From: Microbacterium sp.
GTDB lineage: Bacteria > Actinomycetota > Actinomycetes > Actinomycetales > Microbacteriaceae
Length of the DNA stretch: 64,000 bases
NCBI RefSeq assembly: GCF_017305435.1
Contig: NZ_JAFKIP010000007.1
Span: forward strand, 186,001 to 250,000
Reading direction: 5' to 3'
Positions 1 through 64,000 of this stretch are shown piece after piece. The notes beneath the pieces were generated by a model, which saw only the letters and a list, made by a program, of their open reading frames with translations, was not told the origin of the DNA and ran no database searches. Positions within the stretch are counted from its first letter, which is position 1. The number at the start of each line of letters is the position of its first letter. Position numbers and translations under genes: made by a program.

Positions 1-897
1 GGCTTCGGCCTGGACGAACACGGCGTTGTTGGCGCCGTGCACGGAGGCGAGCGGGTGCTCGCGCGGGACGAGAGCGGGCGCCACCCGCACCGAGATCGCC
101 TCGCCCGTCGGCGACTCCGCCGCGCCGTCGAGCCGCTCGCACACGGCGAGGAGCTTCACGACGTACCCGGCGCCGCGTGCGGCATCCATCACCGTCTTGT
201 CGATCGCGGTGATGCCCTCGCGGTGGACGGCGTCGACCGGGACCGCCGTGTGGAACGCGAGGGATGCCAGGATGGCGGCCTTCTGCGCCGCATCGAATCC
301 CTCGACGTCACCGGTCGGATCGGCTTCGGCATAGCCGAGGCGCTGCGCGTCGGCGAGCACGGCATCGAACTCGCCGCCCTCGCGATCCATGCGGTCGAGG
401 ATGTAGTTGGTCGTGCCGTTGACGATGCCCATGATCCGCTGCACACGATCGCCGGCGAGCGAGTCGCGTAGCGGGCGGATGATCGGGATCGCGCCGGCGA
501 CGGCGGCCTCGTACGACACCGTCGCGCCGACCTGGTCGGCGACGTCGAAGAGCTCCGAGCCGTGCGTGGCCACGAGGGCCTTGTTCCCGGTCACGACGTC
601 GGCGCCCGAGTTCAGCGCCAGCTCGATGTACTCGCGCGCGGGATGGATGCCGCCCATCAGCTCGATGACGATGTCGGCGCCGACGATGAGCCCCTCGGCA
701 TCCGTCGTGAAGAGCTCGCGCGGGAGGTCGGCGTCCCGCGGCGCGTCGAGGTCGCGCACCGCGATGCCGACGAGGTCGAGCGCGGCGCCCGCGCGGTCGG
801 CCAGCTCGTCCTGGTGGGTGAGCAGCAGGGCGGCGACCTGGGAGCCCACGGAGCCGGCGCCCAGCAGAGCGACGCGGAGACGGCGGTAGTCGGTCAT
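1..897 (-). CDS. hom: homoserine dehydrogenase, C-terminus cut by window edge
   Basis: Reduces aspartate semialdehyde to homoserine with NAD(P)H, the branch point toward Thr and Met. The frame stays open for 299 codons to base 1, so the C-terminal part, including any ACT regulatory domain, lies outside. Seen: an N-terminal Rossmann motif LLGAGSVGSQ near residues 11-20, VVTGNKALVA with the conserved Lys, and the family signature GIVNGTTNYIL near residue 157 followed by a GYAEADPTGDVEG stretch that carries the catalytic Asp/Lys region. The ATG at 897 overlaps the lysA stop by four bases (ATGA), so translation is coupled to lysA. The order argS-(DUF2993)-lysA-hom is the common actinobacterial arrangement; thrC/thrB would be expected to the left but are not visible. 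Confident. Confidence 0.95.
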   Translation of the reverse strand, partial: MTDYRRLRVALLGAGSVGSQVAALLLTHQDELADRAGAALDLVGIAVRDLDAPRDADLPRELFTTDAEGLIVGADIVIELMGGIHPAREYIELALNSGADVVTGNKALVATHGSELFDVADQVGATVSYEAAVAGAIPIIRPLRDSLAGDRVQRIMGIVNGTTNYILDRMDREGGEFDAVLADAQRLGYAEADPTGDVEGFDAAQKAAILASLAFHTAVPVDAVHREGITAIDKTVMDAARGAGYVVKLLAVCERLDGAAESPTGEAISVRVAPALVPREHPLASVHGANNAVFVQAEA

Positions 898-2378
898 GCG
901 GACTCCTTCGGTGCCGGCGTTCGGTCCGAAGCGGCGAGAGGGGAGGCGGAGACGTCGCCGGTGACGCCGAGGTCGCGGGCGAGGAGGTCCTCGATCGTCT
1001 CGCCGCGCACGATGACGCGCGCCGCGCCGCCCGAGACGGCGACGACGGGCGGACGAGGGACGTAGTTGTAGTTGCTCGCGAGCGAGAAGCAGTAGGCGCC
1101 CGTCGCGGGCACCGCGAGAAGGTCGCCGGGGGCGACGTCGCCGGGCAGGTACTCGGCGTCGACGACGATGTCGCCCGACTCGCAGTGGCGGCCGACGACA
1201 CGGGCGAGCGCGGGGGCGGCATCCGACACCCGCGCCGCGAGACGCGCGGAGTACTGTGCACCGTACAGCGCCGGGCGGGCGTTGTCGCTCATGCCGCCGT
1301 CGACGCTCACGTACAGACGCGTCAGCTCGTCGGAGACGACGACGGGCTTGACCGTGCCGACCTCGTACAGCGTGATGCCGGCGCGCCCGACGATCGCGCG
1401 CCCCGGCTCGAACGCGAGGTTCGGCAGCGGCACGCCGCGCACTTCGCACTCGCGCGCCACGGCGTCGACGATCCCCTCGGCGAGCTGCGCGATGGGCGTC
1501 GGCTCGTCGACCGAGGTGTAGGCGATGCCGAAGCCGCCGCCCAGGTTCAGCACGGGAAGGTCGCCGCCGGCGAGGAGCTCGGCGTAGAGGTCGGCCAGGC
1601 GTGACGCCGACTCCGCGAAGCCGGCGGTGCCGAAGATCTGCGAGCCGATGTGGCAGTGCAGTCCGACGAGGCGCAGCGACGGCAGCTCGCGGATGCGCGC
1701 GGCGACGGCGGGGGCCGCAGCGAGGGAGAAGCCGAACTTCTGGTCCTCGTGCGCCGTCGCGAGGAAGTCGTGGGTCTCCGCGTGCACGCCGGTGTTCACG
1801 CGGATGAGGACGTTCTGCGCGCTCTCGCCGCGACGGCCCGCGCGGTCGGAGATCACGGCGAGCCGCTCGACCTCGATCAGGGAGTCGACGACGATCGAGC
1901 CGACGCCGATCTCGATGGCACGCTCGAGCTCGGCGACCGACTTGTTGTTGCCGTGGAGGCCCAGACGGGCCGGATCGGCGCCCGCCGCGAGCGCGACGGC
2001 GAGCTCTCCCCCGGTCGCGACGTCGACGGCGAGGCCCTCGCCCGTCACCCAGCGGACGACCTCGGTCGACAGGAAGGCCTTGCTCGCGTAATAGACGCGC
2101 GCGTGGATGCCGTGGCGCGCCGTCGCGGCGTCGAACGCCGCCTTCACTTCGCGCGCTCGCGCGCGCACTCCGTCTTCGTCGAGGACGTACAGCGGAGTGC
2201 CGAACTGCGCACGCAGCGCAGAGGCGGAGACGCCGCCGACGACGACCTCCCCCCGGTCATCGCGGTGCGCGGCATCCGGCCACACCTCCGCCGCGAGCGC
2301 GTTGACGTCGCGGGGCACGGCGAGCCACTCCGGCACGAGAGGACGGTCGGGAGAGGCGGACACGCGGATGAGAACCAA
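894..2378 (-). CDS. lysA: diaminopimelate decarboxylase
   Basis: PLP-dependent decarboxylation of meso-diaminopimelate to L-lysine, last step of lysine synthesis. 494 aa, usual length for the actinobacterial form. Seen: the PLP lysine motif YYASKAF, the fold-III alanine-racemase-type barrel with HCHIGSQI, the glycine motif LGGGFGIAY that holds the PLP phosphate, the substrate-site EPGRAIVG, and the CESGD motif that completes the active site across the dimer. Ends in a four-base overlap with hom. A TAGACT -10-like hexamer at 2438-2443 suggests its own promoter about 60 bp upstream in addition to readthrough from argS. The ATG at 2378 is the first Met; a slightly different start cannot be excluded. 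Confidence 0.95.
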   Translation of the reverse strand: MVLIRVSASPDRPLVPEWLAVPRDVNALAAEVWPDAAHRDDRGEVVVGGVSASALRAQFGTPLYVLDEDGVRARAREVKAAFDAATARHGIHARVYYASKAFLSTEVVRWVTGEGLAVDVATGGELAVALAAGADPARLGLHGNNKSVAELERAIEIGVGSIVVDSLIEVERLAVISDRAGRRGESAQNVLIRVNTGVHAETHDFLATAHEDQKFGFSLAAAPAVAARIRELPSLRLVGLHCHIGSQIFGTAGFAESASRLADLYAELLAGGDLPVLNLGGGFGIAYTSVDEPTPIAQLAEGIVDAVARECEVRGVPLPNLAFEPGRAIVGRAGITLYEVGTVKPVVVSDELTRLYVSVDGGMSDNARPALYGAQYSARLAARVSDAAPALARVVGRHCESGDIVVDAEYLPGDVAPGDLLAVPATGAYCFSLASNYNYVPRPPVVAVSGGAARVIVRGETIEDLLARDLGVTGDVSASPLAASDRTPAPKESA

Positions 2379-2499
2379 TCGAGGTGGGAGCCGCGGGCCG
2401 GGCGCTCGCGCGCCGCCGGCCCGTCAGATGTGCGACAAGTCTAGGGCACCGGTGCATTCCGCCTCGCGCATGAACGGACCGCCCCGACACGGGAGCGCG

Positions 2500-3270
2500 T
2501 CAGGCGCAGGTGCCCTTCTGCTGCAGCGACCGGTCATGGATGATGTCGCCGTCGATCGCGAAGTCCGCCACGACGTGGTCGCCTTCGACGCGGACGTCGG
2601 TGAGCGTCATCCCGGCCGGCAGATATTGCGCGACGCAGACGTCCCAGTCGCGGACGACCGTCGATGCGACCGCTCCGAACTGGTCGAGCAGCGCCTGCGC
2701 GGAGATCTGGGCATCCGCGACCGTGAGGGTCGTCGGCGTGAGCACGAGCTGTCCGGCAGTCGCGCTCGGCGTGAGACCGACCCCGACCGGCACCGTCAGG
2801 GCGAACAGCCGCAGCTCCATCGCGACGCGGATGTCGGGCTCGGCAAGGGTGACGGTGCTCGCCGGGAAATCCTCGACGGTCGCGAGGAGCGCCTGCACCT
2901 GCGCCGCGTCGAGGGTGATGGATGCCGAGGCATCCTGAGCCGGGCCGTCGCCGCGGATCGGCACCCCGCTCGCGCGGACGACGACGTCGCCCGCGAGCTG
3001 GCCGAGCGGGACGTCGCGGGAGGCCAGCGTGATCTCGCCGAGCGTGCCGGAGACGAGCTGCGGCAGGATCGGGCCCGGGATGTCGACGTCGATCTGCTGA
3101 TCGGCGGGGAGGGAGAGCTCCTTCTGCACCTGGTCGCGGACCGTGCGCTCGACGATGCCGCGCGCGATGTACTCCCCCGCGAACCACGCTCCGACCGCGA
3201 GCGCCGCGACCGCGACGAGCGCGACGAGCCACGGCCAGCGACGGGCACGGTGACGAGCGGGCGAGGTCAT
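2500..3270 (-). CDS. DUF2993 (LmeA-like) membrane-anchored protein
   Basis: 256 aa. A basic N-terminus (RHRARRW) is followed by one hydrophobic segment at about residues 12-33, then a DUF2993-type beta-rich domain that would lie outside the membrane. No lipobox Cys is visible, so it is a signal-anchored or cleaved exported protein. In mycobacteria the DUF2993 protein LmeA supports lipomannan elongation; transfer of that role here is inference. It begins one base after the argS stop and is therefore in the argS operon, with a 121-bp gap before lysA. Confidence 0.75.
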   Translation of the reverse strand: MTSPARHRARRWPWLVALVAVAALAVGAWFAGEYIARGIVERTVRDQVQKELSLPADQQIDVDIPGPILPQLVSGTLGEITLASRDVPLGQLAGDVVVRASGVPIRGDGPAQDASASITLDAAQVQALLATVEDFPASTVTLAEPDIRVAMELRLFALTVPVGVGLTPSATAGQLVLTPTTLTVADAQISAQALLDQFGAVASTVVRDWDVCVAQYLPAGMTLTDVRVEGDHVVADFAIDGDIIHDRSLQQKGTCA

Positions 3271-3271
3271 G

Positions 3272-4939
3272 TCACATGCGCTCGGGCGCGCTGACGCCGA
3301 GCAGGTCGAGTCCGTTCCGCAGCACCTGGCCGGTGGCGTCGTTCAGCCACAGGCGCGTGCGGTGGAGGTCGGTGACCTCCTCGTCGCCGAGCGGCGTGAC
3401 ACGGCAGGTGTCGTACCAGCGGTGGTAGAGGCTCGCGAGCTCCTCGAGGTAGCGCGCGACGCGGTGCGGCTCGCGCACCTCGGCGGCGAACGCGACGATG
3501 CGCGGGAACTCCTGCAGGGCGCCGAGGAGCGCCGCTTCGGTCCCGTCGACGAGGAGTTCCGGCGCGAACGCACTGCGGTCGACGCCCGAGTCGGCGGCGT
3601 TGCGGCCGACGTTGTGCGTGCGGGCGTGCGCGTACTGCACGTAGAAGACGGGGTTGTCGTTCGTGCGCTTCGTGAGGATCTCGGGGTCGAGGGTCAGGGG
3701 CGAGTCGGCCGGGTAGCGGGCGAGCGAGTACCGCAGCGCATCGGTGCCGAGCCAGTCGCGCAGATCGTCGAGCTCGATGATGTTGCCCGCACGCTTCGAG
3801 AGCCGGGCGCCGTTGACCGACACGAGCTGCCCGATGAGCACCTCGATGTCCTTCGCCGGGTCGTCGCCCGCGGCGCCGGCGAGCGCCTTCAGCCGATGCA
3901 CGTAGCCGTGGTGGTCGGCGCCGAGCAGGTAGATCTTGTGGCGGAAGCCCCGGTCGCCCTTGTTGAGGTAATACGCGGCATCCGCGGCGAAGTAGGTGTA
4001 CTCGCCGTCGGACTTGCGGATGACTCGATCCTTGTCGTCCCCGAAGTCGGTCGTGCGCACCCAGACGGCGCCCTCGGCGTCGAAGACGTGACCCTGGGCG
4101 CGCAGACGCTCGACGGCCTCGTCGACGAGGCTCGGCGTACCGTCCGAACCCTTCGCGTGCAGCGTGCGCTCGCTGAAGAACACGTCGAAATGCACGTTGA
4201 ACCGGATGAGGGACTCCTGCAGGTCCCCCAGCTGGAGGCGATAGCCGCGGTCGAGCGCCTCGGCGAGCTGCTCGTCGGCGGGCAGGTCGAGGATGTCGGG
4301 CAGCTCGGCGCGCACGCGCATCGCGAGGTCGCCGATGTACGAGCCGGGGTAGCCGTCTTCGGGGGTCGGTTCGCCCTTGATGGCGGCGAGCACCGACCTG
4401 CCGAACCGCTCCATCTGCGCACCCGCGTCGTTGATGTAGAACTCACGGACGATCGTCGCGCCGGATGCCTGCAGGACGCGCCCGATCGCGTCGCCGAGCG
4501 CCGCCCACCGCGTGTGTCCGATGTGCATCGGACCGGTCGGGTTGGCGCTGACGAACTCGAGGTTGATGCTCTGGCCGCGCTGCGAGTCGTTCGTGCCGTA
4601 CGCGGCACCCGCCTCGACGATCGTCTTCGCGAGGGCGCCGGCGGCCGCGGCATCCAGCCGGATGTTGATGAAGCCCGGGCCGGCGACCTCGACCGACGCG
4701 ACGCCGGGGGTCGCGGCGAGGGCGTCGGCGATCTCCTGGGCGAACTCGCGCGGGTTCGCGCCGACGGCCTTGCCCAGCTTGAGGGCCGCGTTCGAGGCCC
4801 AGTCGCCGTGGTCCCGGTTGCGCGGCCGCTCGAGCGGGAAGTCCGCGGCGGTCAGCCCCGTGCTCGACCCCTCGCGTCGCGCCTCCGCGAGCGGGGTGAT
4901 GACGGAGAGGAGGGCTGCGGCGAGGGCGTCGGGATTCAT
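3272..4939 (-). CDS. argS: arginyl-tRNA synthetase
   Basis: Class I aminoacyl-tRNA synthetase, 555 aa. Seen: N-terminal Add-1 domain (FPLERPRNRDHGDWASN), HIGH motif at residues 139-142 within NPTGPMHIGHTRW, a KMSKS-like GARLSKRAGN, and a C-terminal DALR anticodon-binding domain ending in LGVSAPERM, the normal ArgRS end. A TAGACT hexamer lies at 4949-4954, nine bases before the ATG, so the mRNA may be nearly leaderless. First gene of argS-DUF2993-lysA-hom. A tRNA-Arg(CCG) gene lies 1.8 kb away on the other strand. Confidence 0.97.
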   Translation of the reverse strand: MNPDALAAALLSVITPLAEARREGSSTGLTAADFPLERPRNRDHGDWASNAALKLGKAVGANPREFAQEIADALAATPGVASVEVAGPGFINIRLDAAAAGALAKTIVEAGAAYGTNDSQRGQSINLEFVSANPTGPMHIGHTRWAALGDAIGRVLQASGATIVREFYINDAGAQMERFGRSVLAAIKGEPTPEDGYPGSYIGDLAMRVRAELPDILDLPADEQLAEALDRGYRLQLGDLQESLIRFNVHFDVFFSERTLHAKGSDGTPSLVDEAVERLRAQGHVFDAEGAVWVRTTDFGDDKDRVIRKSDGEYTYFAADAAYYLNKGDRGFRHKIYLLGADHHGYVHRLKALAGAAGDDPAKDIEVLIGQLVSVNGARLSKRAGNIIELDDLRDWLGTDALRYSLARYPADSPLTLDPEILTKRTNDNPVFYVQYAHARTHNVGRNAADSGVDRSAFAPELLVDGTEAALLGALQEFPRIVAFAAEVREPHRVARYLEELASLYHRWYDTCRVTPLGDEEVTDLHRTRLWLNDATGQVLRNGLDLLGVSAPERM

Positions 4940-5020
4940 AGCCCGTCAAGTCTACGGGCCGCGCCCCAGCACGCGCTGTGCGCCGACTCCGCGCCCGTCG
5001 TGCGCACAGGCGAACCGACG

Positions 5021-5866
5021 TCAGGCGAGCTGGACGAGCTCGGCGAAGTCGTCGAGGGCGGGGTCGGATGCCGCGGCCGCCGCATCGGCGAGGGCGACGT
5101 CGGCCGCATCGTCGGGCACGACGCAGGCGTCGACGCGCATGCGCTGAAGCCCGACGTACCCGCCGTGGTAACTGAGGAAGGCGCAGTCGGCGGCGTCGCG
5201 CCCGGTCGCGATCCGGACGAGCGAACGGCGGTTCGACAGCCGGGTCGCGTCGATCACGTACCAGCTGCCGTCGAGGTAGGCCTCGGCGACGGCGTGGAAG
5301 TCCATCGGGCGCAGGCCCGGCGCGAAGCAGGCGGCGTAGCGGGCGGGCATGTCCATCGCCCGCAGGAGAGCGATCACGACGTGCGCGTAGTCGCGGCAGA
5401 CGCCCTGACCGGTCATGAGCGTCGTGACGGCAGAGTCGGTTCCCTGGCTGAGCCCGGGAGTGTACGTCGTGCTCGTCGCGACGAACTCGCTCACCGCCGT
5501 GATGAGGTCCATCCCCTGGAGCCCGCGGAACTGGCGCCGCGCCTGCGTGAACACCTCGTCGGACTGGCAGTACCGGCTCGGACGCAAGTAGGTGATCGCC
5601 TCGAGGTCGCTCGTGGCGCGCTGCGCGACGTGCCCGTCGATGACGGCTTCGTAGCGCACCTCGAGCCGGCCGGCGTCGCCCTGGAGGCGGTGCAGGCGGC
5701 TGCCGGACTGGTCGACGATCTCCGTCGGCGTGTACACGCGATCGCCCTGGATGAACGTCAGCTCCTCGCGGAGGACGGGGGCCGGCTGGGCCGCCGCGAT
5801 CTGGAAGATGAGGTCGACGGAGGAGCCCAGTTCCAGGTCGAGTTCGGCGGTCACGATGCGCTGCAC
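5021..5866 (-). CDS. transglutaminase-like cysteine protease family protein
   Basis: 281 aa cytosolic protein (no signal peptide or membrane segment). An N-terminal beta-rich bacterial transglutaminase-associated region is followed by the papain-like core. The triad is visible: Cys in GQGVCRDYAHV, His in DFHAVAEAYLDG and Asp in WYVIDATRL. A C-terminal tail after VDACVVP is Ala/Asp rich and less conserved. Such proteins act as peptidases or amide hydrolases of unknown substrate and often accompany proteasome-like or peptide-ligase genes, which are not seen here. Start taken as GTG at 5866; an in-frame GTG four codons later is possible, since a GATACT -10-like hexamer at 5870-5875 sits only three bases before the first one. 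Confidence 0.8.
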   Translation of the reverse strand: MQRIVTAELDLELGSSVDLIFQIAAAQPAPVLREELTFIQGDRVYTPTEIVDQSGSRLHRLQGDAGRLEVRYEAVIDGHVAQRATSDLEAITYLRPSRYCQSDEVFTQARRQFRGLQGMDLITAVSEFVATSTTYTPGLSQGTDSAVTTLMTGQGVCRDYAHVVIALLRAMDMPARYAACFAPGLRPMDFHAVAEAYLDGSWYVIDATRLSNRRSLVRIATGRDAADCAFLSYHGGYVGLQRMRVDACVVPDDAADVALADAAAAASDPALDDFAELVQLA

Positions 5867-5970
5867 CGAAGTATCCTCGCACGCCGGAGGGGGTGCTCCG
5901 ACACCCCTTGTGCGACACCATTCGTCGGCGGCCTATCGTGATCGCTCCGAGCGTGACTTACCCTCAACGC

Positions 5971-6738
5971 ATGCGTGCGTTCCGGGTCCCGTCGCGGCGC
6001 CGGCCCGCGTGGGTTCTGCCGGTGATCGCACTGGGGATCGCCGCGGTCCTCGGCGCCGCACTGTGGCGACCGTGGACGGCAGCGGCGACCCCCGAATCGG
6101 TCGCGGCCGCCGGTGCGGGCGGCGTCGTCGCCGCCGCCTCTCCGGAGCCGTTGGACCTGCCGGAGAACCCGACCGTGCTGATCGTCGGCGACTCCTGGAC
6201 CTACGGCTCCGCGGCGTCCGACCCGAGCCTCGGCTACGCGTATGTCGTGGGTGCGCTCGCGGGGTGGACGACGGTCGTCGACGGCGTCCGCGGGTCGGGT
6301 TATCTCAAGCCCGGACTCGACGGCCCCGACTTCGGGACGCGGATCGCCGCGCTCGATCCGGCGCTCGAGCCCGACCTCGTGATCGTGCAGGGGTCGATCA
6401 ACGATCGTCGCGAGGGTGCGGGCGGGTACCGCGCCGCGGTGGATGCCGCGTGGAATGCGCTCGCGCGCGTGTACCCGCGCGCGCAGGTCGTCATTCTGGG
6501 ACCGGCGCCGCAGGTGCTGCCGGTCGAGGCGGCGACCGCCCGCATCGACGGCGACCTGCGCGACGCGGCCGCAGCCCGGGGCTGGTGGTACGTCTCGCCG
6601 CTCGCCGAGGAATGGATCACGACGGAGAACTACGCCGCCGTCATCGACACCGGCGCCGGGCGCGACCACCCCTCCACGGCGGGTCACCGCTACCTCGCCG
6701 AGCGCCTGGCGGCGGCGGTCGCATCGCTCGCGCGGTGA
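5971..6738 (+). CDS. SGNH/GDSL-family hydrolase, signal-anchored
   Basis: About 255 aa from the ATG at 5971. An upstream in-frame ATG at 5893 would put 26 extra residues across the divergent promoter region and in front of the signal sequence, so it is rejected. A basic n-region (RVPSRRRPAW) precedes a membrane segment at roughly residues 10-30, then an Ala-rich linker. Catalytic blocks: block I VGDSWTYGS with the nucleophile Ser, block III GSINDRREG with the oxyanion Asn, block V DHPSTAGH with Asp and His. Likely an extracytoplasmic esterase/acylhydrolase; substrate not deducible. It ends 16 bp before the tRNA gene. Confidence 0.8.
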   Translation: MRAFRVPSRRRPAWVLPVIALGIAAVLGAALWRPWTAAATPESVAAAGAGGVVAAASPEPLDLPENPTVLIVGDSWTYGSAASDPSLGYAYVVGALAGWTTVVDGVRGSGYLKPGLDGPDFGTRIAALDPALEPDLVIVQGSINDRREGAGGYRAAVDAAWNALARVYPRAQVVILGPAPQVLPVEAATARIDGDLRDAAAARGWWYVSPLAEEWITTENYAAVIDTGAGRDHPSTAGHRYLAERLAAAVASLAR

Positions 6739-6754
6739 TACCCTCGACAGGTCC

Positions 6755-6830
6755 GCCTCCGTAGCTCAGGGGATAGAGCGTTGGTTTCCGGTACCAAAGG
6801 TCGCAGGTTCGATTCCTGTCGGGGGCACCA
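6755..6830 (+). tRNA. tRNA-Arg (anticodon CCG)
   Basis: Full cloverleaf: acceptor stem GCCTCCG (6755-6761) pairs with CGGGGGC (6820-6826) with one T-G pair; D-arm GCTC..GAGC; anticodon stem TTGGT/ACCAA (6781-6785/6793-6797) with loop TTCCGGT placing CCG at 6788-6790; T-arm with GGTTCGATTCC. Discriminator A at 6827 and an encoded CCA at 6828-6830. It reads the CGG codon. Confidence 0.97.
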
Positions 6831-6871
6831 CCTTTCGTCGCGCGCCGTGTCGTCGCACGCCCGCGCGGCCC

Positions 6872-6897
6872 CGTCATACGACGTCATCTGCGGTCAC
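6872..6897 (+). promoter_or_regulatory. phased CGTCAT repeats upstream of flavin reductase operon
   Basis: CGTCAT at 6872-6877 and 6882-6887, then GGTCAC at 6892-6897, so the core GTCA recurs exactly every 10 bp, one helical turn. The array lies 38-63 bp upstream of the predicted -10 at 6935, where an activator would bind. Similar phased words occur at 21644-21699 and 39802-39817. The cognate regulator is unknown. Confidence 0.45.
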
Positions 6898-6934
6898 ATG
6901 ACTACACGCTGACGCACGGGCGCCGAGAACCTCC

Positions 6935-6940
6935 TAGCGT
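6935..6940 (+). promoter_or_regulatory. predicted -10 element, leaderless start of flavin reductase
   Basis: TAGCGT ends six bases before the ATG at 6947, so transcription would begin at or next to the start codon. No Shine-Dalgarno sequence is seen between them. The same spacing recurs before several other genes in the window. Confidence 0.4.
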
Positions 6941-6946
6941 CGAGGC

Positions 6947-7549
6947 ATGACGCAGCCACTGGCCTCCCTCCCCCGGCAGAATCATCCCGCCGAGGGGCCC
7001 GTCGCCGAACGCTCCGGACGGACGGAGCACTCTTCGTTCTCCGCATCGCTCTCGCCGCAGAGCTTCAAAGACCTCTTCCGCGGGCACCCCGGCGGTGTGG
7101 CCGTGATCACGGCGGACGCGGGAGACGGCCCCGTCGCGCTGACGGCGACGTCGGTGTCGTCGGCGAGCGCGGAGCCGCCGCTGCTGACGTTCTCGATCTC
7201 GGCACTGTCCTCGGCATCCGCGTCGCTCGGCCGCGCGGACACGGTCGTCGTGCATCTTCTCGATGCGGACGACCTCGACATCGCGAAGCTGGGCGCGACG
7301 AGCGGGATCGACCGCTTCGCGGACACGAGCCGTTGGACGCGCCTCGCGACCGGAGAGCCCGTGTTCGCGAAGGTCCGCGCGTGGGTGCGGTGCGCCGTCA
7401 TCGGCCGCATGGAGGCCGGCTCGTCCACCGTGATCGCCGCGCACGCGCTCGAAGCGACGATCAGCCGCGGGAACGACGACGAGACAAACGCGCTCGCCTA
7501 TCACAACCGCACGTGGCACCGCCTCGACGAGCGGTCGCGGCTGTCGTGA
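6947..7549 (+). CDS. flavin reductase family protein
   Basis: 200 aa. After a disordered 35-residue N-terminus comes the FMN-binding split-barrel of flavin:NAD(P)H reductases: SFKDLFRGHPGGVAVIT, then LTATSVSSASAEPPLLTFSI (the flavin-phosphate loop) and a C-terminal HNRTWHRLDE. Such proteins supply reduced FMN to two-component LLM monooxygenases, several of which lie nearby. First gene of the plus-strand operon up to 12849; the next start follows after 7 bp. Confidence 0.88.
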   Translation: MTQPLASLPRQNHPAEGPVAERSGRTEHSSFSASLSPQSFKDLFRGHPGGVAVITADAGDGPVALTATSVSSASAEPPLLTFSISALSSASASLGRADTVVVHLLDADDLDIAKLGATSGIDRFADTSRWTRLATGEPVFAKVRAWVRCAVIGRMEAGSSTVIAAHALEATISRGNDDETNALAYHNRTWHRLDERSRLS

Positions 7550-7556
7550 GCCGCAC

Positions 7557-8747
7557 GTGACGTCGCTCCTGGAGCGGGAGGCCGTCGAGTTCACGCGAGA
7601 CCTCATCCGGATCGACAGCGTGAACACCGGCGTCGCCGCGACGATCGGCGACGGCGAGACCCGCGCGGCGCGATACGTCCAGGAACGCCTGGCCGAGGTC
7701 GGCATCACCTCGGAGCTCATCGAGCCCGTCCCCGGCCGCGGGTCGCTCATCGCACGCATCCGCGGCACCGATCCGACCGCCCCCGCACTCCTCGTGCACG
7801 CCCACCTCGACGTGGTCTCCGTCGACGAGGACGACTGGACCCACCCCCCGTTCGGCGGCGACATCGCCGACGGGTTCGTCTACGGCCGCGGCGCGGTCGA
7901 CATGAAGAACTTCGCGGGCACGGTGCTGGCGGTCGTGCGCCACTTCGCCCGTGAGGGCTTCGCGCCCCGCCGCGATCTCGTCCTGGCGTTCATCGCCCTC
8001 GCCCGGCAGTCGAAGTCGCCGCTCGTGAGCAGCGCAGCGTGGCTCTACATCTGGTTCTTCCGCTCGGTCCCCCTCGTCGTCCAGCTCGTCGTCTGGTACA
8101 ACCTCGGCTACCTCTACCCGACGCTCGGCCTCGGAACCCCGTTCACGACCGACTTCTGGATCGTGGAGTTCCCGACGGTCCACCTGATCTCGGCGTTCGC
8201 CGCGGGCGTGCTGGGCCTGAGCCTCCACCAGGCCGCGTACTCCGCCGAGATCATCCGCGGCGGTCTCCTCTCGGTCGACCAGGGGCAGCTCGAGGCGGCC
8301 GCCTCCCTCGGCATCCCGCCGCGACGTCGGCTCAGCCGCATCGTGCTTCCGCAGGCGATGCGCTCGATCGTCCCCAACGCGACGAACGAGGTCATCGGGC
8401 TCGTGAAGGGGACGTCGGTGCTGTTCGTCATCGCGATCCCGGAGCTGTTCTACTCGGTGCAGGTGATCTACAACCGCAACAGCAGGGTCATCCCGCTCCT
8501 CCTCGTCGCGGTCGTCTGGTACACGATCATCACGACGATCCTCAGCATCGCGCAGTACTACATCGAACGGCACTACGCCCGCGGGACCGTGCGCGTGCTG
8601 CCCCCGACGCCCGTCCAGCGCGCACGCACGTGGATCTCCACCCAGTGGGCGCGCCTCGGCGACGAATCCGCGCCGGATGCCCGCAGGCAGCCACCGAGCC
8701 GCACGGCCGCCGCCACGGGGACCGACACGACGGGAGACGCGTCATGA
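7557..8747 (+). CDS. in-frame hybrid: truncated M20 peptidase fused to truncated amino-acid ABC permease
   Basis: 396 aa, start GTG. Residues 1-147 are the N-terminus of an M20 metallopeptidase (DLIRIDSVN, HAHLD at 83-85, GRGAVDMKN with the bridging Asp at 115). Exactly where M20 proteins continue with the catalytic DEE pair, the sequence switches at the shared stretch LVLAFIALAR (codons 7977-8006) into an amino-acid ABC permease (HisM type) lacking roughly its first 80-100 residues: SAAWLYIWFFRSVPL, then the EAA loop LEAAASLGIPPRRR at about 246-259, and a basic C-terminal tail. The M20 half lacks catalytic Glu, dimerisation domain and final ligand; the permease lacks its first membrane segments. 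Probably two neighbouring genes joined by a deletion, and both activities lost or impaired, though an assembly collapse is possible. Overlaps the ATPase start by ATGA. Confidence 0.85.
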   Translation: MTSLLEREAVEFTRDLIRIDSVNTGVAATIGDGETRAARYVQERLAEVGITSELIEPVPGRGSLIARIRGTDPTAPALLVHAHLDVVSVDEDDWTHPPFGGDIADGFVYGRGAVDMKNFAGTVLAVVRHFAREGFAPRRDLVLAFIALARQSKSPLVSSAAWLYIWFFRSVPLVVQLVVWYNLGYLYPTLGLGTPFTTDFWIVEFPTVHLISAFAAGVLGLSLHQAAYSAEIIRGGLLSVDQGQLEAAASLGIPPRRRLSRIVLPQAMRSIVPNATNEVIGLVKGTSVLFVIAIPELFYSVQVIYNRNSRVIPLLLVAVVWYTIITTILSIAQYYIERHYARGTVRVLPPTPVQRARTWISTQWARLGDESAPDARRQPPSRTAAATGTDTTGDAS

Positions 8748-9520
8748 GCGCCCAGACCACGGGTCTCGTCGAGATCCACAACGTCCACAAGTCCTACGGC
8801 GGGGTCGAGGTGCTCGGCGGGATCGACCTGACGATCGCTCCGGGCGAGGTCGTCGCGATCCTCGGGGCGAGCGGATCGGGCAAGTCCACGCTCCTGCGGG
8901 CCATCAACCATCTCGAGAGGGTGGATGCCGGTTCGGTGACGGTCGACGGCGAGCTCATCGGGTACGAGAAGCGTGGCGGGAAGCTCTACGAGCTCCGAGA
9001 GAAGCAGGTGCTGGCCCGCCGCACCCAGATCGGGATCGTCTTCCAGAACTTCAACCTGTTTCCGCACCTGACGGCGCTCGAGAACGTCGCGGAGGCCCCG
9101 ATCGCGCTCGGCCGGCACACGAAGGATGACGCCCGCGAGCTCGCACTGGGACTGCTCGACCGTGTCGGGCTCGCGGACAAGGCGGGCCACTATCCGCGGC
9201 AGCTCTCCGGTGGACAGCAGCAGCGCGTCGCGATCGCCCGCGCCCTCGCGCTCACGCCCAAGGTGATCCTCTTCGACGAGCCGACGAGCGCCCTCGATCC
9301 GGAGCTCGTGGGCGAGGTGCTCGACGTCATCCGCGACCTCGCCCAGCTCGGCACGACGCTCGTCATCGTGACCCACGAGATCGGGTTCGCGCGGGAGATC
9401 GCCGACCGCGTCGTCTTCCTCGACGGCGGCCGCGTCATCGAACAGGGTCCCGCGTCGGAGGTCCTCGTCAGCCCGCGGCATCCGCGCGTGCGCGAGTTCC
9501 TCGCGAAAGTCCTCTCCTAG
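8744..9520 (+). CDS. amino-acid ABC transporter ATP-binding protein
   Basis: 258 aa ATPase of the polar amino acid (GlnQ/HisP) type. Walker A GASGSGKST near residue 44, Q-loop VFQNFNLFPHLTALEN, signature LSGGQQQRVAIARAL, Walker B VILFDEPTSALDPE, and H-loop IVTHE. Starts within the stop of the hybrid permease (ATGA), so coupled to it. With the binding protein it would energise uptake of an amino acid or S-substituted cysteine derivative; without an intact permease in the window the importer may be inactive or use a permease encoded elsewhere. Confidence 0.93.
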   Translation: MSAQTTGLVEIHNVHKSYGGVEVLGGIDLTIAPGEVVAILGASGSGKSTLLRAINHLERVDAGSVTVDGELIGYEKRGGKLYELREKQVLARRTQIGIVFQNFNLFPHLTALENVAEAPIALGRHTKDDARELALGLLDRVGLADKAGHYPRQLSGGQQQRVAIARALALTPKVILFDEPTSALDPELVGEVLDVIRDLAQLGTTLVIVTHEIGFAREIADRVVFLDGGRVIEQGPASEVLVSPRHPRVREFLAKVLS

Positions 9521-9560
9521 CCACCCCGTCCCCCACCCGAACAGAAAGCAGAACACAGCA

Positions 9561-10553
9561 ATGGCCATCAGCAAGAAGCAGGGCATCGCGATCGGCGTCG
9601 GTGTCGTCGCCGTCGCGGCGGTCGTCGGCGGCATCATCGCCGCCGTCACGGCCAACGGAGCGGCGACCGCCGCCGAACCCACGCCGAGCGCAACGAGCGC
9701 GAACGTCGCGACCGCCGACATCCAGTGGGTCCATCTCGACGAGCCCGTCCAGAAGGCGGTCGACGCGCTCGAGTCGAGCGGGTTCAGCCCCGTCACGCCG
9801 GGCAAGCTCACCGTCGCGGTCGCGGCCTACCAGCCCCCGCTCGCCTACATCCCCGAGGGCGAGACGCTCCCGGCGGGAAGCGAGCCCAACATCGGATCGC
9901 TCATCGCCGAGGCACTCGGACTCGAGTACAACCCGGTCGTCGTGGCGTGGGCGGACTGGCCCCTCGGCATCCAGTCGGGCAAGTACGACCTCATCACCTC
10001 GAACGTGACGGTCACGGAGGAGCGCAAGGAGCTCTACGACTTCGCGAGCTACCGCGTCGACCTCCTCGGCTTCTATGTCAAGTCCGACAGCAAGATCACC
10101 AAGATCGAGGACGCCGAGGACATCTCGGGGCTCAAGATCATCGTCGGCTCCGGCACCAACCAGGAGAAGGTGCTGCTCACCTGGAACCAGAAGCTGACCG
10201 ACGAGGGCAAGGCCCCCGCCGAGCTCCAGTACTACGACGACAACGCGGCGGCGACCCTCGCGATCCAGTCGGGCCGCGCGGACGCCACGTTCGGGCCGAA
10301 CGCGAGCGGTGCGTGGGCCGCGAAGGAGACGGGCGACACCCGTCTCGTCGGGACCGTGTCCGGCGGCTGGCCGCTGACGGCGAACATCGCGGCGGCGACC
10401 GCGAAGGGCAACGGTCTCATCGAGCCGGTGCAGATCGCCCTCGACGCGCTCATCCAGGGTGGCCAGTACGACGAGGTCCTGAAGATCTGGGGCCTCGAGA
10501 AGGAGCGGGTCGACACGAGCGAGATCAACCCGCCGGGTCTGCCCAAGTCCTGA
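9561..10553 (+). CDS. amino-acid ABC transporter substrate-binding protein
   Basis: 330 aa, family 3 solute-binding protein. N-terminal KKQ plus a 25-residue hydrophobic stretch, then a Thr/Ser/Pro-rich linker to about residue 55; no lipobox Cys, so it is secreted or anchored by an uncleaved signal. Family features: GKLTVAVAAYQPPLAY, YDLITSNVTVTEERKE, ISGLKIIVGSGTNQE, LAIQSGRADATFG. It lies 40 bp after the ATPase and is followed by a strong hairpin at 10563. Confidence 0.9.
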   Translation: MAISKKQGIAIGVGVVAVAAVVGGIIAAVTANGAATAAEPTPSATSANVATADIQWVHLDEPVQKAVDALESSGFSPVTPGKLTVAVAAYQPPLAYIPEGETLPAGSEPNIGSLIAEALGLEYNPVVVAWADWPLGIQSGKYDLITSNVTVTEERKELYDFASYRVDLLGFYVKSDSKITKIEDAEDISGLKIIVGSGTNQEKVLLTWNQKLTDEGKAPAELQYYDDNAAATLAIQSGRADATFGPNASGAWAAKETGDTRLVGTVSGGWPLTANIAAATAKGNGLIEPVQIALDALIQGGQYDEVLKIWGLEKERVDTSEINPPGLPKS

Positions 10554-10562
10554 CGTCCCTCG

Positions 10563-10604
10563 CCGTGCCGACCGGGCCGCGTCCACGCGGTCCGGTCGGC
10601 ACGG
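10563..10604 (+). terminator. hairpin after amino-acid binding protein
   Basis: CCGTGCCGACCGG-G-CCGCG pairs with CGCGG-T-CCGGTCGGCACGG around a TCCA loop: about 19 bp with one G-T pair, starting 10 bp after the stop. No U-tract follows. It may attenuate transcription into the downstream LLM-GNAT gene. Confidence 0.6.
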
Positions 10605-10612
10605 TGTCATCC

Positions 10613-10644
10613 CCCTCACCGCGTCGTCCCCTCACCGTGTCGTC
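10613..10644 (+). repeat. tandem 16-bp duplication before LLM-GNAT gene
   Basis: CCCTCACCGCGTCGTC is followed directly by CCCTCACCGTGTCGTC, one mismatch, ending 21 bp before the ATG at 10666. It could be a duplicated operator or simple slippage; no promoter motif is obvious inside. Confidence 0.5.
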
Positions 10645-10665
10645 TCATGCCCTTCGGAGAGTCCC

Positions 10666-12849
10666 ATGTCCCGCGTCCCCCTGTCGGTCCTCGACCTGTC
10701 GCCTTTCGGGATCGGCCAGTCCCCCGCGACGGGGCTCCGCACCACGCTCGAGCTGGCGCGCGCCGCGGAGGCGTTCGGCTATCGCCGCTTCTGGCTCGCC
10801 GAGCACCACTTCAACTCCGGCATCGCGGGGTCGGCGCCGCATGTGCTCCTCGCGGCGGTCGCCGCCACCACGGAGCGCATCCGCGTCGGCACCGCGGCGA
10901 CCATCATCGGCAACTACTCACCAGCTCAGGTGGCCGAGGCGATCGGCGTCGTCGCGGCGCTGCACCCGGGCCGCGTCGATCTCGGGATCGGACGATCGGG
11001 AGCGCGCCCACCCGCGCCGGCGCAGGTCGCCGGCGACCGAGAGGTCGACGGGCTGCTCATCCCCGCGGCGACGACGGTCTTCCCCTTCGACGCACCTCGT
11101 TTCGTCGCGCAGGCGCGCGCGCTCGGCCGCGGGGACGACGTCGGCGACCGGTTCGCGGAGGATGTCGCCGACATCCTCGCGTACTTCTCCGGTCCCTCCG
11201 CCGCACCGGGAGGCGTGACCCTGCACGCGACCCCGGCCGAGGGTCAGTCGGTCGAGACCTGGATCCACGGGTCCACACCGGGCCCGAGCGCGCGCCTCGC
11301 GGGCGCGCTGGGGCTTCCCTTCGGCGCGAACTATCACGTGGCGCCGTCGTTCGTCCTCGACGCGATCGCCGCGTACCGATCCGCTTTCCGCCCCGGGCGC
11401 CTCCCCGCACCCCAGGTCATCGTGTCGGTCGACGTCCTGGTCGCCGAAACGGATGCCGAGGCCGAACGCCTCGGAGCCGGGTACGGTCGGTGGGTGCACA
11501 GCATCCGCGCCGGCGACGGCGCTGCCCCCTACCCCGCCCCCGACGACGCGGCCGCGGATCCGCTGACGCCCGCAGAGGAGGAGATCGTCCGCGACCGCCT
11601 GCGCACCCGTTTCGTCGGGTCGCCGCACACGGTCGTCGCCCGGCTCGAGACGCTCCAGCGGGTCACGGGCGCCGACGAGCTCCTCGTCACGACGATCGCG
11701 CACGATCCCGCCGACCGCATCGCGTCGTACCGCCTGCTGGCCGACGCCTGGGGCGGGGGCGGGCGAGAGGATGCCGCGGCATCCGACCCCGCCGACGGTG
11801 CGACGACCGGCGACGACGTCACGATCCGTCTGGTCCGCACCGAGGAGTACGCCCGCGCCGGCGAGGTGACGGCGGCGGCGTACATCGCCAGCTACGGGGC
11901 GCTCTCCGATCAGTACCTCACGTCGCTGCGCGACGTCGCGGCCCGCGTGCGCGAGGGCGATGTGTGGGTCGCGACGGACCCCACGGGCGACCTCCTCGGT
12001 ACCGTGTGGGTCTCGCGCCCCAATCGTCCCCTGAACCCCGACATCGGCCGGCCCGGCGAGACCGACTTCCGCCAGCTCGCGGTCGCCCCGCACGCCCGGG
12101 GCCGCGGCATCGGCGAGGCGCTGACCCGGCACGTGATCGCACTCGCCGCCGAACGCGGCTCGCACCGGGTCGTCATGAACTCGGGGCCGGAGATGACCGG
12201 GGCGCACGCGCTGTACACCAAGCTCGGATTCCGGCGTCTGCCCGAGCGCGAACAGGAGCGCGAACTGGAACCCGGCCGCGTCGTGACCCTCCTCGCCTTC
12301 GGCTACGACCTCGACGCGGCGAACGACGGTGCGGCATCCGCGGCATCCTGGCGCATCGAGCACGTCGCATGGGACGACCCGCGCGCCGAGGCGCTGCGGG
12401 AGCGGATGGATGCCGAGGTCGGCCCTCGTTACGCCGACGCGTTCTCCGCCGCCGACGCGGATGCCGCAGCGCACGCGTTCTCGATCGACCCGGCGACGAT
12501 CGTCGCGACGATCATCGCGACGGATCGGGGTGGCGCTCCGCTCGGCCACGCGGCGCTGCGCGACCTCGCGCACGACGGCACGCGCGACCTCGAGATCAAG
12601 CGGTTCTACGTGCATCCGCGCGCACGAGGACTCGGGCTCAGTCGGGCGCTCCTTGCCGAGCTCGAGCGCATCGGCCGCGAGCGCGGCGCGCCGCGGCTCG
12701 TCCTGCAGACGGGAGATCGTCAGCACGACGCCGTCGTCCTGTACGAGAAGGCGGGCTACGCGCGCATCGCACCGTTCGAGCCCTACACTCCCTTCGCGCT
12801 CTCGCGCTGCTTCGCGAAGGAGCTCACCGCCGCGGCGGCCGTCCCCTGA
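10666..12849 (+). CDS. three-domain LLM flavin monooxygenase - GNAT - GNAT fusion
   Basis: 727 aa. Residues 1-365 are a luciferase-like, MsnO8-type flavin oxidoreductase (LSVLDLSPFGIGQSPATGL, RFWLAEHHFN, RIRVGTAATIIGNYSP, GRVDLGIGRSG). A short Ala/Asp/Gly linker leads to GNAT domain 1 at about 382-548 with acetyl-CoA loop VAPHARGRGIGEA and the closing ALYTKLGFRRL. GNAT domain 2 spans about 561-727 (VHPRARGLGLSRA, VVLYEKAGYAR). Monooxygenase and N-acetyltransferase are separate proteins in Bacillus yxe/snd organosulfur pathways, so one chain here would both acetylate and oxidise a substrate; that is inference. ATG chosen because GGAGAG lies seven bases upstream. Last gene of the plus operon; a hairpin overlaps the stop. 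Confidence 0.85.
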   Translation: MSRVPLSVLDLSPFGIGQSPATGLRTTLELARAAEAFGYRRFWLAEHHFNSGIAGSAPHVLLAAVAATTERIRVGTAATIIGNYSPAQVAEAIGVVAALHPGRVDLGIGRSGARPPAPAQVAGDREVDGLLIPAATTVFPFDAPRFVAQARALGRGDDVGDRFAEDVADILAYFSGPSAAPGGVTLHATPAEGQSVETWIHGSTPGPSARLAGALGLPFGANYHVAPSFVLDAIAAYRSAFRPGRLPAPQVIVSVDVLVAETDAEAERLGAGYGRWVHSIRAGDGAAPYPAPDDAAADPLTPAEEEIVRDRLRTRFVGSPHTVVARLETLQRVTGADELLVTTIAHDPADRIASYRLLADAWGGGGREDAAASDPADGATTGDDVTIRLVRTEEYARAGEVTAAAYIASYGALSDQYLTSLRDVAARVREGDVWVATDPTGDLLGTVWVSRPNRPLNPDIGRPGETDFRQLAVAPHARGRGIGEALTRHVIALAAERGSHRVVMNSGPEMTGAHALYTKLGFRRLPEREQERELEPGRVVTLLAFGYDLDAANDGAASAASWRIEHVAWDDPRAEALRERMDAEVGPRYADAFSAADADAAAHAFSIDPATIVATIIATDRGGAPLGHAALRDLAHDGTRDLEIKRFYVHPRARGLGLSRALLAELERIGRERGAPRLVLQTGDRQHDAVVLYEKAGYARIAPFEPYTPFALSRCFAKELTAAAAVP

Positions 12850-12866
12850 GACCGCTCAGGGGACGG
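12839..12866. terminator. bidirectional hairpin between convergent genes
   Basis: CCGTCCCCTGAG, loop ACCG, CTCAGGGGACGG: a perfect 12-bp stem that contains the stop codon of the LLM-GNAT gene and lies 26 bp from the DUF1684 stop on the other strand. Confidence 0.7.
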
Positions 12867-12892
12867 CGGCCGGGCGTGGAGGCGCCGAGACT

Positions 12893-13759
12893 TCAGGCCG
12901 GAACCTGCGATGTCTCGCCGTGCACGCGAGACCGCGGCGTCTTCTCCCCCGCTTCGATCGCGATCGGCAGGCGGTTCTCGCTCGGCGGGAGCGGGCACGT
13001 CGCGAAATCGGTGTACGCGCACGGCAGATTGGTCGCGCGGGTGAAGTCGATCGTCGTCCAGCCGCTCTTATCCGGAGCATCGACGGCGACGGCGCGGTTC
13101 GCGGCGTACGTCGTGACGCCGCTCGTCGCGTCGGTGAAGAGGACGAGCAGTCCGCTGCCGCGGCCGGGGAACGCGGTGAGCGCGAACGACTCCCCCCGCC
13201 AGGCGAACTCCAGCCGACCCGGCGCTTCGTACACGTGGGTGAGCCCGTCGACCGCGGAGCCGACCGCGGTCGGCCGCGGGTGATCGAACGGAACGAATCG
13301 GGCCGCGACCCGCCATCCAGGGTCCGGCAGATACGCGGGTGTACCGGGATACGCCGCCAGGAAGGGATGGTCGGACCGCCGGGGTCGCACGATCGTGTGC
13401 CCGCCGCGCTGCGCGAGCTCGATCGCGCCCGTCACCTCACCGTCGGTGAACGAGAGGAAGACGGACGCGCGCTCGGGGAGCACGCCGAGTACGTGACGGT
13501 CGGTGATGACCTCGCCGTCCAGCGTCAGCCGTTCGTCGTCCCGCAACTCGACGACGGTCCCCTCCGTCCCCGCGCCACCGCTGCTCCACGCACCCGGTGC
13601 CCCGTCCAGGCGGACGGGTTCCGCGCCGAGCCAGTGCAGGCCCGTGATCGCGTGGAAGCCGAGCGGGTCGTTCCGGCGCTCCTCGTGGGCGCGGTGCCAC
13701 GTGTCCCACTCGTCGGCGAACTGCGCGCGGTCGATGCCGGCATCGGTCGTGCTGGTCAT
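12893..13759 (-). CDS. DUF1684 domain protein
   Basis: 288 aa, no signal peptide. Matches the DUF1684 layout: N-terminal helix FADEWDTWHRAHEERRNDPLG followed by TGLHWL, central beta-rich core (HPFLAAYPGTPAYLPDP, GWRVAARFVPF) and the conserved C-terminal NLPCAYTDFATCPLPPSENRLPIAIEAGE block with two Cys. Biochemical function is unknown. It is the last gene of the seven-gene peptide-import/LLM operon, 62 bp after the LLM gene. GGAGAG precedes the ATG. Confidence 0.82.
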   Translation of the reverse strand: MTSTTDAGIDRAQFADEWDTWHRAHEERRNDPLGFHAITGLHWLGAEPVRLDGAPGAWSSGGAGTEGTVVELRDDERLTLDGEVITDRHVLGVLPERASVFLSFTDGEVTGAIELAQRGGHTIVRPRRSDHPFLAAYPGTPAYLPDPGWRVAARFVPFDHPRPTAVGSAVDGLTHVYEAPGRLEFAWRGESFALTAFPGRGSGLLVLFTDATSGVTTYAANRAVAVDAPDKSGWTTIDFTRATNLPCAYTDFATCPLPPSENRLPIAIEAGEKTPRSRVHGETSQVPA

Positions 13760-13821
13760 GGTCTCTCCTGTCGTCGATTCCCGGTCGTCGTTTCGAGGGT
13801 GGATGCCGCGGGCACGCCCGG

Positions 13822-14880
13822 TCAGGCGGCGCTGCCGACCGCGGCGGCCGTGCGCGCGGCGACGAGCGGCAGGACGGCGTGACGGACGTCGAACAGGATC
13901 TGCCGATACTCCTCGAGGGCGAAGCCGTAGGGCAGGGCGACCCGCAGCTCGGTGCGGCCGTCGAACGAGGGATCCGACGCGAGGCGATCGGCGATCTCCG
14001 CGGCAGTGCCGTACAGGTCGCGCTGGAAGACGATGCGGCGGGAGCCGACGGTGACCGGCTGCGCCGTCCGCACATCGCGCTCGCTCGCATAGGCGGCATA
14101 GTGCGCGCGCTGAGCCGCCGTGGCCGTGTCGATGGGCAGGATGACTCTCTCGACGGCGACCTCGGGGACATCGCCGCCCCCGTCGTCACTGGTGAACAGA
14201 CGGTGGTACTCCGCGATGTGGATCGCCTGCGCCTCCTCGAACGTGTCCGCCGCGTCGCCGTCGCCGACGTTTCCGAGGAGGAGCTTCAGGCCGCGCGCCG
14301 CAGCCCATCGCACGGAGCGGAGCGAGCCGCCCCCGAGCCACACGCGCCGACGCAGGGCCGGGACGTGCGGCTGGATGCGCGGCACCTGCGGCCCGTACGG
14401 GGTGGAGAGCGGGTCCGCGCCGAGGACGTGGCCTTCGAGCGCTTCCAGGAACCGCGAGATGAGCTCGAACGGGTCCGCGCCCGGATCGGCGTCGGGCCGG
14501 CCGAGCGCGCGCAGCAGATCGGCGTGCGGAGCAGAGGTCGAGACGCCGACGTTCAGTCGGCCGCCGGAGAGCGCGTCGACCGTCGCGAAGTCCTCCGCGA
14601 GCCGGAACGGCGTCTCGTAGCCGAGCGGGATGACATCGGTCTCGAGCCGGATGCGGCTCGTACGCTGCGTGACTGCGGCGAGGAACGTGAGGGCCGAGGA
14701 GACTCCCCGCTCCAGGTGCCGCTGCCGCACCCCGGCCACGTCGAAGCCGAGCTCCTCGGCGTAGGCGAACAGGTCGAGGGTCTCTTCCAACCCCGCCCGG
14801 GGGTCGTGCTCGGGGTACGTGCCCGCGACGATGATCCCCGTCGCGGGGATGAGGCTGTGCGAGTCGGTATCGGTGGTCAT
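13822..14880 (-). CDS. LLM-class flavin-dependent oxidoreductase
   Basis: 352 aa TIM-barrel of the bacterial luciferase superfamily: LFAYAEELGFDVAGVRQRHLE, TSRIRLETDVIPLGYETPFRLAEDFATVDALSGGRL split over the FMN-binding strands, VWLGGGSLRSVRWAAARGLKLLLGN, and a C-terminal helical cap. Oxidises a substrate with FMNH2 supplied by a separate reductase. The ATG at 14880 overlaps the M20 stop (ATGA); a longer frame upstream would run through the M20 gene and is rejected. The pairing with an M20 enzyme mirrors N-acetyl-cysteine-derivative pathways. Confidence 0.88.
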   Translation of the reverse strand: MTTDTDSHSLIPATGIIVAGTYPEHDPRAGLEETLDLFAYAEELGFDVAGVRQRHLERGVSSALTFLAAVTQRTSRIRLETDVIPLGYETPFRLAEDFATVDALSGGRLNVGVSTSAPHADLLRALGRPDADPGADPFELISRFLEALEGHVLGADPLSTPYGPQVPRIQPHVPALRRRVWLGGGSLRSVRWAAARGLKLLLGNVGDGDAADTFEEAQAIHIAEYHRLFTSDDGGGDVPEVAVERVILPIDTATAAQRAHYAAYASERDVRTAQPVTVGSRRIVFQRDLYGTAAEIADRLASDPSFDGRTELRVALPYGFALEEYRQILFDVRHAVLPLVAARTAAAVGSAA

Positions 14881-16271
14881 GTCGTCGCCTTCTTTCTGCT
14901 GTCGGTTCGTTCCGGGCCGTCGATTCGACGGGCGCGCGCAGAGCCGCCCGGGTCGTGGAACGTCCGCACGACGTCGTCGAGCGCCGTGACGGTGAGTTCG
15001 AGCGAGGCGACGTCGATCCGTTCGTCGTTGCCGTGGAAGAGACGCCGGAACGTGCCGTAGTCCCACCGCTCGCTGAGCACGCCGAAGCCGTAGGCCGGGA
15101 TGCCGCGACGACGGTAGAAGCGGCCGTCGGTGCCGCCGACGCCCAGCATCGGCAGAAGCTCGGCACCCGGGTGCACGCGACGGACGGCGGACCCGAGGGC
15201 GTCGAACAAGGGGGTGTCGGTGGGTGACAGCGTCGCCTCGCCGAACCAGTCGCCCTCGATCTCGATGTGCTCCAGCAGGTCGCCCAGCGCGTCGCGCAGC
15301 TGACCTTCGACGTCCTCGCGCGAGACACCCGGGAGAACCCGGATGTCCAGCTGCACGGTGGCCTCTCCGGGGATGACGTTGCCCTTCTCACCCGCGCGCA
15401 CCACGTTGGGCGAGACGGTCGTGTGCGTCGACGCGTGTGCGAAGCCCGCCAGCGCGCCGAGGTGCGGCAGCACGTCGTCGATGCGGTCGGCGTCGACGAG
15501 CGCCGCGGTCGTCTCGGCATCCAGATCGAGCGCTCGGGCGTAGTCGCGCCACTGCGGGGTGATGACGGCGGGCGCTCGGTGGCGGCTCAGGCGGACGACC
15601 GCCTCGGCGGCGAGCACGGCGGCGTTGCGGGCGCCCCACGGCGCCGATCCGTGTCCCGGAGTCCCCGTCACCCGCAGGCGCCGCCCGGCGCCGCCCTTCT
15701 CCCCCACCATGACGGTGATCCCGGGACGGGGGCCCGCGTGGGCGCCGCCCGACTCGGTGAGCACGTAGTCGGCGTCGATCAGGTCGAGTCGGTGCTCGGT
15801 GAGCCACTCGACGCCGAACCGGCTGCCGTTCTCCTCGTCGGCGACGGCCGCGAACACGAGGTCGCCGCGCGGCCGGAAGCCTTCGACGGCGAGCCGGCGC
15901 GTCACGGCGGCGTACGCCGCCGTGAGGTTCAGCATGTCGATCGCCCCGCGCCCCCACACGACACCGTCGACGATCTCCGCGGCGAACGGATCGCGCGACC
16001 ACCCCGCGGGCTCGACAGGCACGACATCGGTGTGCCCGACGAGAGCGAGCGCGGGAGCCGAGGCGTCGGTGCCCTCGATCCGGACGACGAGGGACGTACG
16101 CCCCGGGTGCGGCTCGACCGTCACCCCTTCCAGCCCCGAGCCCTCGAAGTAGCGCAGGAGCGTCTCGACCTGGCGGTGCTCACCGCCGCCGTCGGGCGCG
16201 CCGTCGTTGACGGCCTCGCCTCGAATGAGCTGCTGCAGGAGCTCCACGGTGTCGCGCCCGAGGTCGCTCAT
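14877..16271 (-). CDS. M20 family metallopeptidase/deacylase, intact
   Basis: 464 aa, normal length. All metal and catalytic residues are visible: GHTDVVPV (His and Asp), WGRGAIDMLN (bridging Asp), VADEENGSRFG (general base Glu and ligand Glu), later VLTESGGA, and the C-terminal ligand His in LFHGNDERID. The dimerisation domain (GTPGHGSAPWGARN) is present. Family members are aminoacylases, N-acetyl deacetylases or dipeptidases; next to an LLM enzyme, removal of an N-acyl group is the likely role. Overlaps both the preceding ATPase stop and the following LLM start by four bases. It is the intact counterpart of the truncated M20 part at 7557. Confidence 0.93.
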   Translation of the reverse strand: MSDLGRDTVELLQQLIRGEAVNDGAPDGGGEHRQVETLLRYFEGSGLEGVTVEPHPGRTSLVVRIEGTDASAPALALVGHTDVVPVEPAGWSRDPFAAEIVDGVVWGRGAIDMLNLTAAYAAVTRRLAVEGFRPRGDLVFAAVADEENGSRFGVEWLTEHRLDLIDADYVLTESGGAHAGPRPGITVMVGEKGGAGRRLRVTGTPGHGSAPWGARNAAVLAAEAVVRLSRHRAPAVITPQWRDYARALDLDAETTAALVDADRIDDVLPHLGALAGFAHASTHTTVSPNVVRAGEKGNVIPGEATVQLDIRVLPGVSREDVEGQLRDALGDLLEHIEIEGDWFGEATLSPTDTPLFDALGSAVRRVHPGAELLPMLGVGGTDGRFYRRRGIPAYGFGVLSERWDYGTFRRLFHGNDERIDVASLELTVTALDDVVRTFHDPGGSARARRIDGPERTDSRKKATT

Positions 16272-17935
16272 GCCGGCACCCCCTGCGGGGCCCGTCGGCC
16301 GGGGATCGCGTCGATGAGTCGCCGCGTGTAGTCATGGCGCGGCGTCGTCAGGACGACGGAGGTCCGTCCCTCCTCGACGACCCGGCCGGCCTGCATGACG
16401 GCGACCCGATCGGAGATCTCCCGCACGACGGAGAGATCGTGACTGATGAAGAGGTACGCGACACCCGAATCACGCTGGATCTCGGCGAGGAGGGCGAGGA
16501 TCTGCGCCTGCACCGAGACGTCGAGCGCGGACACCGCCTCGTCGAGCACGACGAGCTCCGGTCGCAGGGCGAGCGCGCGCGCGATCGCGACGCGCTGGCG
16601 CTGCCCACCCGACAGCTCCGCCGGGCGGCGGCGCGCGAGGTCGGCGGGGAGTGCTACCTGATCGAGCAGCTCGCGCACGCGCGCGGCCCGCTCGGCGCGA
16701 TCGCCGACGCCGTAGGCGCGCAGCGGCTCGTCGACGATGTCGGCGATCGAGAACAGCGGGTCGAGGGACGCGAACGGGCTCTGGTGGACGAGCTGCAACC
16801 GTCGCCGGATGGTCCGCAGCTCCTCTCGACGCGCGTGGACGAGATCCACCCCGTCGAAGCGGATCTCCCCCGCCGTCGGGCGTTCGAGGCGCAGCGCGAG
16901 ACGCGCCGTCGTCGTTTTGCCGGACCCCGACTCTCCCACGATCGCGACGGTCTCCCCGCGACCGACGGCGAGCGAGACGTCGTCGACCGCGACGAGGGGG
17001 ACTCTGCCGGGCAGCGCGAACTCCTTGCGGAGTCGGACGAGCTCGAGGAGCGGCGCGGCATCCTTCGGCGCCTGCCTTTCGAAATGCTCCGACGAGGAGC
17101 GCTCCGACGAGGAGACCGGGCGGGACGCGACCCGCAGGATCGGTGCCGCACGCAGCCCGGGCGCCGCCGCGATGAGCGCGCGGGTGTAGGGATGCCGCGG
17201 AGCGGCGAGCACCTGCGGCGCCGACCCTTCCTCGACGATCCGGCCGTGCTGCATCACGATGATGCGGTCCGCACGGTCCGCGGCGACGCCGAGGTCGTGC
17301 GTGATGAGGAGGACGGCGGTGCCGAGGTCGCGCGCGAGGAGATCCAGGTGGTCGAGGATCTGCTTCTGCACGGTGACGTCGAGTGCGCTCGTCGGCTCGT
17401 CCGCGATCACGAGCTGCGGGTCGGCGGCGAGCGCCGTCGCGATGAGCGCGCGCTGGGTCATCCCACCGGAGAACTGGTGCGGGAACTGCAGCGCGCGAGC
17501 CTTGGGATCGGAGATCCCCGCCAGGCGGAGCAGTTCGACGGCGCGCGCATCGGCGCCGCGCCGCCCGGCGAGCCCATGGATGACGAGGGGCTCCCCGACC
17601 TGCCGCCCGACGCGCTTGACGGGGTTGAGGCTCGTCGCCGGGTCCTGCGGGATGAGCCCGATCCGCCGGCCCCGCACGTCGCGCCACGCCCGCGGCGACA
17701 GCCGCGACAGGTCGTCTCCGTCGAGGCGGATCGAGCCGGCATCCACCGCGGCATTCCGGGCGAGGAGATGGATGACCGCGTGCGCCGTCGTGCTCTTGCC
17801 CGAGCCCGACTCTCCGACGATCGCGACGATCTCCCCCCGGTCGACGGTGAAGCTGACGTCGTCGACCGCCGTGCGGGTCGATCCCGCGACGGCATAGGAG
17901 ACGGTGAGTCCGTCGACCTCGAGCAGCGCGGTCAT
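16268..17935 (-). CDS. oligopeptide-type ABC transporter, fused double ATPase (DppD-DppF type)
   Basis: 555 aa containing two complete nucleotide-binding domains in one chain. Domain 1 (about 1-255): Walker [56 protein letters not shown] linker with an ERSSSEHFERQ stretch leads to domain 2 (about 295-545): [54 protein letters not shown]. In domain 2 the usual DEPTSALD reads DEAVSALD, as in many DppF proteins. Start ATG at 17935 overlaps the permease stop; the long upstream extension lies inside the permease gene and is rejected. Confidence 0.93.
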   Translation of the reverse strand: MTALLEVDGLTVSYAVAGSTRTAVDDVSFTVDRGEIVAIVGESGSGKSTTAHAVIHLLARNAAVDAGSIRLDGDDLSRLSPRAWRDVRGRRIGLIPQDPATSLNPVKRVGRQVGEPLVIHGLAGRRGADARAVELLRLAGISDPKARALQFPHQFSGGMTQRALIATALAADPQLVIADEPTSALDVTVQKQILDHLDLLARDLGTAVLLITHDLGVAADRADRIIVMQHGRIVEEGSAPQVLAAPRHPYTRALIAAAPGLRAAPILRVASRPVSSSERSSSEHFERQAPKDAAPLLELVRLRKEFALPGRVPLVAVDDVSLAVGRGETVAIVGESGSGKTTTARLALRLERPTAGEIRFDGVDLVHARREELRTIRRRLQLVHQSPFASLDPLFSIADIVDEPLRAYGVGDRAERAARVRELLDQVALPADLARRRPAELSGGQRQRVAIARALALRPELVVLDEAVSALDVSVQAQILALLAEIQRDSGVAYLFISHDLSVVREISDRVAVMQAGRVVEEGRTSVVLTTPRHDYTRRLIDAIPGRRAPQGVPA

Positions 17936-18876
17936 CGACGGCCGCCGTCGCGTTCGAGGGCGCGCGAGATGCGGTTCGCGGCGAGGACGACGGCGACGAT
18001 CACGAGCCCGGGGAGCGTCGTCAGCCACCAGGCGACCGCGAGGTAGTCGCGCCCGCCCGCGACGAGCGATCCCCACTCCGGCGCGGGCGGCGGCGCGCCG
18101 AACCCGAGGAACGACAGCGACGAGATCGCCAGCACCATGACGCCGAACTCCAGCGCCGCCAGCGCGACGACCGGGCCCGAGGCGTTGGGCAGCACGTGTC
18201 GGCGGAGGATCGTGTACCACCGCACACCGGCGATGCGCGCGGCCTCGACGTAGACGGCCGTCGACACCGTGAGGACCTCGGCGCGCATGACGCGCGAGAA
18301 CGAGGCGATGCTCGCCAGGCCGACGGCGATCGCGACGTTGAGCGTGCCGAAGCCGAGCGCCGTGATGAGCGCGAGCGACAGGAGCAGGCTCGGGATCGCG
18401 AGGAGCACGTCCATGAAGCGCATGATGGCGTCGTCGACGATCCCGCGGAGGAAGCCCGCGAGCAGGCCGAACAGCGAGCCCGCCGCCAGCCCGACGACGA
18501 CCGCGACGCTCGTCGCAGCGAGCGACGTGGCGGAGCCGTGCACGACGCGAGCGAAGAGATCACGCCCCAGATTGTCGGTTCCGAACCAGTGCGCCGCGCT
18601 CGGCGGCTGGAGGCGATCGGCGGGAACCCCTTGGATCGGATCCCACGCCGTGAACCACGTCGGTGCGATCGCCCACAGCGTCACGAGCACGAGCACCACG
18701 ATGGATGCGACGAGCGAGGGCCGGCGCAGCACGGCCCTCCAGCGGCTCGTGGCGGCCGCTCGCGGCGCGGCGCTCTCCGCGGTGTCGACCGCGGTGGCGG
18801 AGTCTGCGTCCGGGTCGCCTGGGACCGGGGCCACGAGGGCCTGTTCGGGGAGGGCGACGGTCGTGTCGAGTGCCAT
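17932..18876 (-). CDS. oligopeptide-type ABC transporter permease (DppC type)
   Basis: About 314 aa. Disordered Ala/Asp N-terminus (about 50 residues), then a membrane segment, the OppC-type N-terminal motif HWFGTDNLGRDLF, about five further membrane segments and the EAA loop EAARIAGVRWYTILRRHVLPN. Start set at ATG 18876 because AAGGAG (complement of 18882-18887) lies five bases upstream; an ATG at 18909 overlapping the DppB stop lacks a ribosome binding site and would add 11 residues. Stop overlaps the double ATPase start (ATGA). Confidence 0.9.
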   Translation of the reverse strand: MALDTTVALPEQALVAPVPGDPDADSATAVDTAESAAPRAAATSRWRAVLRRPSLVASIVVLVLVTLWAIAPTWFTAWDPIQGVPADRLQPPSAAHWFGTDNLGRDLFARVVHGSATSLAATSVAVVVGLAAGSLFGLLAGFLRGIVDDAIMRFMDVLLAIPSLLLSLALITALGFGTLNVAIAVGLASIASFSRVMRAEVLTVSTAVYVEAARIAGVRWYTILRRHVLPNASGPVVALAALEFGVMVLAISSLSFLGFGAPPPAPEWGSLVAGGRDYLAVAWWLTTLPGLVIVAVVLAANRISRALERDGGRR

Positions 18877-18905
18877 GAGAGCTCCTTGGGAGACGGGCAT
18901 CGTGC

Positions 18906-19886
18906 TCATGCGGCGGCGAACGCGCTGCGGGCGAGGGTGATGCGACGGTCGACGAGCGGGTAGACGAGGTCGACGAGGAGGTTCGCGACGACGAACACGA
19001 AAGCCGCGAAGACGACCACGGCCTGGACGACCGGCACGTCGCGGTTGTTGACGGCCGTGACGACGAGCCGACCTATGCCGAGTCGGGAATACACCGTCTC
19101 GGTGACGACGGCGCCCGAGAGCAGCCCGCCGACCAGCACCCCGAGCATCGTGAGCGTGGGGATGGCGGCGTTCCGGAACGCGTGCCCGAGCTGGACGCGC
19201 GCCTCGCTCGCGCCCTTTGCGCGGACGACGTCCACATAGGGCTGGGCGAGCGTCGCGCGGAGGCTCCGCGCGAGGAGCTGCGCCACGAATGCGCCCGACG
19301 GGATCGCGAGCGTGACGGCCGGAAGGATGAGGCTGACGAAGCCCGCATCTCCGACCGAGGGGAAGATCCGCAACCGGAACGAGAACGCCTGGAGGAGGAG
19401 GAGCCCGATCCAGAAGACGGGGATCGACACCCCGATCGGCGGGAGGGAGAAGAGCAGATTCCGCAGCCACGTCGGACGGGCCAGGGAGGCGCCGAGCGCG
19501 AGCCCGACGCCGATGAGGACGGAGAGGGCGAGCGCGAGCGAGGTGAGCGCGAGCGTCGGCGGAAGCGCCTCGAGCAGGAGCGCTGTGGCGGGGCGTCCGG
19601 TCTGCGTCGAGACGCCGAGGTCGCCCGTGAGCGCACGGCCGAGCGCCGCGAGGTACTGCTCCCAGAGGGGGCGGTCGAGCCCGAGCTCACCGCGCAGCTT
19701 CTCGACGAGGGCGGGGTCGACCGCATCCTGATCACCGCCGCCCGCGAAGAGCGTCGCGGCATCCCCCGGCAGAAGGTAGAGGATGAGGAACGAGATCGTG
19801 TATGCCGCCCACAGCACGAGCAGTCCTTGGCCTGCTCGCCGGCCCACATAGCGCAGCCACACGGTCTCGCTCCTCATCCTCGTCAC
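18906..19886 (-). CDS. oligopeptide-type ABC transporter permease (DppB type)
   Basis: 326 aa, six predicted membrane segments: the first at about 17-37 (GLLVLWAAYTISFLILYLLPGD), periplasmic loop with LGLDRPLWEQYLAALGRAL and GDLGVS typical of DppB, then the EAA loop VDVVRAKGASEARVQLGHAFRN and the C-terminal VVVFAAFVFVVANLLVDLVYPLVDRR. Starts 23 bp after the binding-protein stop. Confidence 0.92.
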   Translation of the reverse strand: MTRMRSETVWLRYVGRRAGQGLLVLWAAYTISFLILYLLPGDAATLFAGGGDQDAVDPALVEKLRGELGLDRPLWEQYLAALGRALTGDLGVSTQTGRPATALLLEALPPTLALTSLALALSVLIGVGLALGASLARPTWLRNLLFSLPPIGVSIPVFWIGLLLLQAFSFRLRIFPSVGDAGFVSLILPAVTLAIPSGAFVAQLLARSLRATLAQPYVDVVRAKGASEARVQLGHAFRNAAIPTLTMLGVLVGGLLSGAVVTETVYSRLGIGRLVVTAVNNRDVPVVQAVVVFAAFVFVVANLLVDLVYPLVDRRITLARSAFAAA

Positions 19887-19909
19887 ACCTCAGTCGCGGA
19901 CGCCGCGAC

Positions 19910-21544
19910 TCACTCCGAGATCCAGGCGTCGTAGAAGTCGAGGCGGCTGGATGCCTCGAACTTCAGGTCCACCACCTTCTTCGCCGCCGTGATCGTGGTC
20001 GACAGCTGGTAGATCGGGATGGAGTAGGCGTCGCTGATCAGGAGCTTCGCCGCCTCGTCGACGACCTTCTGCCGCTCGGCGCGGTCGGTGATCGACGCCT
20101 GCGAAGCGAGCAGCTCGTCGATCGGATCGATCGCCGTCCGCTTCGTCACGTTGTTGGTCCCCTGGGACGAGAAGACGGTGCGCAGGACGTCCGGGTCGGC
20201 GCGCGTCAGGTTGCCGTAGCTGAAGTCGTAGTCCCCGGCCGCCTGCGCCGCCTGGACATCGGCGATCGCCGCGAACTTCAACTGCAGGTCGACGCCGATC
20301 TGGCGCAGCTGCTGCTGCACGAGCTCCAGCACCTCCTTCGGGGCCTGCCAGTACGTCACGAGGAAGCTCAGCTTCTCGCCGTCCTTCTCGCGGATCCCGT
20401 CGGAGCCGACCGTCCAGCCGGCGCCGTCGAGGAGCTTCTTCGAGGCAGCGGGGTCGTAGACGAGGTCGTCGCTGAGGTCGGTGAAGTACGGCGTCGAGGA
20501 CGACAGCGGCGAGACGGCGGGGGTGTCGTCGGGGCCGAGGAGCGACGACGTGATCTGCTCGCGGTCGATGCCCTTCTGGATCGCCTGGCGGACGGCCTTG
20601 TCGGCGAGCTTCGGCGTCGACTGGTTGGCGTACAGGTTGTACACGACGCCCGGGTTCGCGCGGTTCAGCGCCCAGAAGCCGTCGGTCTGGAAGAGCGGCG
20701 CGTCGGTCGCGGCGATCCCGGTCGTCGCGTCGATCTGCCCGGACTGGAGGCTGCCGGTGCGGTTGCCGGACTCCGGGATCACGACGTACGTGATCGTGTC
20801 GAGGTAGGCGTCGCCCGTGTGCGCCGCGGTGGGCGGAGCCCAGTCGTACCCCGTCCGGCGCTCGAGCACGGCGCCCTGGTTCGGGGTGTAGCTCTGGACC
20901 GAGAAGGGACCGGATCCGACGTACTTGCCGAGGCAGCGGTCGGGCTGGCTCACGGCCGCCGTGGCGGGCGAGAGGAGACCGAGGGTGAACGTCGATGTCG
21001 CCTGCAGGAACTGCGCGCTCGGCGCGGAGAAGTCGATCGTGACCGTCTGCGGGTCGACGACCTCGATGCTCTTCAGGCCCGCGAGATACGACGAGCCGAG
21101 CGTCGACTTCGCCCCGAGCGCCTGGATCGCCTCGAAGTTCGTCTTTACGGATGCCGCGTCGATCGGCTCGCCGTCGGCGTAGGTGGCACCGGTGCGGAGG
21201 GTGAAGGTGAAGCTCGTCGCATCGTCGTTGACGGTCCACGAGTCGGCGAGCCACGGGAGGATCTCGCCGCTCTCCGGGTCCTGCGTGGTGAGCGAGGCGA
21301 CCGTCTGGCGGGCGATCGCGATCGCGTCGTTGTTGCCGACCTGCTGCGGGTCGATGCACTGGCTGTCGACGGAGATCGCGAAGGTGAGGTTGCCGCCGGG
21401 GACGGCGCTCGGCGCCGCCGTGGTGGGCGCGGCGGCGGGAGTGCCGCCGGCACAGGCGGTGAGAACGACCGTGAGCGCTCCCGCGGCGGCGATCAGCGCC
21501 GCGGCTCGGGCTCGCAGCGGGGTGCGGTGCGGGGTATGGGACAT
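19910..21544 (-). CDS. oligopeptide-type ABC transporter substrate-binding lipoprotein
   Basis: 544 aa, family 5 solute-binding protein. Signal peptide with RARAAALIAAAG and lipobox LTAC (Cys about residue 31), then an Ala/Thr linker. Family blocks: LRTGATYADGEPIDAASV, SGPFSVQSY near 205, DKAVRQAIQKGIDREQI. Start ATG 21544 has GGAG six bases upstream; 38 further in-frame upstream residues show no signal-peptide logic and are rejected. It heads the operon running to 12893. Family 5 proteins bind di-/oligopeptides but also modified amino acids, and the M20 and LLM partners suggest an acylated or S-modified substrate. Confidence 0.92.
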   Translation of the reverse strand: MSHTPHRTPLRARAAALIAAAGALTVVLTACAGGTPAAAPTTAAPSAVPGGNLTFAISVDSQCIDPQQVGNNDAIAIARQTVASLTTQDPESGEILPWLADSWTVNDDATSFTFTLRTGATYADGEPIDAASVKTNFEAIQALGAKSTLGSSYLAGLKSIEVVDPQTVTIDFSAPSAQFLQATSTFTLGLLSPATAAVSQPDRCLGKYVGSGPFSVQSYTPNQGAVLERRTGYDWAPPTAAHTGDAYLDTITYVVIPESGNRTGSLQSGQIDATTGIAATDAPLFQTDGFWALNRANPGVVYNLYANQSTPKLADKAVRQAIQKGIDREQITSSLLGPDDTPAVSPLSSSTPYFTDLSDDLVYDPAASKKLLDGAGWTVGSDGIREKDGEKLSFLVTYWQAPKEVLELVQQQLRQIGVDLQLKFAAIADVQAAQAAGDYDFSYGNLTRADPDVLRTVFSSQGTNNVTKRTAIDPIDELLASQASITDRAERQKVVDEAAKLLISDAYSIPIYQLSTTITAAKKVVDLKFEASSRLDFYDAWISE

Positions 21545-21643
21545 GGACGACTCCGAGAGGGGGTGAGGGACAGGCGCAGGGGTCGGGGACCCGAGATCGC
21601 TGCTCCCAGGGTGTCCGCACCGCCCGATCGGCGCTGGCGGCGT

Positions 21644-21699
21644 CGTCATGCGGCTCAATGTGTCGTCATGCGGCGAGGTCCGGCGTCATCCGGCGTCAT
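21644..21699 (-). promoter_or_regulatory. four phased CGTCAT repeats upstream of peptide-import operon
   Basis: On the plus strand CGTCAT occurs at 21644, 21664, 21684 and 21694 (spacings 20, 20 and 10 bp), all on one face of the helix. The first two copies share a 13-bp GTCGTCATGCGGC. The array begins 100 bp upstream of the binding-protein ATG and 20 bp downstream of the SelO-like stop. A multimeric regulator site is likely. Confidence 0.5.
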
Positions 21700-21724
21700 C
21701 TGGCCGGGCACGCGATCGCCCCGG

Positions 21725-23215
21725 TCACGTCCCGCAGAATGTGCGGTGCGGCGGATGCCCCGCCGGCGCCGGCCACGCGTAGCGCCGGTATTCCGCACCC
21801 GCTCGCCGCGTGAACGGGTCGCGGACGAGAGCGAGCAGCCGGTCGAACGGGACGAGGTCGCCGCCGACCGCCGCATCCAGCGCTTCGTCCACGAGGTGGT
21901 TCCGCGGGATGTAGATCGGGTTCGCGCGACGCAGGGCCGCTCCCGACGGCGCGTGGGAGCGCCAGCGCACGAGCCACGCGTCGAGATCGGGCACCTCGCC
22001 GAGGAACCGCGCCCGGACGGCGCGCTCCTCGCCCTCCGCGGCGGCGGCGAGATCGCGCCAGAAGCCGGTGTAGTCGACGCGGTGCCTTTCGATGAGTTCG
22101 AAGGCGGCCTCGGCGACCTCGTCGATCTCACGCGCGGGGACGCGATCGTCGAGACCCAGCTGCGCGCGGAACCCGATGCGCCGATGTGCGCGGTAGCGGG
22201 CGTCGAACGTCGCGACGATCTCGGCCGCGGTCGCCTCGCCCGCGCTGGGCGATGACGCGAGCAGCGGCGCGAGCGCCTCGCCGAGGCGGGCGAGGTTCCA
22301 CGCCATGATCGCCGGCTGCCGGTCATGGGCGTAGCGGCCATGCTGATCGAGCGTGCTGAAGACGACCTGCGGGTCGTACTCGTCGACGAACGCGCACGGC
22401 CCGTAGTCGATCGTCTCCGCCGAGACGAGCACATTGTCGGTGCTGAGCACGCCGTGGACGAAACCTCGGCGCATCCAGAGCGCGGTCACGGATGCGACGG
22501 CATCCACGACGGCTTCCAGGAGGGCGCGGTAAGGCTCCGCCGCGCTCCGCGCCGAGCTGTAGTGGCGATCGATGACGTGATCGGCGAGGCGCCGGAGGAG
22601 ACCGGGGTCGGGATGGTGGTGGGCGTACTCGAAGGAGCCGAACCGAGCGTGACTCGCCGCGGTCCTCGCGAGGACCGCGCCCGGCAGGATGTCGTCCTCA
22701 CCCACGCGCGGCACACGCGGCGCGCCCGTCGCGATGACGGCGAGCGCGCGGGTCGTCGGCACGCCGAGCGCGTGCATCGCCGCGCTCACGAGGAACTCCC
22801 GCAGCATGGGCCCGACCGTCGCGAAACCGTCGACGCGTGACATCGGGGTCGGTCCGATGCCCTTGAGATGGATGTCGCGCAGGCGCCCGCGCGCGTCGCG
22901 CGCCTCACCGAGGAGCGCCGCACGCCCGTCGCCGAGGATGGGGCGGTACGAGCCCCACTGATGACCCGCGTACACCTGTGCGACGGCGCGCGCGGCGTAG
23001 GCCCCCGCGAAGAACTCGCCGCCGTCGGACGACGCGACGCGTGCCACGTCGAACCCGAGGTCGCGAAGGAGTGGTTCGTCCGCGGCGAGGAGCCGCGGCG
23101 CGCGCGGCGAGACGAGACGGACGGGCACCGACAGCTCGGGCAGGGCCTGCGCCCAGGCAGCGGCGAGGCCGACCGTCCCCGCGGGACGGGCTTCGCTGAC
23201 CGCCGCGTCGCTCAC
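21725..23215 (-). CDS. SelO/YdiU-like protein adenylyltransferase (pseudokinase fold)
   Basis: 496 aa. SelO proteins transfer AMP to protein hydroxyls and have a redox-linked role. Seen: YAGHQWGSYRPILGDGRAALLGE, HLKGIGPTPMSRVDGF, PTTRALAVIATG, RTAASHARFGSFE, GVLSTDNVLVSAETIDYGPCAFVDEYDP, QHGRYAHDRQPAIMAWNLARLGEAL, and a Cys near the C-terminus (FCGT), where SelO carries Cys/Sec. Two blocks deviate from the usual family text (TPYSR and GVMNTDN are TPMSR and GVLSTDN), so this is a divergent branch. GTG start at 23215 overlaps the previous stop (GTGA). It ends the LLM-LLM-flavoprotein operon. Confidence 0.85.
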   Translation of the reverse strand: MSDAAVSEARPAGTVGLAAAWAQALPELSVPVRLVSPRAPRLLAADEPLLRDLGFDVARVASSDGGEFFAGAYAARAVAQVYAGHQWGSYRPILGDGRAALLGEARDARGRLRDIHLKGIGPTPMSRVDGFATVGPMLREFLVSAAMHALGVPTTRALAVIATGAPRVPRVGEDDILPGAVLARTAASHARFGSFEYAHHHPDPGLLRRLADHVIDRHYSSARSAAEPYRALLEAVVDAVASVTALWMRRGFVHGVLSTDNVLVSAETIDYGPCAFVDEYDPQVVFSTLDQHGRYAHDRQPAIMAWNLARLGEALAPLLASSPSAGEATAAEIVATFDARYRAHRRIGFRAQLGLDDRVPAREIDEVAEAAFELIERHRVDYTGFWRDLAAAAEGEERAVRARFLGEVPDLDAWLVRWRSHAPSGAALRRANPIYIPRNHLVDEALDAAVGGDLVPFDRLLALVRDPFTRRAGAEYRRYAWPAPAGHPPHRTFCGT

Positions 23216-25197
23216 GGGCCCGCGAGGACGGCGGCGTCCACGGCGGGCGCAGCGGCGGACGCCTCCGCGTCGACGCCCGCCGCCCCGAGGAGGGCGTCGA
23301 TCATCGCCCCGGCGACACGGTCGTTCTGACGGAAGGGCAGCGCGTCGCTGCGTGGACGTGTGAAGGCCCCGCCCTCCGCGAGCGACGTGAAGGGGCCGAG
23401 CGCGAAGAGGGTGTCGTGCAGCGTTCCTCCGGCGCGCGCCACGCGTCCGTCGTCGGCAACGACGACACGGCCGAGCGATCCGGCGAACTCCGCGTCGGCG
23501 ACGCGCAGCTCGCTGCCGTGGATCGCGACGAGATCTCTCAGCGCAGCGTCGTCGCTCCGGGAGGCGACGCTCGCCGGCAGCCAGGCGTCGACGAGGATCC
23601 CGGCGCGTACGGAGCCCGGACGGCGGGGGCTCGTGGCGACGAACCCGGCGTCGATGCCCTCGCGGTCCGCCGGCTCGATCGCGACCGACACCTCGGGCCC
23701 GAGGAAGCGCAGCGCACCGGCATCCGCGAGCGCGAGGAGCTCTTCGAGCCGATGCGCGGGCGGACCGCTGGCGACGTAGCTGAAGAACGTCTGCCAGCGT
23801 TCCGGCAGCGTGACGGCGCGCGAGCGCGCGTTCCAGCGTGCGGCGGGGATCTCGCTCAGGGCGAGGAACGACAGCAGGGTCGCGAAGAAGAGGCCCTGGG
23901 CGGCACTGTGCTCCGGCGACGTCCGCAGCTGAAGATCGCGGCGGATGTGCGCGACGACCGCGTCGTGCGCATCGTCGGCGCTGTCGAAGCGAGCAGCGCG
24001 CGCACCGTCCTCCGGAGCGCCGAACGGGCGGTCGAGGTCTCCGATGTCGAGCCGGTCGAGCGGGTCGGGAACGAGTGCCGCGATCGCCGTCTGCAGGCCC
24101 GGATCGTCCCAGGCGTGGCGTGACAGCGTGCGGCGCGCGTCGTCCCACGTCCCTCTCACCCGATCCGGATGCCCCGTGAAGAGCTCCCGATAGTGACCGT
24201 GGAGCAGCTCCGATGCGATGAGCGGCCAGACGTCGCGGTCGAAGTCGAGGGGCGGAGCATCGGATGCCGAGAGCGCGGCGATCACGTCGGGCGTGAGGAC
24301 GTCGCGCTGCGGCGCATCGCCGTGGAGACGCGAGGACACCTTGGAGCGATACGGGACGCCGCGGCGCGACCCCAGATGAAGGCGGGGTTCGCGGCCCGAT
24401 GCGACATATCGCAGACGGCCGTCGACGCGTTCGAACAGCCCTCCGCGGCCCTGCGTGAGAAGGACCACGAGGTCGACGGCGGCGAGCCCCATGCCGCGGA
24501 CGATCACGTCGGCCCCGGGTGGGATGCCCTCGAGGTCGAGATCCGCCGTGAAGGCCGGCGGTACGTAGTGGAGTCCCGCCGTGCGCGCGCGCTCGACGAG
24601 GTCGGCGACCGAGGCGTCCGGCGCCGACCCGTGGTGGCCGACCGCGTACACGACGGCGTCGGCATCGAGGACGGCGCCCGACGCCAGCTGCACCCGCCAG
24701 CCGTCGCGCTCCCGGCGGACGGCGGTCGCGGCATCCTGTCGCGCCCTGATGACGACTCCGCTCGGCGCGGACGCGCGCACGCGGCGCGCGAACCAGGCGA
24801 GGTAGGAGCTCTGGAGCCTGCGGGTGGGGAAATCGGAGCCGGCGAGCCGCGTCGCCTCGGCGCGCACGAGCTCGTCGTCGATCTCCACGTCGGGGAGCTC
24901 ACCGCGGCGCCACGCCTCGACCCACTCGATCAGCGACGGTCCGGGGACGATCGGGCCGTCGATGCGGCACGTGTCGTCGGTGAAGACGGTGACGTCCTGC
25001 GCCATCGAGTTGAGCTTCAGCAGCGCGGACTGCGCGCGACGCCAGATACGGCCGGCGCCGAAGGGATGCGGGTCGACGACGTCGACCTCGACGGCGAGGC
25101 CGCTGGGGGCGAGTCCGTCGGAAGCCCGGGCGACGATCCGCTCGAGGAGCATCGCCGCGCGCGGGCCTCCGCCGATGACGACGAGGCGAGCGTTCAT
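23212..25197 (-). CDS. FAD/NAD(P)-binding protein (NAD_binding_9-like)
   Basis: 661 aa. Begins with a dinucleotide-binding motif VVIGGGPRAAMLLERI (residues 6-21), then FGAGRIWRRAQSALLKLNSMAQDVTVF and LVGAEA-type second elements (AVVYAVGHHGSAPD, VIVRGMGLAAVDLVVLL), the layout of the lysine-N6-hydroxylase-like flavoproteins annotated NAD_binding_9. The C-terminal half is less conserved. Probably a flavoprotein reductase or N-/S-oxygenase; the substrate is unknown. ATG 25197 overlaps the LLM stop, and its stop overlaps the SelO-like GTG, so all four genes of this operon are coupled. Confidence 0.82.
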   Translation of the reverse strand: MNARLVVIGGGPRAAMLLERIVARASDGLAPSGLAVEVDVVDPHPFGAGRIWRRAQSALLKLNSMAQDVTVFTDDTCRIDGPIVPGPSLIEWVEAWRRGELPDVEIDDELVRAEATRLAGSDFPTRRLQSSYLAWFARRVRASAPSGVVIRARQDAATAVRRERDGWRVQLASGAVLDADAVVYAVGHHGSAPDASVADLVERARTAGLHYVPPAFTADLDLEGIPPGADVIVRGMGLAAVDLVVLLTQGRGGLFERVDGRLRYVASGREPRLHLGSRRGVPYRSKVSSRLHGDAPQRDVLTPDVIAALSASDAPPLDFDRDVWPLIASELLHGHYRELFTGHPDRVRGTWDDARRTLSRHAWDDPGLQTAIAALVPDPLDRLDIGDLDRPFGAPEDGARAARFDSADDAHDAVVAHIRRDLQLRTSPEHSAAQGLFFATLLSFLALSEIPAARWNARSRAVTLPERWQTFFSYVASGPPAHRLEELLALADAGALRFLGPEVSVAIEPADREGIDAGFVATSPRRPGSVRAGILVDAWLPASVASRSDDAALRDLVAIHGSELRVADAEFAGSLGRVVVADDGRVARAGGTLHDTLFALGPFTSLAEGGAFTRPRSDALPFRQNDRVAGAMIDALLGAAGVDAEASAAAPAVDAAVLAGP

Positions 25198-26558
25198 CTC
25201 GCCGCGACGGCCGCGTCGACCGCCCGCACGGCCGGCAGCCCCAGCAGGTCGCGGAGCGTCGCGCCCTCTTCGTACGCCTCGCGGTACGAGCCGCGCTCCT
25301 GCAGGAGCGGAACGACACGATCGGCGAACTCGTCGAGGCCATGCGGAGACAGGTGCCCGACGATCGTGAACCCGTCGGTGGCGCGCCCCTGCACGTAGCG
25401 GTCGATCTCCGCCGCGATGTGCTCCGGCGTGCCGACGAACGTGTGCTTCGCCGTCAGCCGGATGACGACCTCGCGGATGCTGAGGTTCTCCGCCGCGCTG
25501 AGCTCGCGAAGACCGGCGATCCGCTTGCGGACGGCCGCGTGGCGATTCGCCCAGCCGTGGTCGGACTCGGCACCGGTCTCCGGCTCGACCTGCGGCAGGG
25601 GGCCGTCGGGGTCGTAGCCGCTCAGGTCGCGCCCCCACACCTGCTCGATGTAGGTCAGGGCCGTCTCGGGCCGCACCTGCTGGAGCGCGATCTCGCGAGA
25701 GCGCTCCTGCGCCTCCGCCGCCGAGTCGCCGATCACGAACGTCGCCGCGGGAAGGATCTTCAGGGACTCCTCGTCGCGGCCGTCCGCCGCCAGGCGACCC
25801 TTCACGTCGTCGTAGAACGCGCGCGCGTCGTCGAACTCGGTGTGGAGCGAGAAGATGACCTCGGCGTGCGCCGCCCCGAAATCGCGCCCATCGGCGGAAT
25901 CGCCCGCCTGGACGATCACGGGGCGTCCCTGCGGCGAACGCGGCACGTCGAACAGGGCGTCGACGTCGAACTGGGCGCCGGTGTGCCGCACCCGCGCGGG
26001 AGCGCCCGGCCGGAGGAATCGCCCCGTCTCGGCATCCGCCACGATGTCCCCGGGCGCCCAGGAGTCCCAGAGCTCCTTCGCGAGCTCCGCGAACTCGGCG
26101 GCACGGGTGTACCGGTCGGCGTGGTCGAGGAAGCCGCCGCGGCGGAAGTTCGCGCCGTGGAAGGCGTCGGAGCTCGTCACGGCGTTCCACCCCGCCCGCC
26201 CCGCGGACAGCCAGTCGAGGGTCGCGAGCTCGCGAGCGAGTTCGTACGGCTCGTTGAACGTCGTGTTGAGCGTGCCGACGAGCCCCACGTGGTCGGTGAC
26301 GGCGGCAAGCGCCGCGAGGATCGAGAGCGTGTTCGGGCGGCCGACGACGTCGCGCCCGTGGATGCGGCCGCGATGCTCGCGCAGCCGCAGACCTTCTGCG
26401 AGGAAGACGTAGTCGAACAGACCCTTCTCGGCGGTGCGCCCGAAGTACTCGAACGAGGAGAAGTCGATCTGGCTGCCGGAGTGCGCGTCGTTCCACACCG
26501 TCGTGTTGTTCACGCCGGGGAAGTGGGCGGCGAGATGGATCTGACGGGGACGGGTCAT
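25194..26558 (-). CDS. LLM monooxygenase, NtaA/SnaA/DszA family
   Basis: 454 aa. Typical NtaA/DszA signatures: NNTTVWNDAHSGSQIDFSSFEYF, LFDYVFLAEG, LNTTFNEPYELARELATLDWLSAGRAGWNAVTSSD (the FMN-binding and family-specific block), PRSPQGRPVIVQAGDSADGRDFGAAHAEVIF, and TFVGTPEHIAAEIDRYV near the C-terminus. Family members cleave C-S, C-N or S-O bonds of small substrates (nitrilotriacetate, dibenzothiophene sulfone, S-methylcysteine derivatives) with FMNH2 from a reductase. ATG 26558 overlaps the upstream LLM stop. Confidence 0.92.
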   Translation of the reverse strand: MTRPRQIHLAAHFPGVNNTTVWNDAHSGSQIDFSSFEYFGRTAEKGLFDYVFLAEGLRLREHRGRIHGRDVVGRPNTLSILAALAAVTDHVGLVGTLNTTFNEPYELARELATLDWLSAGRAGWNAVTSSDAFHGANFRRGGFLDHADRYTRAAEFAELAKELWDSWAPGDIVADAETGRFLRPGAPARVRHTGAQFDVDALFDVPRSPQGRPVIVQAGDSADGRDFGAAHAEVIFSLHTEFDDARAFYDDVKGRLAADGRDEESLKILPAATFVIGDSAAEAQERSREIALQQVRPETALTYIEQVWGRDLSGYDPDGPLPQVEPETGAESDHGWANRHAAVRKRIAGLRELSAAENLSIREVVIRLTAKHTFVGTPEHIAAEIDRYVQGRATDGFTIVGHLSPHGLDEFADRVVPLLQERGSYREAYEEGATLRDLLGLPAVRAVDAAVAAR

Positions 26559-27760
26559 GACGAGACCTTCTCTCGGAGTGGGCGGGATGCCGGACGCTCG
26601 AGCCCCAGACGCCCGCGCAACGACACCCGGTCGTCGCGGCGCAGGCCCCCGAAGGAGTCGAGGAGCGGGAGGACGCGTTCGGCGATCGCGACGACGTCGC
26701 GCGGCTGACGGGCCGGGCGGAGGCGGACGCCGTCGACACCGGATGCCGCGAGGGCGCGGATCTCGTCGACGACGTGCAGCGGCGTGCCGACGACGTAGCG
26801 CGCGTCCGACGTGAACGGCGCCCCGGCGAGGTCGTCGAGGCGCGCGGCCGCATCCCGTGCCGCGGAGGCCGTCTCCTCGACGAGCACGACGAGGTCGGCG
26901 AACACCCGCAGCCGCTCGTGACGTCGGTGCACGTGCGCCACGGCCTGATCGAGCTCGGCGAGGATGCCGGTGGCCGAGCCCTCGTCGTGCGGTGTGACGA
27001 AGACGACGTCGGCGCTCTCGGCGGCCAGGAGATACGGCACGCGCTGGTGAGCGAGGACCGCGATGAGCGGCTGGCCCTGCGGCGAGCGCGGCACGATCGA
27101 GGCCCCCTCGACCGCGAAGAACTCCCCCTCGAACCGCGCGGGGTGCACGCGATCGGGGTCGAGGAACAGGCCCCGCGCCTCGTCGCGGACGATCGCCTCG
27201 TCCTCCCACGAGTCCCACAGCCGGCGGAGCACCTCGGCGACCTCGCCCGTCTCACGGAACGCCGCGAGGAACTCGGGAGCGTCCTCGACGCGGAGCGAGG
27301 CGGGGAGGCCATCCGGGCCGGATGCGCGGCGGCCGAAGTTCGCCCGCTCGGCCGGCGACGACCCGGCGACGAGCCGCACCCCCGCCCGTCCGCGACTCGC
27401 GAAGTCGAGGGTCTGGATGCCGGTCGCGACGTGGAAAGGCTCGGTGTGGGCCGTCGTCACGGTGGGGATGAGCCCGATGCGCTGCGTCGACGGCGCCGCG
27501 TACGCGGCGATCAGAACGGCGTCGAGCCGGCCGCGCACGCGTCCCGCGGCGGGCTCGTCGGCCGATTCGAAGCGATCGGTGAAGCTCAGCGCGTCTTCGA
27601 TCGTGGCGAGCACGATGCCGGCGCGATCGGCGGTCTCGAGGAGTGCCCGCCAATACGCGGGACTCTGCAGGTCGAGCGGCGTCGCGGAAGGATCACGCCA
27701 GGCGGCGGGATGCCAGCCGGCGCGGTCGAGGGCGACGGCGAGGTGTACAGGGGCTGTCAT
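26555..27760 (-). CDS. LLM-class flavin-dependent oxidoreductase
   Basis: 401 aa, second and more divergent NtaA-like enzyme (LAVALDRAGWHPAAWR, STQRIGLIPTVTTAHTEPFHVATGIQTLDFASRGRAGVRLV, PRSPQGQPLIAVLAHQ, PLHVVDEIRALAASGVDGVRL). Start ATG 27760 places the barrel's first strand right after the initiator; 23 extra upstream residues are rejected as they look like non-coding sequence. First gene of the four-gene operon to 21725 and divergent from the GNAT gene at 27891. Confidence 0.88.
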   Translation of the reverse strand: MTAPVHLAVALDRAGWHPAAWRDPSATPLDLQSPAYWRALLETADRAGIVLATIEDALSFTDRFESADEPAAGRVRGRLDAVLIAAYAAPSTQRIGLIPTVTTAHTEPFHVATGIQTLDFASRGRAGVRLVAGSSPAERANFGRRASGPDGLPASLRVEDAPEFLAAFRETGEVAEVLRRLWDSWEDEAIVRDEARGLFLDPDRVHPARFEGEFFAVEGASIVPRSPQGQPLIAVLAHQRVPYLLAAESADVVFVTPHDEGSATGILAELDQAVAHVHRRHERLRVFADLVVLVEETASAARDAAARLDDLAGAPFTSDARYVVGTPLHVVDEIRALAASGVDGVRLRPARQPRDVVAIAERVLPLLDSFGGLRRDDRVSLRGRLGLERPASRPLREKVSS

Positions 27761-27890
27761 GTCGGCCACTGTGATCCACCACCGACGGGCGCCCAAACCG
27801 GGACGACATGCGACGACCCACCGTGACACGCAGCGTCATCTTCCGCGGATCGCTCTCGTCAGGCCGTCCGCGGGGGCAGAAACTGGACGG

Positions 27891-28607
27891 ATGACCCAGG
27901 TGTCCCCTGCACCCGCACACATCCCTGTACCCGAAACCGCGCTCGACAACGCCCCGTGGTCCGCCCTCACCGGACCCCACGCCCGCTTCGCGATCGGCGG
28001 CGACCTCGCGCGGCGCTACCCGGAGGATGTCGCGCCCTTCGTCGCCGTCCGGTCGTGGGACCACCCCGACGTGTGGGACGCGCTCCGCGAGATCCTCGAC
28101 CCCGGCGAGGTGTTCGGCGTGTCGGGCTACGAGGGCGACGTCCCCCACGGCTGGACGCTCGTCGGCGGGGGTGACGGGGTGCAGCTCGTCGAGACCGCGG
28201 CGCTCGACCCGCGGCCCGACCCCGAAGCCGTCCTGCTCGGCCGCGACGACGTCTCGGAGATGCTGGCCATCGTCGAGCGCAACCAGCCCGGGCCGTTCCG
28301 TCCCCGCACCTACGAGCTGGGACGCTACATCGGCATCCGTCACGAGGGTCGGCTCATCGCGATGGCGGGCGAGCGGCTCCACCCCGAAGGCTGGACGGAG
28401 ATCAGCGCCGTCTCGGTCGACGAGGATCACCGGCGCCGCGGGCTCGCGTCGCGCCTGGTCCTCGACGTCGCCTTCCACATCCAGGCGCGCGGCGACCGCG
28501 CCCTGCTGCACGCGGCGGCGACCAACACGGGCGCGATCGCGGCGTACGAGCGGCTCGGGTTCGCCCTGCGCCGCCGGACGCGATTCAGTTCGATCGCCGC
28601 GCCGTGA
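27891..28607 (+). CDS. GNAT family N-acetyltransferase (FR47-like)
   Basis: 238 aa. N-terminal half is a degenerate GNAT-like repeat (ALTGPHARFAIGGDLARRYPEDVAPFVAV), C-terminal half carries the functional acetyl-CoA fold: YIGIRHEGRLIAMAGERLHP, ISAVSVDEDHRRRGLASRLV with the RRRGLAS pyrophosphate loop, and NTGAIAAYERLGFALRRRTRF. This matches FR47-like acyltransferases. Divergent from the LLM operon, and possibly the N-acetylating partner of that pathway. A GAAACT -10-like hexamer lies six bases before the ATG. Confidence 0.85.
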   Translation: MTQVSPAPAHIPVPETALDNAPWSALTGPHARFAIGGDLARRYPEDVAPFVAVRSWDHPDVWDALREILDPGEVFGVSGYEGDVPHGWTLVGGGDGVQLVETAALDPRPDPEAVLLGRDDVSEMLAIVERNQPGPFRPRTYELGRYIGIRHEGRLIAMAGERLHPEGWTEISAVSVDEDHRRRGLASRLVLDVAFHIQARGDRALLHAAATNTGAIAAYERLGFALRRRTRFSSIAAP

Positions 28608-28619
28608 CGACGCCCGGTC

Positions 28620-29474
28620 TCACCAGCCCCTGAAGACGTCTCCCGGGGTCGGCCCGACCGCGACCGGGCGGCGGCGATCACGCGACCATTGGGTCCATGC
28701 ACCCGGGTAGATGGCCGGGGGGATGCCGGCGCTCGCGAGGGCGAGCGCCGAGTGGGCCGAGGCGATCCCCGTGCCGCAGTACAGGACGATGTCGGCGGTC
28801 GGATCGACGTCCAGCTCGCGCAGGACGGCGCGGATCTCGTCGGGTGACCGCAGGCCCCCGCGCGAATCGATGTAGGCCGTCGTCGGCAGGTTGATCGCGC
28901 CGGGGATGTGGCCGGCGGCCGGATCGATCCCCGCGACGGTCCCGCGGTAGTGCCCGGGCGCGCGGACGTCGAGGAGCACGCCGGTCAGCGGTGCGCGAGC
29001 GACGTCGTCGATCGTGGCGATGCGCGGGCCGGCGCCGGTGAAGGTCACCGAGCCGCGCGTCGCGAGGTGGTCGCCCGAGCCGACGGGAAGCCCGCCCGCG
29101 ACCCACGCCCTTATCCCCCCGTCGAGGACGCGGATGTCGATGCCGCGCTCGCGCAGCAGCCACCACGCCCGGGCGGCCGCGACCGAGTCGTTGTCGTCGT
29201 ACGCGACGACGAGGTCGCCGTCATCCAGCCCCCAGCGCCGGGCCGCCTCCAGGAGGTCCGCGTCGCGGGGCAGCGGGTACCGCCCCTCTTCGGGATGCCC
29301 GGGGCTTGCGAGCTCGCGCTCGAGATCGACGTAGACGGCACCGGGCACGTGGGCGGCGAGGTACGACGGCCGCCCCTCGGGCACGTCGAGCCGCCAACGC
29401 ACGTCGAGCAGCCGCACGGGTCGGTCACCGGCGAGCGCCGCTCGCACGTCGGCGAGATCGATGAGATGCGGCAT
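28620..29474 (-). CDS. thiosulfate/3-mercaptopyruvate sulfurtransferase (rhodanese, two domains)
   Basis: 284 aa, the usual two-rhodanese-domain length. Domain 1 (about 1-130): DVRWRLDVPEGRPSYLAAHVPGAVYVDLERELA. Domain 2 carries the catalytic Cys in VLYCGTGIASAH, a loop unlike both the classic CRKGVT and CGSGVT forms but with the Cys in place. GHIPGAINLPT is the CH2-like motif. It would move sulfane sulfur to thiophilic acceptors, fitting the sulfur theme of the neighbourhood. Start ATG 29474 chosen because the sequence upstream lacks family similarity. Convergent with the GNAT gene, 12 bp apart. Confidence 0.92.
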   Translation of the reverse strand: MPHLIDLADVRAALAGDRPVRLLDVRWRLDVPEGRPSYLAAHVPGAVYVDLERELASPGHPEEGRYPLPRDADLLEAARRWGLDDGDLVVAYDDNDSVAAARAWWLLRERGIDIRVLDGGIRAWVAGGLPVGSGDHLATRGSVTFTGAGPRIATIDDVARAPLTGVLLDVRAPGHYRGTVAGIDPAAGHIPGAINLPTTAYIDSRGGLRSPDEIRAVLRELDVDPTADIVLYCGTGIASAHSALALASAGIPPAIYPGAWTQWSRDRRRPVAVGPTPGDVFRGW

Positions 29475-29616
29475 CGTCCCAGCGTCGCGCCGACGGCGCG
29501 AGCGCGGAAACGATGACGAAACCAACCGCAACAGGGCGAAAGACGGCGACGCATAACGTCATCCGCGCGCCGCGGATGCCGCACGCCTCGACCGCACGTC
29601 CCGAGCGGCGGGCGCG

Positions 29617-29937
29617 TCAGTGCTCGCCGACGAGCTTCAGCCCGACGACGCACCCGACGAGGCCGAGGATGAGGAGCATCTTCACGACCGAGAATCCCTC
29701 GTCGCCCGTGATCATGGCGTACGCGACGGTGAGGGAGGCGCCGATCCCGACCCAGACGGCGTACGCCGTGCCCGTCGAGATGTCGCGCATGGCCCACGCG
29801 AGTCCGCCCATGCTGAGGACGAGCGCGACGCCGAAGACGACGGTCGGCCAGAGCTTCGTGAAGCCCGCCGACTTTCCGAGCGCGGTCGCCCAGACGGCTT
29901 CGAGGCATCCGGAGACGATGAGAACGATCCACGACAT
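29617..29937 (-). CDS. sugE: SMR-family guanidinium exporter (SugE/Gdx)
   Basis: 106 aa, four membrane segments. The essential Glu of small multidrug resistance proteins is in SGCLEAVWATALGKS, with the SugE/Gdx-specific GKSAGFTKLWPT following and WAMRDISTGTAYAVWVGIGA in the third helix. Gdx proteins exchange protons for guanidinium in an antiparallel dimer. The guanidine-III riboswitch directly upstream identifies guanidinium as the effector. GGAAGG lies seven bases before the ATG and can be hidden in a hairpin. Confidence 0.95.
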   Translation of the reverse strand: MSWIVLIVSGCLEAVWATALGKSAGFTKLWPTVVFGVALVLSMGGLAWAMRDISTGTAYAVWVGIGASLTVAYAMITGDEGFSVVKMLLILGLVGCVVGLKLVGEH

Positions 29938-29950
29938 GACGTGACCTTCC

Positions 29951-29991
29951 GGTCAGTCTTGTCGCTCACCGGGTACTGAACCCTCGTCCGG
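29951..29991 (-). ncRNA. guanidine-III riboswitch (ykkC-III)
   Basis: On the minus strand the 41-nt element starts with CCGGACGAGG, followed by TACCCGG and GACAAGA at exactly the positions known from the Thermobifida fusca guanidine-III aptamer, whose length is also 41 nt. The pseudoknot pair CCGG/CCGG is intact. P1 would be GTTCAG (29976-29981) with CTGACC (29951-29956), one mismatch. GACC of P1 also pairs with GGTC in the ribosome-binding-site hairpin (29942-29955), so ligand binding should free the site: a translational ON switch. Confidence 0.92.
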
Positions 29992-30068
29992 GGATCCGGT
30001 CGGGATCCGGAATTGAGCCTAGCGGAGCGACCTGTGCAGTGCCCGGGCACGGGCCGCGGGCGCACCGC

Positions 30069-30926
30069 TCACGGCGAGACGAGGAACAGGCCGTCCAGCA
30101 ACCCCGGGTTGTGGGCGTGCACGAGCACGGCGAACACGACGGCGTCGAACAGCAGATGCACCGTCACGACGTACGCGAGCGATCGGGTCTTCAGGAAGAT
30201 GACCGCCTGCAGGAGTGCGAACGGGATCGTCAGCAGGGGTCCCCACGCGCGATATCCCAGCTCCCACAGGAACGAGACGAACACGATCGCCTGGAGGACG
30301 TTCGCCGTGGCATCCGCGAGGTGGCGACGCAGCGCCGCGAACACGGTGCAGATGAAGAACAGCTCGTCCCAGATTCCGACCGCTCCGACGCCGACGAACA
30401 GACGCGCGATGAGACCGGGCTCGTCGACGACCGGCCAGTTGAGGTAGACGCCGGAGGTGATGAAGTAGAACGGCAGGATCAGCCAGCCGAGCACCAGCAC
30501 CGCGGCCAGCCACCCCCACTGCCACGGTCGCCACCGCCCGCCGCCCCGCCAGGGGAAGGCGATCGCCCGGTCGCGGTATACCCAGCGCGACAGCGCGTAC
30601 GGCACGGCGACCGCGCCGCCCAGGACGAGCGTGAAGCGCACCATCGACGCGTCGTCGAGCTTCGCCTCGAGCGACATCGTGCTGACGATCGTGAGGCCCG
30701 CGGCGATGAGGGAGAGGTCGCGCGTCAGCGAGGGGCTGGATGCCAGGGCGCGCGCCCGTTCGAGCGCCGCGGCGAGCCCCACGCCCGCCACGATCAGCAC
30801 CCAGCCGAGCCACGGCTGGAGCAGGACGAAGAACGCCGGAGCGGCGAGCGCGACGAGGAGCGCCGGAAGGAGCGCCGCGCCGACGACCGGCCGACCCGCG
30901 GCGAGCTGACCGGCGGGGGTTCTCAC
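30069..30926 (-). CDS. CPBP-like multi-pass membrane protein
   Basis: 285 aa with about seven hydrophobic segments. The C-terminal half resembles CPBP/Abi intramembrane proteases: IWDELFFICTVFAALRRHL stands where EExxxR is expected, FLWELGYRA where FxxxH is expected, and HLLFDAVVF keeps the final His/Asp motif. The first Glu, the Arg and one His are therefore not conserved, and proteolytic activity is doubtful. GTG start at 30926 overlaps the trmB stop (GTGA); a longer frame into trmB is rejected. Confidence 0.7.
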   Translation of the reverse strand: MRTPAGQLAAGRPVVGAALLPALLVALAAPAFFVLLQPWLGWVLIVAGVGLAAALERARALASSPSLTRDLSLIAAGLTIVSTMSLEAKLDDASMVRFTLVLGGAVAVPYALSRWVYRDRAIAFPWRGGGRWRPWQWGWLAAVLVLGWLILPFYFITSGVYLNWPVVDEPGLIARLFVGVGAVGIWDELFFICTVFAALRRHLADATANVLQAIVFVSFLWELGYRAWGPLLTIPFALLQAVIFLKTRSLAYVVTVHLLFDAVVFAVLVHAHNPGLLDGLFLVSP

Positions 30927-31651
30927 CCGCGCGGCTCCCGGCGGTAGACGAGGTCGCAGATCTCGCGCCCCTTCTGCAGGCCCTTGCGCTCGAACGCCGT
31001 CATGACGCGCCCGTCGAAGCGGGGCGCCCAGTCGCCGTCGAACGCGGGGGCGAAGTCCGCGGCAGCCGCCATCACGTCGCGCATCTGGAGGGCGTAGTCC
31101 TCCCAGTCGGTCGCGAGGCGGAGCACGCCGCCGTCGCGCAGAGCGCGCGCCGCGAGCGGCGGGAAGGCGGGGGCGACGAGACGGCGCTTGTTGTGCTTGG
31201 CCTTGTGCCACGGGTCGGGAAAGAAGATCCAGAGCTCATCGACGGAGCCCGCGGGCAGCAGGTGCTCGAGGACCTCGGGCGCGTTCGCCTCGACGAGGCG
31301 CAGGTTCGCGACGCCGTCCCGATCAGCGTCGAGCATCGTGCGGGCGAGCCCCGCCCGGAAGACCTCGACGGCGAGGAAGTCGCGCTCCGGGGCGGCGGTC
31401 GCCGCGTGCACGATCGCGTGCCCCTGGCCCGATCCGATCTCGACGACGAGCGGCGCGCGCCGCCCGAACACGGTCGCCGGGTCGATCGACGTGCCCGGGC
31501 GCACGCTCGTGGCCGCGGCATCCCGCTCGACGTCGATGACGTAGTGCGGCGCGAGGTCCTGCCAGGCGCGCTCCTGGGCGTCGCTCATCCGGCCGCTGCG
31601 GCGGACGAACGAGACGGGTTTGTCACGGAAGCGCGGAGCGGGGTCGGTCAC
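30923..31651 (-). CDS. trmB: tRNA (guanine-N7-)-methyltransferase
   Basis: 242 aa. Makes m7G46 in tRNA with S-adenosylmethionine. SAM-binding motif LVVEIGSGQGHAIVHAA, acidic EVFRAGLARTMLDADR, catalytic block IFFPDPWHKAKHNKRRLVAP and C-terminal MTAFERKGLQKGREICDLVYRR are all diagnostic. GTG start at 31651; a TAGCCT -10-like hexamer (31658-31663) ends six bases upstream, suggesting a leaderless mRNA. Confidence 0.96.
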   Translation of the reverse strand: MTDPAPRFRDKPVSFVRRSGRMSDAQERAWQDLAPHYVIDVERDAAATSVRPGTSIDPATVFGRRAPLVVEIGSGQGHAIVHAATAAPERDFLAVEVFRAGLARTMLDADRDGVANLRLVEANAPEVLEHLLPAGSVDELWIFFPDPWHKAKHNKRRLVAPAFPPLAARALRDGGVLRLATDWEDYALQMRDVMAAAADFAPAFDGDWAPRFDGRVMTAFERKGLQKGREICDLVYRREPRG

Positions 31652-31679
31652 TCCCCCAGGCTATCGGTGGCCGCTCGCG

Positions 31680-32522
31680 TCACGCCGTGACGAAGTCGAT
31701 GAGCTCCTCGACACGGCCGAGGAGCGCTGGGTCGAGGTCGCGGTAGGTCTTCACCGACGCCAGGATGCGCTGCCACGTGCGGGCGAGATCGGCCTGGTCG
31801 CGCGCGGGCCAGCCGAGCGCGCGGCTGACGCCGACCTTCCACTCGATGCCGCGCGGCACGTCGGGCCAGGCGCGGATGCCGAGGGAGGACGGCCTGACGC
31901 ACTGCCAGACGTCGATGTGCGGATGCCCGACGATCCGCACGTGCGCGCCGTGCGGGCCGCGCCGGACGGCGTCGGCGATGCGCGACTCCTTCGAGCCCGG
32001 CACGAGGTGGTCGACGAGCACCCCGTAGCGGCGCCCCGGACCGGGGGGCTCGTTCTGCAGGGTCTCGTCCAGCAGATCGACGCCCTGGAGGTATTCGACG
32101 ACGACGCCTTCGGCGCGCAGATCGTCACCCCACACCTTCTCGACGAGTTCGGCGTCGTGGCGCCCTTCCACGAGGATGCGGCTCGCGCGGGCGACGCGGG
32201 CGCGGCGGTCCTCCGCGGCGAACGACCCCGACGCGGTGCGGGCGCGCGCCGCCGGGGCGGCGACGGGGACGACGAGCTCGACGGGTGCGCCGTCGATGAG
32301 GAAGCCTCCGCCCAGGGGGAACAGACGCCGCCGTCCGAGGCGATCCTCGAGCTCGACGGTGCCGGACTGCACGCGCGTGACCGCGCCGCAGAACCCGTCG
32401 CCGGCGACTTCGACGACGAGATCGGCCGCCGCCTCGATGCGCCGGGTGGTCGGCCGCCCGCGATCGCGCCACCCGGATGCCAGGACGTCGCCGCCGTACC
32501 GATCGAATCCGTTGTCGTGCAT
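31680..32522 (-). CDS. DUF3097 family protein
   Basis: 280 aa soluble protein conserved in Actinobacteria with unknown function. Seen: YGGDVLASGWRDRGRPTTRR, ILVEGRHDAELVEKVWGDDLR (a toprim-like acidic pattern), VEYLQGVDLLDETL, LVDHLVPGSKESRIA, VRIVGHPHIDVWQCVRPSSLGI and PRGIEWKVGVSRALGW. A nucleic-acid role is possible from the toprim-like block but unproven. ATG 32522 has GGAGGGG five bases upstream; a 16-residue extension is rejected. Divergent from the TPM gene by 132 bp. Confidence 0.85.
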   Translation of the reverse strand: MHDNGFDRYGGDVLASGWRDRGRPTTRRIEAAADLVVEVAGDGFCGAVTRVQSGTVELEDRLGRRRLFPLGGGFLIDGAPVELVVPVAAPAARARTASGSFAAEDRRARVARASRILVEGRHDAELVEKVWGDDLRAEGVVVEYLQGVDLLDETLQNEPPGPGRRYGVLVDHLVPGSKESRIADAVRRGPHGAHVRIVGHPHIDVWQCVRPSSLGIRAWPDVPRGIEWKVGVSRALGWPARDQADLARTWQRILASVKTYRDLDPALLGRVEELIDFVTA

Positions 32523-32654
32523 GATCCCCTCCGAACAGGTCACGCTACCGGCAGGCTCGCCCGCCGGCATTCATCCCCGCCGCCTGTTGCCACATGCGCG
32601 CCGCGGAATAGGATCGGAAGGGGGGCGGGAACGACCACTCCCGCGAAGGAGGGA

Positions 32655-34703
32655 ATGCGCTTGCGCATGCGTCTGGCTCTTGCTCTCACGACCGCGGCCG
32701 CCCTCGTGCTCGGCGGGTCCGTGGCGCTGTTCGGCGCCGCCGCGCCCGCGAGCGCGACCGATCCCGTGACCCTCGCCGGGTCGCGCGTGCTCGACGTGTC
32801 GGACGTCCTGAGCGACGCGCAGGAGGGCGAGCTCGACACGTCGCTGCGCTCGCTGTCGTCCACGTCGGGGGTCGATCTGTGGGTCACGTACGTGCCGACC
32901 TTCACGAACCCTTCCGCGTCGGACGCCTGGGCGAACGACACCGCGCAGCGCAACGGGCTCGGGCCCAATCAGTACCTCCTCGCCGTCTCGACGGACGGCC
33001 GCCAGTTCTATCTGTCCGGCGACTCGTCCGGCCCGGTGAGCGAGGACCAGCTCGGCGCGATCGAGCAGCAGCGCATCCAGCCCGCCCTCGCGAGCGGCGA
33101 CTGGGCGGGGGCGGCCACAGCGGCGCGCGACGGTCTCGCCGACGCCGTCTCGGGCGGCTCCGGCGGCACGGGATCGGCTGGAGGCTCGGGCGTCTGGGGA
33201 GTGCTCCTCGTCCTCGTGCTGCTCGCCGTCGCGGCGCTCGTGGTCGTCATCGTGGTGCGCTCGCGCCGGAAGACCCGCACCGCGGTCCCGGCCGGCGGCG
33301 GAGGCGGCCCGGGCGGTGCCGCCGATGCGGACCCTCTTGCGGGGGTGTCCACGGAAGAGCTCGGGCGGCGCGCGGCATCCGCGCTCGTCGCGACCGACGA
33401 CGCGATCAAGACGAGCGAGCAGGAGCTCGGTTTCGCGCGCGCGCAGTTCGGCGACGCGGCCGCGGTCGAGTTCGAGACGGCCCTCGCCCACGCGAAGGAA
33501 GACCTCGACAAGGCGTTCGCCCTCAAGCAGCAGCTCGACGACAGGACGCCCGACGCCGAGGCCGACACCCGGGCGTGGAACGCGCAGATCATCGACCTCT
33601 GCACCCACGCGAACGGCGAGCTCGACGAGAAGGCGAGGGCCTTCGACGACCTGCGCCGGCTCGAGCAGAACGCGCCCGAGGCGCTCGCGCGTACGCGAGC
33701 GGAGCACGACGCGGTCGCCGCACGCCAGGGTGCCGCGGCGGCATCCCTCTCCGCGTTGCAGCGCTCGTACGCGCCGGAGGCCCTCGCGACCGTCGTCGAC
33801 GACCCCGCGCAGGCCGCCGAGCGCCTGCAGTTCGCCGATGAGCACCTGGCCGCCGCGGAGCGCGAGATCGCCGCGGGCGACGGCGCGTCCGCCGCGGTCG
33901 AGATCCGCTCGGCCGAAGCCGCCGTCGCGCAGGCCGACCAGCTGCAGAAGGCGATCGACAAGCTCGGCGCAGACCTCGCCCGCGGCGAGACCGACGCCGC
34001 GGCGCTCACCGCCGACATCGAGCAGGATCTCGCCGCCGCCGCCGCGCTGCCCGACCCCGACGGGCGACTCGCGCCCGTCATCGCCGCGACGCGCCAGCAG
34101 GTGGATGCCGCGAAGGCGCTCCTCTCCGGCGACGCCAAGCGACCGCTGGTCGCCCTCGACTCCCTGACGCAGGCCAACGCGCAGATCGACGCGCTCGTCT
34201 CCGGCGCGCGGGACGCTCAGGCACAGGCACAGCGCCAGGGGGCGCAGCTGAACCTCCTGCTCAATCAGGCGCAGGGCCAGGTCTCGGCTGCGGAGGACTA
34301 CATCACGTCGCGCCGCGGCGCGATCGGCGCCCCGGCGCGCACCCGGCTCGCCGAGGCCGGTGCCTCGCTCGTGCAGGCGCGTCAGCTGCAGCAGACCGAC
34401 CCCGCCCAGGCGCTGCCCTACGCGCAGCGCGCGAATGACCTCGCCGCGCAGGCGATCCAGCTGGCCCAGAACGACGTCGGTGCGTTCTCCGGCAGCTCCG
34501 GAGGCGGGGGCGGCGGCAACATGATGGGCGCCGTGCTCGGCGGCATCCTCATCAATTCGCTGCTGAACGGCGGCGGGGGCGGCCGCAGCGGCGGCGGCTT
34601 CGGCGGCGGACGCTCCGGCGGCGGGCGATCCGGCGGCGGCATGAGCCCGGGCAGCTTCGGCGGCGGCGGCACGCGATCGCGCCGCGGAGGGGGCCGATTC
34701 TGA
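32655..34703 (+). CDS. TPM-domain membrane protein with coiled-coil and Gly-rich tail
   Basis: 682 aa. Signal peptide (RLRMRLALALTTAAALVLGGSV, cleavage near ASA-T about residue 35), extracytoplasmic TPM domain to about 165 (RVLDVSDVLSDAQEGELDTSL, VDLWVTYV, NQYLLAVSTDGRQFY), one membrane helix at about 181-203, then a long Ala/Gln/Glu-rich, coiled-coil cytoplasmic part, and a tail GGGGGGNMMGAVLGGILINSLLNGG followed by GGRSGG repeats ending RGGGRF. TPM proteins include photosystem-repair and membrane-maintenance factors. AGGAGG sits two bases before this ATG; a TTG at 32661, eight bases from it, may be the real start. PspA follows after 54 bp. Confidence 0.85.
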   Translation: MRLRMRLALALTTAAALVLGGSVALFGAAAPASATDPVTLAGSRVLDVSDVLSDAQEGELDTSLRSLSSTSGVDLWVTYVPTFTNPSASDAWANDTAQRNGLGPNQYLLAVSTDGRQFYLSGDSSGPVSEDQLGAIEQQRIQPALASGDWAGAATAARDGLADAVSGGSGGTGSAGGSGVWGVLLVLVLLAVAALVVVIVVRSRRKTRTAVPAGGGGGPGGAADADPLAGVSTEELGRRAASALVATDDAIKTSEQELGFARAQFGDAAAVEFETALAHAKEDLDKAFALKQQLDDRTPDAEADTRAWNAQIIDLCTHANGELDEKARAFDDLRRLEQNAPEALARTRAEHDAVAARQGAAAASLSALQRSYAPEALATVVDDPAQAAERLQFADEHLAAAEREIAAGDGASAAVEIRSAEAAVAQADQLQKAIDKLGADLARGETDAAALTADIEQDLAAAAALPDPDGRLAPVIAATRQQVDAAKALLSGDAKRPLVALDSLTQANAQIDALVSGARDAQAQAQRQGAQLNLLLNQAQGQVSAAEDYITSRRGAIGAPARTRLAEAGASLVQARQLQQTDPAQALPYAQRANDLAAQAIQLAQNDVGAFSGSSGGGGGGNMMGAVLGGILINSLLNGGGGGRSGGGFGGGRSGGGRSGGGMSPGSFGGGGTRSRRGGGRF

Positions 34704-34757
34704 CCGCTGCATCCCCACCCTCGACACGACACAGATCACGCTAGGAAAGGAAACCCG

Positions 34758-35492
34758 ATGGTAAAGCAGTCCATCTTCGGTCGCATCTCGACGCTGGTGA
34801 AGGCGAACATCAACGCGATGCTCGACTCCGCAGAAGACCCGCAGAAGATGCTCGACCAGCTCGTTCGCGACTACACCAACAACATCGCCGACGCCGAGTC
34901 GGCGATCGCCGAGACGATCGGCAACCTGCGCCTCCTCGAGCGGGATCACGAGGAAGACGTCCGGGCCGCCACGGAGTGGGGCAACAAGGCCCTCGCCGCG
35001 AGCCGCAAGGCCGACGAGCTGCGCGGCGCCGGCAACACGGCGGATGCCGACAAGTTCGACAACCTCGCCAAGATCGCCCTGCAGCGGCAGATCAGCTCGG
35101 AGAACGAAGCCCGTCAGGCCGAGCCGACGATCACCTCGCAGACCGAGGTCGTCGACAAGCTCAAGGACGGCCTCAACGGCATGAAGCAGAAGCTCGTCGA
35201 GCTGAAGGCGAAGTCGTCGGAGCTCATGGCGCGCCAGAAGACCGCCGAGGCGCAGAACAAGGTTCACGACGCCGTCAAGTCGATCGACGTCATGGACCCG
35301 ACGAGCGAGCTCGGCCGCTTCGAGGACAAGGTGCGCCGCCAGGAGGCGCTCGCCGCGGGCAAGGCGGAGATCGCGGCATCCAGCCTCGACGCCCAGTTCA
35401 ACTCGCTCGAAGACGTCGGTGAGCTCACCGAGGTCGAGGCGCGGCTCGCCGCGCTGAAGTCCGGCGCACCGGCGCCCGCGATCGAGCAGTGA
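34758..35492 (+). CDS. pspA: PspA/IM30 (Vipp1) family membrane-stress protein
   Basis: 244 aa, nearly all alpha-helical. N-terminal amphipathic helix with GRISTLVKANINAMLDSAEDPQKMLDQLVRDY is the PspA/IM30 signature, followed by charged heptad-like helices (ERDHEEDVRAATEWGNKALA, MKQKLVELKAKSSELMARQKTAEAQ) and a C-terminal helix ending GAPAPAIEQ. These proteins form ESCRT-III-like membrane-remodelling rings. AGGAAAGGA precedes the ATG. The TPM gene directly upstream ending in a cytoplasmic coiled coil suggests a joint membrane-integrity role. Confidence 0.93.
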   Translation: MVKQSIFGRISTLVKANINAMLDSAEDPQKMLDQLVRDYTNNIADAESAIAETIGNLRLLERDHEEDVRAATEWGNKALAASRKADELRGAGNTADADKFDNLAKIALQRQISSENEARQAEPTITSQTEVVDKLKDGLNGMKQKLVELKAKSSELMARQKTAEAQNKVHDAVKSIDVMDPTSELGRFEDKVRRQEALAAGKAEIAASSLDAQFNSLEDVGELTEVEARLAALKSGAPAPAIEQ

Positions 35493-35497
35493 TCCGT

Positions 35498-35564
35498 CGT
35501 CGCGGAACCTCTCGCGTACACGTGATCGCGTCGCGACGCGTGACACACGGGAGGTTCCGCGACG
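35498..35564. repeat. large intergenic palindrome 1
   Basis: CGTCGCGGAACCTC (35498-35511) is exactly complementary to GAGGTTCCGCGACG (35551-35564); between them a further imperfect palindrome centres on GCGTCGCGACGC. It follows pspA by 6 bp and ends 29 bp before the arginase gene. Could terminate pspA transcription; shares words with the palindromes at 38745 and 63354. Confidence 0.75.
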
Positions 35565-35592
35565 CTCTTCGCGGCTCGGGAAGGTGGACACC

Positions 35593-36432
35593 ATGACGCG
35601 TTTCGTCGTCGTGCCGCAGTGGCAGGGCTCCCCCGCCGCACGCGCGATGCATCTCGTCGACGGTGCGGAGGCGATCGCGGGTGACCTGCCGCGGGCATCG
35701 ACCGTGCGCTTGGAGGTGCCGGCGTCGGCCGGCGAGGCCCTCGACACCGGCATCCGGCGTTTCAGTGCGCTCTCCCGCACGGCGACGGCGCTCCGCGACG
35801 CCCTGGACGCCCACGACCCCCAGAACGGCGAGAGCGCGGGCGCCGATCCCGTGCTCGTGATCGGCGGCGACTGCGGGGTCGCGGTCGCCGCGATCGCGCA
35901 CGCGGCCAGCCGCAACGAGGCCCTCGCGGTGGTCTGGTTCGACGCCCACGGCGACCTGAACACCCCGGATGCCTCGCCCTCGGGCGCGTTCGCCGGCATG
36001 GCCCTGCGCGCCGTCATCGACGCGATGCCTTTCGAGGGAAGCGGCGCCGTGCCCGCGAGCCGCGTGATCCTCGCCGGGGCCCGCGAGCTCGACGACGCCG
36101 AACGCGACGTCGTGGCGGACTCCGGCATCACGCATCTCGACGTCGACGCGCTGAGGGATCCCGCCGCACTCGTCGAGGCCGTCGCCGCCACCGGTGCGAC
36201 AGCGGTCTACGTGCACGTCGACCTGGATGTGCTCGATCCCGCCGTGATCGGCGGCGTCGCGCTGCCCGTGCCGTTCGGTCTCAGCCTCGAGCACCTCCTC
36301 GCCGCTCTCGGCGCCCTCCGTGCCCGCGTGCCGCTCGTCGGGGCGTCGATCGCCGGCTTCGCGCCTGCGTCGCCCGCGGCGGCGATCGACGATCTCGGCA
36401 CGATCCTGCGTGTCGTCGGAGCGCTCGCGTGA
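35593..36432 (+). CDS. arginase/ureohydrolase family protein
   Basis: 279 aa. Binuclear manganese hydrolases of this family cleave guanidino or formimino groups. Metal motifs: VWFDAHGDLNTP (Asp-Ala-His-Gly-Asp) and VYVHVDLDVLDP (DxDxxDP). The first metal ligand, His in GGDH of most members, is Cys here: VIGGDCGVAVA. Whether that keeps a full metal site is unclear; related actinobacterial sequences with Cys exist as far as I know. GGAAGG lies eight bases before ATG 35593, preferred over a GTG at 35584. Its stop overlaps the next gene (GTGA). Possible link to the guanidinium exporter at 29617 is speculative. Confidence 0.85.
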   Translation: MTRFVVVPQWQGSPAARAMHLVDGAEAIAGDLPRASTVRLEVPASAGEALDTGIRRFSALSRTATALRDALDAHDPQNGESAGADPVLVIGGDCGVAVAAIAHAASRNEALAVVWFDAHGDLNTPDASPSGAFAGMALRAVIDAMPFEGSGAVPASRVILAGARELDDAERDVVADSGITHLDVDALRDPAALVEAVAATGATAVYVHVDLDVLDPAVIGGVALPVPFGLSLEHLLAALGALRARVPLVGASIAGFAPASPAAAIDDLGTILRVVGALA

Positions 36433-36878
36433 TCCCACGGCCTCCCGCCGGATGGCGCGTCCGCGCCGAACGCGCCGTCACCCGCGGAGAGCGTCTCGAC
36501 GCGTTCATCCCGACCGTGCTGCTCGACTCGCCGATCAGCCGCGTCGGCTACTGGTGGGGGACGACCGTCGGATTCGTCTGGGGCGGACTGTGGTCGCGTG
36601 GCCGGATCGAACGCCGCGCGGGCCTCTGGGTCTTCCGCGGCCTGCCGAACTGGGCGTTCGGGCGTGGTGGCGTCTGCGTCGGCGGCTGCTACCTCACCGG
36701 GTCGGCGCCCGTGACGGATGCCGTCCTCGCACACGAGGCGGTGCACGCGCGCCAGTGGCGCCGGTACGGATTCCTCATGCCGCTGCTGTACCTCGTCGCG
36801 GGGCGCGATCCGTTGCGCAATCGGTTCGAGATCCTCGCGGGCCTCGAAGACGGCAACTACGTCCCGCGCGGCAGCTGA
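36429..36878 (+). CDS. small HExxH-type protein of unknown function
   Basis: 149 aa, GTG start inside the arginase stop. Contains AHEAVHARQWRRYG, an HExxH zinc-metallopeptidase-like motif, preceded by WYWGTT-like aromatic segments (SRVGYWWGTTVGFVWGG) and GVCVGGCYLTG with two Cys. No signal peptide. Homologues in related genomes are sometimes labelled Fe-S oxidoreductase without support. The third ligand expected for a zincin could be Glu in NRFEILAGLEDGNY, 28 residues after the motif. Translationally coupled to the arginase-family gene. Confidence 0.65.
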   Translation: MIPRPPAGWRVRAERAVTRGERLDAFIPTVLLDSPISRVGYWWGTTVGFVWGGLWSRGRIERRAGLWVFRGLPNWAFGRGGVCVGGCYLTGSAPVTDAVLAHEAVHARQWRRYGFLMPLLYLVAGRDPLRNRFEILAGLEDGNYVPRGS

Positions 36879-36924
36879 GCGGGCTCAGCGCCCGGCACCG
36901 GTCCCGGCGTATCGACCGGAGCGT

Positions 36925-37449
36925 TCAGTGCGCGGCGGCGAGACCGAAGCGTGCCGGCGTGGCGATGGATGCCGCGTCGATCCCGAGCGCATCCGTCAGG
37001 TGGTCGAAGATGTCGGCCGTCCCGAGGAAGCCGCCCAACAGGTGGATGCACGTGCCCCCGGCGCAGGTCGCCGTGCGCGCAGGGCGCTCCTCGGCATCCC
37101 CCGCGGCGACGTCGTCGCACAGCATCTCGTCCGACCAGGCGACGACCGCGCGCGCGAGCGCCTGACCGGGCGCGCATGCGCGGCCCGTGCCCGGGGCGCC
37201 GCTGCGCTGCGAGCGATCGAGCCACGTCACGATCATGCGGGCGGGAACCCGCAGATCGAAGATCCACGAGGCATCGGGCACCTCGACGAACACGCGTCCC
37301 GTCGAGCAGATCGGAAGCGTCGCGACGAGCGTCTCGAGCTCGATGAGCGACGTCTCGTCCGCCGTGATGAGCTGCTGCACACGCGCGTGCCGCGACGCCT
37401 TGCAGGCGGCGGCGTCGTGCGTGCCGTGGTGCGCGATCAGGGTGCTCAT
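36925..37449 (-). CDS. SIP-domain (siderophore-interacting protein C-terminal type) protein
   Basis: 174 aa. LITADETSLIELETLVATLPICSTGRVFVEVPD matches the start of the NAD(P)H-binding half of siderophore-interacting ferric reductases, but the FAD-binding half is missing, so it is a stand-alone domain. Several Cys (CSTG, CKAS, CAPG, CDDV, TCAGGTC) are unusual for the family. Start ATG 37449 preferred over in-frame GTG 37461, because the -10 box TATAGT at 37460-37465 covers that GTG. An iron-repressor box sits just upstream, so expression under iron limitation is expected. Confidence 0.75.
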   Translation of the reverse strand: MSTLIAHHGTHDAAACKASRHARVQQLITADETSLIELETLVATLPICSTGRVFVEVPDASWIFDLRVPARMIVTWLDRSQRSGAPGTGRACAPGQALARAVVAWSDEMLCDDVAAGDAEERPARTATCAGGTCIHLLGGFLGTADIFDHLTDALGIDAASIATPARFGLAAAH

Positions 37450-37459
37450 CTCACCCCCC

Positions 37460-37465
37460 ACTATA
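37460..37465 (-). promoter_or_regulatory. -10 element of SIP-domain gene
   Basis: TATAGT on the minus strand, ten bases before ATG 37449, giving an almost leaderless transcript. The iron box at 37474-37492 occupies the spacer and -35 region. Confidence 0.55.
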
Positions 37466-37473
37466 CGCCTCGT

Positions 37474-37492
37474 TTAGGCGAGCCTTACCTCA
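37474..37492 (-). promoter_or_regulatory. DtxR/IdeR-type iron box
   Basis: Plus-strand TTAGGCGAGCCTTACCTCA matches 15 of 19 positions of the DtxR/IdeR consensus TTAGGTTAGSCTAACCTAA. It overlaps the promoter of the SIP-domain gene, where a bound iron-loaded repressor would block polymerase, and the last bases of the phosphatase gene. Confidence 0.75.
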
Positions 37493-38215
37493 CGTTGCGA
37501 TGAGGATGCCGCGCAACGCGGCGAGCTCGCCCGCGTCCAGCCCGTGCGCGCTCAGGTAGCCGGCGACGGATCCGTGACGCTCCTCGATCTCGGCGAGGAG
37601 CGCGCGCATCACCTCCGCGGGAGCCCGCGTGGCCAGTTCGTCGACGTTCCGCGCCGCCGGGTGCGCACGTCGCAGGTAGGTGAGCACCCGTGCGTTGCGC
37701 TCGGGCGGCAGACTCGATTCGGTCGCCGCATAGTCGGCGACGACGGCATCCACCTCGACACCCGCCGCCGTCAGCAGGAGTGCGACGACGACGCCGGTCC
37801 GGTCCTTGCCGACCGTGCAGTGCACGAGCGCGGGCTGCGCGGCCAGGATCGCGCGCACGGCCTCGACCACGCGGTCCCCCGACTCGTCGATGAGGCTCCG
37901 GTACAGCTCGCCGAGCGTCACGTCGCGCTCGAAGAAGGAGGCCACCGAGCCGAGGAAGAGGGGCACGCGGACGATCTCGACGTCGAGCCCCTCGACGAGG
38001 CTCGGCTCCCACGCGACCTCGTCGTCGTCCCGGAGGTCGACGATGCGCCGCACGCCGAGCGCGCCCAGCGCGGTGCGCCCCGCCGCCGTGACGTGCGCGA
38101 GGTTGGCGGACCGGTAGAGCACCCCCGCGCGCGTGATGCCAGTGCCCGCGGGCAGACCGCCCGTGTCGCGGAAGTTGAAGACCCCGTCGACGGGCTCGAC
38201 CCGGCGCGCCGTCAT
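37490..38215 (-). CDS. tyrosine-protein phosphatase (Y_phosphatase3 / PtpB type)
   Basis: 241 aa. P-loop HCTVGKDRTGVVVAL carries catalytic Cys and Arg with the Lys typical of the mycobacterial PtpB/MptpB group. N-terminal FNFRDTGGLPAG and VLYRSANLAHVT, RRIVDLRDDDEVAWEP are the conserved blocks of this family. Such enzymes act on phosphotyrosine and sometimes phosphoinositides. ATG 38215 overlaps the AhpD-like gene stop (ATGA). Its 3' end runs into the iron box. Confidence 0.93.
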   Translation of the reverse strand: MTARRVEPVDGVFNFRDTGGLPAGTGITRAGVLYRSANLAHVTAAGRTALGALGVRRIVDLRDDDEVAWEPSLVEGLDVEIVRVPLFLGSVASFFERDVTLGELYRSLIDESGDRVVEAVRAILAAQPALVHCTVGKDRTGVVVALLLTAAGVEVDAVVADYAATESSLPPERNARVLTYLRRAHPAARNVDELATRAPAEVMRALLAEIEERHGSVAGYLSAHGLDAGELAALRGILIAT

Positions 38216-38694
38216 TGCCCGGAGTCCGCGCCGCGCCGCGGCGGCACGGGATACTTGCCCGCGATGGTGATGCGGTTGAACGCGTTGATCGAGACGAGGA
38301 GCCAGCTGAGTGCGACGTACTCCTCTTCACTGAGGATGCCGCCGACGCGGTCGTAGACCTCGTCCCGGATCCCCTCCTCGTGGATGAAGACATAGCTCTC
38401 CGCGAGTTCGAGCGCCGCACGTTCGCGCGCCGTGAAGACGCCGGACTCACGCCAGGCTGGAAGCTGCGCGATCTCGTCGGCGCCGAGGCCCGCCGCGACG
38501 GCGCGGTCGACGTGCACGCGCACACAGTAGGCGCAGCCGTTCAATTGCGACGCATGGATGAGCGTGAGCTCGCGGAGCCGGTCGTCGATGCCCGCCGCGG
38601 CGGCGACGTCGCCGACCGTGCGGGAGAACGCCTCGAGCGCGTCGTAGGCGGGGCGCGCCGAGCGGGAGAGGTGGACACGGCGTTCGGCGGTCAT
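38212..38694 (-). CDS. carboxymuconolactone decarboxylase (AhpD-like) family protein
   Basis: 160 aa. CxxC in HASQLNGCAYCVRVHVDRA with the proton-relay His is the AhpD-type peroxidase signature; flanking ELTLIHAS and TARERAALELAESY are also typical. Likely a thiol peroxidase/alkylhydroperoxidase helper in antioxidant defence. Start ATG 38694; a GTG two codons earlier is possible. Coupled to the downstream phosphatase. Confidence 0.9.
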   Translation of the reverse strand: MTAERRVHLSRSARPAYDALEAFSRTVGDVAAAAGIDDRLRELTLIHASQLNGCAYCVRVHVDRAVAAGLGADEIAQLPAWRESGVFTARERAALELAESYVFIHEEGIRDEVYDRVGGILSEEEYVALSWLLVSINAFNRITIAGKYPVPPRRGADSGQ

Positions 38695-38744
38695 GCGCAC
38701 CAGCCTATTCCCCGGTCTCCGCCCGCAGGCGCCCGGCGAGCATC

Positions 38745-38804
38745 GCGAGGGGTCGCGACACGCGCCGACGTCGCCGTGCGACAGCGCGTGTCGCGACCTC
38801 TCGC
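38745..38804. repeat. large intergenic palindrome 2
   Basis: 21-bp arms GCGAGGGGTCGCGACACGCGC (38745-38765) and its complement at 38784-38804 with one mismatch. It lies between divergently transcribed genes (starts at 38694 and 38826), so it is not a terminator of either. Shares GACCTCTCGC with palindrome 1. Confidence 0.78.
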
Positions 38805-38825
38805 CGATGGGGCGACAATGGCGGG

Positions 38826-39761
38826 ATGGACGAGTTCGACTTCCTCCCCGCGCAGGCCGCCGAGCTCGGTGTCGCCGCTCCCCCGGTGCGCCGCCTGGAC
38901 CACGCACTACCCGACGGACGCACGATCAGCGCCCTGCAGTACGGCGACGCCGCGACGGGCGCCTTCCCCGACCCCGTCGTCACGTTCCTGCACGGCGCGG
39001 GCCTCAACGCGCACACGTGGGACACGACGGTCCTCGCCCTGGGCCTGCCCGCCCTCGCCCTCGACCTTCCCGGGCACGGCGACTCATCGTGGCGGGAGGA
39101 TGCCGCCTACACCGGACGCACGCTCGCCGCCGATGTCGCGCCGGCCATCGCCGCCTGGACCCGCGGGCCCCAGGTGCTCGTCGGGCAGTCACTCGGGGGA
39201 CTCACGGCGGCAGCCGTCGCGAGCACGCACCCCGGGCTCGTCCGCGAGCTCGTCGTCGTCGACATCACCCCCGGCATCGATCCGAACGGGGATGCCGCAC
39301 AGATCGGCGCGTTCTTCGCGGGGCCCACCGACTGGGCGAGCCGCGATGAGCTCGTCGACCGCGCCCTCGCATTCGGCCTCGGCGGCACCCGCGAAGCGGC
39401 GACGCGCGGCGTCTTCCTCAATTCGCGCGTGCGCCCGGACGGACGGGTGGAGTGGAAGCACCACTTCGCTCACCTCGCGAACGCCCTCGCGGGAGACCCG
39501 GCCGCAGCCGCCGGCGCCGCGGCGCAGCAGTCCGCGATCCGGGGCGCCCTCACGGCATTCGGCTGGGACGACCTCGCCGACGTCACCGCCCCGATCACGC
39601 TCGTGCGGGGCGAACGCGGCTTCGTGACGCCGGCGGATGCCGCCGAGTTCCGCCGGCGTGTCCCGGCGGCCACGCTCGTCGACGCGCCGAGCGGGCACAA
39701 CGTGCAGGAGGAGGCGCCCGTTCTCCTCGCGGCCCTCATCGGCGACATCGCCCGCAGCTGA
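38826..39761 (+). CDS. alpha/beta hydrolase
   Basis: 311 aa, cytosolic. Oxyanion motif FLHGAGLNAHTWD, LDLPGHGDSSW, nucleophile elbow VGQSLGGLTA with Ser, acid likely in LVRGERGFV-TPADAAEF, and catalytic His in SGHNVQEEAP. A general esterase/lyase fold; substrate unknown. A GACAAT -10-like hexamer ends six bases before the ATG, so transcription may be leaderless and starts right after palindrome 2. It precedes the peptide ABC operon by 167 bp, in the same direction. Confidence 0.87.
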   Translation: MDEFDFLPAQAAELGVAAPPVRRLDHALPDGRTISALQYGDAATGAFPDPVVTFLHGAGLNAHTWDTTVLALGLPALALDLPGHGDSSWREDAAYTGRTLAADVAPAIAAWTRGPQVLVGQSLGGLTAAAVASTHPGLVRELVVVDITPGIDPNGDAAQIGAFFAGPTDWASRDELVDRALAFGLGGTREAATRGVFLNSRVRPDGRVEWKHHFAHLANALAGDPAAAAGAAAQQSAIRGALTAFGWDDLADVTAPITLVRGERGFVTPADAAEFRRRVPAATLVDAPSGHNVQEEAPVLLAALIGDIARS

Positions 39762-39801
39762 AGCGACGCCCGGAGCGCCCGGAACGCCCGGGACGGCGTT
39801 C

Positions 39802-39817
39802 ATGACGGCGGATGACC
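39802..39817 (+). promoter_or_regulatory. phased CGTCAT-type pair upstream of second peptide ABC operon
   Basis: ATGACG at 39802 and ATGACC at 39812 (complements CGTCAT and GGTCAT), 10 bp apart, followed by a TAGGCT -10-like hexamer at 39850-39855. Position about 35-48 bp upstream of the -10 suits an activator. Same arrangement as at 6872 and 21644. Confidence 0.4.
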
Positions 39818-39928
39818 GGCGCGGGGCCTCGCACACGCCGGCCAGAGCCTAGGCTGTAACGCGCACCGAGTCCACGGACGCGCCACACAGCACCCGAACG
39901 CGCGCGCCCCTGCGAAAGGAACCCCCAC

Positions 39929-41437
39929 ATGCTCCGCCGCACCACCGTCGCTGCAGCCGCCCTCCTCGCGGCCGGCGCGCTGCTGCTCAGCGCCTGCACC
40001 GGCAGCTCCGCACCGTCCCCGAGCGGCTCCACCGCCGCGGCGGACCCCGACGCGTCCGTCGCGGTCCGGCTCGTCCTCGAACCGAGCAACCTCGACATCC
40101 GCGAGACGGCGGGCGCCGCGCTCGACCAGATCCTGATCGACAACGTGTACCAGGGCCTCGTCTCGCGCACGCCCGACCAGGAGATCGTCGACACGCTCGC
40201 CTCGAGCCACGAGGTCTCCGCCGACGGCCTGACCTACACCTTCACGCTGCGCGAGGGGGTCACCTTCCACGACGGACAGGAGCTCACTCCGCAGGACGTC
40301 GTCTGGTCGCTGCAGCAGGTCAAGGACACCGCGACCTACCGCGACTCCGATCGACTGAAGAACGTCTCGTCGATCGCGGCGAACGGGCAGGACATCGTCC
40401 TGACGCTCTCCGCGCCCGACTCGACCCTCCTGTGGAACCTCACCGGCCGCGCAGGGCTCGTCTTCAAGGAGGGCGACACGATCGACCGCAAGACGAAGGC
40501 CAACGGGACGGGCCCGTACGCCCTGACCGACTGGAAGCAGGGCGACTCGATCACGCTGAAGCGCAACGACGCCTACTGGGGCGACAAGGCGAAGGTCGCC
40601 GAGGTCGTGCTCGACTTCATCCCCGACACCCAGGCCGCCCTCTCCGGCGCCCTCGCCGGTGAGCTCGACGTCGTGACCGGGTTCGACGCGACCCTGAAGG
40701 ACCAGATCGAGGCGAACGGGGCCTTCTCGCTCGTGCTCGGCCAGTCGACCGACAAGGGCACGCTCGCGATGAACTCGACGAAGGGTCCCCTCGCGGACGA
40801 GCGCGTGCGCAAGGCCATCCGCCAGGCGATCGACAAGAAGTCGATCGTCGAGGCCCTCGGCGCGGGTCAGACCCTGTACGGCCCGATCCCCGAACTCGAC
40901 CCCGGCTACGAGGACCTCGAGTCGACGGCGCCGTTCGACCCGGATGCCGCGAAGAAGCTGCTCGCGGAGGCCGGGGCCGAGGACATCACCCTGACCCTCA
41001 CGATCCCCTCCTTCTACGGAACGACCGTTTCGCAGATCCTCGTGTCGAACCTCGACGACGTCGGCATCACGCTGAAGGTCGACGCCGTCGAGTTCTCGGC
41101 CTGGCTCAACGATGTCTACATCAACAAGAACTACGACCTGAGCTTCGTGCTGCACACCGAGGCGCACGACTTCGAGAACTGGGCGAACCCGGACTACTAC
41201 TTCACCTACGACAACCCCGAGGTGCAGGCGCTCTACGCGAAGTCGGTCGCCGCGACCGACCCCGATCAGGCCGCCGACTTCCTCAAGCAGGCCGCGAGGA
41301 TCGTCGCCGAGGACCAGGCCGCCGACTGGCTCTACAACGGGGCATCCGTCGTCGCCGTCGCGCCGACCGTCACGGGATTCCCGACGGTGAACACGAACGA
41401 GCGGATGAACCTCGCCGACCTCGCCAAGAGCCGGTAA
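39929..41437 (+). CDS. oligopeptide-type ABC transporter substrate-binding lipoprotein
   Basis: 502 aa, family 5 solute-binding protein. Lipobox LLSAC with Cys at residue 23, then SSAPSPSGST linker. Family features: ETAGAALDQILIDNVYQGLV, TFTLREGVTFHDGQELTPQDVVWSL, NGTGPYALTDWKQGDSITLKRNDAYWG, DERVRKAIRQAIDKKSIVEAL. AAAGGA lies eight bases before the ATG. Heads a complete five-gene importer to 44878. It differs from the binding protein at 19910 in length and sequence, so it probably has a different ligand. Confidence 0.94.
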   Translation: MLRRTTVAAAALLAAGALLLSACTGSSAPSPSGSTAAADPDASVAVRLVLEPSNLDIRETAGAALDQILIDNVYQGLVSRTPDQEIVDTLASSHEVSADGLTYTFTLREGVTFHDGQELTPQDVVWSLQQVKDTATYRDSDRLKNVSSIAANGQDIVLTLSAPDSTLLWNLTGRAGLVFKEGDTIDRKTKANGTGPYALTDWKQGDSITLKRNDAYWGDKAKVAEVVLDFIPDTQAALSGALAGELDVVTGFDATLKDQIEANGAFSLVLGQSTDKGTLAMNSTKGPLADERVRKAIRQAIDKKSIVEALGAGQTLYGPIPELDPGYEDLESTAPFDPDAAKKLLAEAGAEDITLTLTIPSFYGTTVSQILVSNLDDVGITLKVDAVEFSAWLNDVYINKNYDLSFVLHTEAHDFENWANPDYYFTYDNPEVQALYAKSVAATDPDQAADFLKQAARIVAEDQAADWLYNGASVVAVAPTVTGFPTVNTNERMNLADLAKSR

Positions 41438-41449
41438 CGAGACCGCCGG

Positions 41450-42400
41450 GTGCTCCGCTACGCACTGACGAGGCTGGCCCTGCTGCTGCTGGGCCTCGTC
41501 GTCGCCAGTGCGCTGATCTTCCTGACGCTGCGGGTTCTTCCCGGCGATGTCGCACAGCTCATCGCCGGGATGAACTCCACACCGGAGCAGATCGCCGGCA
41601 TCCGGGAACGCCTCGGGCTCGACGCGCCGCTGCTCACGCAGTACTTCACCTGGATCGGCGGAGTCCTCCGCGGCGAGCTCGGGGCCTCGCTCGTCACGGG
41701 AGCGCCCGTCGCCTCCGAACTCGTCGAGAAGGCGCAGGTGACGATCCCGCTCGGGCTCATGGCGATGACGGTCGCGCTCGTCATCGCGCTGCCCTTCGGC
41801 GTCCTGTCGGCGCTCCGCCGCGGCCGCGCCGACGGCACGGCGCTGAGCGTCGGCGCGCAGACGCTCGCCGCCGTGCCGGTCGTCTGGGCCGGCATGATGC
41901 TCGTGCTCGTGTTCGCCGTGTGGCTCGGATGGCTGCCGGCGCAGGGGTTCCCCCGGGGCGGGTGGGACGATCCCGCGCTCGCCTTCCGCTCGCTGCTGCT
42001 CCCCGCGATCACGATCGGCGTCATCGAAGGCGCGATGCTCATGCGGTTCGTGCGCTCGGCGACACTGCAGGCGACGGGTCAGGACTTCGTCCGCACGGCG
42101 GCGGCGAAGGGGCTCACCCGCACGCAGGCGCTGCTGAGGCACGGCCTGCCGAACGTCGGGCTTTCGATCATCACGGTCCTGGGGCTGCAGGTGGCGGGCA
42201 TCATCGTCGGCGCCGTCATCATCGAACAGCTGTTCAGCCTGCCCGGCATCGGCCGCATGCTCGTCGCCGACGTCGGGCAGCGCGACCTCCCCAAGGTGCA
42301 GGGAGAGCTCCTCGTCCTCACCGGATTCGTCCTCGTCGTCGGCTTCGTCGTCGACCTCGTCCACCGGGTCATCGACCCGCGGCAGCGGGAGGCCGAATGA
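41450..42400 (+). CDS. oligopeptide-type ABC transporter permease (DppB type)
   Basis: 316 aa with six membrane segments; GTG start 12 bp after the binding-protein stop. ALIFLTLRVLPGDVAQLIAG, IRERLGLDAPLLTQYFTWIGGVLRGELGASL and the EAA loop FVRTAAAKGLTRTQALLRHGLPN are diagnostic of DppB/OppB. Stop overlaps the next start (ATGA). Confidence 0.93.
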   Translation: MLRYALTRLALLLLGLVVASALIFLTLRVLPGDVAQLIAGMNSTPEQIAGIRERLGLDAPLLTQYFTWIGGVLRGELGASLVTGAPVASELVEKAQVTIPLGLMAMTVALVIALPFGVLSALRRGRADGTALSVGAQTLAAVPVVWAGMMLVLVFAVWLGWLPAQGFPRGGWDDPALAFRSLLLPAITIGVIEGAMLMRFVRSATLQATGQDFVRTAAAKGLTRTQALLRHGLPNVGLSIITVLGLQVAGIIVGAVIIEQLFSLPGIGRMLVADVGQRDLPKVQGELLVLTGFVLVVGFVVDLVHRVIDPRQREAE

Positions 42401-43278
42401 GATCCCGGTTCGCGTGGCTCCGCCGCCTGTGGTCCCTCTCGACGGGCCGGTTCGGCATCGTCGTCGTCCTCGTCATCGGCCTCACCGCCCTCCTCGCCCG
42501 CTTCTGGACGCCCTTCGACCCGCAGAAGGTGGATGTCGCGAATCGGTGGGACGCCCCCGGCATCCCGCATCTGCTCGGCACCGACGGCTCGGGGCGCGAC
42601 ATCCTGAGCCTCCTCATGGCGGGCGCCCGGACGACCGTCTGGGTCGCGCTCGGCGCCGGGCTCGTCGCGACCCTCCTCGGTCTCCTGCTCGCCGCCCTCG
42701 GCGCTCTGACGACCCGCTGGGTGCGCGAGTCGGTCGCGGTGTTCGTCGACATCCTGATCGCGTTCCCCGTGCTCCTCATTGCGATGATGCTCTCGTCGGT
42801 GTGGGGCGGCTCGCTGTGGGTCGTGATCGTCTCGGTCGGGATCGGGTTCGGGGTCAACATCGCCCGCGTCACCCGACCGGAGCTGCGCCGTGTGCTGCAC
42901 AGCGACTTCGTGACGGCCGGGCGGGCGTCGGGCCTCACCCCGTTCCAGAACCTCTGGCGGCACCTCCTGCCGAACGTCGCGCCGGTGTTCATCGTGCAGC
43001 TGTCGTGGGGAATGGCGGTCGCCGTCCTCGCCGAGGCCGGGCTCAGCTACCTGGGCTTCGGCGCTCCGCCCACGGAGCCCAGCTGGGGACTGCTCCTGAA
43101 AGACCTGCAGACCTACATCTCCGTGCATCCGCTGTCCGTCGTCTGGCCGGGGCTCGCGATCACCGTCACGGTGCTCGGGCTGAACCTCCTCGGCGACGGG
43201 CTGCGCGAAGCGACCGACCCCACCCTGTCGCGACGCCGCTCCCGCGCCGCGGCCCCTCAGCCGGCGGTGATCGCATGA
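42397..43278 (+). CDS. oligopeptide-type ABC transporter permease (DppC type)
   Basis: 293 aa. HLLGTDGSGRDILSLLMAGART is the OppC N-terminal motif; EAA loop FVTAGRASGLTPFQNLWRHLLPN; LSYLGFGAPPTEPSWGLLL near the C-terminus. Start ATG 42397 within the DppB stop; a longer frame inside dppB is rejected. Stop overlaps the ATPase start. Confidence 0.94.
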   Translation: MRSRFAWLRRLWSLSTGRFGIVVVLVIGLTALLARFWTPFDPQKVDVANRWDAPGIPHLLGTDGSGRDILSLLMAGARTTVWVALGAGLVATLLGLLLAALGALTTRWVRESVAVFVDILIAFPVLLIAMMLSSVWGGSLWVVIVSVGIGFGVNIARVTRPELRRVLHSDFVTAGRASGLTPFQNLWRHLLPNVAPVFIVQLSWGMAVAVLAEAGLSYLGFGAPPTEPSWGLLLKDLQTYISVHPLSVVWPGLAITVTVLGLNLLGDGLREATDPTLSRRRSRAAAPQPAVIA

Positions 43279-44084
43279 GCCTCGACGTCCGGGACCTCGT
43301 CGTCGAGATCGACGGCCGCCGCGTCGTCGACGGCGTCTCGTTCGCGGTGCCCGACGGCGCGCGCGTCGGCCTCATCGGCGAATCGGGCTCGGGCAAGTCG
43401 CTGACGGCGCTCGCGATCCTCGGGCTCCTGCCGGACGGCGCGACGGCCTCCGGCAGCGTCCGGTGGGACGGGCGGGAGCTCATCGGCCTGCCCGACCGGG
43501 AGCTCGCGCGATTGCGCGGCGACGAGATCGGGATCGTCTTCCAGGAGCCGCGCACGGCGCTCAATCCCATCCGGACCGTCGGCCGCCAGATCGCCGAGTC
43601 GGCACGCATCCACGAGGGCCTCGGGCGACGGGCCGCGGCCGCCCGCGCCCTCGCCGAGGCCGAGCGTGTGCACCTCCCCGACCCGGCGCGGATCGTGCGC
43701 CGCTACCCGCACCAGCTCTCCGGCGGGCAGCGGCAGCGCGTCGCGATCGCGATGGCGCTCGCCTGCCGGCCACGGCTGCTCATCGCGGATGAGCCGACGA
43801 CCGCGCTCGACGTGACGATCCAGGCCGAGGTCCTCGCCCTCCTCGGCGACCTGACGCGTCAAGGCGGGATGTCACTCGTCTTCATCACGCACGACCTCGC
43901 CGTCCTGTCGCAGATCGCGACGGACGCCGTCGTCCTCGACGAGGGACGCGTCGTGGAGCACGGTCCGCTCACGCGGCTCCTCACCGCACCGGCATCCCCG
44001 ATCACGCAGGCTCTCCTGCGCGACGCGACGGCGACCGTATGGCGCCCGGCGGGCGGTCCGGGGATCGTGGAGGGGGCCTCGTGA
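43275..44084 (+). CDS. oligopeptide-type ABC transporter ATP-binding protein (DppD type)
   Basis: 269 aa. Walker [30 protein letters not shown], signature [17 protein letters not shown], Walker [16 protein letters not shown]-loop FITHDLAV. In contrast to the operon at 16268, the two ATPases here are separate proteins. Coupled to both neighbours by ATGA and GTGA overlaps. Confidence 0.94.
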
Positions 44085-44878
44085 CGACGCTTCTGCAGGG
44101 CCGCGAGCTCGGCCGCACCTTCCGTCAGCGCGGCACACGCCTGTTCGAACGGTCCGGGGCGACCGTCGCCCTCGACGATGCCGACATCGACATCCGCGAG
44201 GGCTCGGCCGTCGGGATCATCGGCGAGTCCGGCTCGGGCAAGTCGACGCTCGTCCGGATCCTCCTGGGGCTGGATGCCCCGACGTCCGGCACCGTCGCCT
44301 TCGACGGCCGCGCGGTCGATGCGCGCGCGTCCGCCCGCTCGCTGCACTGGCTGCGCCGCGAGACGGGCATCGTGTTCCAGGATCCGTACGCGTCGCTCGA
44401 TCCGCGGATGAGCGTCGGACGCATCGTGGGCGAGCCGCTCTGGGCCCTCGGCATCGACATCGACCGTCGCGCGCGCGTGCGCGAGGTGCTGGTGGACGTC
44501 GGACTCGACGCCGACATGGCGGCGCGCTACCCCCACGAGTTCTCCGGCGGGCAGCGGCAGCGCATCGCACTCGCCCGCGCGATCGTGCACCGCCCGCGCC
44601 TCCTCGTGGGCGACGAGCCGCTGTCGGCGCTCGACGTCACGGTGCGCGCGCAGATCCTCGAGCTGCTGCGCGACCTGCGCGCGAGCCAGAACCTCACGCT
44701 CGTGATGGTCTCGCACGACATCGGCGTCGTGCAGAACCTCTGCGACGAGGTCATCGTGATGAAGGACGGACGCATCGTCGAGGAGGGGCCGACCGAGAAG
44801 GTGCTGCTGCAGCCGCAGGTCGCGTACACCCGCCGGCTGCTGGCATCCATCCCCGTCATCGACCCGAATCGCGGCTGA
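44081..44878 (+). CDS. oligopeptide-type ABC transporter ATP-binding protein (DppF type)
   Basis: 265 aa, GTG start in the preceding stop. Walker [30 protein letters not shown] (the DppF-type Q-loop), signature FSGGQRQRIALARAI, Walker B LLVGDEPLSALDVT, H-loop MVSHDIGV, and the C-terminal VAYTRRLLASIP of DppF proteins. Last gene of the operon. Confidence 0.94.
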   Translation: MTTLLQGRELGRTFRQRGTRLFERSGATVALDDADIDIREGSAVGIIGESGSGKSTLVRILLGLDAPTSGTVAFDGRAVDARASARSLHWLRRETGIVFQDPYASLDPRMSVGRIVGEPLWALGIDIDRRARVREVLVDVGLDADMAARYPHEFSGGQRQRIALARAIVHRPRLLVGDEPLSALDVTVRAQILELLRDLRASQNLTLVMVSHDIGVVQNLCDEVIVMKDGRIVEEGPTEKVLLQPQVAYTRRLLASIPVIDPNRG

Positions 44879-44954
44879 CGCGGCCTTCGGCCGGCCCGAC
44901 TCCGGTTCGACTTCGGTTCGACCGGCATTCGGGTGGAGCGTCGGAGGGGCGGCG

Positions 44955-44960
44955 TAGGGT
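44955..44960 (+). promoter_or_regulatory. predicted -10 element of M4 protease gene
   Basis: TAGGGT ends seven bases before ATG 44968, supporting that start over GTG 44959 and a leaderless transcript. Confidence 0.4.
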
Positions 44961-44967
44961 GAGCGCC

Positions 44968-46026
44968 ATGCACGCGATCGTCCCCCCGTACCTGCTCTCC
45001 CGGCTCGCCGACACCGACGCCCCGCAGCTCGCGCGCGCCGCCGAAGCGGCCCGGGCGACCCTCGCCGTGACCCGCGAGTACCACCGCACGCGCGTGAACC
45101 TCGACGTCACCGTCGACGGCGACGCGCTCGTCTTCGAGGGCGCGCCGGCCCCCGACCGGGTCATCTCCGACGCGCAGCACCGCGAACGGCTGCCCGGCGT
45201 GCGCGTGCGCTCGGAGGACGACCGGGCGTCGACGGATGCCGCGGTGAATCAGGCGTTCGACGGGCTCGGCGAGACCTTCGCGTTCTTCTGGGACGCGTTC
45301 GCCCGCGCCGGGGTCGACGGCGCGGGCGGCACGCTCGAGGCCACGGTGCACTACGGCGAGAAGTACGACAACGCGTTCTGGAACGGCGAGCGCATGGTGT
45401 TCGGCGACGGCGACGGCGAGGTCTTCACGGGGTTCACGGGTTCGCTCAGCGTCATCGCCCACGAACTCGGGCACGGCGTCATCGAAGCCGGCGGCGGGCT
45501 CGACTACCAAGGGCAGTCGGGCGCGCTCAACGAATCCGTCGCCGACGTGTTCGGCGCGCTCACCGAGCAGCACGCGCTCGGACAGACCGCGGACGAGGCG
45601 TCGTGGCTGATCGGCGCGGGCATCTTCACCGCGGCCGTCCAGGGGGTCGCGCTGCGATCCATGGCGGCGCCGGGCACCGCGTACGACGACGACGTGCTCG
45701 GGCGTGACCCGCAGCCCGCGCACATGCGCGACTACGTCGCGACGAGCGAGGACAACGGCGGCGTGCACATCAACTCCGGCATCCCGAACAAGGCGTTCGA
45801 ACTCGTCGCGACGGCGCTCGGCGGCCACGCCTGGGAACGCGCCGGACGCATCTGGTACCTGACGGTGACGGCCGGCACCCTCCCCCGCACGGCCGACTTC
45901 GCGGCGTTCGCCGCCGCGACCGCGCAGACCGCCGTGCGGGAGTACGGTGAGGACTCGGAGGAGGTCGCCGCCGTCCACACCGCGTGGGGCGCCGTCGGCG
46001 TGAGTATCGGTGACACAGGAGCCTGA
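44968..46026 (+). CDS. M4 metallopeptidase, protealysin-like
   Basis: 352 aa. Zinc site HELGH at about 165-169, third ligand Glu in NESVADVFG near 189, catalytic His in GGVHINSGIPNKAF near 267: all thermolysin (M4) essentials. It lacks a signal peptide and a large FTP propeptide; instead a short N-terminal propeptide starts HAIVPPYLLSRLAD with the PPYLL motif of protealysins, so it is probably kept inside the cell or exported by an unknown route. The overlapping next gene encodes an emfourin-type inhibitor, the known partner of protealysins. Confidence 0.93.
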   Translation: MHAIVPPYLLSRLADTDAPQLARAAEAARATLAVTREYHRTRVNLDVTVDGDALVFEGAPAPDRVISDAQHRERLPGVRVRSEDDRASTDAAVNQAFDGLGETFAFFWDAFARAGVDGAGGTLEATVHYGEKYDNAFWNGERMVFGDGDGEVFTGFTGSLSVIAHELGHGVIEAGGGLDYQGQSGALNESVADVFGALTEQHALGQTADEASWLIGAGIFTAAVQGVALRSMAAPGTAYDDDVLGRDPQPAHMRDYVATSEDNGGVHINSGIPNKAFELVATALGGHAWERAGRIWYLTVTAGTLPRTADFAAFAAATAQTAVREYGEDSEEVAAVHTAWGAVGVSIGDTGA

Positions 46027-46342
46027 TCGGGGCGAGGGCACCGCCGCGGTCGCGGCGGTCACGGTGACCGTCGAGCGCTCCGGCGGCATCGCGGGCATGA
46101 CACGCCGCTGGACCGTCGTCGCTCCACCGGCCGACCCCGCGCCGTGGCTGCGACTCGTGGAGGACTGTCCGTGGGATGATCCGGCGCCGCCGACGGCGCA
46201 CAGAGCCGCCGACCGGTTCTCCTACCGGGTGTCGGCACGCGTGCCCGGAGCGGAGCACCGGGCCGAGATCGCCGAATCGGACGCCTCGGGCCCGTGGCGC
46301 GACCTCATCGACGCCGTACGCGCTTCTTCTTCACGGGCGTGA
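46010..46342 (+). CDS. emfourin-type protealysin inhibitor
   Basis: 110 aa, GTG start 17 bp inside the protease gene, hence translationally coupled. The pattern VTVERSGGIAGMTRRWTV, then WLRLVEDCPW, ADRFSYRVS and a closing WRDLIDAVRA follows emfourin, the slow-binding inhibitor encoded next to protealysin in Serratia and many other bacteria. The family assignment is from memory of that pattern. Its 3' end overlaps the convergent GNAT gene by 38 bp. Confidence 0.75.
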   Translation: MTQEPDRGEGTAAVAAVTVTVERSGGIAGMTRRWTVVAPPADPAPWLRLVEDCPWDDPAPPTAHRAADRFSYRVSARVPGAEHRAEIAESDASGPWRDLIDAVRASSSRA

Positions 46343-46913
46343 GCTGGCGCTGAAGATAGATCGTGCCGAGCCACCGGCCGAACTTGAAGCCGACACGGCC
46401 CATCCGGCCGACCTCGACGAAGCCGAGCTTCTCGTGCAGCGCGATCGAGGACTCCGCCCCCTTGTCGCTGATGACCGCGACCATCTGATGGATGCCCGCT
46501 TCCTCGGACGCGGCGATGAGCGCGACGAGCAGTGCCCGGCCGAGGCCCTTCCCCGTCGCCGCCTGGCCGAGATAGATCGAGTTCTCGACGCTGTAGCGGT
46601 ACGCCGACTTCGACGACATGGGCTGCACGAGCGCGTACCCGAGGATCTGTCCGCTGGCACCTTCGGCCACGAGGAACGGCATCTCGTGCTTCTGGAGGAA
46701 CTCGACCTTCTCGCGCCACTGCTTCAGCGTCCATTTCTTCTCGTCGAAGGTGACGACCGAGTTCGTGACGTAGTGGTTGTAGATCTCGCGGATGTCGGGG
46801 ATGTCGCTCGGGCGCACGGCGCGGATCTCGTACGAGAACGGGCGCTCGGTCTCGATGCGGCGCAGGTGCACGGGCAGGCGCCGACGGGACTTCTCGTACT
46901 CCTCTTCCAGCAT
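46305..46913 (-). CDS. GNAT acetyltransferase, phosphinothricin-acetyltransferase-like
   Basis: 202 aa. Basic N-terminal leader (YEKSRRRLPVHLRR) then the PAT-type core: IRAVRPSDIPDIREIYNHYV, VTFDEKKWTLKQWREKV, YGQAATGKGLGRALL-like acetyl-CoA loop (GQAATGKGLGRALL), ISDKGAESSIALHEKLGFVEVGRMGRVGFKFGRWLGTIYLQ. Enzymes of this kind acetylate methionine sulfoximine, sulfone or related amino acids. The basic tail KKKRVRRR is unusual. Start ATG 46913, five bases from the ung stop. Confidence 0.88.
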   Translation of the reverse strand: MLEEEYEKSRRRLPVHLRRIETERPFSYEIRAVRPSDIPDIREIYNHYVTNSVVTFDEKKWTLKQWREKVEFLQKHEMPFLVAEGASGQILGYALVQPMSSKSAYRYSVENSIYLGQAATGKGLGRALLVALIAASEEAGIHQMVAVISDKGAESSIALHEKLGFVEVGRMGRVGFKFGRWLGTIYLQRQLTPVKKKRVRRR

Positions 46914-46918
46914 GCGCG

Positions 46919-47608
46919 TCAGCCTACGCGCCAGTCCACGGCGGTCGCGCCCTGCTCGGCGAGGAGCGCATCGGCGCGAGAGAACGGCTTCGACCCGAAG
47001 AATCCCCGGCTGGCCGACAACGGCGACGGGTGCGCGGACTCGATGATCGGCGTCGACCCGAGCAATGGCCGCAGGTTCGCGGCATCCCTCCCCCACAGGA
47101 TCGCCACGAGCGGGCCGCCCCGCGCGACGAGCGTGCGGATCGCGTGCTCGGTCACCTTCTCCCAGCCCCATCCCCGGTGGGATGCCGGGGCGCCGGGCGC
47201 GACCGTGAGCACGCGGTTGAGGAGCATGACGCCCTGATCGCTCCACGCCGACAGGTCGCCGTGCGGCGCCGGGGCGATGCCGAGGTCGTCCTGGAGCTCG
47301 CGGTAGATGTTCTGCAGACTCCGCGGCAGCGGGCGGACGTGCGCGTCGACGGCGAACGACAGACCGATCGGATGCCCGGGCGTCGGGTAGGGATCCTGCC
47401 CGACGATCAGCACCTTGACGCGGTCCAGCGGGCGAGCGAAGGCGCGGAGGACGACATCGCCCGCCGGCAGATACTTCCGACCCGCGGCGGTCTCGGCGCG
47501 CAGTCGATCGCCGAGCGCAGCGATGTCGGGAGCGACGGGGGCGAGGGCGCTCGCCCAGCCCGCGTCGATCAGCCCCGCGGCCGCGAGCTCGTCGAGAGTA
47601 TTCGCCAT
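46919..47608 (-). CDS. ung: uracil-DNA glycosylase (family 1)
   Basis: 229 aa. Catalytic water-activating motif [55 protein letters not shown] and the leucine/histidine loop [24 protein letters not shown] are all present. Removes uracil from DNA. ATG 47608 overlaps the upstream phosphoribosyltransferase stop by one base (TGATG). Confidence 0.97.
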
Positions 47609-48135
47609 CAGGCGCTGGCGCCGGTGCGCGAGGTGGCCCCGGCGTCCTCCTCGGCGACCGTTCCGCGCGCCGACCAGGGGAAGTCGATCCAGCGGTCGGT
47701 CTCTCGCCACGTGTAGTCGGGGGATGCCACGGATCCGGGCTTGATGTAGATGCAGACCGAGCGGACGTCGGCGCCCGCCTCTTCGAGCATCGTGACGGCG
47801 AGCGCGAGCGTGCGCCCCGAGTCGGCGACGTCGTCGACGAGGAGGACGCGCTTGCCGGGCAGATAGCCGAGGTCGAGGTCGGGCGGGAGGAGCTCCGGCG
47901 CCTCGAGCACCGTCCCGATGCCGGTGTAGAACTCGACGTTGAGCGCACCGCAGCTCTTGACGCCGAGCCCGTAGGCGATCGCGCCCGCGGGCAGCAGTCC
48001 GCCGCGCGCGATCGCGACGACGACATCGGGCGTGAACCCGTCCCGAATGATCGCCCGGGAGAGGTCGCGGGTGGCCGCGCCGAATCCGTCCCAGGTGAGG
48101 ATTTCGCGGTCTGCCGAAACGTCGTCTTCAGTCAC
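47608..48135 (-). CDS. phosphoribosyltransferase (type I PRTase)
   Basis: 175 aa. PRPP loop [18 protein letters not shown] with two adjacent Asp, and the PPi loop [12 protein letters not shown]. Resembles xanthine/hypoxanthine-type purine salvage enzymes; the exact base is not deducible. Start GTG-ATG context at 48135 with a 23-bp divergent spacer to the MFS gene. Confidence 0.88.
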
Positions 48136-48145
48136 GGTTCCAACC

Positions 48146-48151
48146 TAGACT
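48146..48151 (+). promoter_or_regulatory. predicted -10 element of MFS gene
   Basis: TAGACT ends seven bases before GTG 48159, within the 23-bp divergent spacer; supports the GTG as a leaderless start over the ATG at 48168. Confidence 0.4.
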
Positions 48152-48158
48152 GAACGCC

Positions 48159-49652
48159 GTGCCGAAGATGCCGACACCGCGTTCCGCCGCGGCCACGACC
48201 GCCGCCATCCGTTCGTCCGCCGTGGGTGTGACCGCGGGCCTCATCGGCTGGTTCGTTCTCGTAGAGCTCGTCTCCGGCATCCTGCAGGGCTACTACGTGC
48301 CGCTGTTCAGCGACATCGTCGTGAAGCTCGGCATCCACGATTCGGACGTCAACTGGTTCGAAGCGTCGCAGCTGCTGCTGTCGGCGCTCGTCGTGCCCGT
48401 CCTCGCGAAGCTCGGCGACATGTACGGGCACAAGAAGATCCTGCTGATCGCGGCGATCCTCACGGCCGGCGCGACGTGGTGGCTCGTCTTCGCGACGTCG
48501 TTCTGGTCGTTCCTCATCGCGTGGGCGCTGCAGGGCTTCTACGTCGTCTGGCTGCCGCTGGAGATCGCGCTGATCTTCGAACGCGGCCGCCGCCAGAGCC
48601 GCGGCGTGTCGACGACGCGCCGCGCGGCGGGCCTCCTCGTCGTCGGCCTCCAGGCGGGCGCCATCATCGGCGCCCTGGCGGCCGGGCGCATCTTCACGGC
48701 GACGAGCGGCGACCTCACGACGACCCTCATGGTGCCGGCGATCGCGGTCACCCTCATCGCGCTCGTGATCTGGTTCGGCGTGCCCGAGTCGACCCCCGAG
48801 CCCGGGCGCTCGCTCGACACGTGGGGCTTCGTGATCCTCGCGTGGGGACTGCTGCTGATCACCGGCGGTCTCGCGTGGATGCGCATGATCGGCGAGATGT
48901 CCCTCGGCGCCGGTGCGTGGGTGTGGGTGATCGCACTCGTGATCGCCGGCCTCGCGGTCTTCGTAGGGTTCGTGTTCTACGAGCTGCGACAGAAGGACCC
49001 GGCGATCGACATCCGCGTGCTGCGCCGGCCGGAGATGTGGCCCGTGCAGGCGACGGCGTTCCTCGTGGGCATCAGTCTGCTGGGCGCGCAGGGCCCGCTG
49101 TCGACGTATGCGGGCACCGATCGCTCCCTGGGCTACGGGTTGGGGTTGGATGCCACGGAGCGCTCCAACATCATCGGCGTCTACCTCGTGTCGCTCATCG
49201 TCGGCGCAGTCGTCTTCGCCATCACGTCACGCCGGCTGAGCCCGCGCATCGTGCTCATCGTGGCGGCGACGCTCGTCGGCGTGGGCTACGCGCTGTTCCT
49301 GCCGTTCCACCTCGAGCTCTGGCAGGTGCTCCTGAACCTCTGCATCGCGGGTCTCGGCTGCGGCGCGCTCGTCGGCGCTCTCCCCGCGGCGGCCGCGGCG
49401 GCCGCTCCGACGGGACAGACCGGCATCGCCTCGGCGCTCACGAACACGACGAAGACGATCGGCGGCACGTTCTCGTCCGCCGTGTTCGGCGTCGTCCTCG
49501 CGGCCGGTGCGGGCGCCGTGGCATCCCAGACCGCGGCATCCCTCGGCGGCTACCTGACGGTGTGGGCGATCTGCGCCGCCGGCGGCTTCCTCGCGGCGGT
49601 GCTGCTCCTGTTCGTGCCGAAGGTCGCGTTCGCCGACGCTCCGCCCGCCTGA
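48159..49652 (+). CDS. MFS transporter (14-TM drug:H+ antiporter-like)
   Basis: 497 aa, about 13-14 membrane segments. Motif A-like loop LAKLGDMYGHKKILLI after the second helix, QGFYVVWLPLEIALIFERGRR, then an LRQKDPAIDIRVLRRPEMW loop that is typical of EmrB/QacA-type (DHA2) transporters. Substrate unknown. Start GTG by promoter position. Ends 45 bp before the repeat array. Confidence 0.88.
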   Translation: MPKMPTPRSAAATTAAIRSSAVGVTAGLIGWFVLVELVSGILQGYYVPLFSDIVVKLGIHDSDVNWFEASQLLLSALVVPVLAKLGDMYGHKKILLIAAILTAGATWWLVFATSFWSFLIAWALQGFYVVWLPLEIALIFERGRRQSRGVSTTRRAAGLLVVGLQAGAIIGALAAGRIFTATSGDLTTTLMVPAIAVTLIALVIWFGVPESTPEPGRSLDTWGFVILAWGLLLITGGLAWMRMIGEMSLGAGAWVWVIALVIAGLAVFVGFVFYELRQKDPAIDIRVLRRPEMWPVQATAFLVGISLLGAQGPLSTYAGTDRSLGYGLGLDATERSNIIGVYLVSLIVGAVVFAITSRRLSPRIVLIVAATLVGVGYALFLPFHLELWQVLLNLCIAGLGCGALVGALPAAAAAAAPTGQTGIASALTNTTKTIGGTFSSAVFGVVLAAGAGAVASQTAASLGGYLTVWAICAAGGFLAAVLLLFVPKVAFADAPPA

Positions 49653-49698
49653 CCGCTCCGCCCGCTCCCCCTGCCTGAGGTCGTCCTCCCCGCCCCCT

Positions 49699-49872
49699 CG
49701 TCCCACTTGCGACGGGCGTCGTCCCACTCCGGGCAGACCTCGTCCCACTTACGGCTGGTTCAGGGTGCTCAAAGCGACCACTTCTGGGACATGGTCCTTC
49801 GGGGCATGCTCCTTCTGGGACATGGTCATCGGGGCACACCCCGTCTGGGACATGCTCTTCCGGGACATGGTC
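49699..49872. repeat. two-part repeat array: three 21-bp and six 15-16-bp units
   Basis: Left part: CGTCCCACT at 49699, 49720 and 49741, a strict 21-bp period. Right part from 49781: six degenerate units of 15-16 bp around TGGGACATGGTC or GGGGCATGCTC (starts 49781, 49797, 49812, 49828, 49843, 49858). GTCCCA of the left part is complementary to TGGGAC of the right, so the parts face each other across about 31 bp. It fills most of the 244 bp between convergent MFS and SDR genes. Open frames across it are low-complexity and not credible. It resembles subterminal repeats of some insertion sequences without the transposase. Confidence 0.75.
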
Positions 49873-49896
49873 GGTGCAGACGTGCGCGAGGGACCG

Positions 49897-50700
49897 TCAC
49901 GTCCGCGGGCGCAACGGCCCGCGCGCGAGCAGATGCTGCGCCGACTGCGCGACGGGGCGCATCGTCACGAGGTCGAGGTTCACGTGCCCGGGCGCGTTCA
50001 GGGCGTAGGCGATGACATCGGCGACGTCGGCGGCCACGAGCGGATGCTCGACGCCGTCATAGACACTCTCCGCCTGCGCCCGGTCGCCGCCCAGCCGATT
50101 GAGGGTGAACTCCGGCGTGTAGACCATGCCCGGAGCGATCTCCGTGACACGGATCGGCTCGCCGTTCAGCTCGAGCCGCAGCGCGTGCACGAGCATCGCC
50201 TCCCCCGCCTTGGCCGCGTTGTAGCCGGCGCCCCCCGGGTAGGCCGTCTGCGCGGCGGTCGAGGTCACGTAGAGCGCGTCGGCGTGCGGCGAGGCATCCC
50301 CGCTGTTCGCGATCCCCGCGCGCAGCAGCGGCAGGAGCGCCGCGGTCACGAGTTGGGCGGACAGCACATTGACCTCGAACATCCAGCGCCAGTCGTCGGG
50401 ATCGCCGTCCTCGACGCGATCGGTGCCGCGCGCGCCGCCCGCGATGTGGACGAGCGCGTGCACGTCTCCGGTGGATGCCACGTGCTCGGCGAGCGCGGCG
50501 ACGTCGGCCTCGCGGGTGAGGTCGGCCGCGAACGAGGCCGATCCGACCTCGGCATCCAGGGCGTCCAGTCGATCCGCGCGTCGCGCGACGCCGACGACGT
50601 CCCAGTCGGCCCCGCGGAGCGCCCGCACCACCGCCTCGCCGATCCCCGAGCTCGCCCCGGTCACCACTGCTCTTCTGTTCCGCATCGCAGGCGTCGTCAT
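49897..50700 (-). CDS. SDR family oxidoreductase
   Basis: 267 aa. Classical short-chain dehydrogenase: TGASSGIGEAV cofactor motif, HIAGGARG in place of NNAG, catalytic Ser in VTSTAAQTAYPGG and YNAAKAGE (YxxxK). ARRADRL after strand 2 has Arg, suggesting NADP(H). Substrate unknown. Divergent from metY. Confidence 0.92.
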   Translation of the reverse strand: MTTPAMRNRRAVVTGASSGIGEAVVRALRGADWDVVGVARRADRLDALDAEVGSASFAADLTREADVAALAEHVASTGDVHALVHIAGGARGTDRVEDGDPDDWRWMFEVNVLSAQLVTAALLPLLRAGIANSGDASPHADALYVTSTAAQTAYPGGAGYNAAKAGEAMLVHALRLELNGEPIRVTEIAPGMVYTPEFTLNRLGGDRAQAESVYDGVEHPLVAADVADVIAYALNAPGHVNLDLVTMRPVAQSAQHLLARGPLRPRT

Positions 50701-50771
50701 GGACCCACGCTACCCGTCGCCACCCCGACGACACGGCCCGGGGATTATGACGTCACATTTCCGGGACGTTG

Positions 50772-50798
50772 TTGACAGGACCGCACCGATCGTACTGT
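50772..50798 (+). promoter_or_regulatory. possible metY promoter
   Basis: TTGACA at 50772-50777 and TACTGT at 50793-50798 with a short 15-bp spacer; 75 bp leader to the metY ATG. No SAM-riboswitch core is recognised in that leader. Confidence 0.35.
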
Positions 50799-50873
50799 CG
50801 GTCGTGGCTCCGGCATCCCGCCCGAGCCGACCCGACAGGCCGCACAGCCCGAGAACCCCGCAGGAGCCCGACA

Positions 50874-52196
50874 ATGTCCGCAACCGACGCCTGGCGTTTC
50901 GAGACCAAGCAGATCCATGCCGGCGCCGCGCCGGACCCGGTCACCAAGGCTCGTGCGACGCCGATCTACCAGACCACGTCGTACGTGTTCGACAACGCCG
51001 ACCACGCCGCGAACCTCTTCGCGCTGGCCGAGTTCGGCAACATCTACACGCGCATCCAGAACCCCACGCAGGACGTTCTCGAGCAGCGCCTCGCGGCACT
51101 CGAGGGTGGTACAGGCGCGCTCGTGCTCTCCTCCGGCCAGGCCGCATCGACCTTCGCGGTGCTCAACATCGCCGAGGCAGGCGACCACTTCGTCTCGTCG
51201 AGCTCGATCTACGGCGGCACCTACAACCTCTTCAAGTACACGCTCGCCAAGCTCGGCATCGAGGTCACGTTCGTCGAGAACCAGGACGACCCCGAGGAGT
51301 GGCGCCGCGCCGTCCGCCCCAACACGAAGCTGTTCTACGCGGAGACGATCGGCAACCCCAAGATCAACGTCCTCGACATCCGCTCGGTCGCCGACGTCGC
51401 GCACGAGTCCGGCGTGCCGCTCATCGTCGACAACACGATCGCGACGCCGTACCTTGTGCGGCCGTTCGAGCACGGTGCCGACATCGTCGTGCACTCGGTC
51501 ACGAAGTTCCTCGGCGGCCACGGCACGACGATCGGCGGCGCGATCGTCGACGGCGGCACGTTCCCGTGGTCGCAGCACTCCGACCGCTTCCCGGGCCTCA
51601 CGACCCCGGACCCCTCGTACCACGGGGCGGTCTACACCGCCGCCGTCGGCGACGGTCTCGCGTACGTCATCAAGGCCCGCGTGCAGCTGCTGCGCGACCT
51701 CGGATCGGCCATCTCCCCGCAGAGCGCCTGGAACCTCATCCAGGGCATCGAGACGCTCTCGCTGCGCATCGAGCGCCACGTGCAGAACGCCCAGGAGATC
51801 GCCGAGTGGCTCGAGAACCACGACGACATCGCCACGGTGAACTACTCCGGCCTGCCCACGTCGCCCTGGTACGCCGCGGCGAACCGGTACGCGCCCAAGG
51901 GCGTCGGCGCGGTCCTGTCGTTCGAGCTCAAGGGCGGGGTCGAGGCCGGGCGTGAGTTCGTCAACGCGCTCGAGCTGTTCAGCCACCTCGCGAACATCGG
52001 CGACGTGCGCTCGCTCGTGATCCACCCGGCATCCACGACCCACTCGCAGCTCACCCCGGAGCAGCAGCTCACGACGGGCGTGACGCCCGGCCTCGTGCGC
52101 CTGTCGGTGGGCCTCGAGAACGTCGAGGACCTGAAGGCCGACCTCACGCAGGCCCTCGCCGCCGCCCGTCGGGTGTCGGAGGCCGCTCGCGCCTGA
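50874..52196 (+). CDS. metY: O-acetylhomoserine sulfhydrylase
   Basis: 440 aa, PLP enzyme of the Cys/Met metabolism family that makes homocysteine from O-acetylhomoserine and sulfide. Seen: TPIYQTTSYVFDNADHAANLF, YTRIQNPTQDVLEQRLAALEGG, SSGQAAS, VDNTIATPYLVRPFEHGADIVVHSVTKFLGGHG with the PLP Lys, and the 440-residue length with SSSSIYGGTYNLF typical of MetY rather than MetB/MetC. AGGAG seven bases upstream sets the ATG. metX follows after 123 bp. Confidence 0.95.
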   Translation: MSATDAWRFETKQIHAGAAPDPVTKARATPIYQTTSYVFDNADHAANLFALAEFGNIYTRIQNPTQDVLEQRLAALEGGTGALVLSSGQAASTFAVLNIAEAGDHFVSSSSIYGGTYNLFKYTLAKLGIEVTFVENQDDPEEWRRAVRPNTKLFYAETIGNPKINVLDIRSVADVAHESGVPLIVDNTIATPYLVRPFEHGADIVVHSVTKFLGGHGTTIGGAIVDGGTFPWSQHSDRFPGLTTPDPSYHGAVYTAAVGDGLAYVIKARVQLLRDLGSAISPQSAWNLIQGIETLSLRIERHVQNAQEIAEWLENHDDIATVNYSGLPTSPWYAAANRYAPKGVGAVLSFELKGGVEAGREFVNALELFSHLANIGDVRSLVIHPASTTHSQLTPEQQLTTGVTPGLVRLSVGLENVEDLKADLTQALAAARRVSEAARA

Positions 52197-52206
52197 CCCC
52201 TTCCTC

Positions 52207-52283
52207 GCCCGCGAGACTTCACTGGCGCGCCGAGACTGCACCCACCGGTCGCAGTCTCGGCGCGCCACTGCTGTCTCGCGGGC
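52207..52283. repeat. large intergenic palindrome 3
   Basis: Outer arms GCCCGCGAGAC (52207-52217) and GTCTCGCGGGC (52273-52283), inner arms TGGCGCGCCGAGACTGC (52223-52239) and its perfect complement (52251-52267), five-base internal loops, 11-base terminal loop. Located 10 bp after metY and 36 bp before metX; may separate their transcription. Confidence 0.8.
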
Positions 52284-52319
52284 GTAATACGCCGTCCTGG
52301 CGGGGGCGGACGGGCGAGA

Positions 52320-53531
52320 ATGGATGCCATGGACTGGCAGGCGTCGGAAGACACGGTGCCGTCGAGCCCGATCTCCGAGGCCGACGCGCGGCTGCTGCGC
52401 GCGCGGCCGCCGGCCAGCGGCGCGTGGCGGGACGGCGATCCCGCGGGCGGCCGGCGCTTCGCGCTCCTGGGCGCATTCCGCACCGAGAACGGTGAAAGCC
52501 TGCCGTTCGCGCGGCTCGCTTACGAGTCCTGGGGTGAGCTCAACGACGACGCCTCGAACGCCGTTCTGATCCTGCACGCCCTCACGGGCGACAGCCACGT
52601 GCGCGGCGACGCGGGGCCGGGGCATCCCACCGCCGGCTGGTGGCAGGACATCGTCGGCCCGGGCGCGGCGATCGACACCGACCGCTGGTTCGTCGTCGCC
52701 CCGAACATGCTCGGTGGATGCCAGGGCTCGACGGGAGCCGCCTCGATCGGCCCCGACGGACGCGAGTGGGGGCCGCGCTTCCCGTACCTGACGATCCGCG
52801 ACCAGGTCGCCGCACAAGCGGCCCTCGCCGACGCGCTGCGCATCGATCGCTGGGCGGCCGTCATCGGCGGATCGATGGGCGGCATGCACGCGCTCGAGTG
52901 GGGCGTGGGCCTCCCCGATCGCGTGGAGCGGCTCGCCGTGCTCGCCGCTCCCCCGACCACGACGGCCGACCAGGTCGCACTCAACTCGGTGCAGCTGGAG
53001 GCGATCCGCATCGACCCGCGCTTCGCGGGCGGCGAGTACTACGACGCCGCCGACGGCGAGGGGCCGCACCGTGGTCTCGCACTCGCGCGGCGCATGGCGC
53101 TGTTGAACTACCGCAGCCCCGTCGAGCTCAACCTGCGCTTCCAGCGCTCCTGGCAGTCCGAGGTCAGCCCGCTCGGCGGCGGCGGACGCTTCGCCGTGGA
53201 GAGCTACCTCGACTTCCACGGCAACAAGTTCACCCGCCGCTTCGACGCGAACAGCTACCTCACCCTCGTCGAGGCGATGAACTCGCACGACGTCGGGCGG
53301 GACCGCGGCGGCGTCGAGGACGCGCTCGCCCGCGTCACCGCGACGACCCTCGTCCTCGGCATCGACAGCGACCGTCTGTTCCCCGTCGACGGGCAGGAGC
53401 GGATCTTCCGCGGCATCCGCTCGACCCTCGACGAGTCGACCGTGGTCCTTTCGAGCGACTTCGGCCACGACGGGTTCCTCATCGAGACGGATGCCGTCGG
53501 CCGGCACCTGCGCCGGCTGCTCGCGAGCTGA
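52320..53531 (+). CDS. metX: homoserine O-acetyltransferase
   Basis: 403 aa alpha/beta-hydrolase-fold acetyltransferase feeding metY. ARLAYESWGELNDDASNAVLILHALTG, NMLGGCQGSTGAASI, nucleophile elbow VIGGSMGGMHALEW, C-terminal VLGIDSDRLFPVDGQ with catalytic Asp and FGHDGFLIE with His. ATG 52320 or 52329; neither has a clear ribosome binding site. A GGCGTAATACGCC palindrome lies at 52281-52293 in the promoter region, directly at the foot of palindrome 3. Confidence 0.95.
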   Translation: MDAMDWQASEDTVPSSPISEADARLLRARPPASGAWRDGDPAGGRRFALLGAFRTENGESLPFARLAYESWGELNDDASNAVLILHALTGDSHVRGDAGPGHPTAGWWQDIVGPGAAIDTDRWFVVAPNMLGGCQGSTGAASIGPDGREWGPRFPYLTIRDQVAAQAALADALRIDRWAAVIGGSMGGMHALEWGVGLPDRVERLAVLAAPPTTTADQVALNSVQLEAIRIDPRFAGGEYYDAADGEGPHRGLALARRMALLNYRSPVELNLRFQRSWQSEVSPLGGGGRFAVESYLDFHGNKFTRRFDANSYLTLVEAMNSHDVGRDRGGVEDALARVTATTLVLGIDSDRLFPVDGQERIFRGIRSTLDESTVVLSSDFGHDGFLIETDAVGRHLRRLLAS

Positions 53532-53575
53532 CCCCACCTGCACAGCGGCCTCGTGCGCCCGGAATCGGCACGCGC

Positions 53576-54805
53576 CTACGAGAGAACGGCCGCGCCCGCA
53601 GCTTTCTGCCGCGCGTCGAGCGCGAAGCTCGCGAACGCGATGAGAAGGCCCGCCGCGGCGAGGACCGCGCCGACCCAGACGGGCGCGACGAAGCCGAAGC
53701 CCGCGGCGATGACGGCGCCGCCGAGGGCGGCCCCCGTCGCGTTGCCGATGTTGAGGGCGGAGTGGTTGAGGGCCGCGGCGATCGACTGGTTGTCGCCCGC
53801 GACATCCATGAGCCTCGTCTGGATGGAGGGGCTCAGCGCCGCCGAGACTACCCCGAGCGCGAAGACGAACACGACGAGCGTGACGATCCAACCGCACGCG
53901 AGGGCGAGGAGCACCTGCACGAGCGCGAGGATGCCGAGCCCCCACAGGAGCGTGCGGCGGAGGTTCCGGTCGGCGAGCCGCCCGCCGAGGATGTTGCCCA
54001 CGGTCATCCCGACGCCCATCACGACGAGGACGATCGGTACGGCCCAGGCGGGGCTGCCCGCCACCTCCGTCACGATCGAGGCGATGTAGCTGTACGCGGC
54101 GAAGAAGCCGCCGAACCCGATCGCGCCCACGCCGAGCGTCAGCCACACCTGCGGAATGCGGAAGACGCCGAGCTCGGCGCGGAGCGTGCGCCCGGGGTCG
54201 CCCGCGTGTGCGGGCACGAACAGGGCGATGAGGATCGCCGCGAGGGCGAAGATCGCCGCGACGATCATGAACGCGACGCGCCAGCCGAACTGCTGCCCGA
54301 GACCCGTGCCGACCGGCACGCCGACGACGTTCGCGACCGTGAGGCCCGTCAGGACGAAGGCGACGCCCTGCGCGCGCTTGCCGGGGCCGAGGACATCCGC
54401 CGCGACGAGGGCGCCGATCCCGAAGTACGCGCCGTGCGGCAGCCCCGCCAGGAAGCGGGAGGCGGCGACGAGCTCGAACGTCGGCATGACGAAGGTGAGA
54501 GCGTTGAAGAAGGTCAGCGCGACCGCGAGCGTCAGCATGACGTGGTGGCGCGGATACTTGGCGACGGATGCCGCGATCGTCGGCGCCCCCACGACGACGC
54601 CGAGCGCATACAGAGTGATGAGCCAGCCCGTGCGGGCGATCGCGTCGGCGCTGTCGTGCGCCCAGGCATCCGGCAGCAGATCCGCGGAGATCTGCGGGAG
54701 CAGGCCCATCACGACGAACTCGGTCATGCCGATTCCGAAGGAGCCGATGGCGAGGGAGAGGAGCGCCATCGTTGCCGTCCTCTTCGATCGAGTCGAGGAG
54801 GTCAC
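53576..54805 (-). CDS. MFS transporter (12-TM, DHA1/AraJ-like)
   Basis: 409 aa with 12 membrane segments. FGIGMTEFVVMGLLPQISADL in helix 1, GAPTIAASVAKYPRHHVML (motif A variant), ASRFLAGLPHGAYFGIGALVAAD and GVPVGTGLGQQFGWRVAF (motif C region) are typical of the sugar efflux/chloramphenicol-type DHA1 family. GTG 54805 is six bases after a TAGCAT -10-like hexamer; ATG 54769 with AGAGGA upstream is an alternative. Confidence 0.88.
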   Translation of the reverse strand: MTSSTRSKRTATMALLSLAIGSFGIGMTEFVVMGLLPQISADLLPDAWAHDSADAIARTGWLITLYALGVVVGAPTIAASVAKYPRHHVMLTLAVALTFFNALTFVMPTFELVAASRFLAGLPHGAYFGIGALVAADVLGPGKRAQGVAFVLTGLTVANVVGVPVGTGLGQQFGWRVAFMIVAAIFALAAILIALFVPAHAGDPGRTLRAELGVFRIPQVWLTLGVGAIGFGGFFAAYSYIASIVTEVAGSPAWAVPIVLVVMGVGMTVGNILGGRLADRNLRRTLLWGLGILALVQVLLALACGWIVTLVVFVFALGVVSAALSPSIQTRLMDVAGDNQSIAAALNHSALNIGNATGAALGGAVIAAGFGFVAPVWVGAVLAAAGLLIAFASFALDARQKAAGAAVLS

Positions 54806-54881
54806 CGGGCAATGCTACCGGCCATCGGGGGCGACCCGGGCCGGATCCGCTGACCCGGCAGATCGGAAGGGCCAGGTCAGC

Positions 54882-54915
54882 GGAAGGCCGGCGGATGGGG
54901 ATCCGCCGGCCTTCC
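54882..54915 (-). terminator. hairpin terminator of the GH43 gene
   Basis: GGAAGGCCGGCGGAT, loop GGGG, ATCCGCCGGCCTTCC: a perfect 15-bp stem three bases after the stop at 54919. No U-tract, as usual in high-GC Actinobacteria. Confidence 0.8.
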
Positions 54916-54918
54916 CCG

Positions 54919-57900
54919 TCACTCGCGAGCGCGCCGGGGGCGCATCACGCGGATGCCCATGCCGATCGTGAGCAGCAGGGCCGCCAGGAGCATCAGCGCC
55001 AGTGGAGTCTGCGCTCCCGTCACCGCGAGCTGCCCGTCGGGCAGTACGGTGATCGACACCTGCGACAGCAGCGTCCCCGTCCCATCCCAGACGAAGAGCG
55101 TGTGCACGCCGACCGGCAGCGTCGCAGGGATCGCGACGTCGAAGGCCGTGCGGCCGGCAGCGTCGGCCACCGGGATACCCGTGATCCGGATCGGGTCGCT
55201 GTGCAGCTCTGCGCTCACCTGCTCGCCGGGCGCCAGCCCCGTGACCACCACGTACACGCCGTCTCCGCGCTCGACGGAGGACGCCGAGATCGACACGACG
55301 GCCTTCGCCGGCGCCGTCGGCGACGGCGTTGCGGTCGGAGTCGGCGTGGCCGTCGGAGTCGGAGTCGCCGTCGGAGTCGGCGTCGGCGTCGGCGTCGTCG
55401 GAACCTCGCGGGGAGCGACGCTCGAGAGGGTCGGCTTCACTGTCTGGAACAGCCCGTCCTCCCCGATCGTGAGCTTGTCGATCGTCGTCTCGCGGTGGGT
55501 GCCATCACCGCCAGGGATCCCAAACCGGTGGTACGCGATGTACCACTCATCGGTCCCGGGGACGTTGATCACCGAGTTGTGCCCCGTGCCGAGAATGCCC
55601 TGCGAGGTGTCCTTCTCGAGGATCACACCGCGGTACGTCCACGGGCCGTCGACACTCGTCGACGTCGCGTATCCGACGCGATAGTTCACCGACCCCGTGT
55701 CGTCGATCGAGTAGGTGAGGTGATACAGCCCGTCGCGATAGTTCACGAACGTCCCCTCCCGGTAGCCGGTCAGGCCGCTGATCGGCTTGATCGAGCCCGG
55801 GACGATGCTCTTCATGTCATCCGAGAGCTCGCCGTAGACCGGGTTGCCGTTCCCCCAGAAGAGGTAGTACTTGCCGATCGCCGGGTCGCGGAAGGCGGCC
55901 GGGTCGATCGCCTGCCCACTGTGGACGCTCTCCGCGTTGGTGATCATCGGCTGAGCCTCAGCGGTGAACGGCCCTTCGGGGCTGTCCGCCACGGCGACGC
56001 CGATCATCTTGCGGTTGGCGTTCGGCTCGTGGCCGCTGAAGTAGAAGTAGTACTTCCCGCCCTTCTCGATGATGGTCGGCGCCCACGCGTTGCCGGTCGC
56101 CCACGGTACGTTGCCGCCTGCCCCGTCCAGCGTGAGGAACGGCTCGGCGGAGCGCGTCCAGTCGACGAGGTTCTTGGACTTCCACACGTAGAAGTCCTTG
56201 CCGCCCCATCCGGGAGTGCCGTCCGTCGTCGCGTAGATGTAATAGGTGTCACCGAAGACCGCGATGTTCGGGTCTGCGTACAGCCCCGGCAGCACCGGGC
56301 TCTTCACGACGACGGCCTTCAGCGTCCAGACGACATCGTCCGCGCCGGGACGCGTCAGCGTCACCGCAGCCGGCGAACGCATGTCACGCACCGTGCCGGA
56401 TGCCGGGTCGGTGGTGACCCCGGCGGCGGTGGCATAGACCGGGCGGAGCGCCGAGAGGTCGGTGCCCGGCTTGACGGGGAAGGTGACGGTGCGCGTCGCG
56501 GCATCCACCAACGGCGCCGTCTTGAGCACACTGGCATCCTGCAGGCTGACCGCGCCGAGGACGCCGGTGTTGCCGGACTGCTGCACGACCTCCGCGGGCG
56601 TGAGCGCGCGGTTGTAGATCGTGAACTGGCGGTACTGACCGGAGAAGTACCGGTCGGCGTTGTACAGCGACCGGCCGAGGTAGTTGGCCGCCGTGCTGCC
56701 GCCCCCGATGTCGCCCGGATCGAGCGTGACGTTCTCCTGCACGCCGACCTGCACGCCGTCGAGGTAGAGTCGCGCCGTCGTCCCCTGGAGCGTGTAGGTG
56801 AGCGTGACCCACGTGTCGCGAGGGAGGTTCGACCCGGATGCCACGGTCTGCTCGCCCTGCCAGTTTCCACCGGTGATGCTCGTGCGGTAGGCGTTGCCCG
56901 ACGTGAACAGATAGCCGTTGCCCGCCCCGTTGGTGGTGTTGCCGAGTCCGTACAGGAAGTACGGCGTCTGCTGGCCTCCGGCGATCCGCAGCTGCGCCTG
57001 GATCGTGATGTCGCTCACCCCCGCGAGGATGTTGTTGGGCAGCGCGACGTAGTCGTCCGTGCCGTCGAACGTCAGGGTGCCGCCCGAGAGCGTCGCACCG
57101 CCGTTCACCGTGCCGTTCAGCCCGTTTCCGGAGGTGTCGGTCAGCGTCGTGCCGGAGCCCGTGAAGTCGTAGCTGAGGATCTCGCCGTCCTCGTTCGGCG
57201 TGACCGGCGTCGGGAGGTTCGCCCGCAGCGCGGAGAGCTCCGCCGCGGTGACCGACAGCACCGTGCCGTGACGCGGGCTCGCCGGCAGGCGGTAGCTCGC
57301 CGGCACCTGCCAGTCGGGGTCGCTCAGGCTGTCGCTGCCGAGCGGGATGTAGCCGCGGCCTCCGTACTCGTCGACGAAGAGGTAGTAGTTCGACCCGGAG
57401 GTGTCACCCGCGTTCGCCTTGAAGATGGTCGGACCCTCCACGGCCGCCGTCCCGGCGCCCCGGCCGATGCAGCTGTCGACGATCTTCCAGTTCGCATCGG
57501 CGGCGCTCCATCCGGGCGTCGTGTAGTCGTCGACGGTGGTGAGGCTGTCGGAGGACTCCTCGATGATGTCGCTGCAGCCGGTGACGCCGCCCTCGTCCTT
57601 CGTGAAGCGGTAGTAGGTGCCGTCATCCTTGATGACGGTCGAGTCGATCCGCGAGGCTTTGTAGTCCTGCCACACGCGCGGCTCGCTGAAGGTGACGAAG
57701 TCGCGGGTCGTCGCGTACATCATCGTCTGGTAGAAGCTGCCTTTGTGCTCCGGATCGTCGGCACCGAACAGCGAGGCCGCCCAGAAGACCACGTACGCAC
57801 CGAGCTCGTCGTCGTAATACGCCTCGGGTGCCCACGTGTTGCCTGCGTTGTCGGGGCCGATCTTGACGTGGCGCTGCGCACTCCAGGTGATGAGGTCGTG

Positions 57901-59508
57901 CGACTCCCACACCTCGATGTACTGCGAGCCGTGGCGCTGCGCGCGCCCCCAGTCGCCGTCGCGACCGATCGACAGATCGGTGGCGATGAGGTAGAACGTG
58001 TCGCCCTCGGGCGAGCGGATGATGAACGGATCGCGCAGACCCTTCTCGCCGTACTCCGACGTCAGCGCGGGCTCACCGTTGTTGAGCTCGGACCACGACA
58101 GCGCGTTGTTGCCGTTGCTGGCGGCGAAGTAGATGTTCTCCCCCGCGACGCTGTTGCCGGTGAAGTACGCGAACGCGTAGCCCGCGTACGGCGCCTGTGC
58201 GGCCGCCGCGCGGACGGTCGCGGTGAGGGTACGGGTGCGCGTGGTCGAGTTCTTGGTGGCCGAGGCGGTGAGCGTCACCGTGGCGGCACTGCTCTTGCGC
58301 GTCACGACACCCGACGTCGAGATCACGGCGGGGTCGGACGACGCCCACGTGATCGGGAGGCCCTCGGAGCTCGTCGGAAGCGTCAGGTTGCCACGCACGT
58401 CGTCCAGACCAGGCACGACGATCGCGTCGACCGCGCGCTGGGCGTTGCCGGCATCGTCAGACATGGCGAGGACGGTCACGGGGAACGTCCGCGTCACCGA
58501 AGCCGATCCCCTCGCGATGGTCGCGGTCAGAGTGACGGTGGCATCGGCCTGGCCCGCGGTGGGGCGGGTGACCTGACCGGTCGACGAGACCACAGCGGGG
58601 TCGGAGGACTGCCACGAGACCGTGCCGCCGTTGACTCCCGCGGTCGGCAGCGCGATATTCGACGTGACCGCAGCGAGATCGCCCAGCGCGAGGAGGTCGC
58701 GATCGCGCGCCACGCGGGTCGCATCTTCGGGGACCAGTGCCGCGACGTCCGACGCGGAAAGGGCGCGGTCATAGATGCGGAAGTCGCGGATGCTGCCCGC
58801 GAGGCGACGGTCCGCGTCGTAGACCGAGCGGCCCAGGTAGTTGGCGGTGGTCGCACCCCCGCCGATCGCTCCGGGCGTCGAGGTGGTGTTGGTGTTGGTC
58901 CGCACCAGAGCGCCGTCGAGGTAGAGGGAACTCGTCTTGGTCGCGTTGTCCAGCGTGTAGGTGAGGGTCTTCCAGACGCCCCGGGCGAGGTCGGCGTTGC
59001 TGTTGACGCCCTGCTCCGTGCTCCAGTTGCCGGTGGCGATCGCTGCGCGGTAGGCGTTGCCCGTCGTGAACAGGTAGCCGTTGCCCACTCCGCCGCTCGT
59101 GTTGCCCATGCCCCAGATGAAGTACGCGCCCGACTGCTCCGTGCGCACGAGCACATCGGCGCTCACCGTGATCGAGGTCAGGTCGCGCATGAGGTCATCC
59201 GGCAGATCCACGAAGTCGTCGTTGCCATCCAGACGCACGCCCTCCGCACCCGTCAAGGTGGGGCCGTTGACGTAGGTCGCGTTGCGGCCGTTGCCCGACG
59301 AGTCCACCGCGGTCGTGGTCGCTCCTGTCTCGTCGAGCAGGTAGCGGACGACCAGACCGTCGTTCGTGTCGGCGACGGCGACGGCCGGAACGACCAGCGG
59401 CGCCAGGACGAGTCCGAGGGTCGTCGCCGCCGCGAGCACGACGCGGCGGCGGAACCTCGCGGGTCGGGTCACGGACGGGAGGGGGCGGGGTGCGGATGGA
59501 GTGGGCAC
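54919..59508 (-). CDS. secreted, cell-wall-anchored double GH43 glycosidase with two LamG domains
   Basis: About 1529 aa. Signal peptide RPARFRRRVVLAAATT..AVAVA, cleaved near 45. LamG 1 about 70-260; atrophied Ig-like region 260-440; GH43 module A about 445-760 (Asp in GLRDPFIIRS, Asp in RIDSTVIKD, Glu in VEGPTIFK); LamG 2 about 780-972; linker domain; GH43 module B about 1070-1355 (Asp in YADPNIAVFGD, Asp in GQAIDPAAFRD, Glu in YREGTFVNY); Pro-Thr repeat linker about 1364-1398; Ig-like domain; LAVTG at 1494-1498, membrane helix and basic tail. Both five-bladed catalytic sites look complete; arabinan or arabinoxylan side chains are likely substrates. Start GTG 59508 has AAAGGA nine bases upstream and gives a clean signal peptide; the GTG at 59583 lies inside a LacI-type operator. 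No other glycosidase or sugar importer adjoins it. Confidence 0.88.
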   Translation of the reverse strand: MPTPSAPRPLPSVTRPARFRRRVVLAAATTLGLVLAPLVVPAVAVADTNDGLVVRYLLDETGATTTAVDSSGNGRNATYVNGPTLTGAEGVRLDGNDDFVDLPDDLMRDLTSITVSADVLVRTEQSGAYFIWGMGNTSGGVGNGYLFTTGNAYRAAIATGNWSTEQGVNSNADLARGVWKTLTYTLDNATKTSSLYLDGALVRTNTNTTSTPGAIGGGATTANYLGRSVYDADRRLAGSIRDFRIYDRALSASDVAALVPEDATRVARDRDLLALGDLAAVTSNIALPTAGVNGGTVSWQSSDPAVVSSTGQVTRPTAGQADATVTLTATIARGSASVTRTFPVTVLAMSDDAGNAQRAVDAIVVPGLDDVRGNLTLPTSSEGLPITWASSDPAVISTSGVVTRKSSAATVTLTASATKNSTTRTRTLTATVRAAAAQAPYAGYAFAYFTGNSVAGENIYFAASNGNNALSWSELNNGEPALTSEYGEKGLRDPFIIRSPEGDTFYLIATDLSIGRDGDWGRAQRHGSQYIEVWESHDLITWSAQRHVKIGPDNAGNTWAPEAYYDDELGAYVVFWAASLFGADDPEHKGSFYQTMMYATTRDFVTFSEPRVWQDYKASRIDSTVIKDDGTYYRFTKDEGGVTGCSDIIEESSDSLTTVDDYTTPGWSAADANWKIVDSCIGRGAGTAAVEGPTIFKANAGDTSGSNYYLFVDEYGGRGYIPLGSDSLSDPDWQVPASYRLPASPRHGTVLSVTAAELSALRANLPTPVTPNEDGEILSYDFTGSGTTLTDTSGNGLNGTVNGGATLSGGTLTFDGTDDYVALPNNILAGVSDITIQAQLRIAGGQQTPYFLYGLGNTTNGAGNGYLFTSGNAYRTSITGGNWQGEQTVASGSNLPRDTWVTLTYTLQGTTARLYLDGVQVGVQENVTLDPGDIGGGSTAANYLGRSLYNADRYFSGQYRQFTIYNRALTPAEVVQQSGNTGVLGAVSLQDASVLKTAPLVDAATRTVTFPVKPGTDLSALRPVYATAAGVTTDPASGTVRDMRSPAAVTLTRPGADDVVWTLKAVVVKSPVLPGLYADPNIAVFGDTYYIYATTDGTPGWGGKDFYVWKSKNLVDWTRSAEPFLTLDGAGGNVPWATGNAWAPTIIEKGGKYYFYFSGHEPNANRKMIGVAVADSPEGPFTAEAQPMITNAESVHSGQAIDPAAFRDPAIGKYYLFWGNGNPVYGELSDDMKSIVPGSIKPISGLTGYREGTFVNYRDGLYHLTYSIDDTGSVNYRVGYATSTSVDGPWTYRGVILEKDTSQGILGTGHNSVINVPGTDEWYIAYHRFGIPGGDGTHRETTIDKLTIGEDGLFQTVKPTLSSVAPREVPTTPTPTPTPTATPTPTATPTPTATPSPTAPAKAVVSISASSVERGDGVYVVVTGLAPGEQVSAELHSDPIRITGIPVADAAGRTAFDVAIPATLPVGVHTLFVWDGTGTLLSQVSITVLPDGQLAVTGAQTPLALMLLAALLLTIGMGIRVMRPRRARE

Positions 59509-59570
59509 CAGGCGAGGTCCTTTCGGGCGGGCGACGCTGCTTCTCGCCGACATCGGTGTCGGCGGGACAA

Positions 59571-59584
59571 TGTTAGCGCTCACT
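59571..59584 (-). promoter_or_regulatory. LacI/GalR-type operator
   Basis: TGTTAGCGCTCACT, a near-perfect palindrome around the central CG, the form bound by LacI-family sugar repressors in Actinobacteria. It lies 63 bp upstream of the GH43 start. No LacI gene is in the window. Confidence 0.7.
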
Positions 59585-59631
59585 TCCTGGTGGAACGCAA
59601 CCCCTGAATCCTTATTGGATCAACCCCAAGG

Positions 59632-60003
59632 TCACGATTCGGTGACGTCCGGGACCGATCCGGCAAGACCGCGGCCGGCCGCGTCGATCGCGTTTTCGAG
59701 CCGTGCGACCTTGCCGTCGAGCTCGCCGGTGAAGCCCGGTCGAATGTCGGCTTTGAGCACCAGCGAGACACGTGACCCGAACGGCAGCACCGCTTCCGTC
59801 GCCGCTTTCACGACGGCGAACACCTCGTCCCACTCCCCCTCGATCTCAGTGAACATGGACGTCGTGCGGTGCGGCAATCCTGATGCGCGCACGACCGAGA
59901 CCGCCGCAGCGACCGCGTCGTGGACCGAGCCGTCGCCGGCGGTGGGGATGCCGCCGGAGCCGCTGGGTGTGCCGCTGGGTGCGACGGAGAAGGCGATGAG
60001 CAT
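59632..60003 (-). CDS. MTH1187/YkoF-type thiamine-binding protein
   Basis: 123 aa. MLIAFSVAPSGTP start, DGSVHDAVAAAVSVVRASGLPHRTTSMFTEIEGEWDEVF, then VSLVLKADIRPG are the hallmarks of the UPF0045/MTH1187 family, ferredoxin-like folds that bind thiamine-like ligands. No thiamine genes adjoin it. It ends 48 bp before the GH43 operator on the same strand. Confidence 0.9.
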   Translation of the reverse strand: MLIAFSVAPSGTPSGSGGIPTAGDGSVHDAVAAAVSVVRASGLPHRTTSMFTEIEGEWDEVFAVVKAATEAVLPFGSRVSLVLKADIRPGFTGELDGKVARLENAIDAAGRGLAGSVPDVTES

Positions 60004-60037
60004 GGGGAGACCTCCAGGGTGAGTGATGCAGTGCGGG

Positions 60038-61303
60038 TCAGAGCGAGGGGTTCACGGCACGGCGGGCGGGCACCGCGGCATCCGCCGCCGCGCGAAGCGG
60101 CACCTGCAGACGCGCGAGCCGGACGACGATCCACACGAACAGCGCGATCAGCACGAGGTTGCGCAGCGTCAGGATGACGACGGCGAGCGCGGCGGGAGAG
60201 AGGATGCCGTTGTACAGGATGGGGTACACGAGCTGCGTGAGCAGCGCCGCGCCGAGGGCGAGGAGCGCGGGCGGGATCCAGGCCGCACGACGCAGCACGA
60301 TCCCGACGACCAGCGGCGGCACGAGCCAGACGAGGTACTGGGGTGAGCCGACCTTGTTGACGACGATGAAGCCGAGCACGAGCGCGAGCGCGAGCGCGAG
60401 CGCGGGGAACAGCGAGACGAACCGCACGCCGCGCACGGCCTTGACGGCGCCGAGCGCAGCGACCGCGGCCATCGCGACGATGAGCGCGGGCGTCATCGCC
60501 GCGATCACGACGTCGATGTCCGTCCCCGTGACCTGGAAGGTCAGCAGCTCGGACGAGTAGTACACGGAGAATCCCGGGATGCCCAGCAGCGCTCCCCACA
60601 GGTACGGGGTGGCGATCGGCGCCTCGACCTGCAGGCCACGCGCGGTCTGCTCGCCGATGAAGCCGAACGCGTGCGCACCGCCGCCCGCGGCGACCACAGC
60701 GATCAGAGTCAGCGCCGAGACGACGAGCGCGCCCCCGACGAGCGCGCCGCGCCGACGCAACACCTCGACCGAGACGACGGCGGCGGCGAGGACCGCGGCC
60801 GGCCACACCTTGATCCAGGTCGCGATCGCCAGGATCATCGAGGCGACCCAGGGGCGGCCGACCAGCCACAGGCATCCGATGATCACGAGGGGAACCGTGA
60901 AGCCGTCGAGTCGATAGAGGCCGACGGGGCCGAGCAGCGCGATGAAGCCGAGCCAGAACCAGGCCGCCGCGACGCGGGACGCCGAACGGCCCCGCCCGAC
61001 GAGCATTGCGAAGGCGACGGCATCCATGAGGGTCACGAGGATCGCCCAGCCGATCGTGTAGCCGGCGATCCACGCGAAGGCGTGCGCGAGCACCATCGGC
61101 ACGAGGGCCAGCTGGGGGTAGACCCACGCCTCGGTGATCCCGACGATGGCGCCTCCGTCGATCGCCTGCCGCGACCAGGGCTCGTACACGCGGTAGACAT
61201 CGCCCATCGGCTCGTTCGGCAGGAGAAAGCCGAGCCAGGCGACACCGACGTGCACGACGGCGAACGCGATCCACAGCACAGCCCGCCTCGACACCCTCCC
61301 CAT
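60038..61303 (-). CDS. polyprenol-phosphate-sugar-type glycosyltransferase, GT87/DUF2029 membrane protein
   Basis: 421 aa with about 10-11 membrane segments. The first loop NEPMGDVYRVYEPWSRQAIDGG has the Asp-containing start of GT-C glycosyltransferases and WVYPQLALVP follows. LATWIKVWPAAVLAA and KVGSPQYLVWLVPPLVVG are typical of DUF2029/GT87 mannosyltransferases, which use polyprenyl-phosphate sugars in envelope glycan synthesis. ATG 61303; GTG 61294 is also possible. Downstream of nnrD. Confidence 0.78.
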   Translation of the reverse strand: MGRVSRRAVLWIAFAVVHVGVAWLGFLLPNEPMGDVYRVYEPWSRQAIDGGAIVGITEAWVYPQLALVPMVLAHAFAWIAGYTIGWAILVTLMDAVAFAMLVGRGRSASRVAAAWFWLGFIALLGPVGLYRLDGFTVPLVIIGCLWLVGRPWVASMILAIATWIKVWPAAVLAAAVVSVEVLRRRGALVGGALVVSALTLIAVVAAGGGAHAFGFIGEQTARGLQVEAPIATPYLWGALLGIPGFSVYYSSELLTFQVTGTDIDVVIAAMTPALIVAMAAVAALGAVKAVRGVRFVSLFPALALALALVLGFIVVNKVGSPQYLVWLVPPLVVGIVLRRAAWIPPALLALGAALLTQLVYPILYNGILSPAALAVVILTLRNLVLIALFVWIVVRLARLQVPLRAAADAAVPARRAVNPSL

Positions 61304-61309
61304 CCTAGG

Positions 61310-61333
61310 GAGCGGGTGCGAACTCACCCGCTC
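61310..61333 (-). terminator. hairpin at nnrD stop
   Basis: GAGCGGGTG, loop CGAACT, CACCCGCTC: 9-bp perfect stem that includes the nnrD stop codon and lies just upstream of the GT87-like gene. Confidence 0.5.
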
Positions 61334-62163
61334 AGGAGGCCTCCGATGACGGATGCCACGGCGTCCGCGACGTCGAGCGCGGTGATCGGTCCCCCGCGCC
61401 GCGCGTCGGATGCCGCCGCGGCGGCCGCGCCGTGCACGAGCGCCGCGGTCGCCGCCAGCGGAGCGAGCGCCGCAGCATCCCGGGCACCCGCAGCCGCGAC
61501 GAGGGCGCCGAGGATGCCGCCGAGCACATCGCCCGTGCCTGCCGTGGCGAGCCACGCCGTCGGCGCGGACACCCCCCGGACGACGCCGGAGGGGTCGGCG
61601 ACGAGCGTGCGCGATCCTTTCAGCAGCACCGTCACGCCGAGGGCGGCGGCGGTGTCCGCCGCGGCGGCCGCCCGGTCCGCGTCGGCGCCCCGGAGGTCCA
61701 CCGGCGCGAGGCCCGCCGCCTCACGCAGGCGCGCGAGCTCACGATCGTGCGGGGTGACGACGACCGGCGCGGCTCCGGCGCGGGCGGGGACGAGGTCGAG
61801 CGCCCCGGCATCCACGACGATCGGCACGTCGCCGTCCAGGATGGCGCGCAGATCCGCGGTCTCGGCGGGCGAGCGCTCCGCGGCATCCGTCCCCGACCCG
61901 ATCAGCCACGCCTGCACGCGTCCCTCCACGGTGACGGCCTCCGGCCGGCGCGCGAGGACGAGCCCCGACGGGCGCTCGGGTCCGAGGTAGCGCACCATGC
62001 CGACGCCCGCGCGGTGCGCGGCCTCGACCCCCAGCACGGCGGCGCCCGGATAGCGCTGCGAACCGGTGCGCACGCCGAGCACCCCTCGGGAATACTTGTC
62101 GTCGGAGGCGGTTGGCCTCCTCAGGTGCCCCGCCGCGTCGCGCGCCGTCCAGTCGAGCGTCAT
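61324..62163 (-). CDS. nnrD: ADP-dependent NAD(P)H-hydrate dehydratase
   Basis: 279 aa. Repairs hydrated NAD(P)H. KYSRGVLGVRTGSQRYPGAAVLG, VDAGALDLV, VVTPHDRELARL and the nucleotide-binding AWLATAGTGDVLGGILGAL are diagnostic of the carbohydrate kinase-like NnrD family. The epimerase half (NnrE), fused in many bacteria, is absent. Start ATG 62163; upstream in-frame residues belong to the divergent promoter region. Confidence 0.93.
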   Translation of the reverse strand: MTLDWTARDAAGHLRRPTASDDKYSRGVLGVRTGSQRYPGAAVLGVEAAHRAGVGMVRYLGPERPSGLVLARRPEAVTVEGRVQAWLIGSGTDAAERSPAETADLRAILDGDVPIVVDAGALDLVPARAGAAPVVVTPHDRELARLREAAGLAPVDLRGADADRAAAAADTAAALGVTVLLKGSRTLVADPSGVVRGVSAPTAWLATAGTGDVLGGILGALVAAAGARDAAALAPLAATAALVHGAAAAAASDARRGGPITALDVADAVASVIGGLLSG

Positions 62164-62236
62164 GGCGGTCACCCTACTCGCGATCACCGCCGTCGCCCCA
62201 CCGTCCCGGCGGCTCGCCCCACCGAATCGGAGCCCC

Positions 62237-63316
62237 ATGAGCCTGCTGCTGTCCCCCATCGACCTGGGCGGCCTGACGATCCGCAACCGCCTGTGGGTCG
62301 CCCCGATGTGCCAATACTCCGCGCAGGACGGCATCCCGAACGACTGGCATCACGTCCACCTCGCGCAGTTCGCCTCCGGCGGCGCGGGCGTCGTCATCGC
62401 CGAGGCGACCGCCGTGACGCCCGAGGGCCGGATATCCCCCGAGGACGTCGGGATCTGGAACGACGCGCAGCGGGATGCCTGGGCCCCTATCGCCGCGGCG
62501 ATCCGGTCGCGCGGGGCGGTCCCCGGCATCCAGCTCGCGCATGCGGGTCGCAAGGCGTCGACGTGGTCTCCGTTCGCGGGGGCTCGCGGCTCGGTGCCGG
62601 AGAGCGAAGGCGGCTGGCAGACGGTCGCGCCGTCGGCGGTGGCGTTCGAGGGGTTCGCCGACCCGACCGCGCTCGACCTTCCGGGCATCGACCTGCTCGT
62701 CGACGCGTTCGCCGCCGCCGCCGTCCGCGCCGTGCACGCCGGGTTCGCGCTGCTGGAGCTGCACGCGGCGCACGGCTACCTGCTGCACCAGTTCCTCTCG
62801 CCCCTGTCGAACCTGCGCACCGACGAGTACGGCGGGTCGCTCGAGAACCGCGCCCGGCTGCTGCTGCGCATCGTCGACGCCGTCCGCGCGGCAGCGCCCG
62901 AGGCCGTCCTGACGGTGCGATTCTCGGCGACCGACTGGGCCGACGGCGGGTGGGATGCCGCGCAGACCGCGACGGTCGCAGGGTGGGCCGCCGAACGGGG
63001 CGCCGTCTTCTTCGACATCTCCAGCGGAGGCCTCGTCGCCCACCAGCAGATCGTCACGGGGCCGGGCTACCAGGTCCACCTGGCGTCCGAGGTCCGCTCG
63101 GCCTCGGGGGTGGCGACCGGCGCCGTCGGCGAGATCACCTCCGGCCCGCAGGCCGAGGCGATCCTCGCGGCGGGCGATGCCGACGTGATCCTCGCGGGTC
63201 GCGAGTGGCTGCGCGACCCGCACTTCGCGCTGCGCGCCGCGACCGAGCTCGGCGAGGCATCCGCGGTCGCATCGGAACTCTGGCCGGTGCAGTACCAGCG
63301 CGCCATCCCCCGCTGA
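62237..63316 (+). CDS. old yellow enzyme, NADPH dehydrogenase (YqjM/NamA type)
   Basis: 359 aa FMN barrel reducing activated alkenes. Class III marks: RNRLWVAPMCQYSAQDG (Cys near 26), NDWHHVHLAQFASGGAG, QLAHAGRKAST, and the active-site HAAHGYLLHQFLSPLSNLRTDEYGGSLENR block. C-terminal GREWLRDPHF matches. Convergent with the CNNM gene. The ATG is preceded by CGGAGCCCC, a weak ribosome binding site. Confidence 0.93.
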   Translation: MSLLLSPIDLGGLTIRNRLWVAPMCQYSAQDGIPNDWHHVHLAQFASGGAGVVIAEATAVTPEGRISPEDVGIWNDAQRDAWAPIAAAIRSRGAVPGIQLAHAGRKASTWSPFAGARGSVPESEGGWQTVAPSAVAFEGFADPTALDLPGIDLLVDAFAAAAVRAVHAGFALLELHAAHGYLLHQFLSPLSNLRTDEYGGSLENRARLLLRIVDAVRAAAPEAVLTVRFSATDWADGGWDAAQTATVAGWAAERGAVFFDISSGGLVAHQQIVTGPGYQVHLASEVRSASGVATGAVGEITSGPQAEAILAAGDADVILAGREWLRDPHFALRAATELGEASAVASELWPVQYQRAIPR

Positions 63317-63353
63317 GCGCGCGGAGTTCAGCGGCGTTCGGTTGCCGCTCGGT

Positions 63354-63400
63354 TGTCACTCGCGCCGGGAATCTCGCGGAGGTTCCCGGCGCGAGTGACA
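63354..63400. repeat. large intergenic palindrome 4
   Basis: TGTCACTCGCGCCGGGAA (63354-63371) and its perfect complement (63383-63400), 11-base loop TCTCGCGGAGG. It sits between convergent genes and can terminate both. GAGGTTCC is shared with palindrome 1. Confidence 0.8.
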
Positions 63401-63421
63401 GGTGAATCGCACTCCCCCGTG

Positions 63422-64000
63422 TCAGAAGCCGCGACGGGTCGCGTCGTGCACTTCGCCGACGAGCTCCTCGATGATGTCCTCGAGGAAGAGCACTCCCGTC
63501 ACCTCGCCCGTCTCGTCGCGCACCTGTGCGAGGTGGCGGCTCGATCGGCGCATGAGGGCGAGCGCGTCCTCGAGATCGGTCGACTCCGCCACCGGCACCA
63601 TGTGGTGGATGCGCTTGGGCTGGATCGGCTCGGCGAGGTTCGCCTCGGCACCCGGGCCCTCGGCGGCGCGCAGCACGTCCTTCAGGTGCACGTAGCCGAG
63701 GGGGGCGCCCGCGGCATCCACGACGACGTAGCGGGAGAAGCCGTGCTTCGCGACGGCGCGCTCGATCTCGTCGGGCGTCGTGCGCTCCGGCAGCGTCACG
63801 AGCTCGCTGAGCGGCACGGCGACATCCCGCGCTTTCTTGTCGGTGAACTCGAGAGCCGCCGTCACAGCCCCCGACGCGTCGTCGAGGACGCCCTCGATGC
63901 GCGACTGCGCGACGATCGTCGCGACCTCGTCGAGCGTGAAGGTGGATGCCGCCTCGTTCTTCGGTTCGACGCGGAAGAGGCGCACGATGTGGTTGGCGAT
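63422..64000 (-). CDS. CNNM/CorC-type hemolysin-family protein, C-terminal part
   Basis: 193 codons open to the right window edge, so the N-terminal membrane (DUF21) domain is outside. The visible part begins IANHIVRLFRVEP, the end of the CNNM membrane domain, followed by tandem CBS domains: LPERTTPDEIERAVAKHGFSRYVVVDAAGAPLGYVHLKDVL and ALMRRSSRHLAQVRDETGEVTGVLFLEDIIEELVGEVHDAT. These proteins take part in Mg2+/Co2+ efflux. The protein ends soon after the CBS pair without a CorC_HlyC domain. Confidence 0.9.
   Translation of the reverse strand: MANHIVRLFRVEPKNEAASTFTLDEVATIVAQSRIEGVLDDASGAVTAALEFTDKKARDVAVPLSELVTLPERTTPDEIERAVAKHGFSRYVVVDAAGAPLGYVHLKDVLRAAEGPGAEANLAEPIQPKRIHHMVPVAESTDLEDALALMRRSSRHLAQVRDETGEVTGVLFLEDIIEELVGEVHDATRRGF

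Follow-up and report, generated by a model that had tools for sequence, protein, structure and literature searches.

A frame joining parts of an M20 deacylase gene and an ABC permease gene in a Microbacterium operon, probably created by an in-frame deletion

Organization of the operon and of its chimeric frame

The window analyzed here is a stretch of 64,000 nucleotides (bases 186001 to 250000 of contig 5) from a Microbacterium sp., the host, whose assembly of 3.5 Mb in 10 contigs is rated 100% complete. A tRNA-Arg (CCG) gene at 6755..6830 marks the left edge of an operon on the same, forward strand; such a tRNA gene was also found near argS in all five argS-bearing relatives scanned (L145, L147, L148, L149, and L153). 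It is followed by a flavin reductase-like gene at 6947..7549 (PF01613, E = 2.5e-25, profile positions 2 to 151 of 153), and 7 bases separate the stop codon of that gene from the GTG start of a frame of 396 codons at 7557..8747, which contains no internal stop codon and is the subject of this report. The TGA of the frame (8745 to 8747) overlaps, as ATGA, the ATG (8744 to 8746) of an ABC transporter ATPase gene at 8744..9520, for which the closest NCBIfam profile was a TcyN-type L-cystine ATPase, matched below its cut-off. Downstream lie the genes for a family 3 solute-binding protein of 330 amino acids (9561..10553; PF00497), a length shared by its counterparts in loci L046 and L039, and for a 727-residue luciferase-like monooxygenase fused to two GNAT acetyltransferase domains (10666..12849; PF00296, PF00583 in two stretches, TIGR03558 above cut-off). 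The four frames around the 396-codon frame are open, and each matches its family.

Additional observations were made on the flavin-related genes. The monooxygenase-GNAT fusion has near full-length matches in L046, L048, and L049; for M. hominis (L038) and M. paulum (L039), the search returned the GNAT part alone. Farther downstream, some 12 kb from the operon, the window carries two paired luciferase-like monooxygenase genes (25233 to 27751), which match, at 49% and 38%, a pair that in L046 sits between the M20 and permease genes. The host genome also carries a second flavin reductase gene (contig 5, 41503 to 42024; G000:C5), 72% identical to the operon copy.

The 396-codon frame is chimeric, with the N-terminus of an M20 metallo-deacylase joined in frame to the C-terminal part of an amino acid-type ABC permease. 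Residues 1 to 147 (7557..7997, forward strand) belong to the former, and residues 146 to 396 (7992..8744, forward strand) belong to the latter. Pfam placed Peptidase_M20 (PF01546) at residues 79 to 146 (profile positions 1 to 66 of 206, E = 3.8e-13) and BPD_transp_1 (PF00528) at residues 149 to 340 (profile positions 9 to 182 of 184, E = 9.9e-18, 64.9 bits against a cut-off of 26.4). NCBIfam profiles, all below their curated cut-offs, assigned residues 5 to 147 to an M20 subfamily and the sequence from about residue 141 to cystine-, ectoine-, and glutamine-type permeases. Third-position GC is equal in the two halves, at 0.945 and 0.948.

The M20 half shares 79% identity across 143 residues with the complete M20 protein of genome G058. 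When aligned to full relatives, it keeps the motifs HAHLDVV and GRGAVDMK, to which we assign the metal-binding His-x-Asp and the Asp that follows. It leaves the family at the A of ADEE (A147 in the L046 M20), and the Glu pair, which we take to be catalytic, is the next part lost. The M20_dimer domain is also absent, whereas the L046 relative covers profile positions 1 to 205 and has M20_dimer in addition. The chimera therefore shares with M20 deacylases of the ArgE/DapE/ACY1 type (best NCBIfam profile NF005913, below cut-off) the N-terminal catalytic part with HAHLD and GRGAVDMK and, unlike them, lacks everything from the DEE motif on.

The permease half is 94% identical over 224 residues to positions 98 to 321 of the M. 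paulum permease, and the hydrophobic segments of that protein at 37 to 55 and 81 to 99 have no equivalent in it. Alignment to ArtQ (4yms) likewise indicated that the membrane segment at ArtQ residues 16 to 41 is lost. The C-terminal membrane segments and most of BPD_transp_1 are common to the chimera and to His/Glu/cystine-type permeases (ArtQ, NF011680, EhuC), but in the chimera a soluble M20 half stands in place of the two N-terminal membrane segments. The preliminary description of this DNA had claimed a single frame of two families, an M20 half ending just before the Glu pair, a permease half starting after the first membrane segments, and a preserved frame with an intact ATPase overlap, and our analysis confirmed all of these. 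Because the M20 active site is incomplete and the permease lacks its first two membrane segments, both activities have most likely been lost; the product would most likely be inactive as a deacylase and as a permease, and the ATPase and the binding protein would now be orphans.

The junction and the separate genes of relatives

DNA alignments with relatives of both parent genes placed the junction at ATCGCC (7992..7997, forward strand), of which at least TCGCC fits both. Agreement with M20 relatives runs to GCGTTCxTCGCC (GCCTTC in L151), and agreement with permease relatives starts at xTCGCC. The site reads ATCGCC in the M. hominis permease and CTCGCC in all four aligned M20 relatives. As read from these alignments, five bases are common to both parents; if the M20 sequence now lost had ATC here, the number rises to six. 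It had been proposed earlier that a deletion occurred between short homologous stretches and that LVLAFIA was common to both parents. A short shared stretch, (A)TCGCC, was indeed found, but the alignments rejected LVLAFIA in this role: LVLAF is purely M20-like (relatives have DLVFAFLADEE or DLVLAFLADEE), permeases read GTLLALAR or GTLIALAR at this position, and only (A)TCGCC fits both.

We searched 366 genomes of the genus, one per species and including the host, with the chimera at E = 1e-110. Matches were obtained in 65 genomes, the host and 64 others. The host matched at 100% over residues 1 to 396, and in each of the 64 others the match started at query residue 132 or later. The fused gene, whose presence in relatives had been named beforehand as evidence against the deletion reading, was absent at this threshold from all 64 genomes with a close permease, and at the same threshold none of the 365 genomes other than the host had a match spanning both halves. 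The M20 part alone, searched at E = 1e-55, matched in 69 of the 366 genomes (the host and 68 others). Pairing of the two match lists gave both matches in 49 of the 64 genomes; in the remaining 15, an M20 match at E = 1e-55 was not found. As had been predicted, relatives carry separate M20 and permease genes; in 42 of the 64 genomes, the two share a strand and a contig and are no more than 12 kb apart. The distance between the points corresponding to the junction ranged from 1294 to 10690 bases in those 42 and fell within the predicted 1.2 to 1.8 kb in 28. The two genes were further apart than 12 kb or on different contigs in 7 genomes, among them G105, where the separation would shrink to about 4.4 kb were its 3934357-base contig circular.

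A GTDB-wide scan gave a similar picture among the best 80 of 407 relatives, of which 45 (L038 to L082) are named Microbacterium or Microbacteriaceae. The permease aligned to that of L046 from residue 23 or earlier in all 45 named loci. A full-length M20 gene lay upstream on the same strand in 27 and a partial one in 3 (L048 and L060, both cut by an end of the available DNA, and L057); no M20 was found upstream of the permease in 11 loci for which 5 kb or more of upstream DNA was available, and in the other 4 the available upstream DNA was shorter than that. Junction-point distances, measurable in 28 of the named loci, were 1305 to 5942 bases. An apparent stop was seen inside the permease alignments of L041 and L075.

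Two matches seemed to reach into the M20 half and were considered as second chimeras: that of L060 (residues 99 to 373) and that of G004 (residues 44 to 346, 39%). The former is an ordinary permease with its own N-terminus, beginning after the end of a separate M20 gene. The latter is a permease of distant relationship; when the M20 half was searched by itself, no match in G004 was better than E = 0.3. Both extensions are the permease's own N-terminus, loosely aligned and without M20 similarity. These matches were the sole apparent support for an old natural fusion of M20 and permease domains in a known architecture. With the extensions so explained, no fused gene among the 64 genomes at E = 1e-110, and none confirmed among the best 80 of the 407 relatives GTDB-wide, we give such a fusion practically no credence. 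Titles and opening lines of abstracts in a set of papers on gene fusion by in-frame deletion contained no report of the present case.

The nearest operons and the extent of the proposed deletion

The closest relatives differ from gene to gene in our trees, in which some genomes appear twice. In the ATPase and binding protein trees, the host grouped with M. hominis (G080) and M. paulum (G217), with support of 0.86 and 0.91. The permease tree united these three with PS02068 (G311) (0.82) and placed the host nearest to G311 (0.71), and the M20 tree grouped the host with G058 and M. radiodurans (G145) (0.81).

One M. hominis contig ends in the order argS, transglutaminase-like gene, GDSL-like gene, tRNA-Arg (CCG), M20 remnant. 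Another starts with a reverse-strand rhodanese gene, followed by permease, ATPase, binding protein, and GNAT genes and then by the gene order of the window. The two ends (L148 on the M20-remnant side and L152 on the rhodanese side) share an 18-base inverted match, a possible hairpin that may have broken the M. hominis assembly. They are probably neighbors, in which case the operon would occupy the tRNA-Arg site that it has in the window. M. hominis itself has a broken M20 gene (L148:8683-9049): just downstream of the tRNA gene, the N-terminal 29 M20 codons continue directly into DLVLAFLA and the remainder is short and in another frame, so that the damage comprises internal deletions and a shift of frame. 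M. paulum has flavin reductase, reverse-strand rhodanese, and permease genes in that order, and no M20 gene was found between flavin reductase and permease or upstream of the permease. On this gene-level comparison, three related lineages are without a working M20 beside the permease, in three different ways.

By argS, the closest genome to the host is G311 (90% DNA identity), which has intact genes at another site, with the operon on another contig. The 9.8 kb that follow its tRNA-Arg gene yielded no operon gene, and G311 was rejected as a guide to the state before the deletion. Because the G311 operon is not located after the tRNA-Arg gene, M. hominis was used for the site comparison. Thus, tRNA-Arg (CCG) adjoins the operon in the host and, by the reconstruction above, in M. 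hominis, but not in G311, G047, M. paulum, or G169, the first two of which are nearer to the host in argS. The tRNA-Arg (CCG) site may be an insertion hot spot.

The chimera would be explained by one deletion of roughly 1.3 to 2 kb at five to six shared bases with the frame kept, an outcome expected one time in three by chance. Such an event would have removed the C-terminal two-thirds of the M20 deacylase gene, the first 100 or so codons of the permease gene, and whatever lay between them, perhaps a reverse-strand rhodanese gene. Since M. hominis and M. paulum have a rhodanese gene just upstream of the permease, more than two genes may be gone from the host, in whose genome a search run without a positive control found no rhodanese gene. 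The deletion would have measured about 1.9 kb with a rhodanese gene in between and about 1.3 to 1.4 kb from a direct M20-permease order. The exact arrangement before the deletion was not found in any relative; M. hominis and M. paulum, the closest in their ATPase and binding protein, lack an intact M20 beside the permease.

Alternatively, both genes could be intact in the organism, the assembler having skipped 1.3 to 2 kb. The junction is known from the finished assembly of one strain, and the two M. hominis contig breaks, one inside the M20 remnant and the other next to the rhodanese gene, which carry the 18-base inverted repeat, indicate that this stretch can be hard to assemble. However, five to six shared bases are far below the usual assembler overlap, and a join of this kind inside a long contig would be an unusual error; the junction lies near base 194,000 of a contig that is 250,000 bases or longer, in the 10-contig assembly described above. 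Nor was the missing sequence found left over. The permease N-terminus had no counterpart elsewhere in the host assembly (best match E = 0.09, 25%), and the M20 C-terminus gave only paralogs at 45% and 37% and one partial match at 28%. These data favor a deletion in the organism over a collapsed assembly, which we consider improbable. A single in-frame deletion at microhomology, inactivating both deacylase and permease in the organism, is in our judgment very probably what took place.

Constraint on the frame and decay of the operon

The permease half (221 to 223 codons) was compared among the host, M. hominis, and M. paulum, with the changes on each branch derived by hand from pair counts. Nonsynonymous and synonymous changes were 9.85 and 32.2 for the host, 10.15 and 35.9 for M. 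hominis, and 8.15 and 27.9 for M. paulum; from the implied site numbers, about 90 nonsynonymous changes would be expected per 32 synonymous ones on a branch without constraint. Therefore, the frame has been unconstrained only for a small last part of the host branch, or it is still constrained. At positions of the permease half that are steady in the outgroups, the host had 4 amino acid changes of its own, one of which adjoins the junction; M. paulum had 3 such changes and M. hominis had 2. The M20 half, for which there is no sister sequence (M. paulum lacks the gene and M. hominis has a remnant), was compared pairwise only. It had 11 host-only changes, 3 of which affect positions invariant among all the other sequences compared, and its pairwise dN/dS of 0.196 to 0.342 lies within the range of other pairs (0.113 to 0.355).

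The unrelaxed permease half may be read in two ways. The chimera could be a functional new protein under selection, either a shortened permease that has an M20-derived cytoplasmic front and assembles with the ATPase encoded by the overlapping gene, or a leader through which translation of the ATPase stays coupled. The retained frame, the near-complete BPD_transp_1 domain (9 to 182 of 184), the lack of excess amino acid changes in the permease half, and the ATGA overlap are all consistent with such a role. However, the chimera was found in one genome only, the membrane segment aligned to ArtQ 16 to 41 and the M20 Glu pair are both lost, and a recent event accounts equally well for the unrelaxed rate, making a selected function very unlikely in our view. 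Of the two readings, a recent deletion is the simpler. Pseudogenes formed by deletion and fusion are a known general kind in decaying operons, with neighbors joined by loss between short shared bases, as in the host. The chimera differs from these in being in frame and hence able to yield a hybrid protein. Automatic annotation may label it an M20 peptidase or a permease, and it is most likely neither.

The operon would serve N-acetylation, flavin-dependent C-S cleavage, deacetylation, and ABC uptake of S-substituted cysteine, with its flavin reductase presumably supplying reduced flavin. The monooxygenase, acetyltransferase, and ABC genes are present in the window by family match only. In the excerpts of PMC9706529 and PMC12757645, the yxe (scm) locus of B. 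subtilis is described as salvaging S-(2-succino)cysteine by acetylation, breakdown, and deacetylation, and PMC9706529 defines a yxe/scm-like locus by the clustering of at least three of five component kinds. As far as these excerpts go, the two loci have in common an acetyltransferase, a flavin mononucleotide (FMN)-dependent monooxygenase, an M20 deacetylase, and a three-part ABC transporter, a correspondence drawn at the level of gene kinds rather than of orthology to YxeK, YxeL, and YxeP. On the same basis, three features set the window apart from yxe (scm): the fusion of its monooxygenase to two GNAT domains, the presence of a flavin reductase, and the broken state of its deacylase and permease genes. 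We infer that the operon resembles S-substituted-cysteine salvage, as a likeness rather than as membership.

The broken M20 gene of M. hominis and the missing one of M. paulum, besides the chimera of the host, suggest that the M20 deacylase step is dispensable in these lineages. This is in line with the redundancy of N-acetylcysteine deacetylases in B. subtilis stated in the excerpt of PMC12757645, which may be a reason why loss of the M20 gene was tolerated. Even so, an operon deprived of its permease would no longer import through its own system. The locus would thus offer a clean snapshot of operon decay, in which one deletion struck both the deacylase and the importer permease and left the frame open. 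The event would be of an ordinary kind and the hybrid frame its by-product, an example of how a nutrient-salvage gene set decays.
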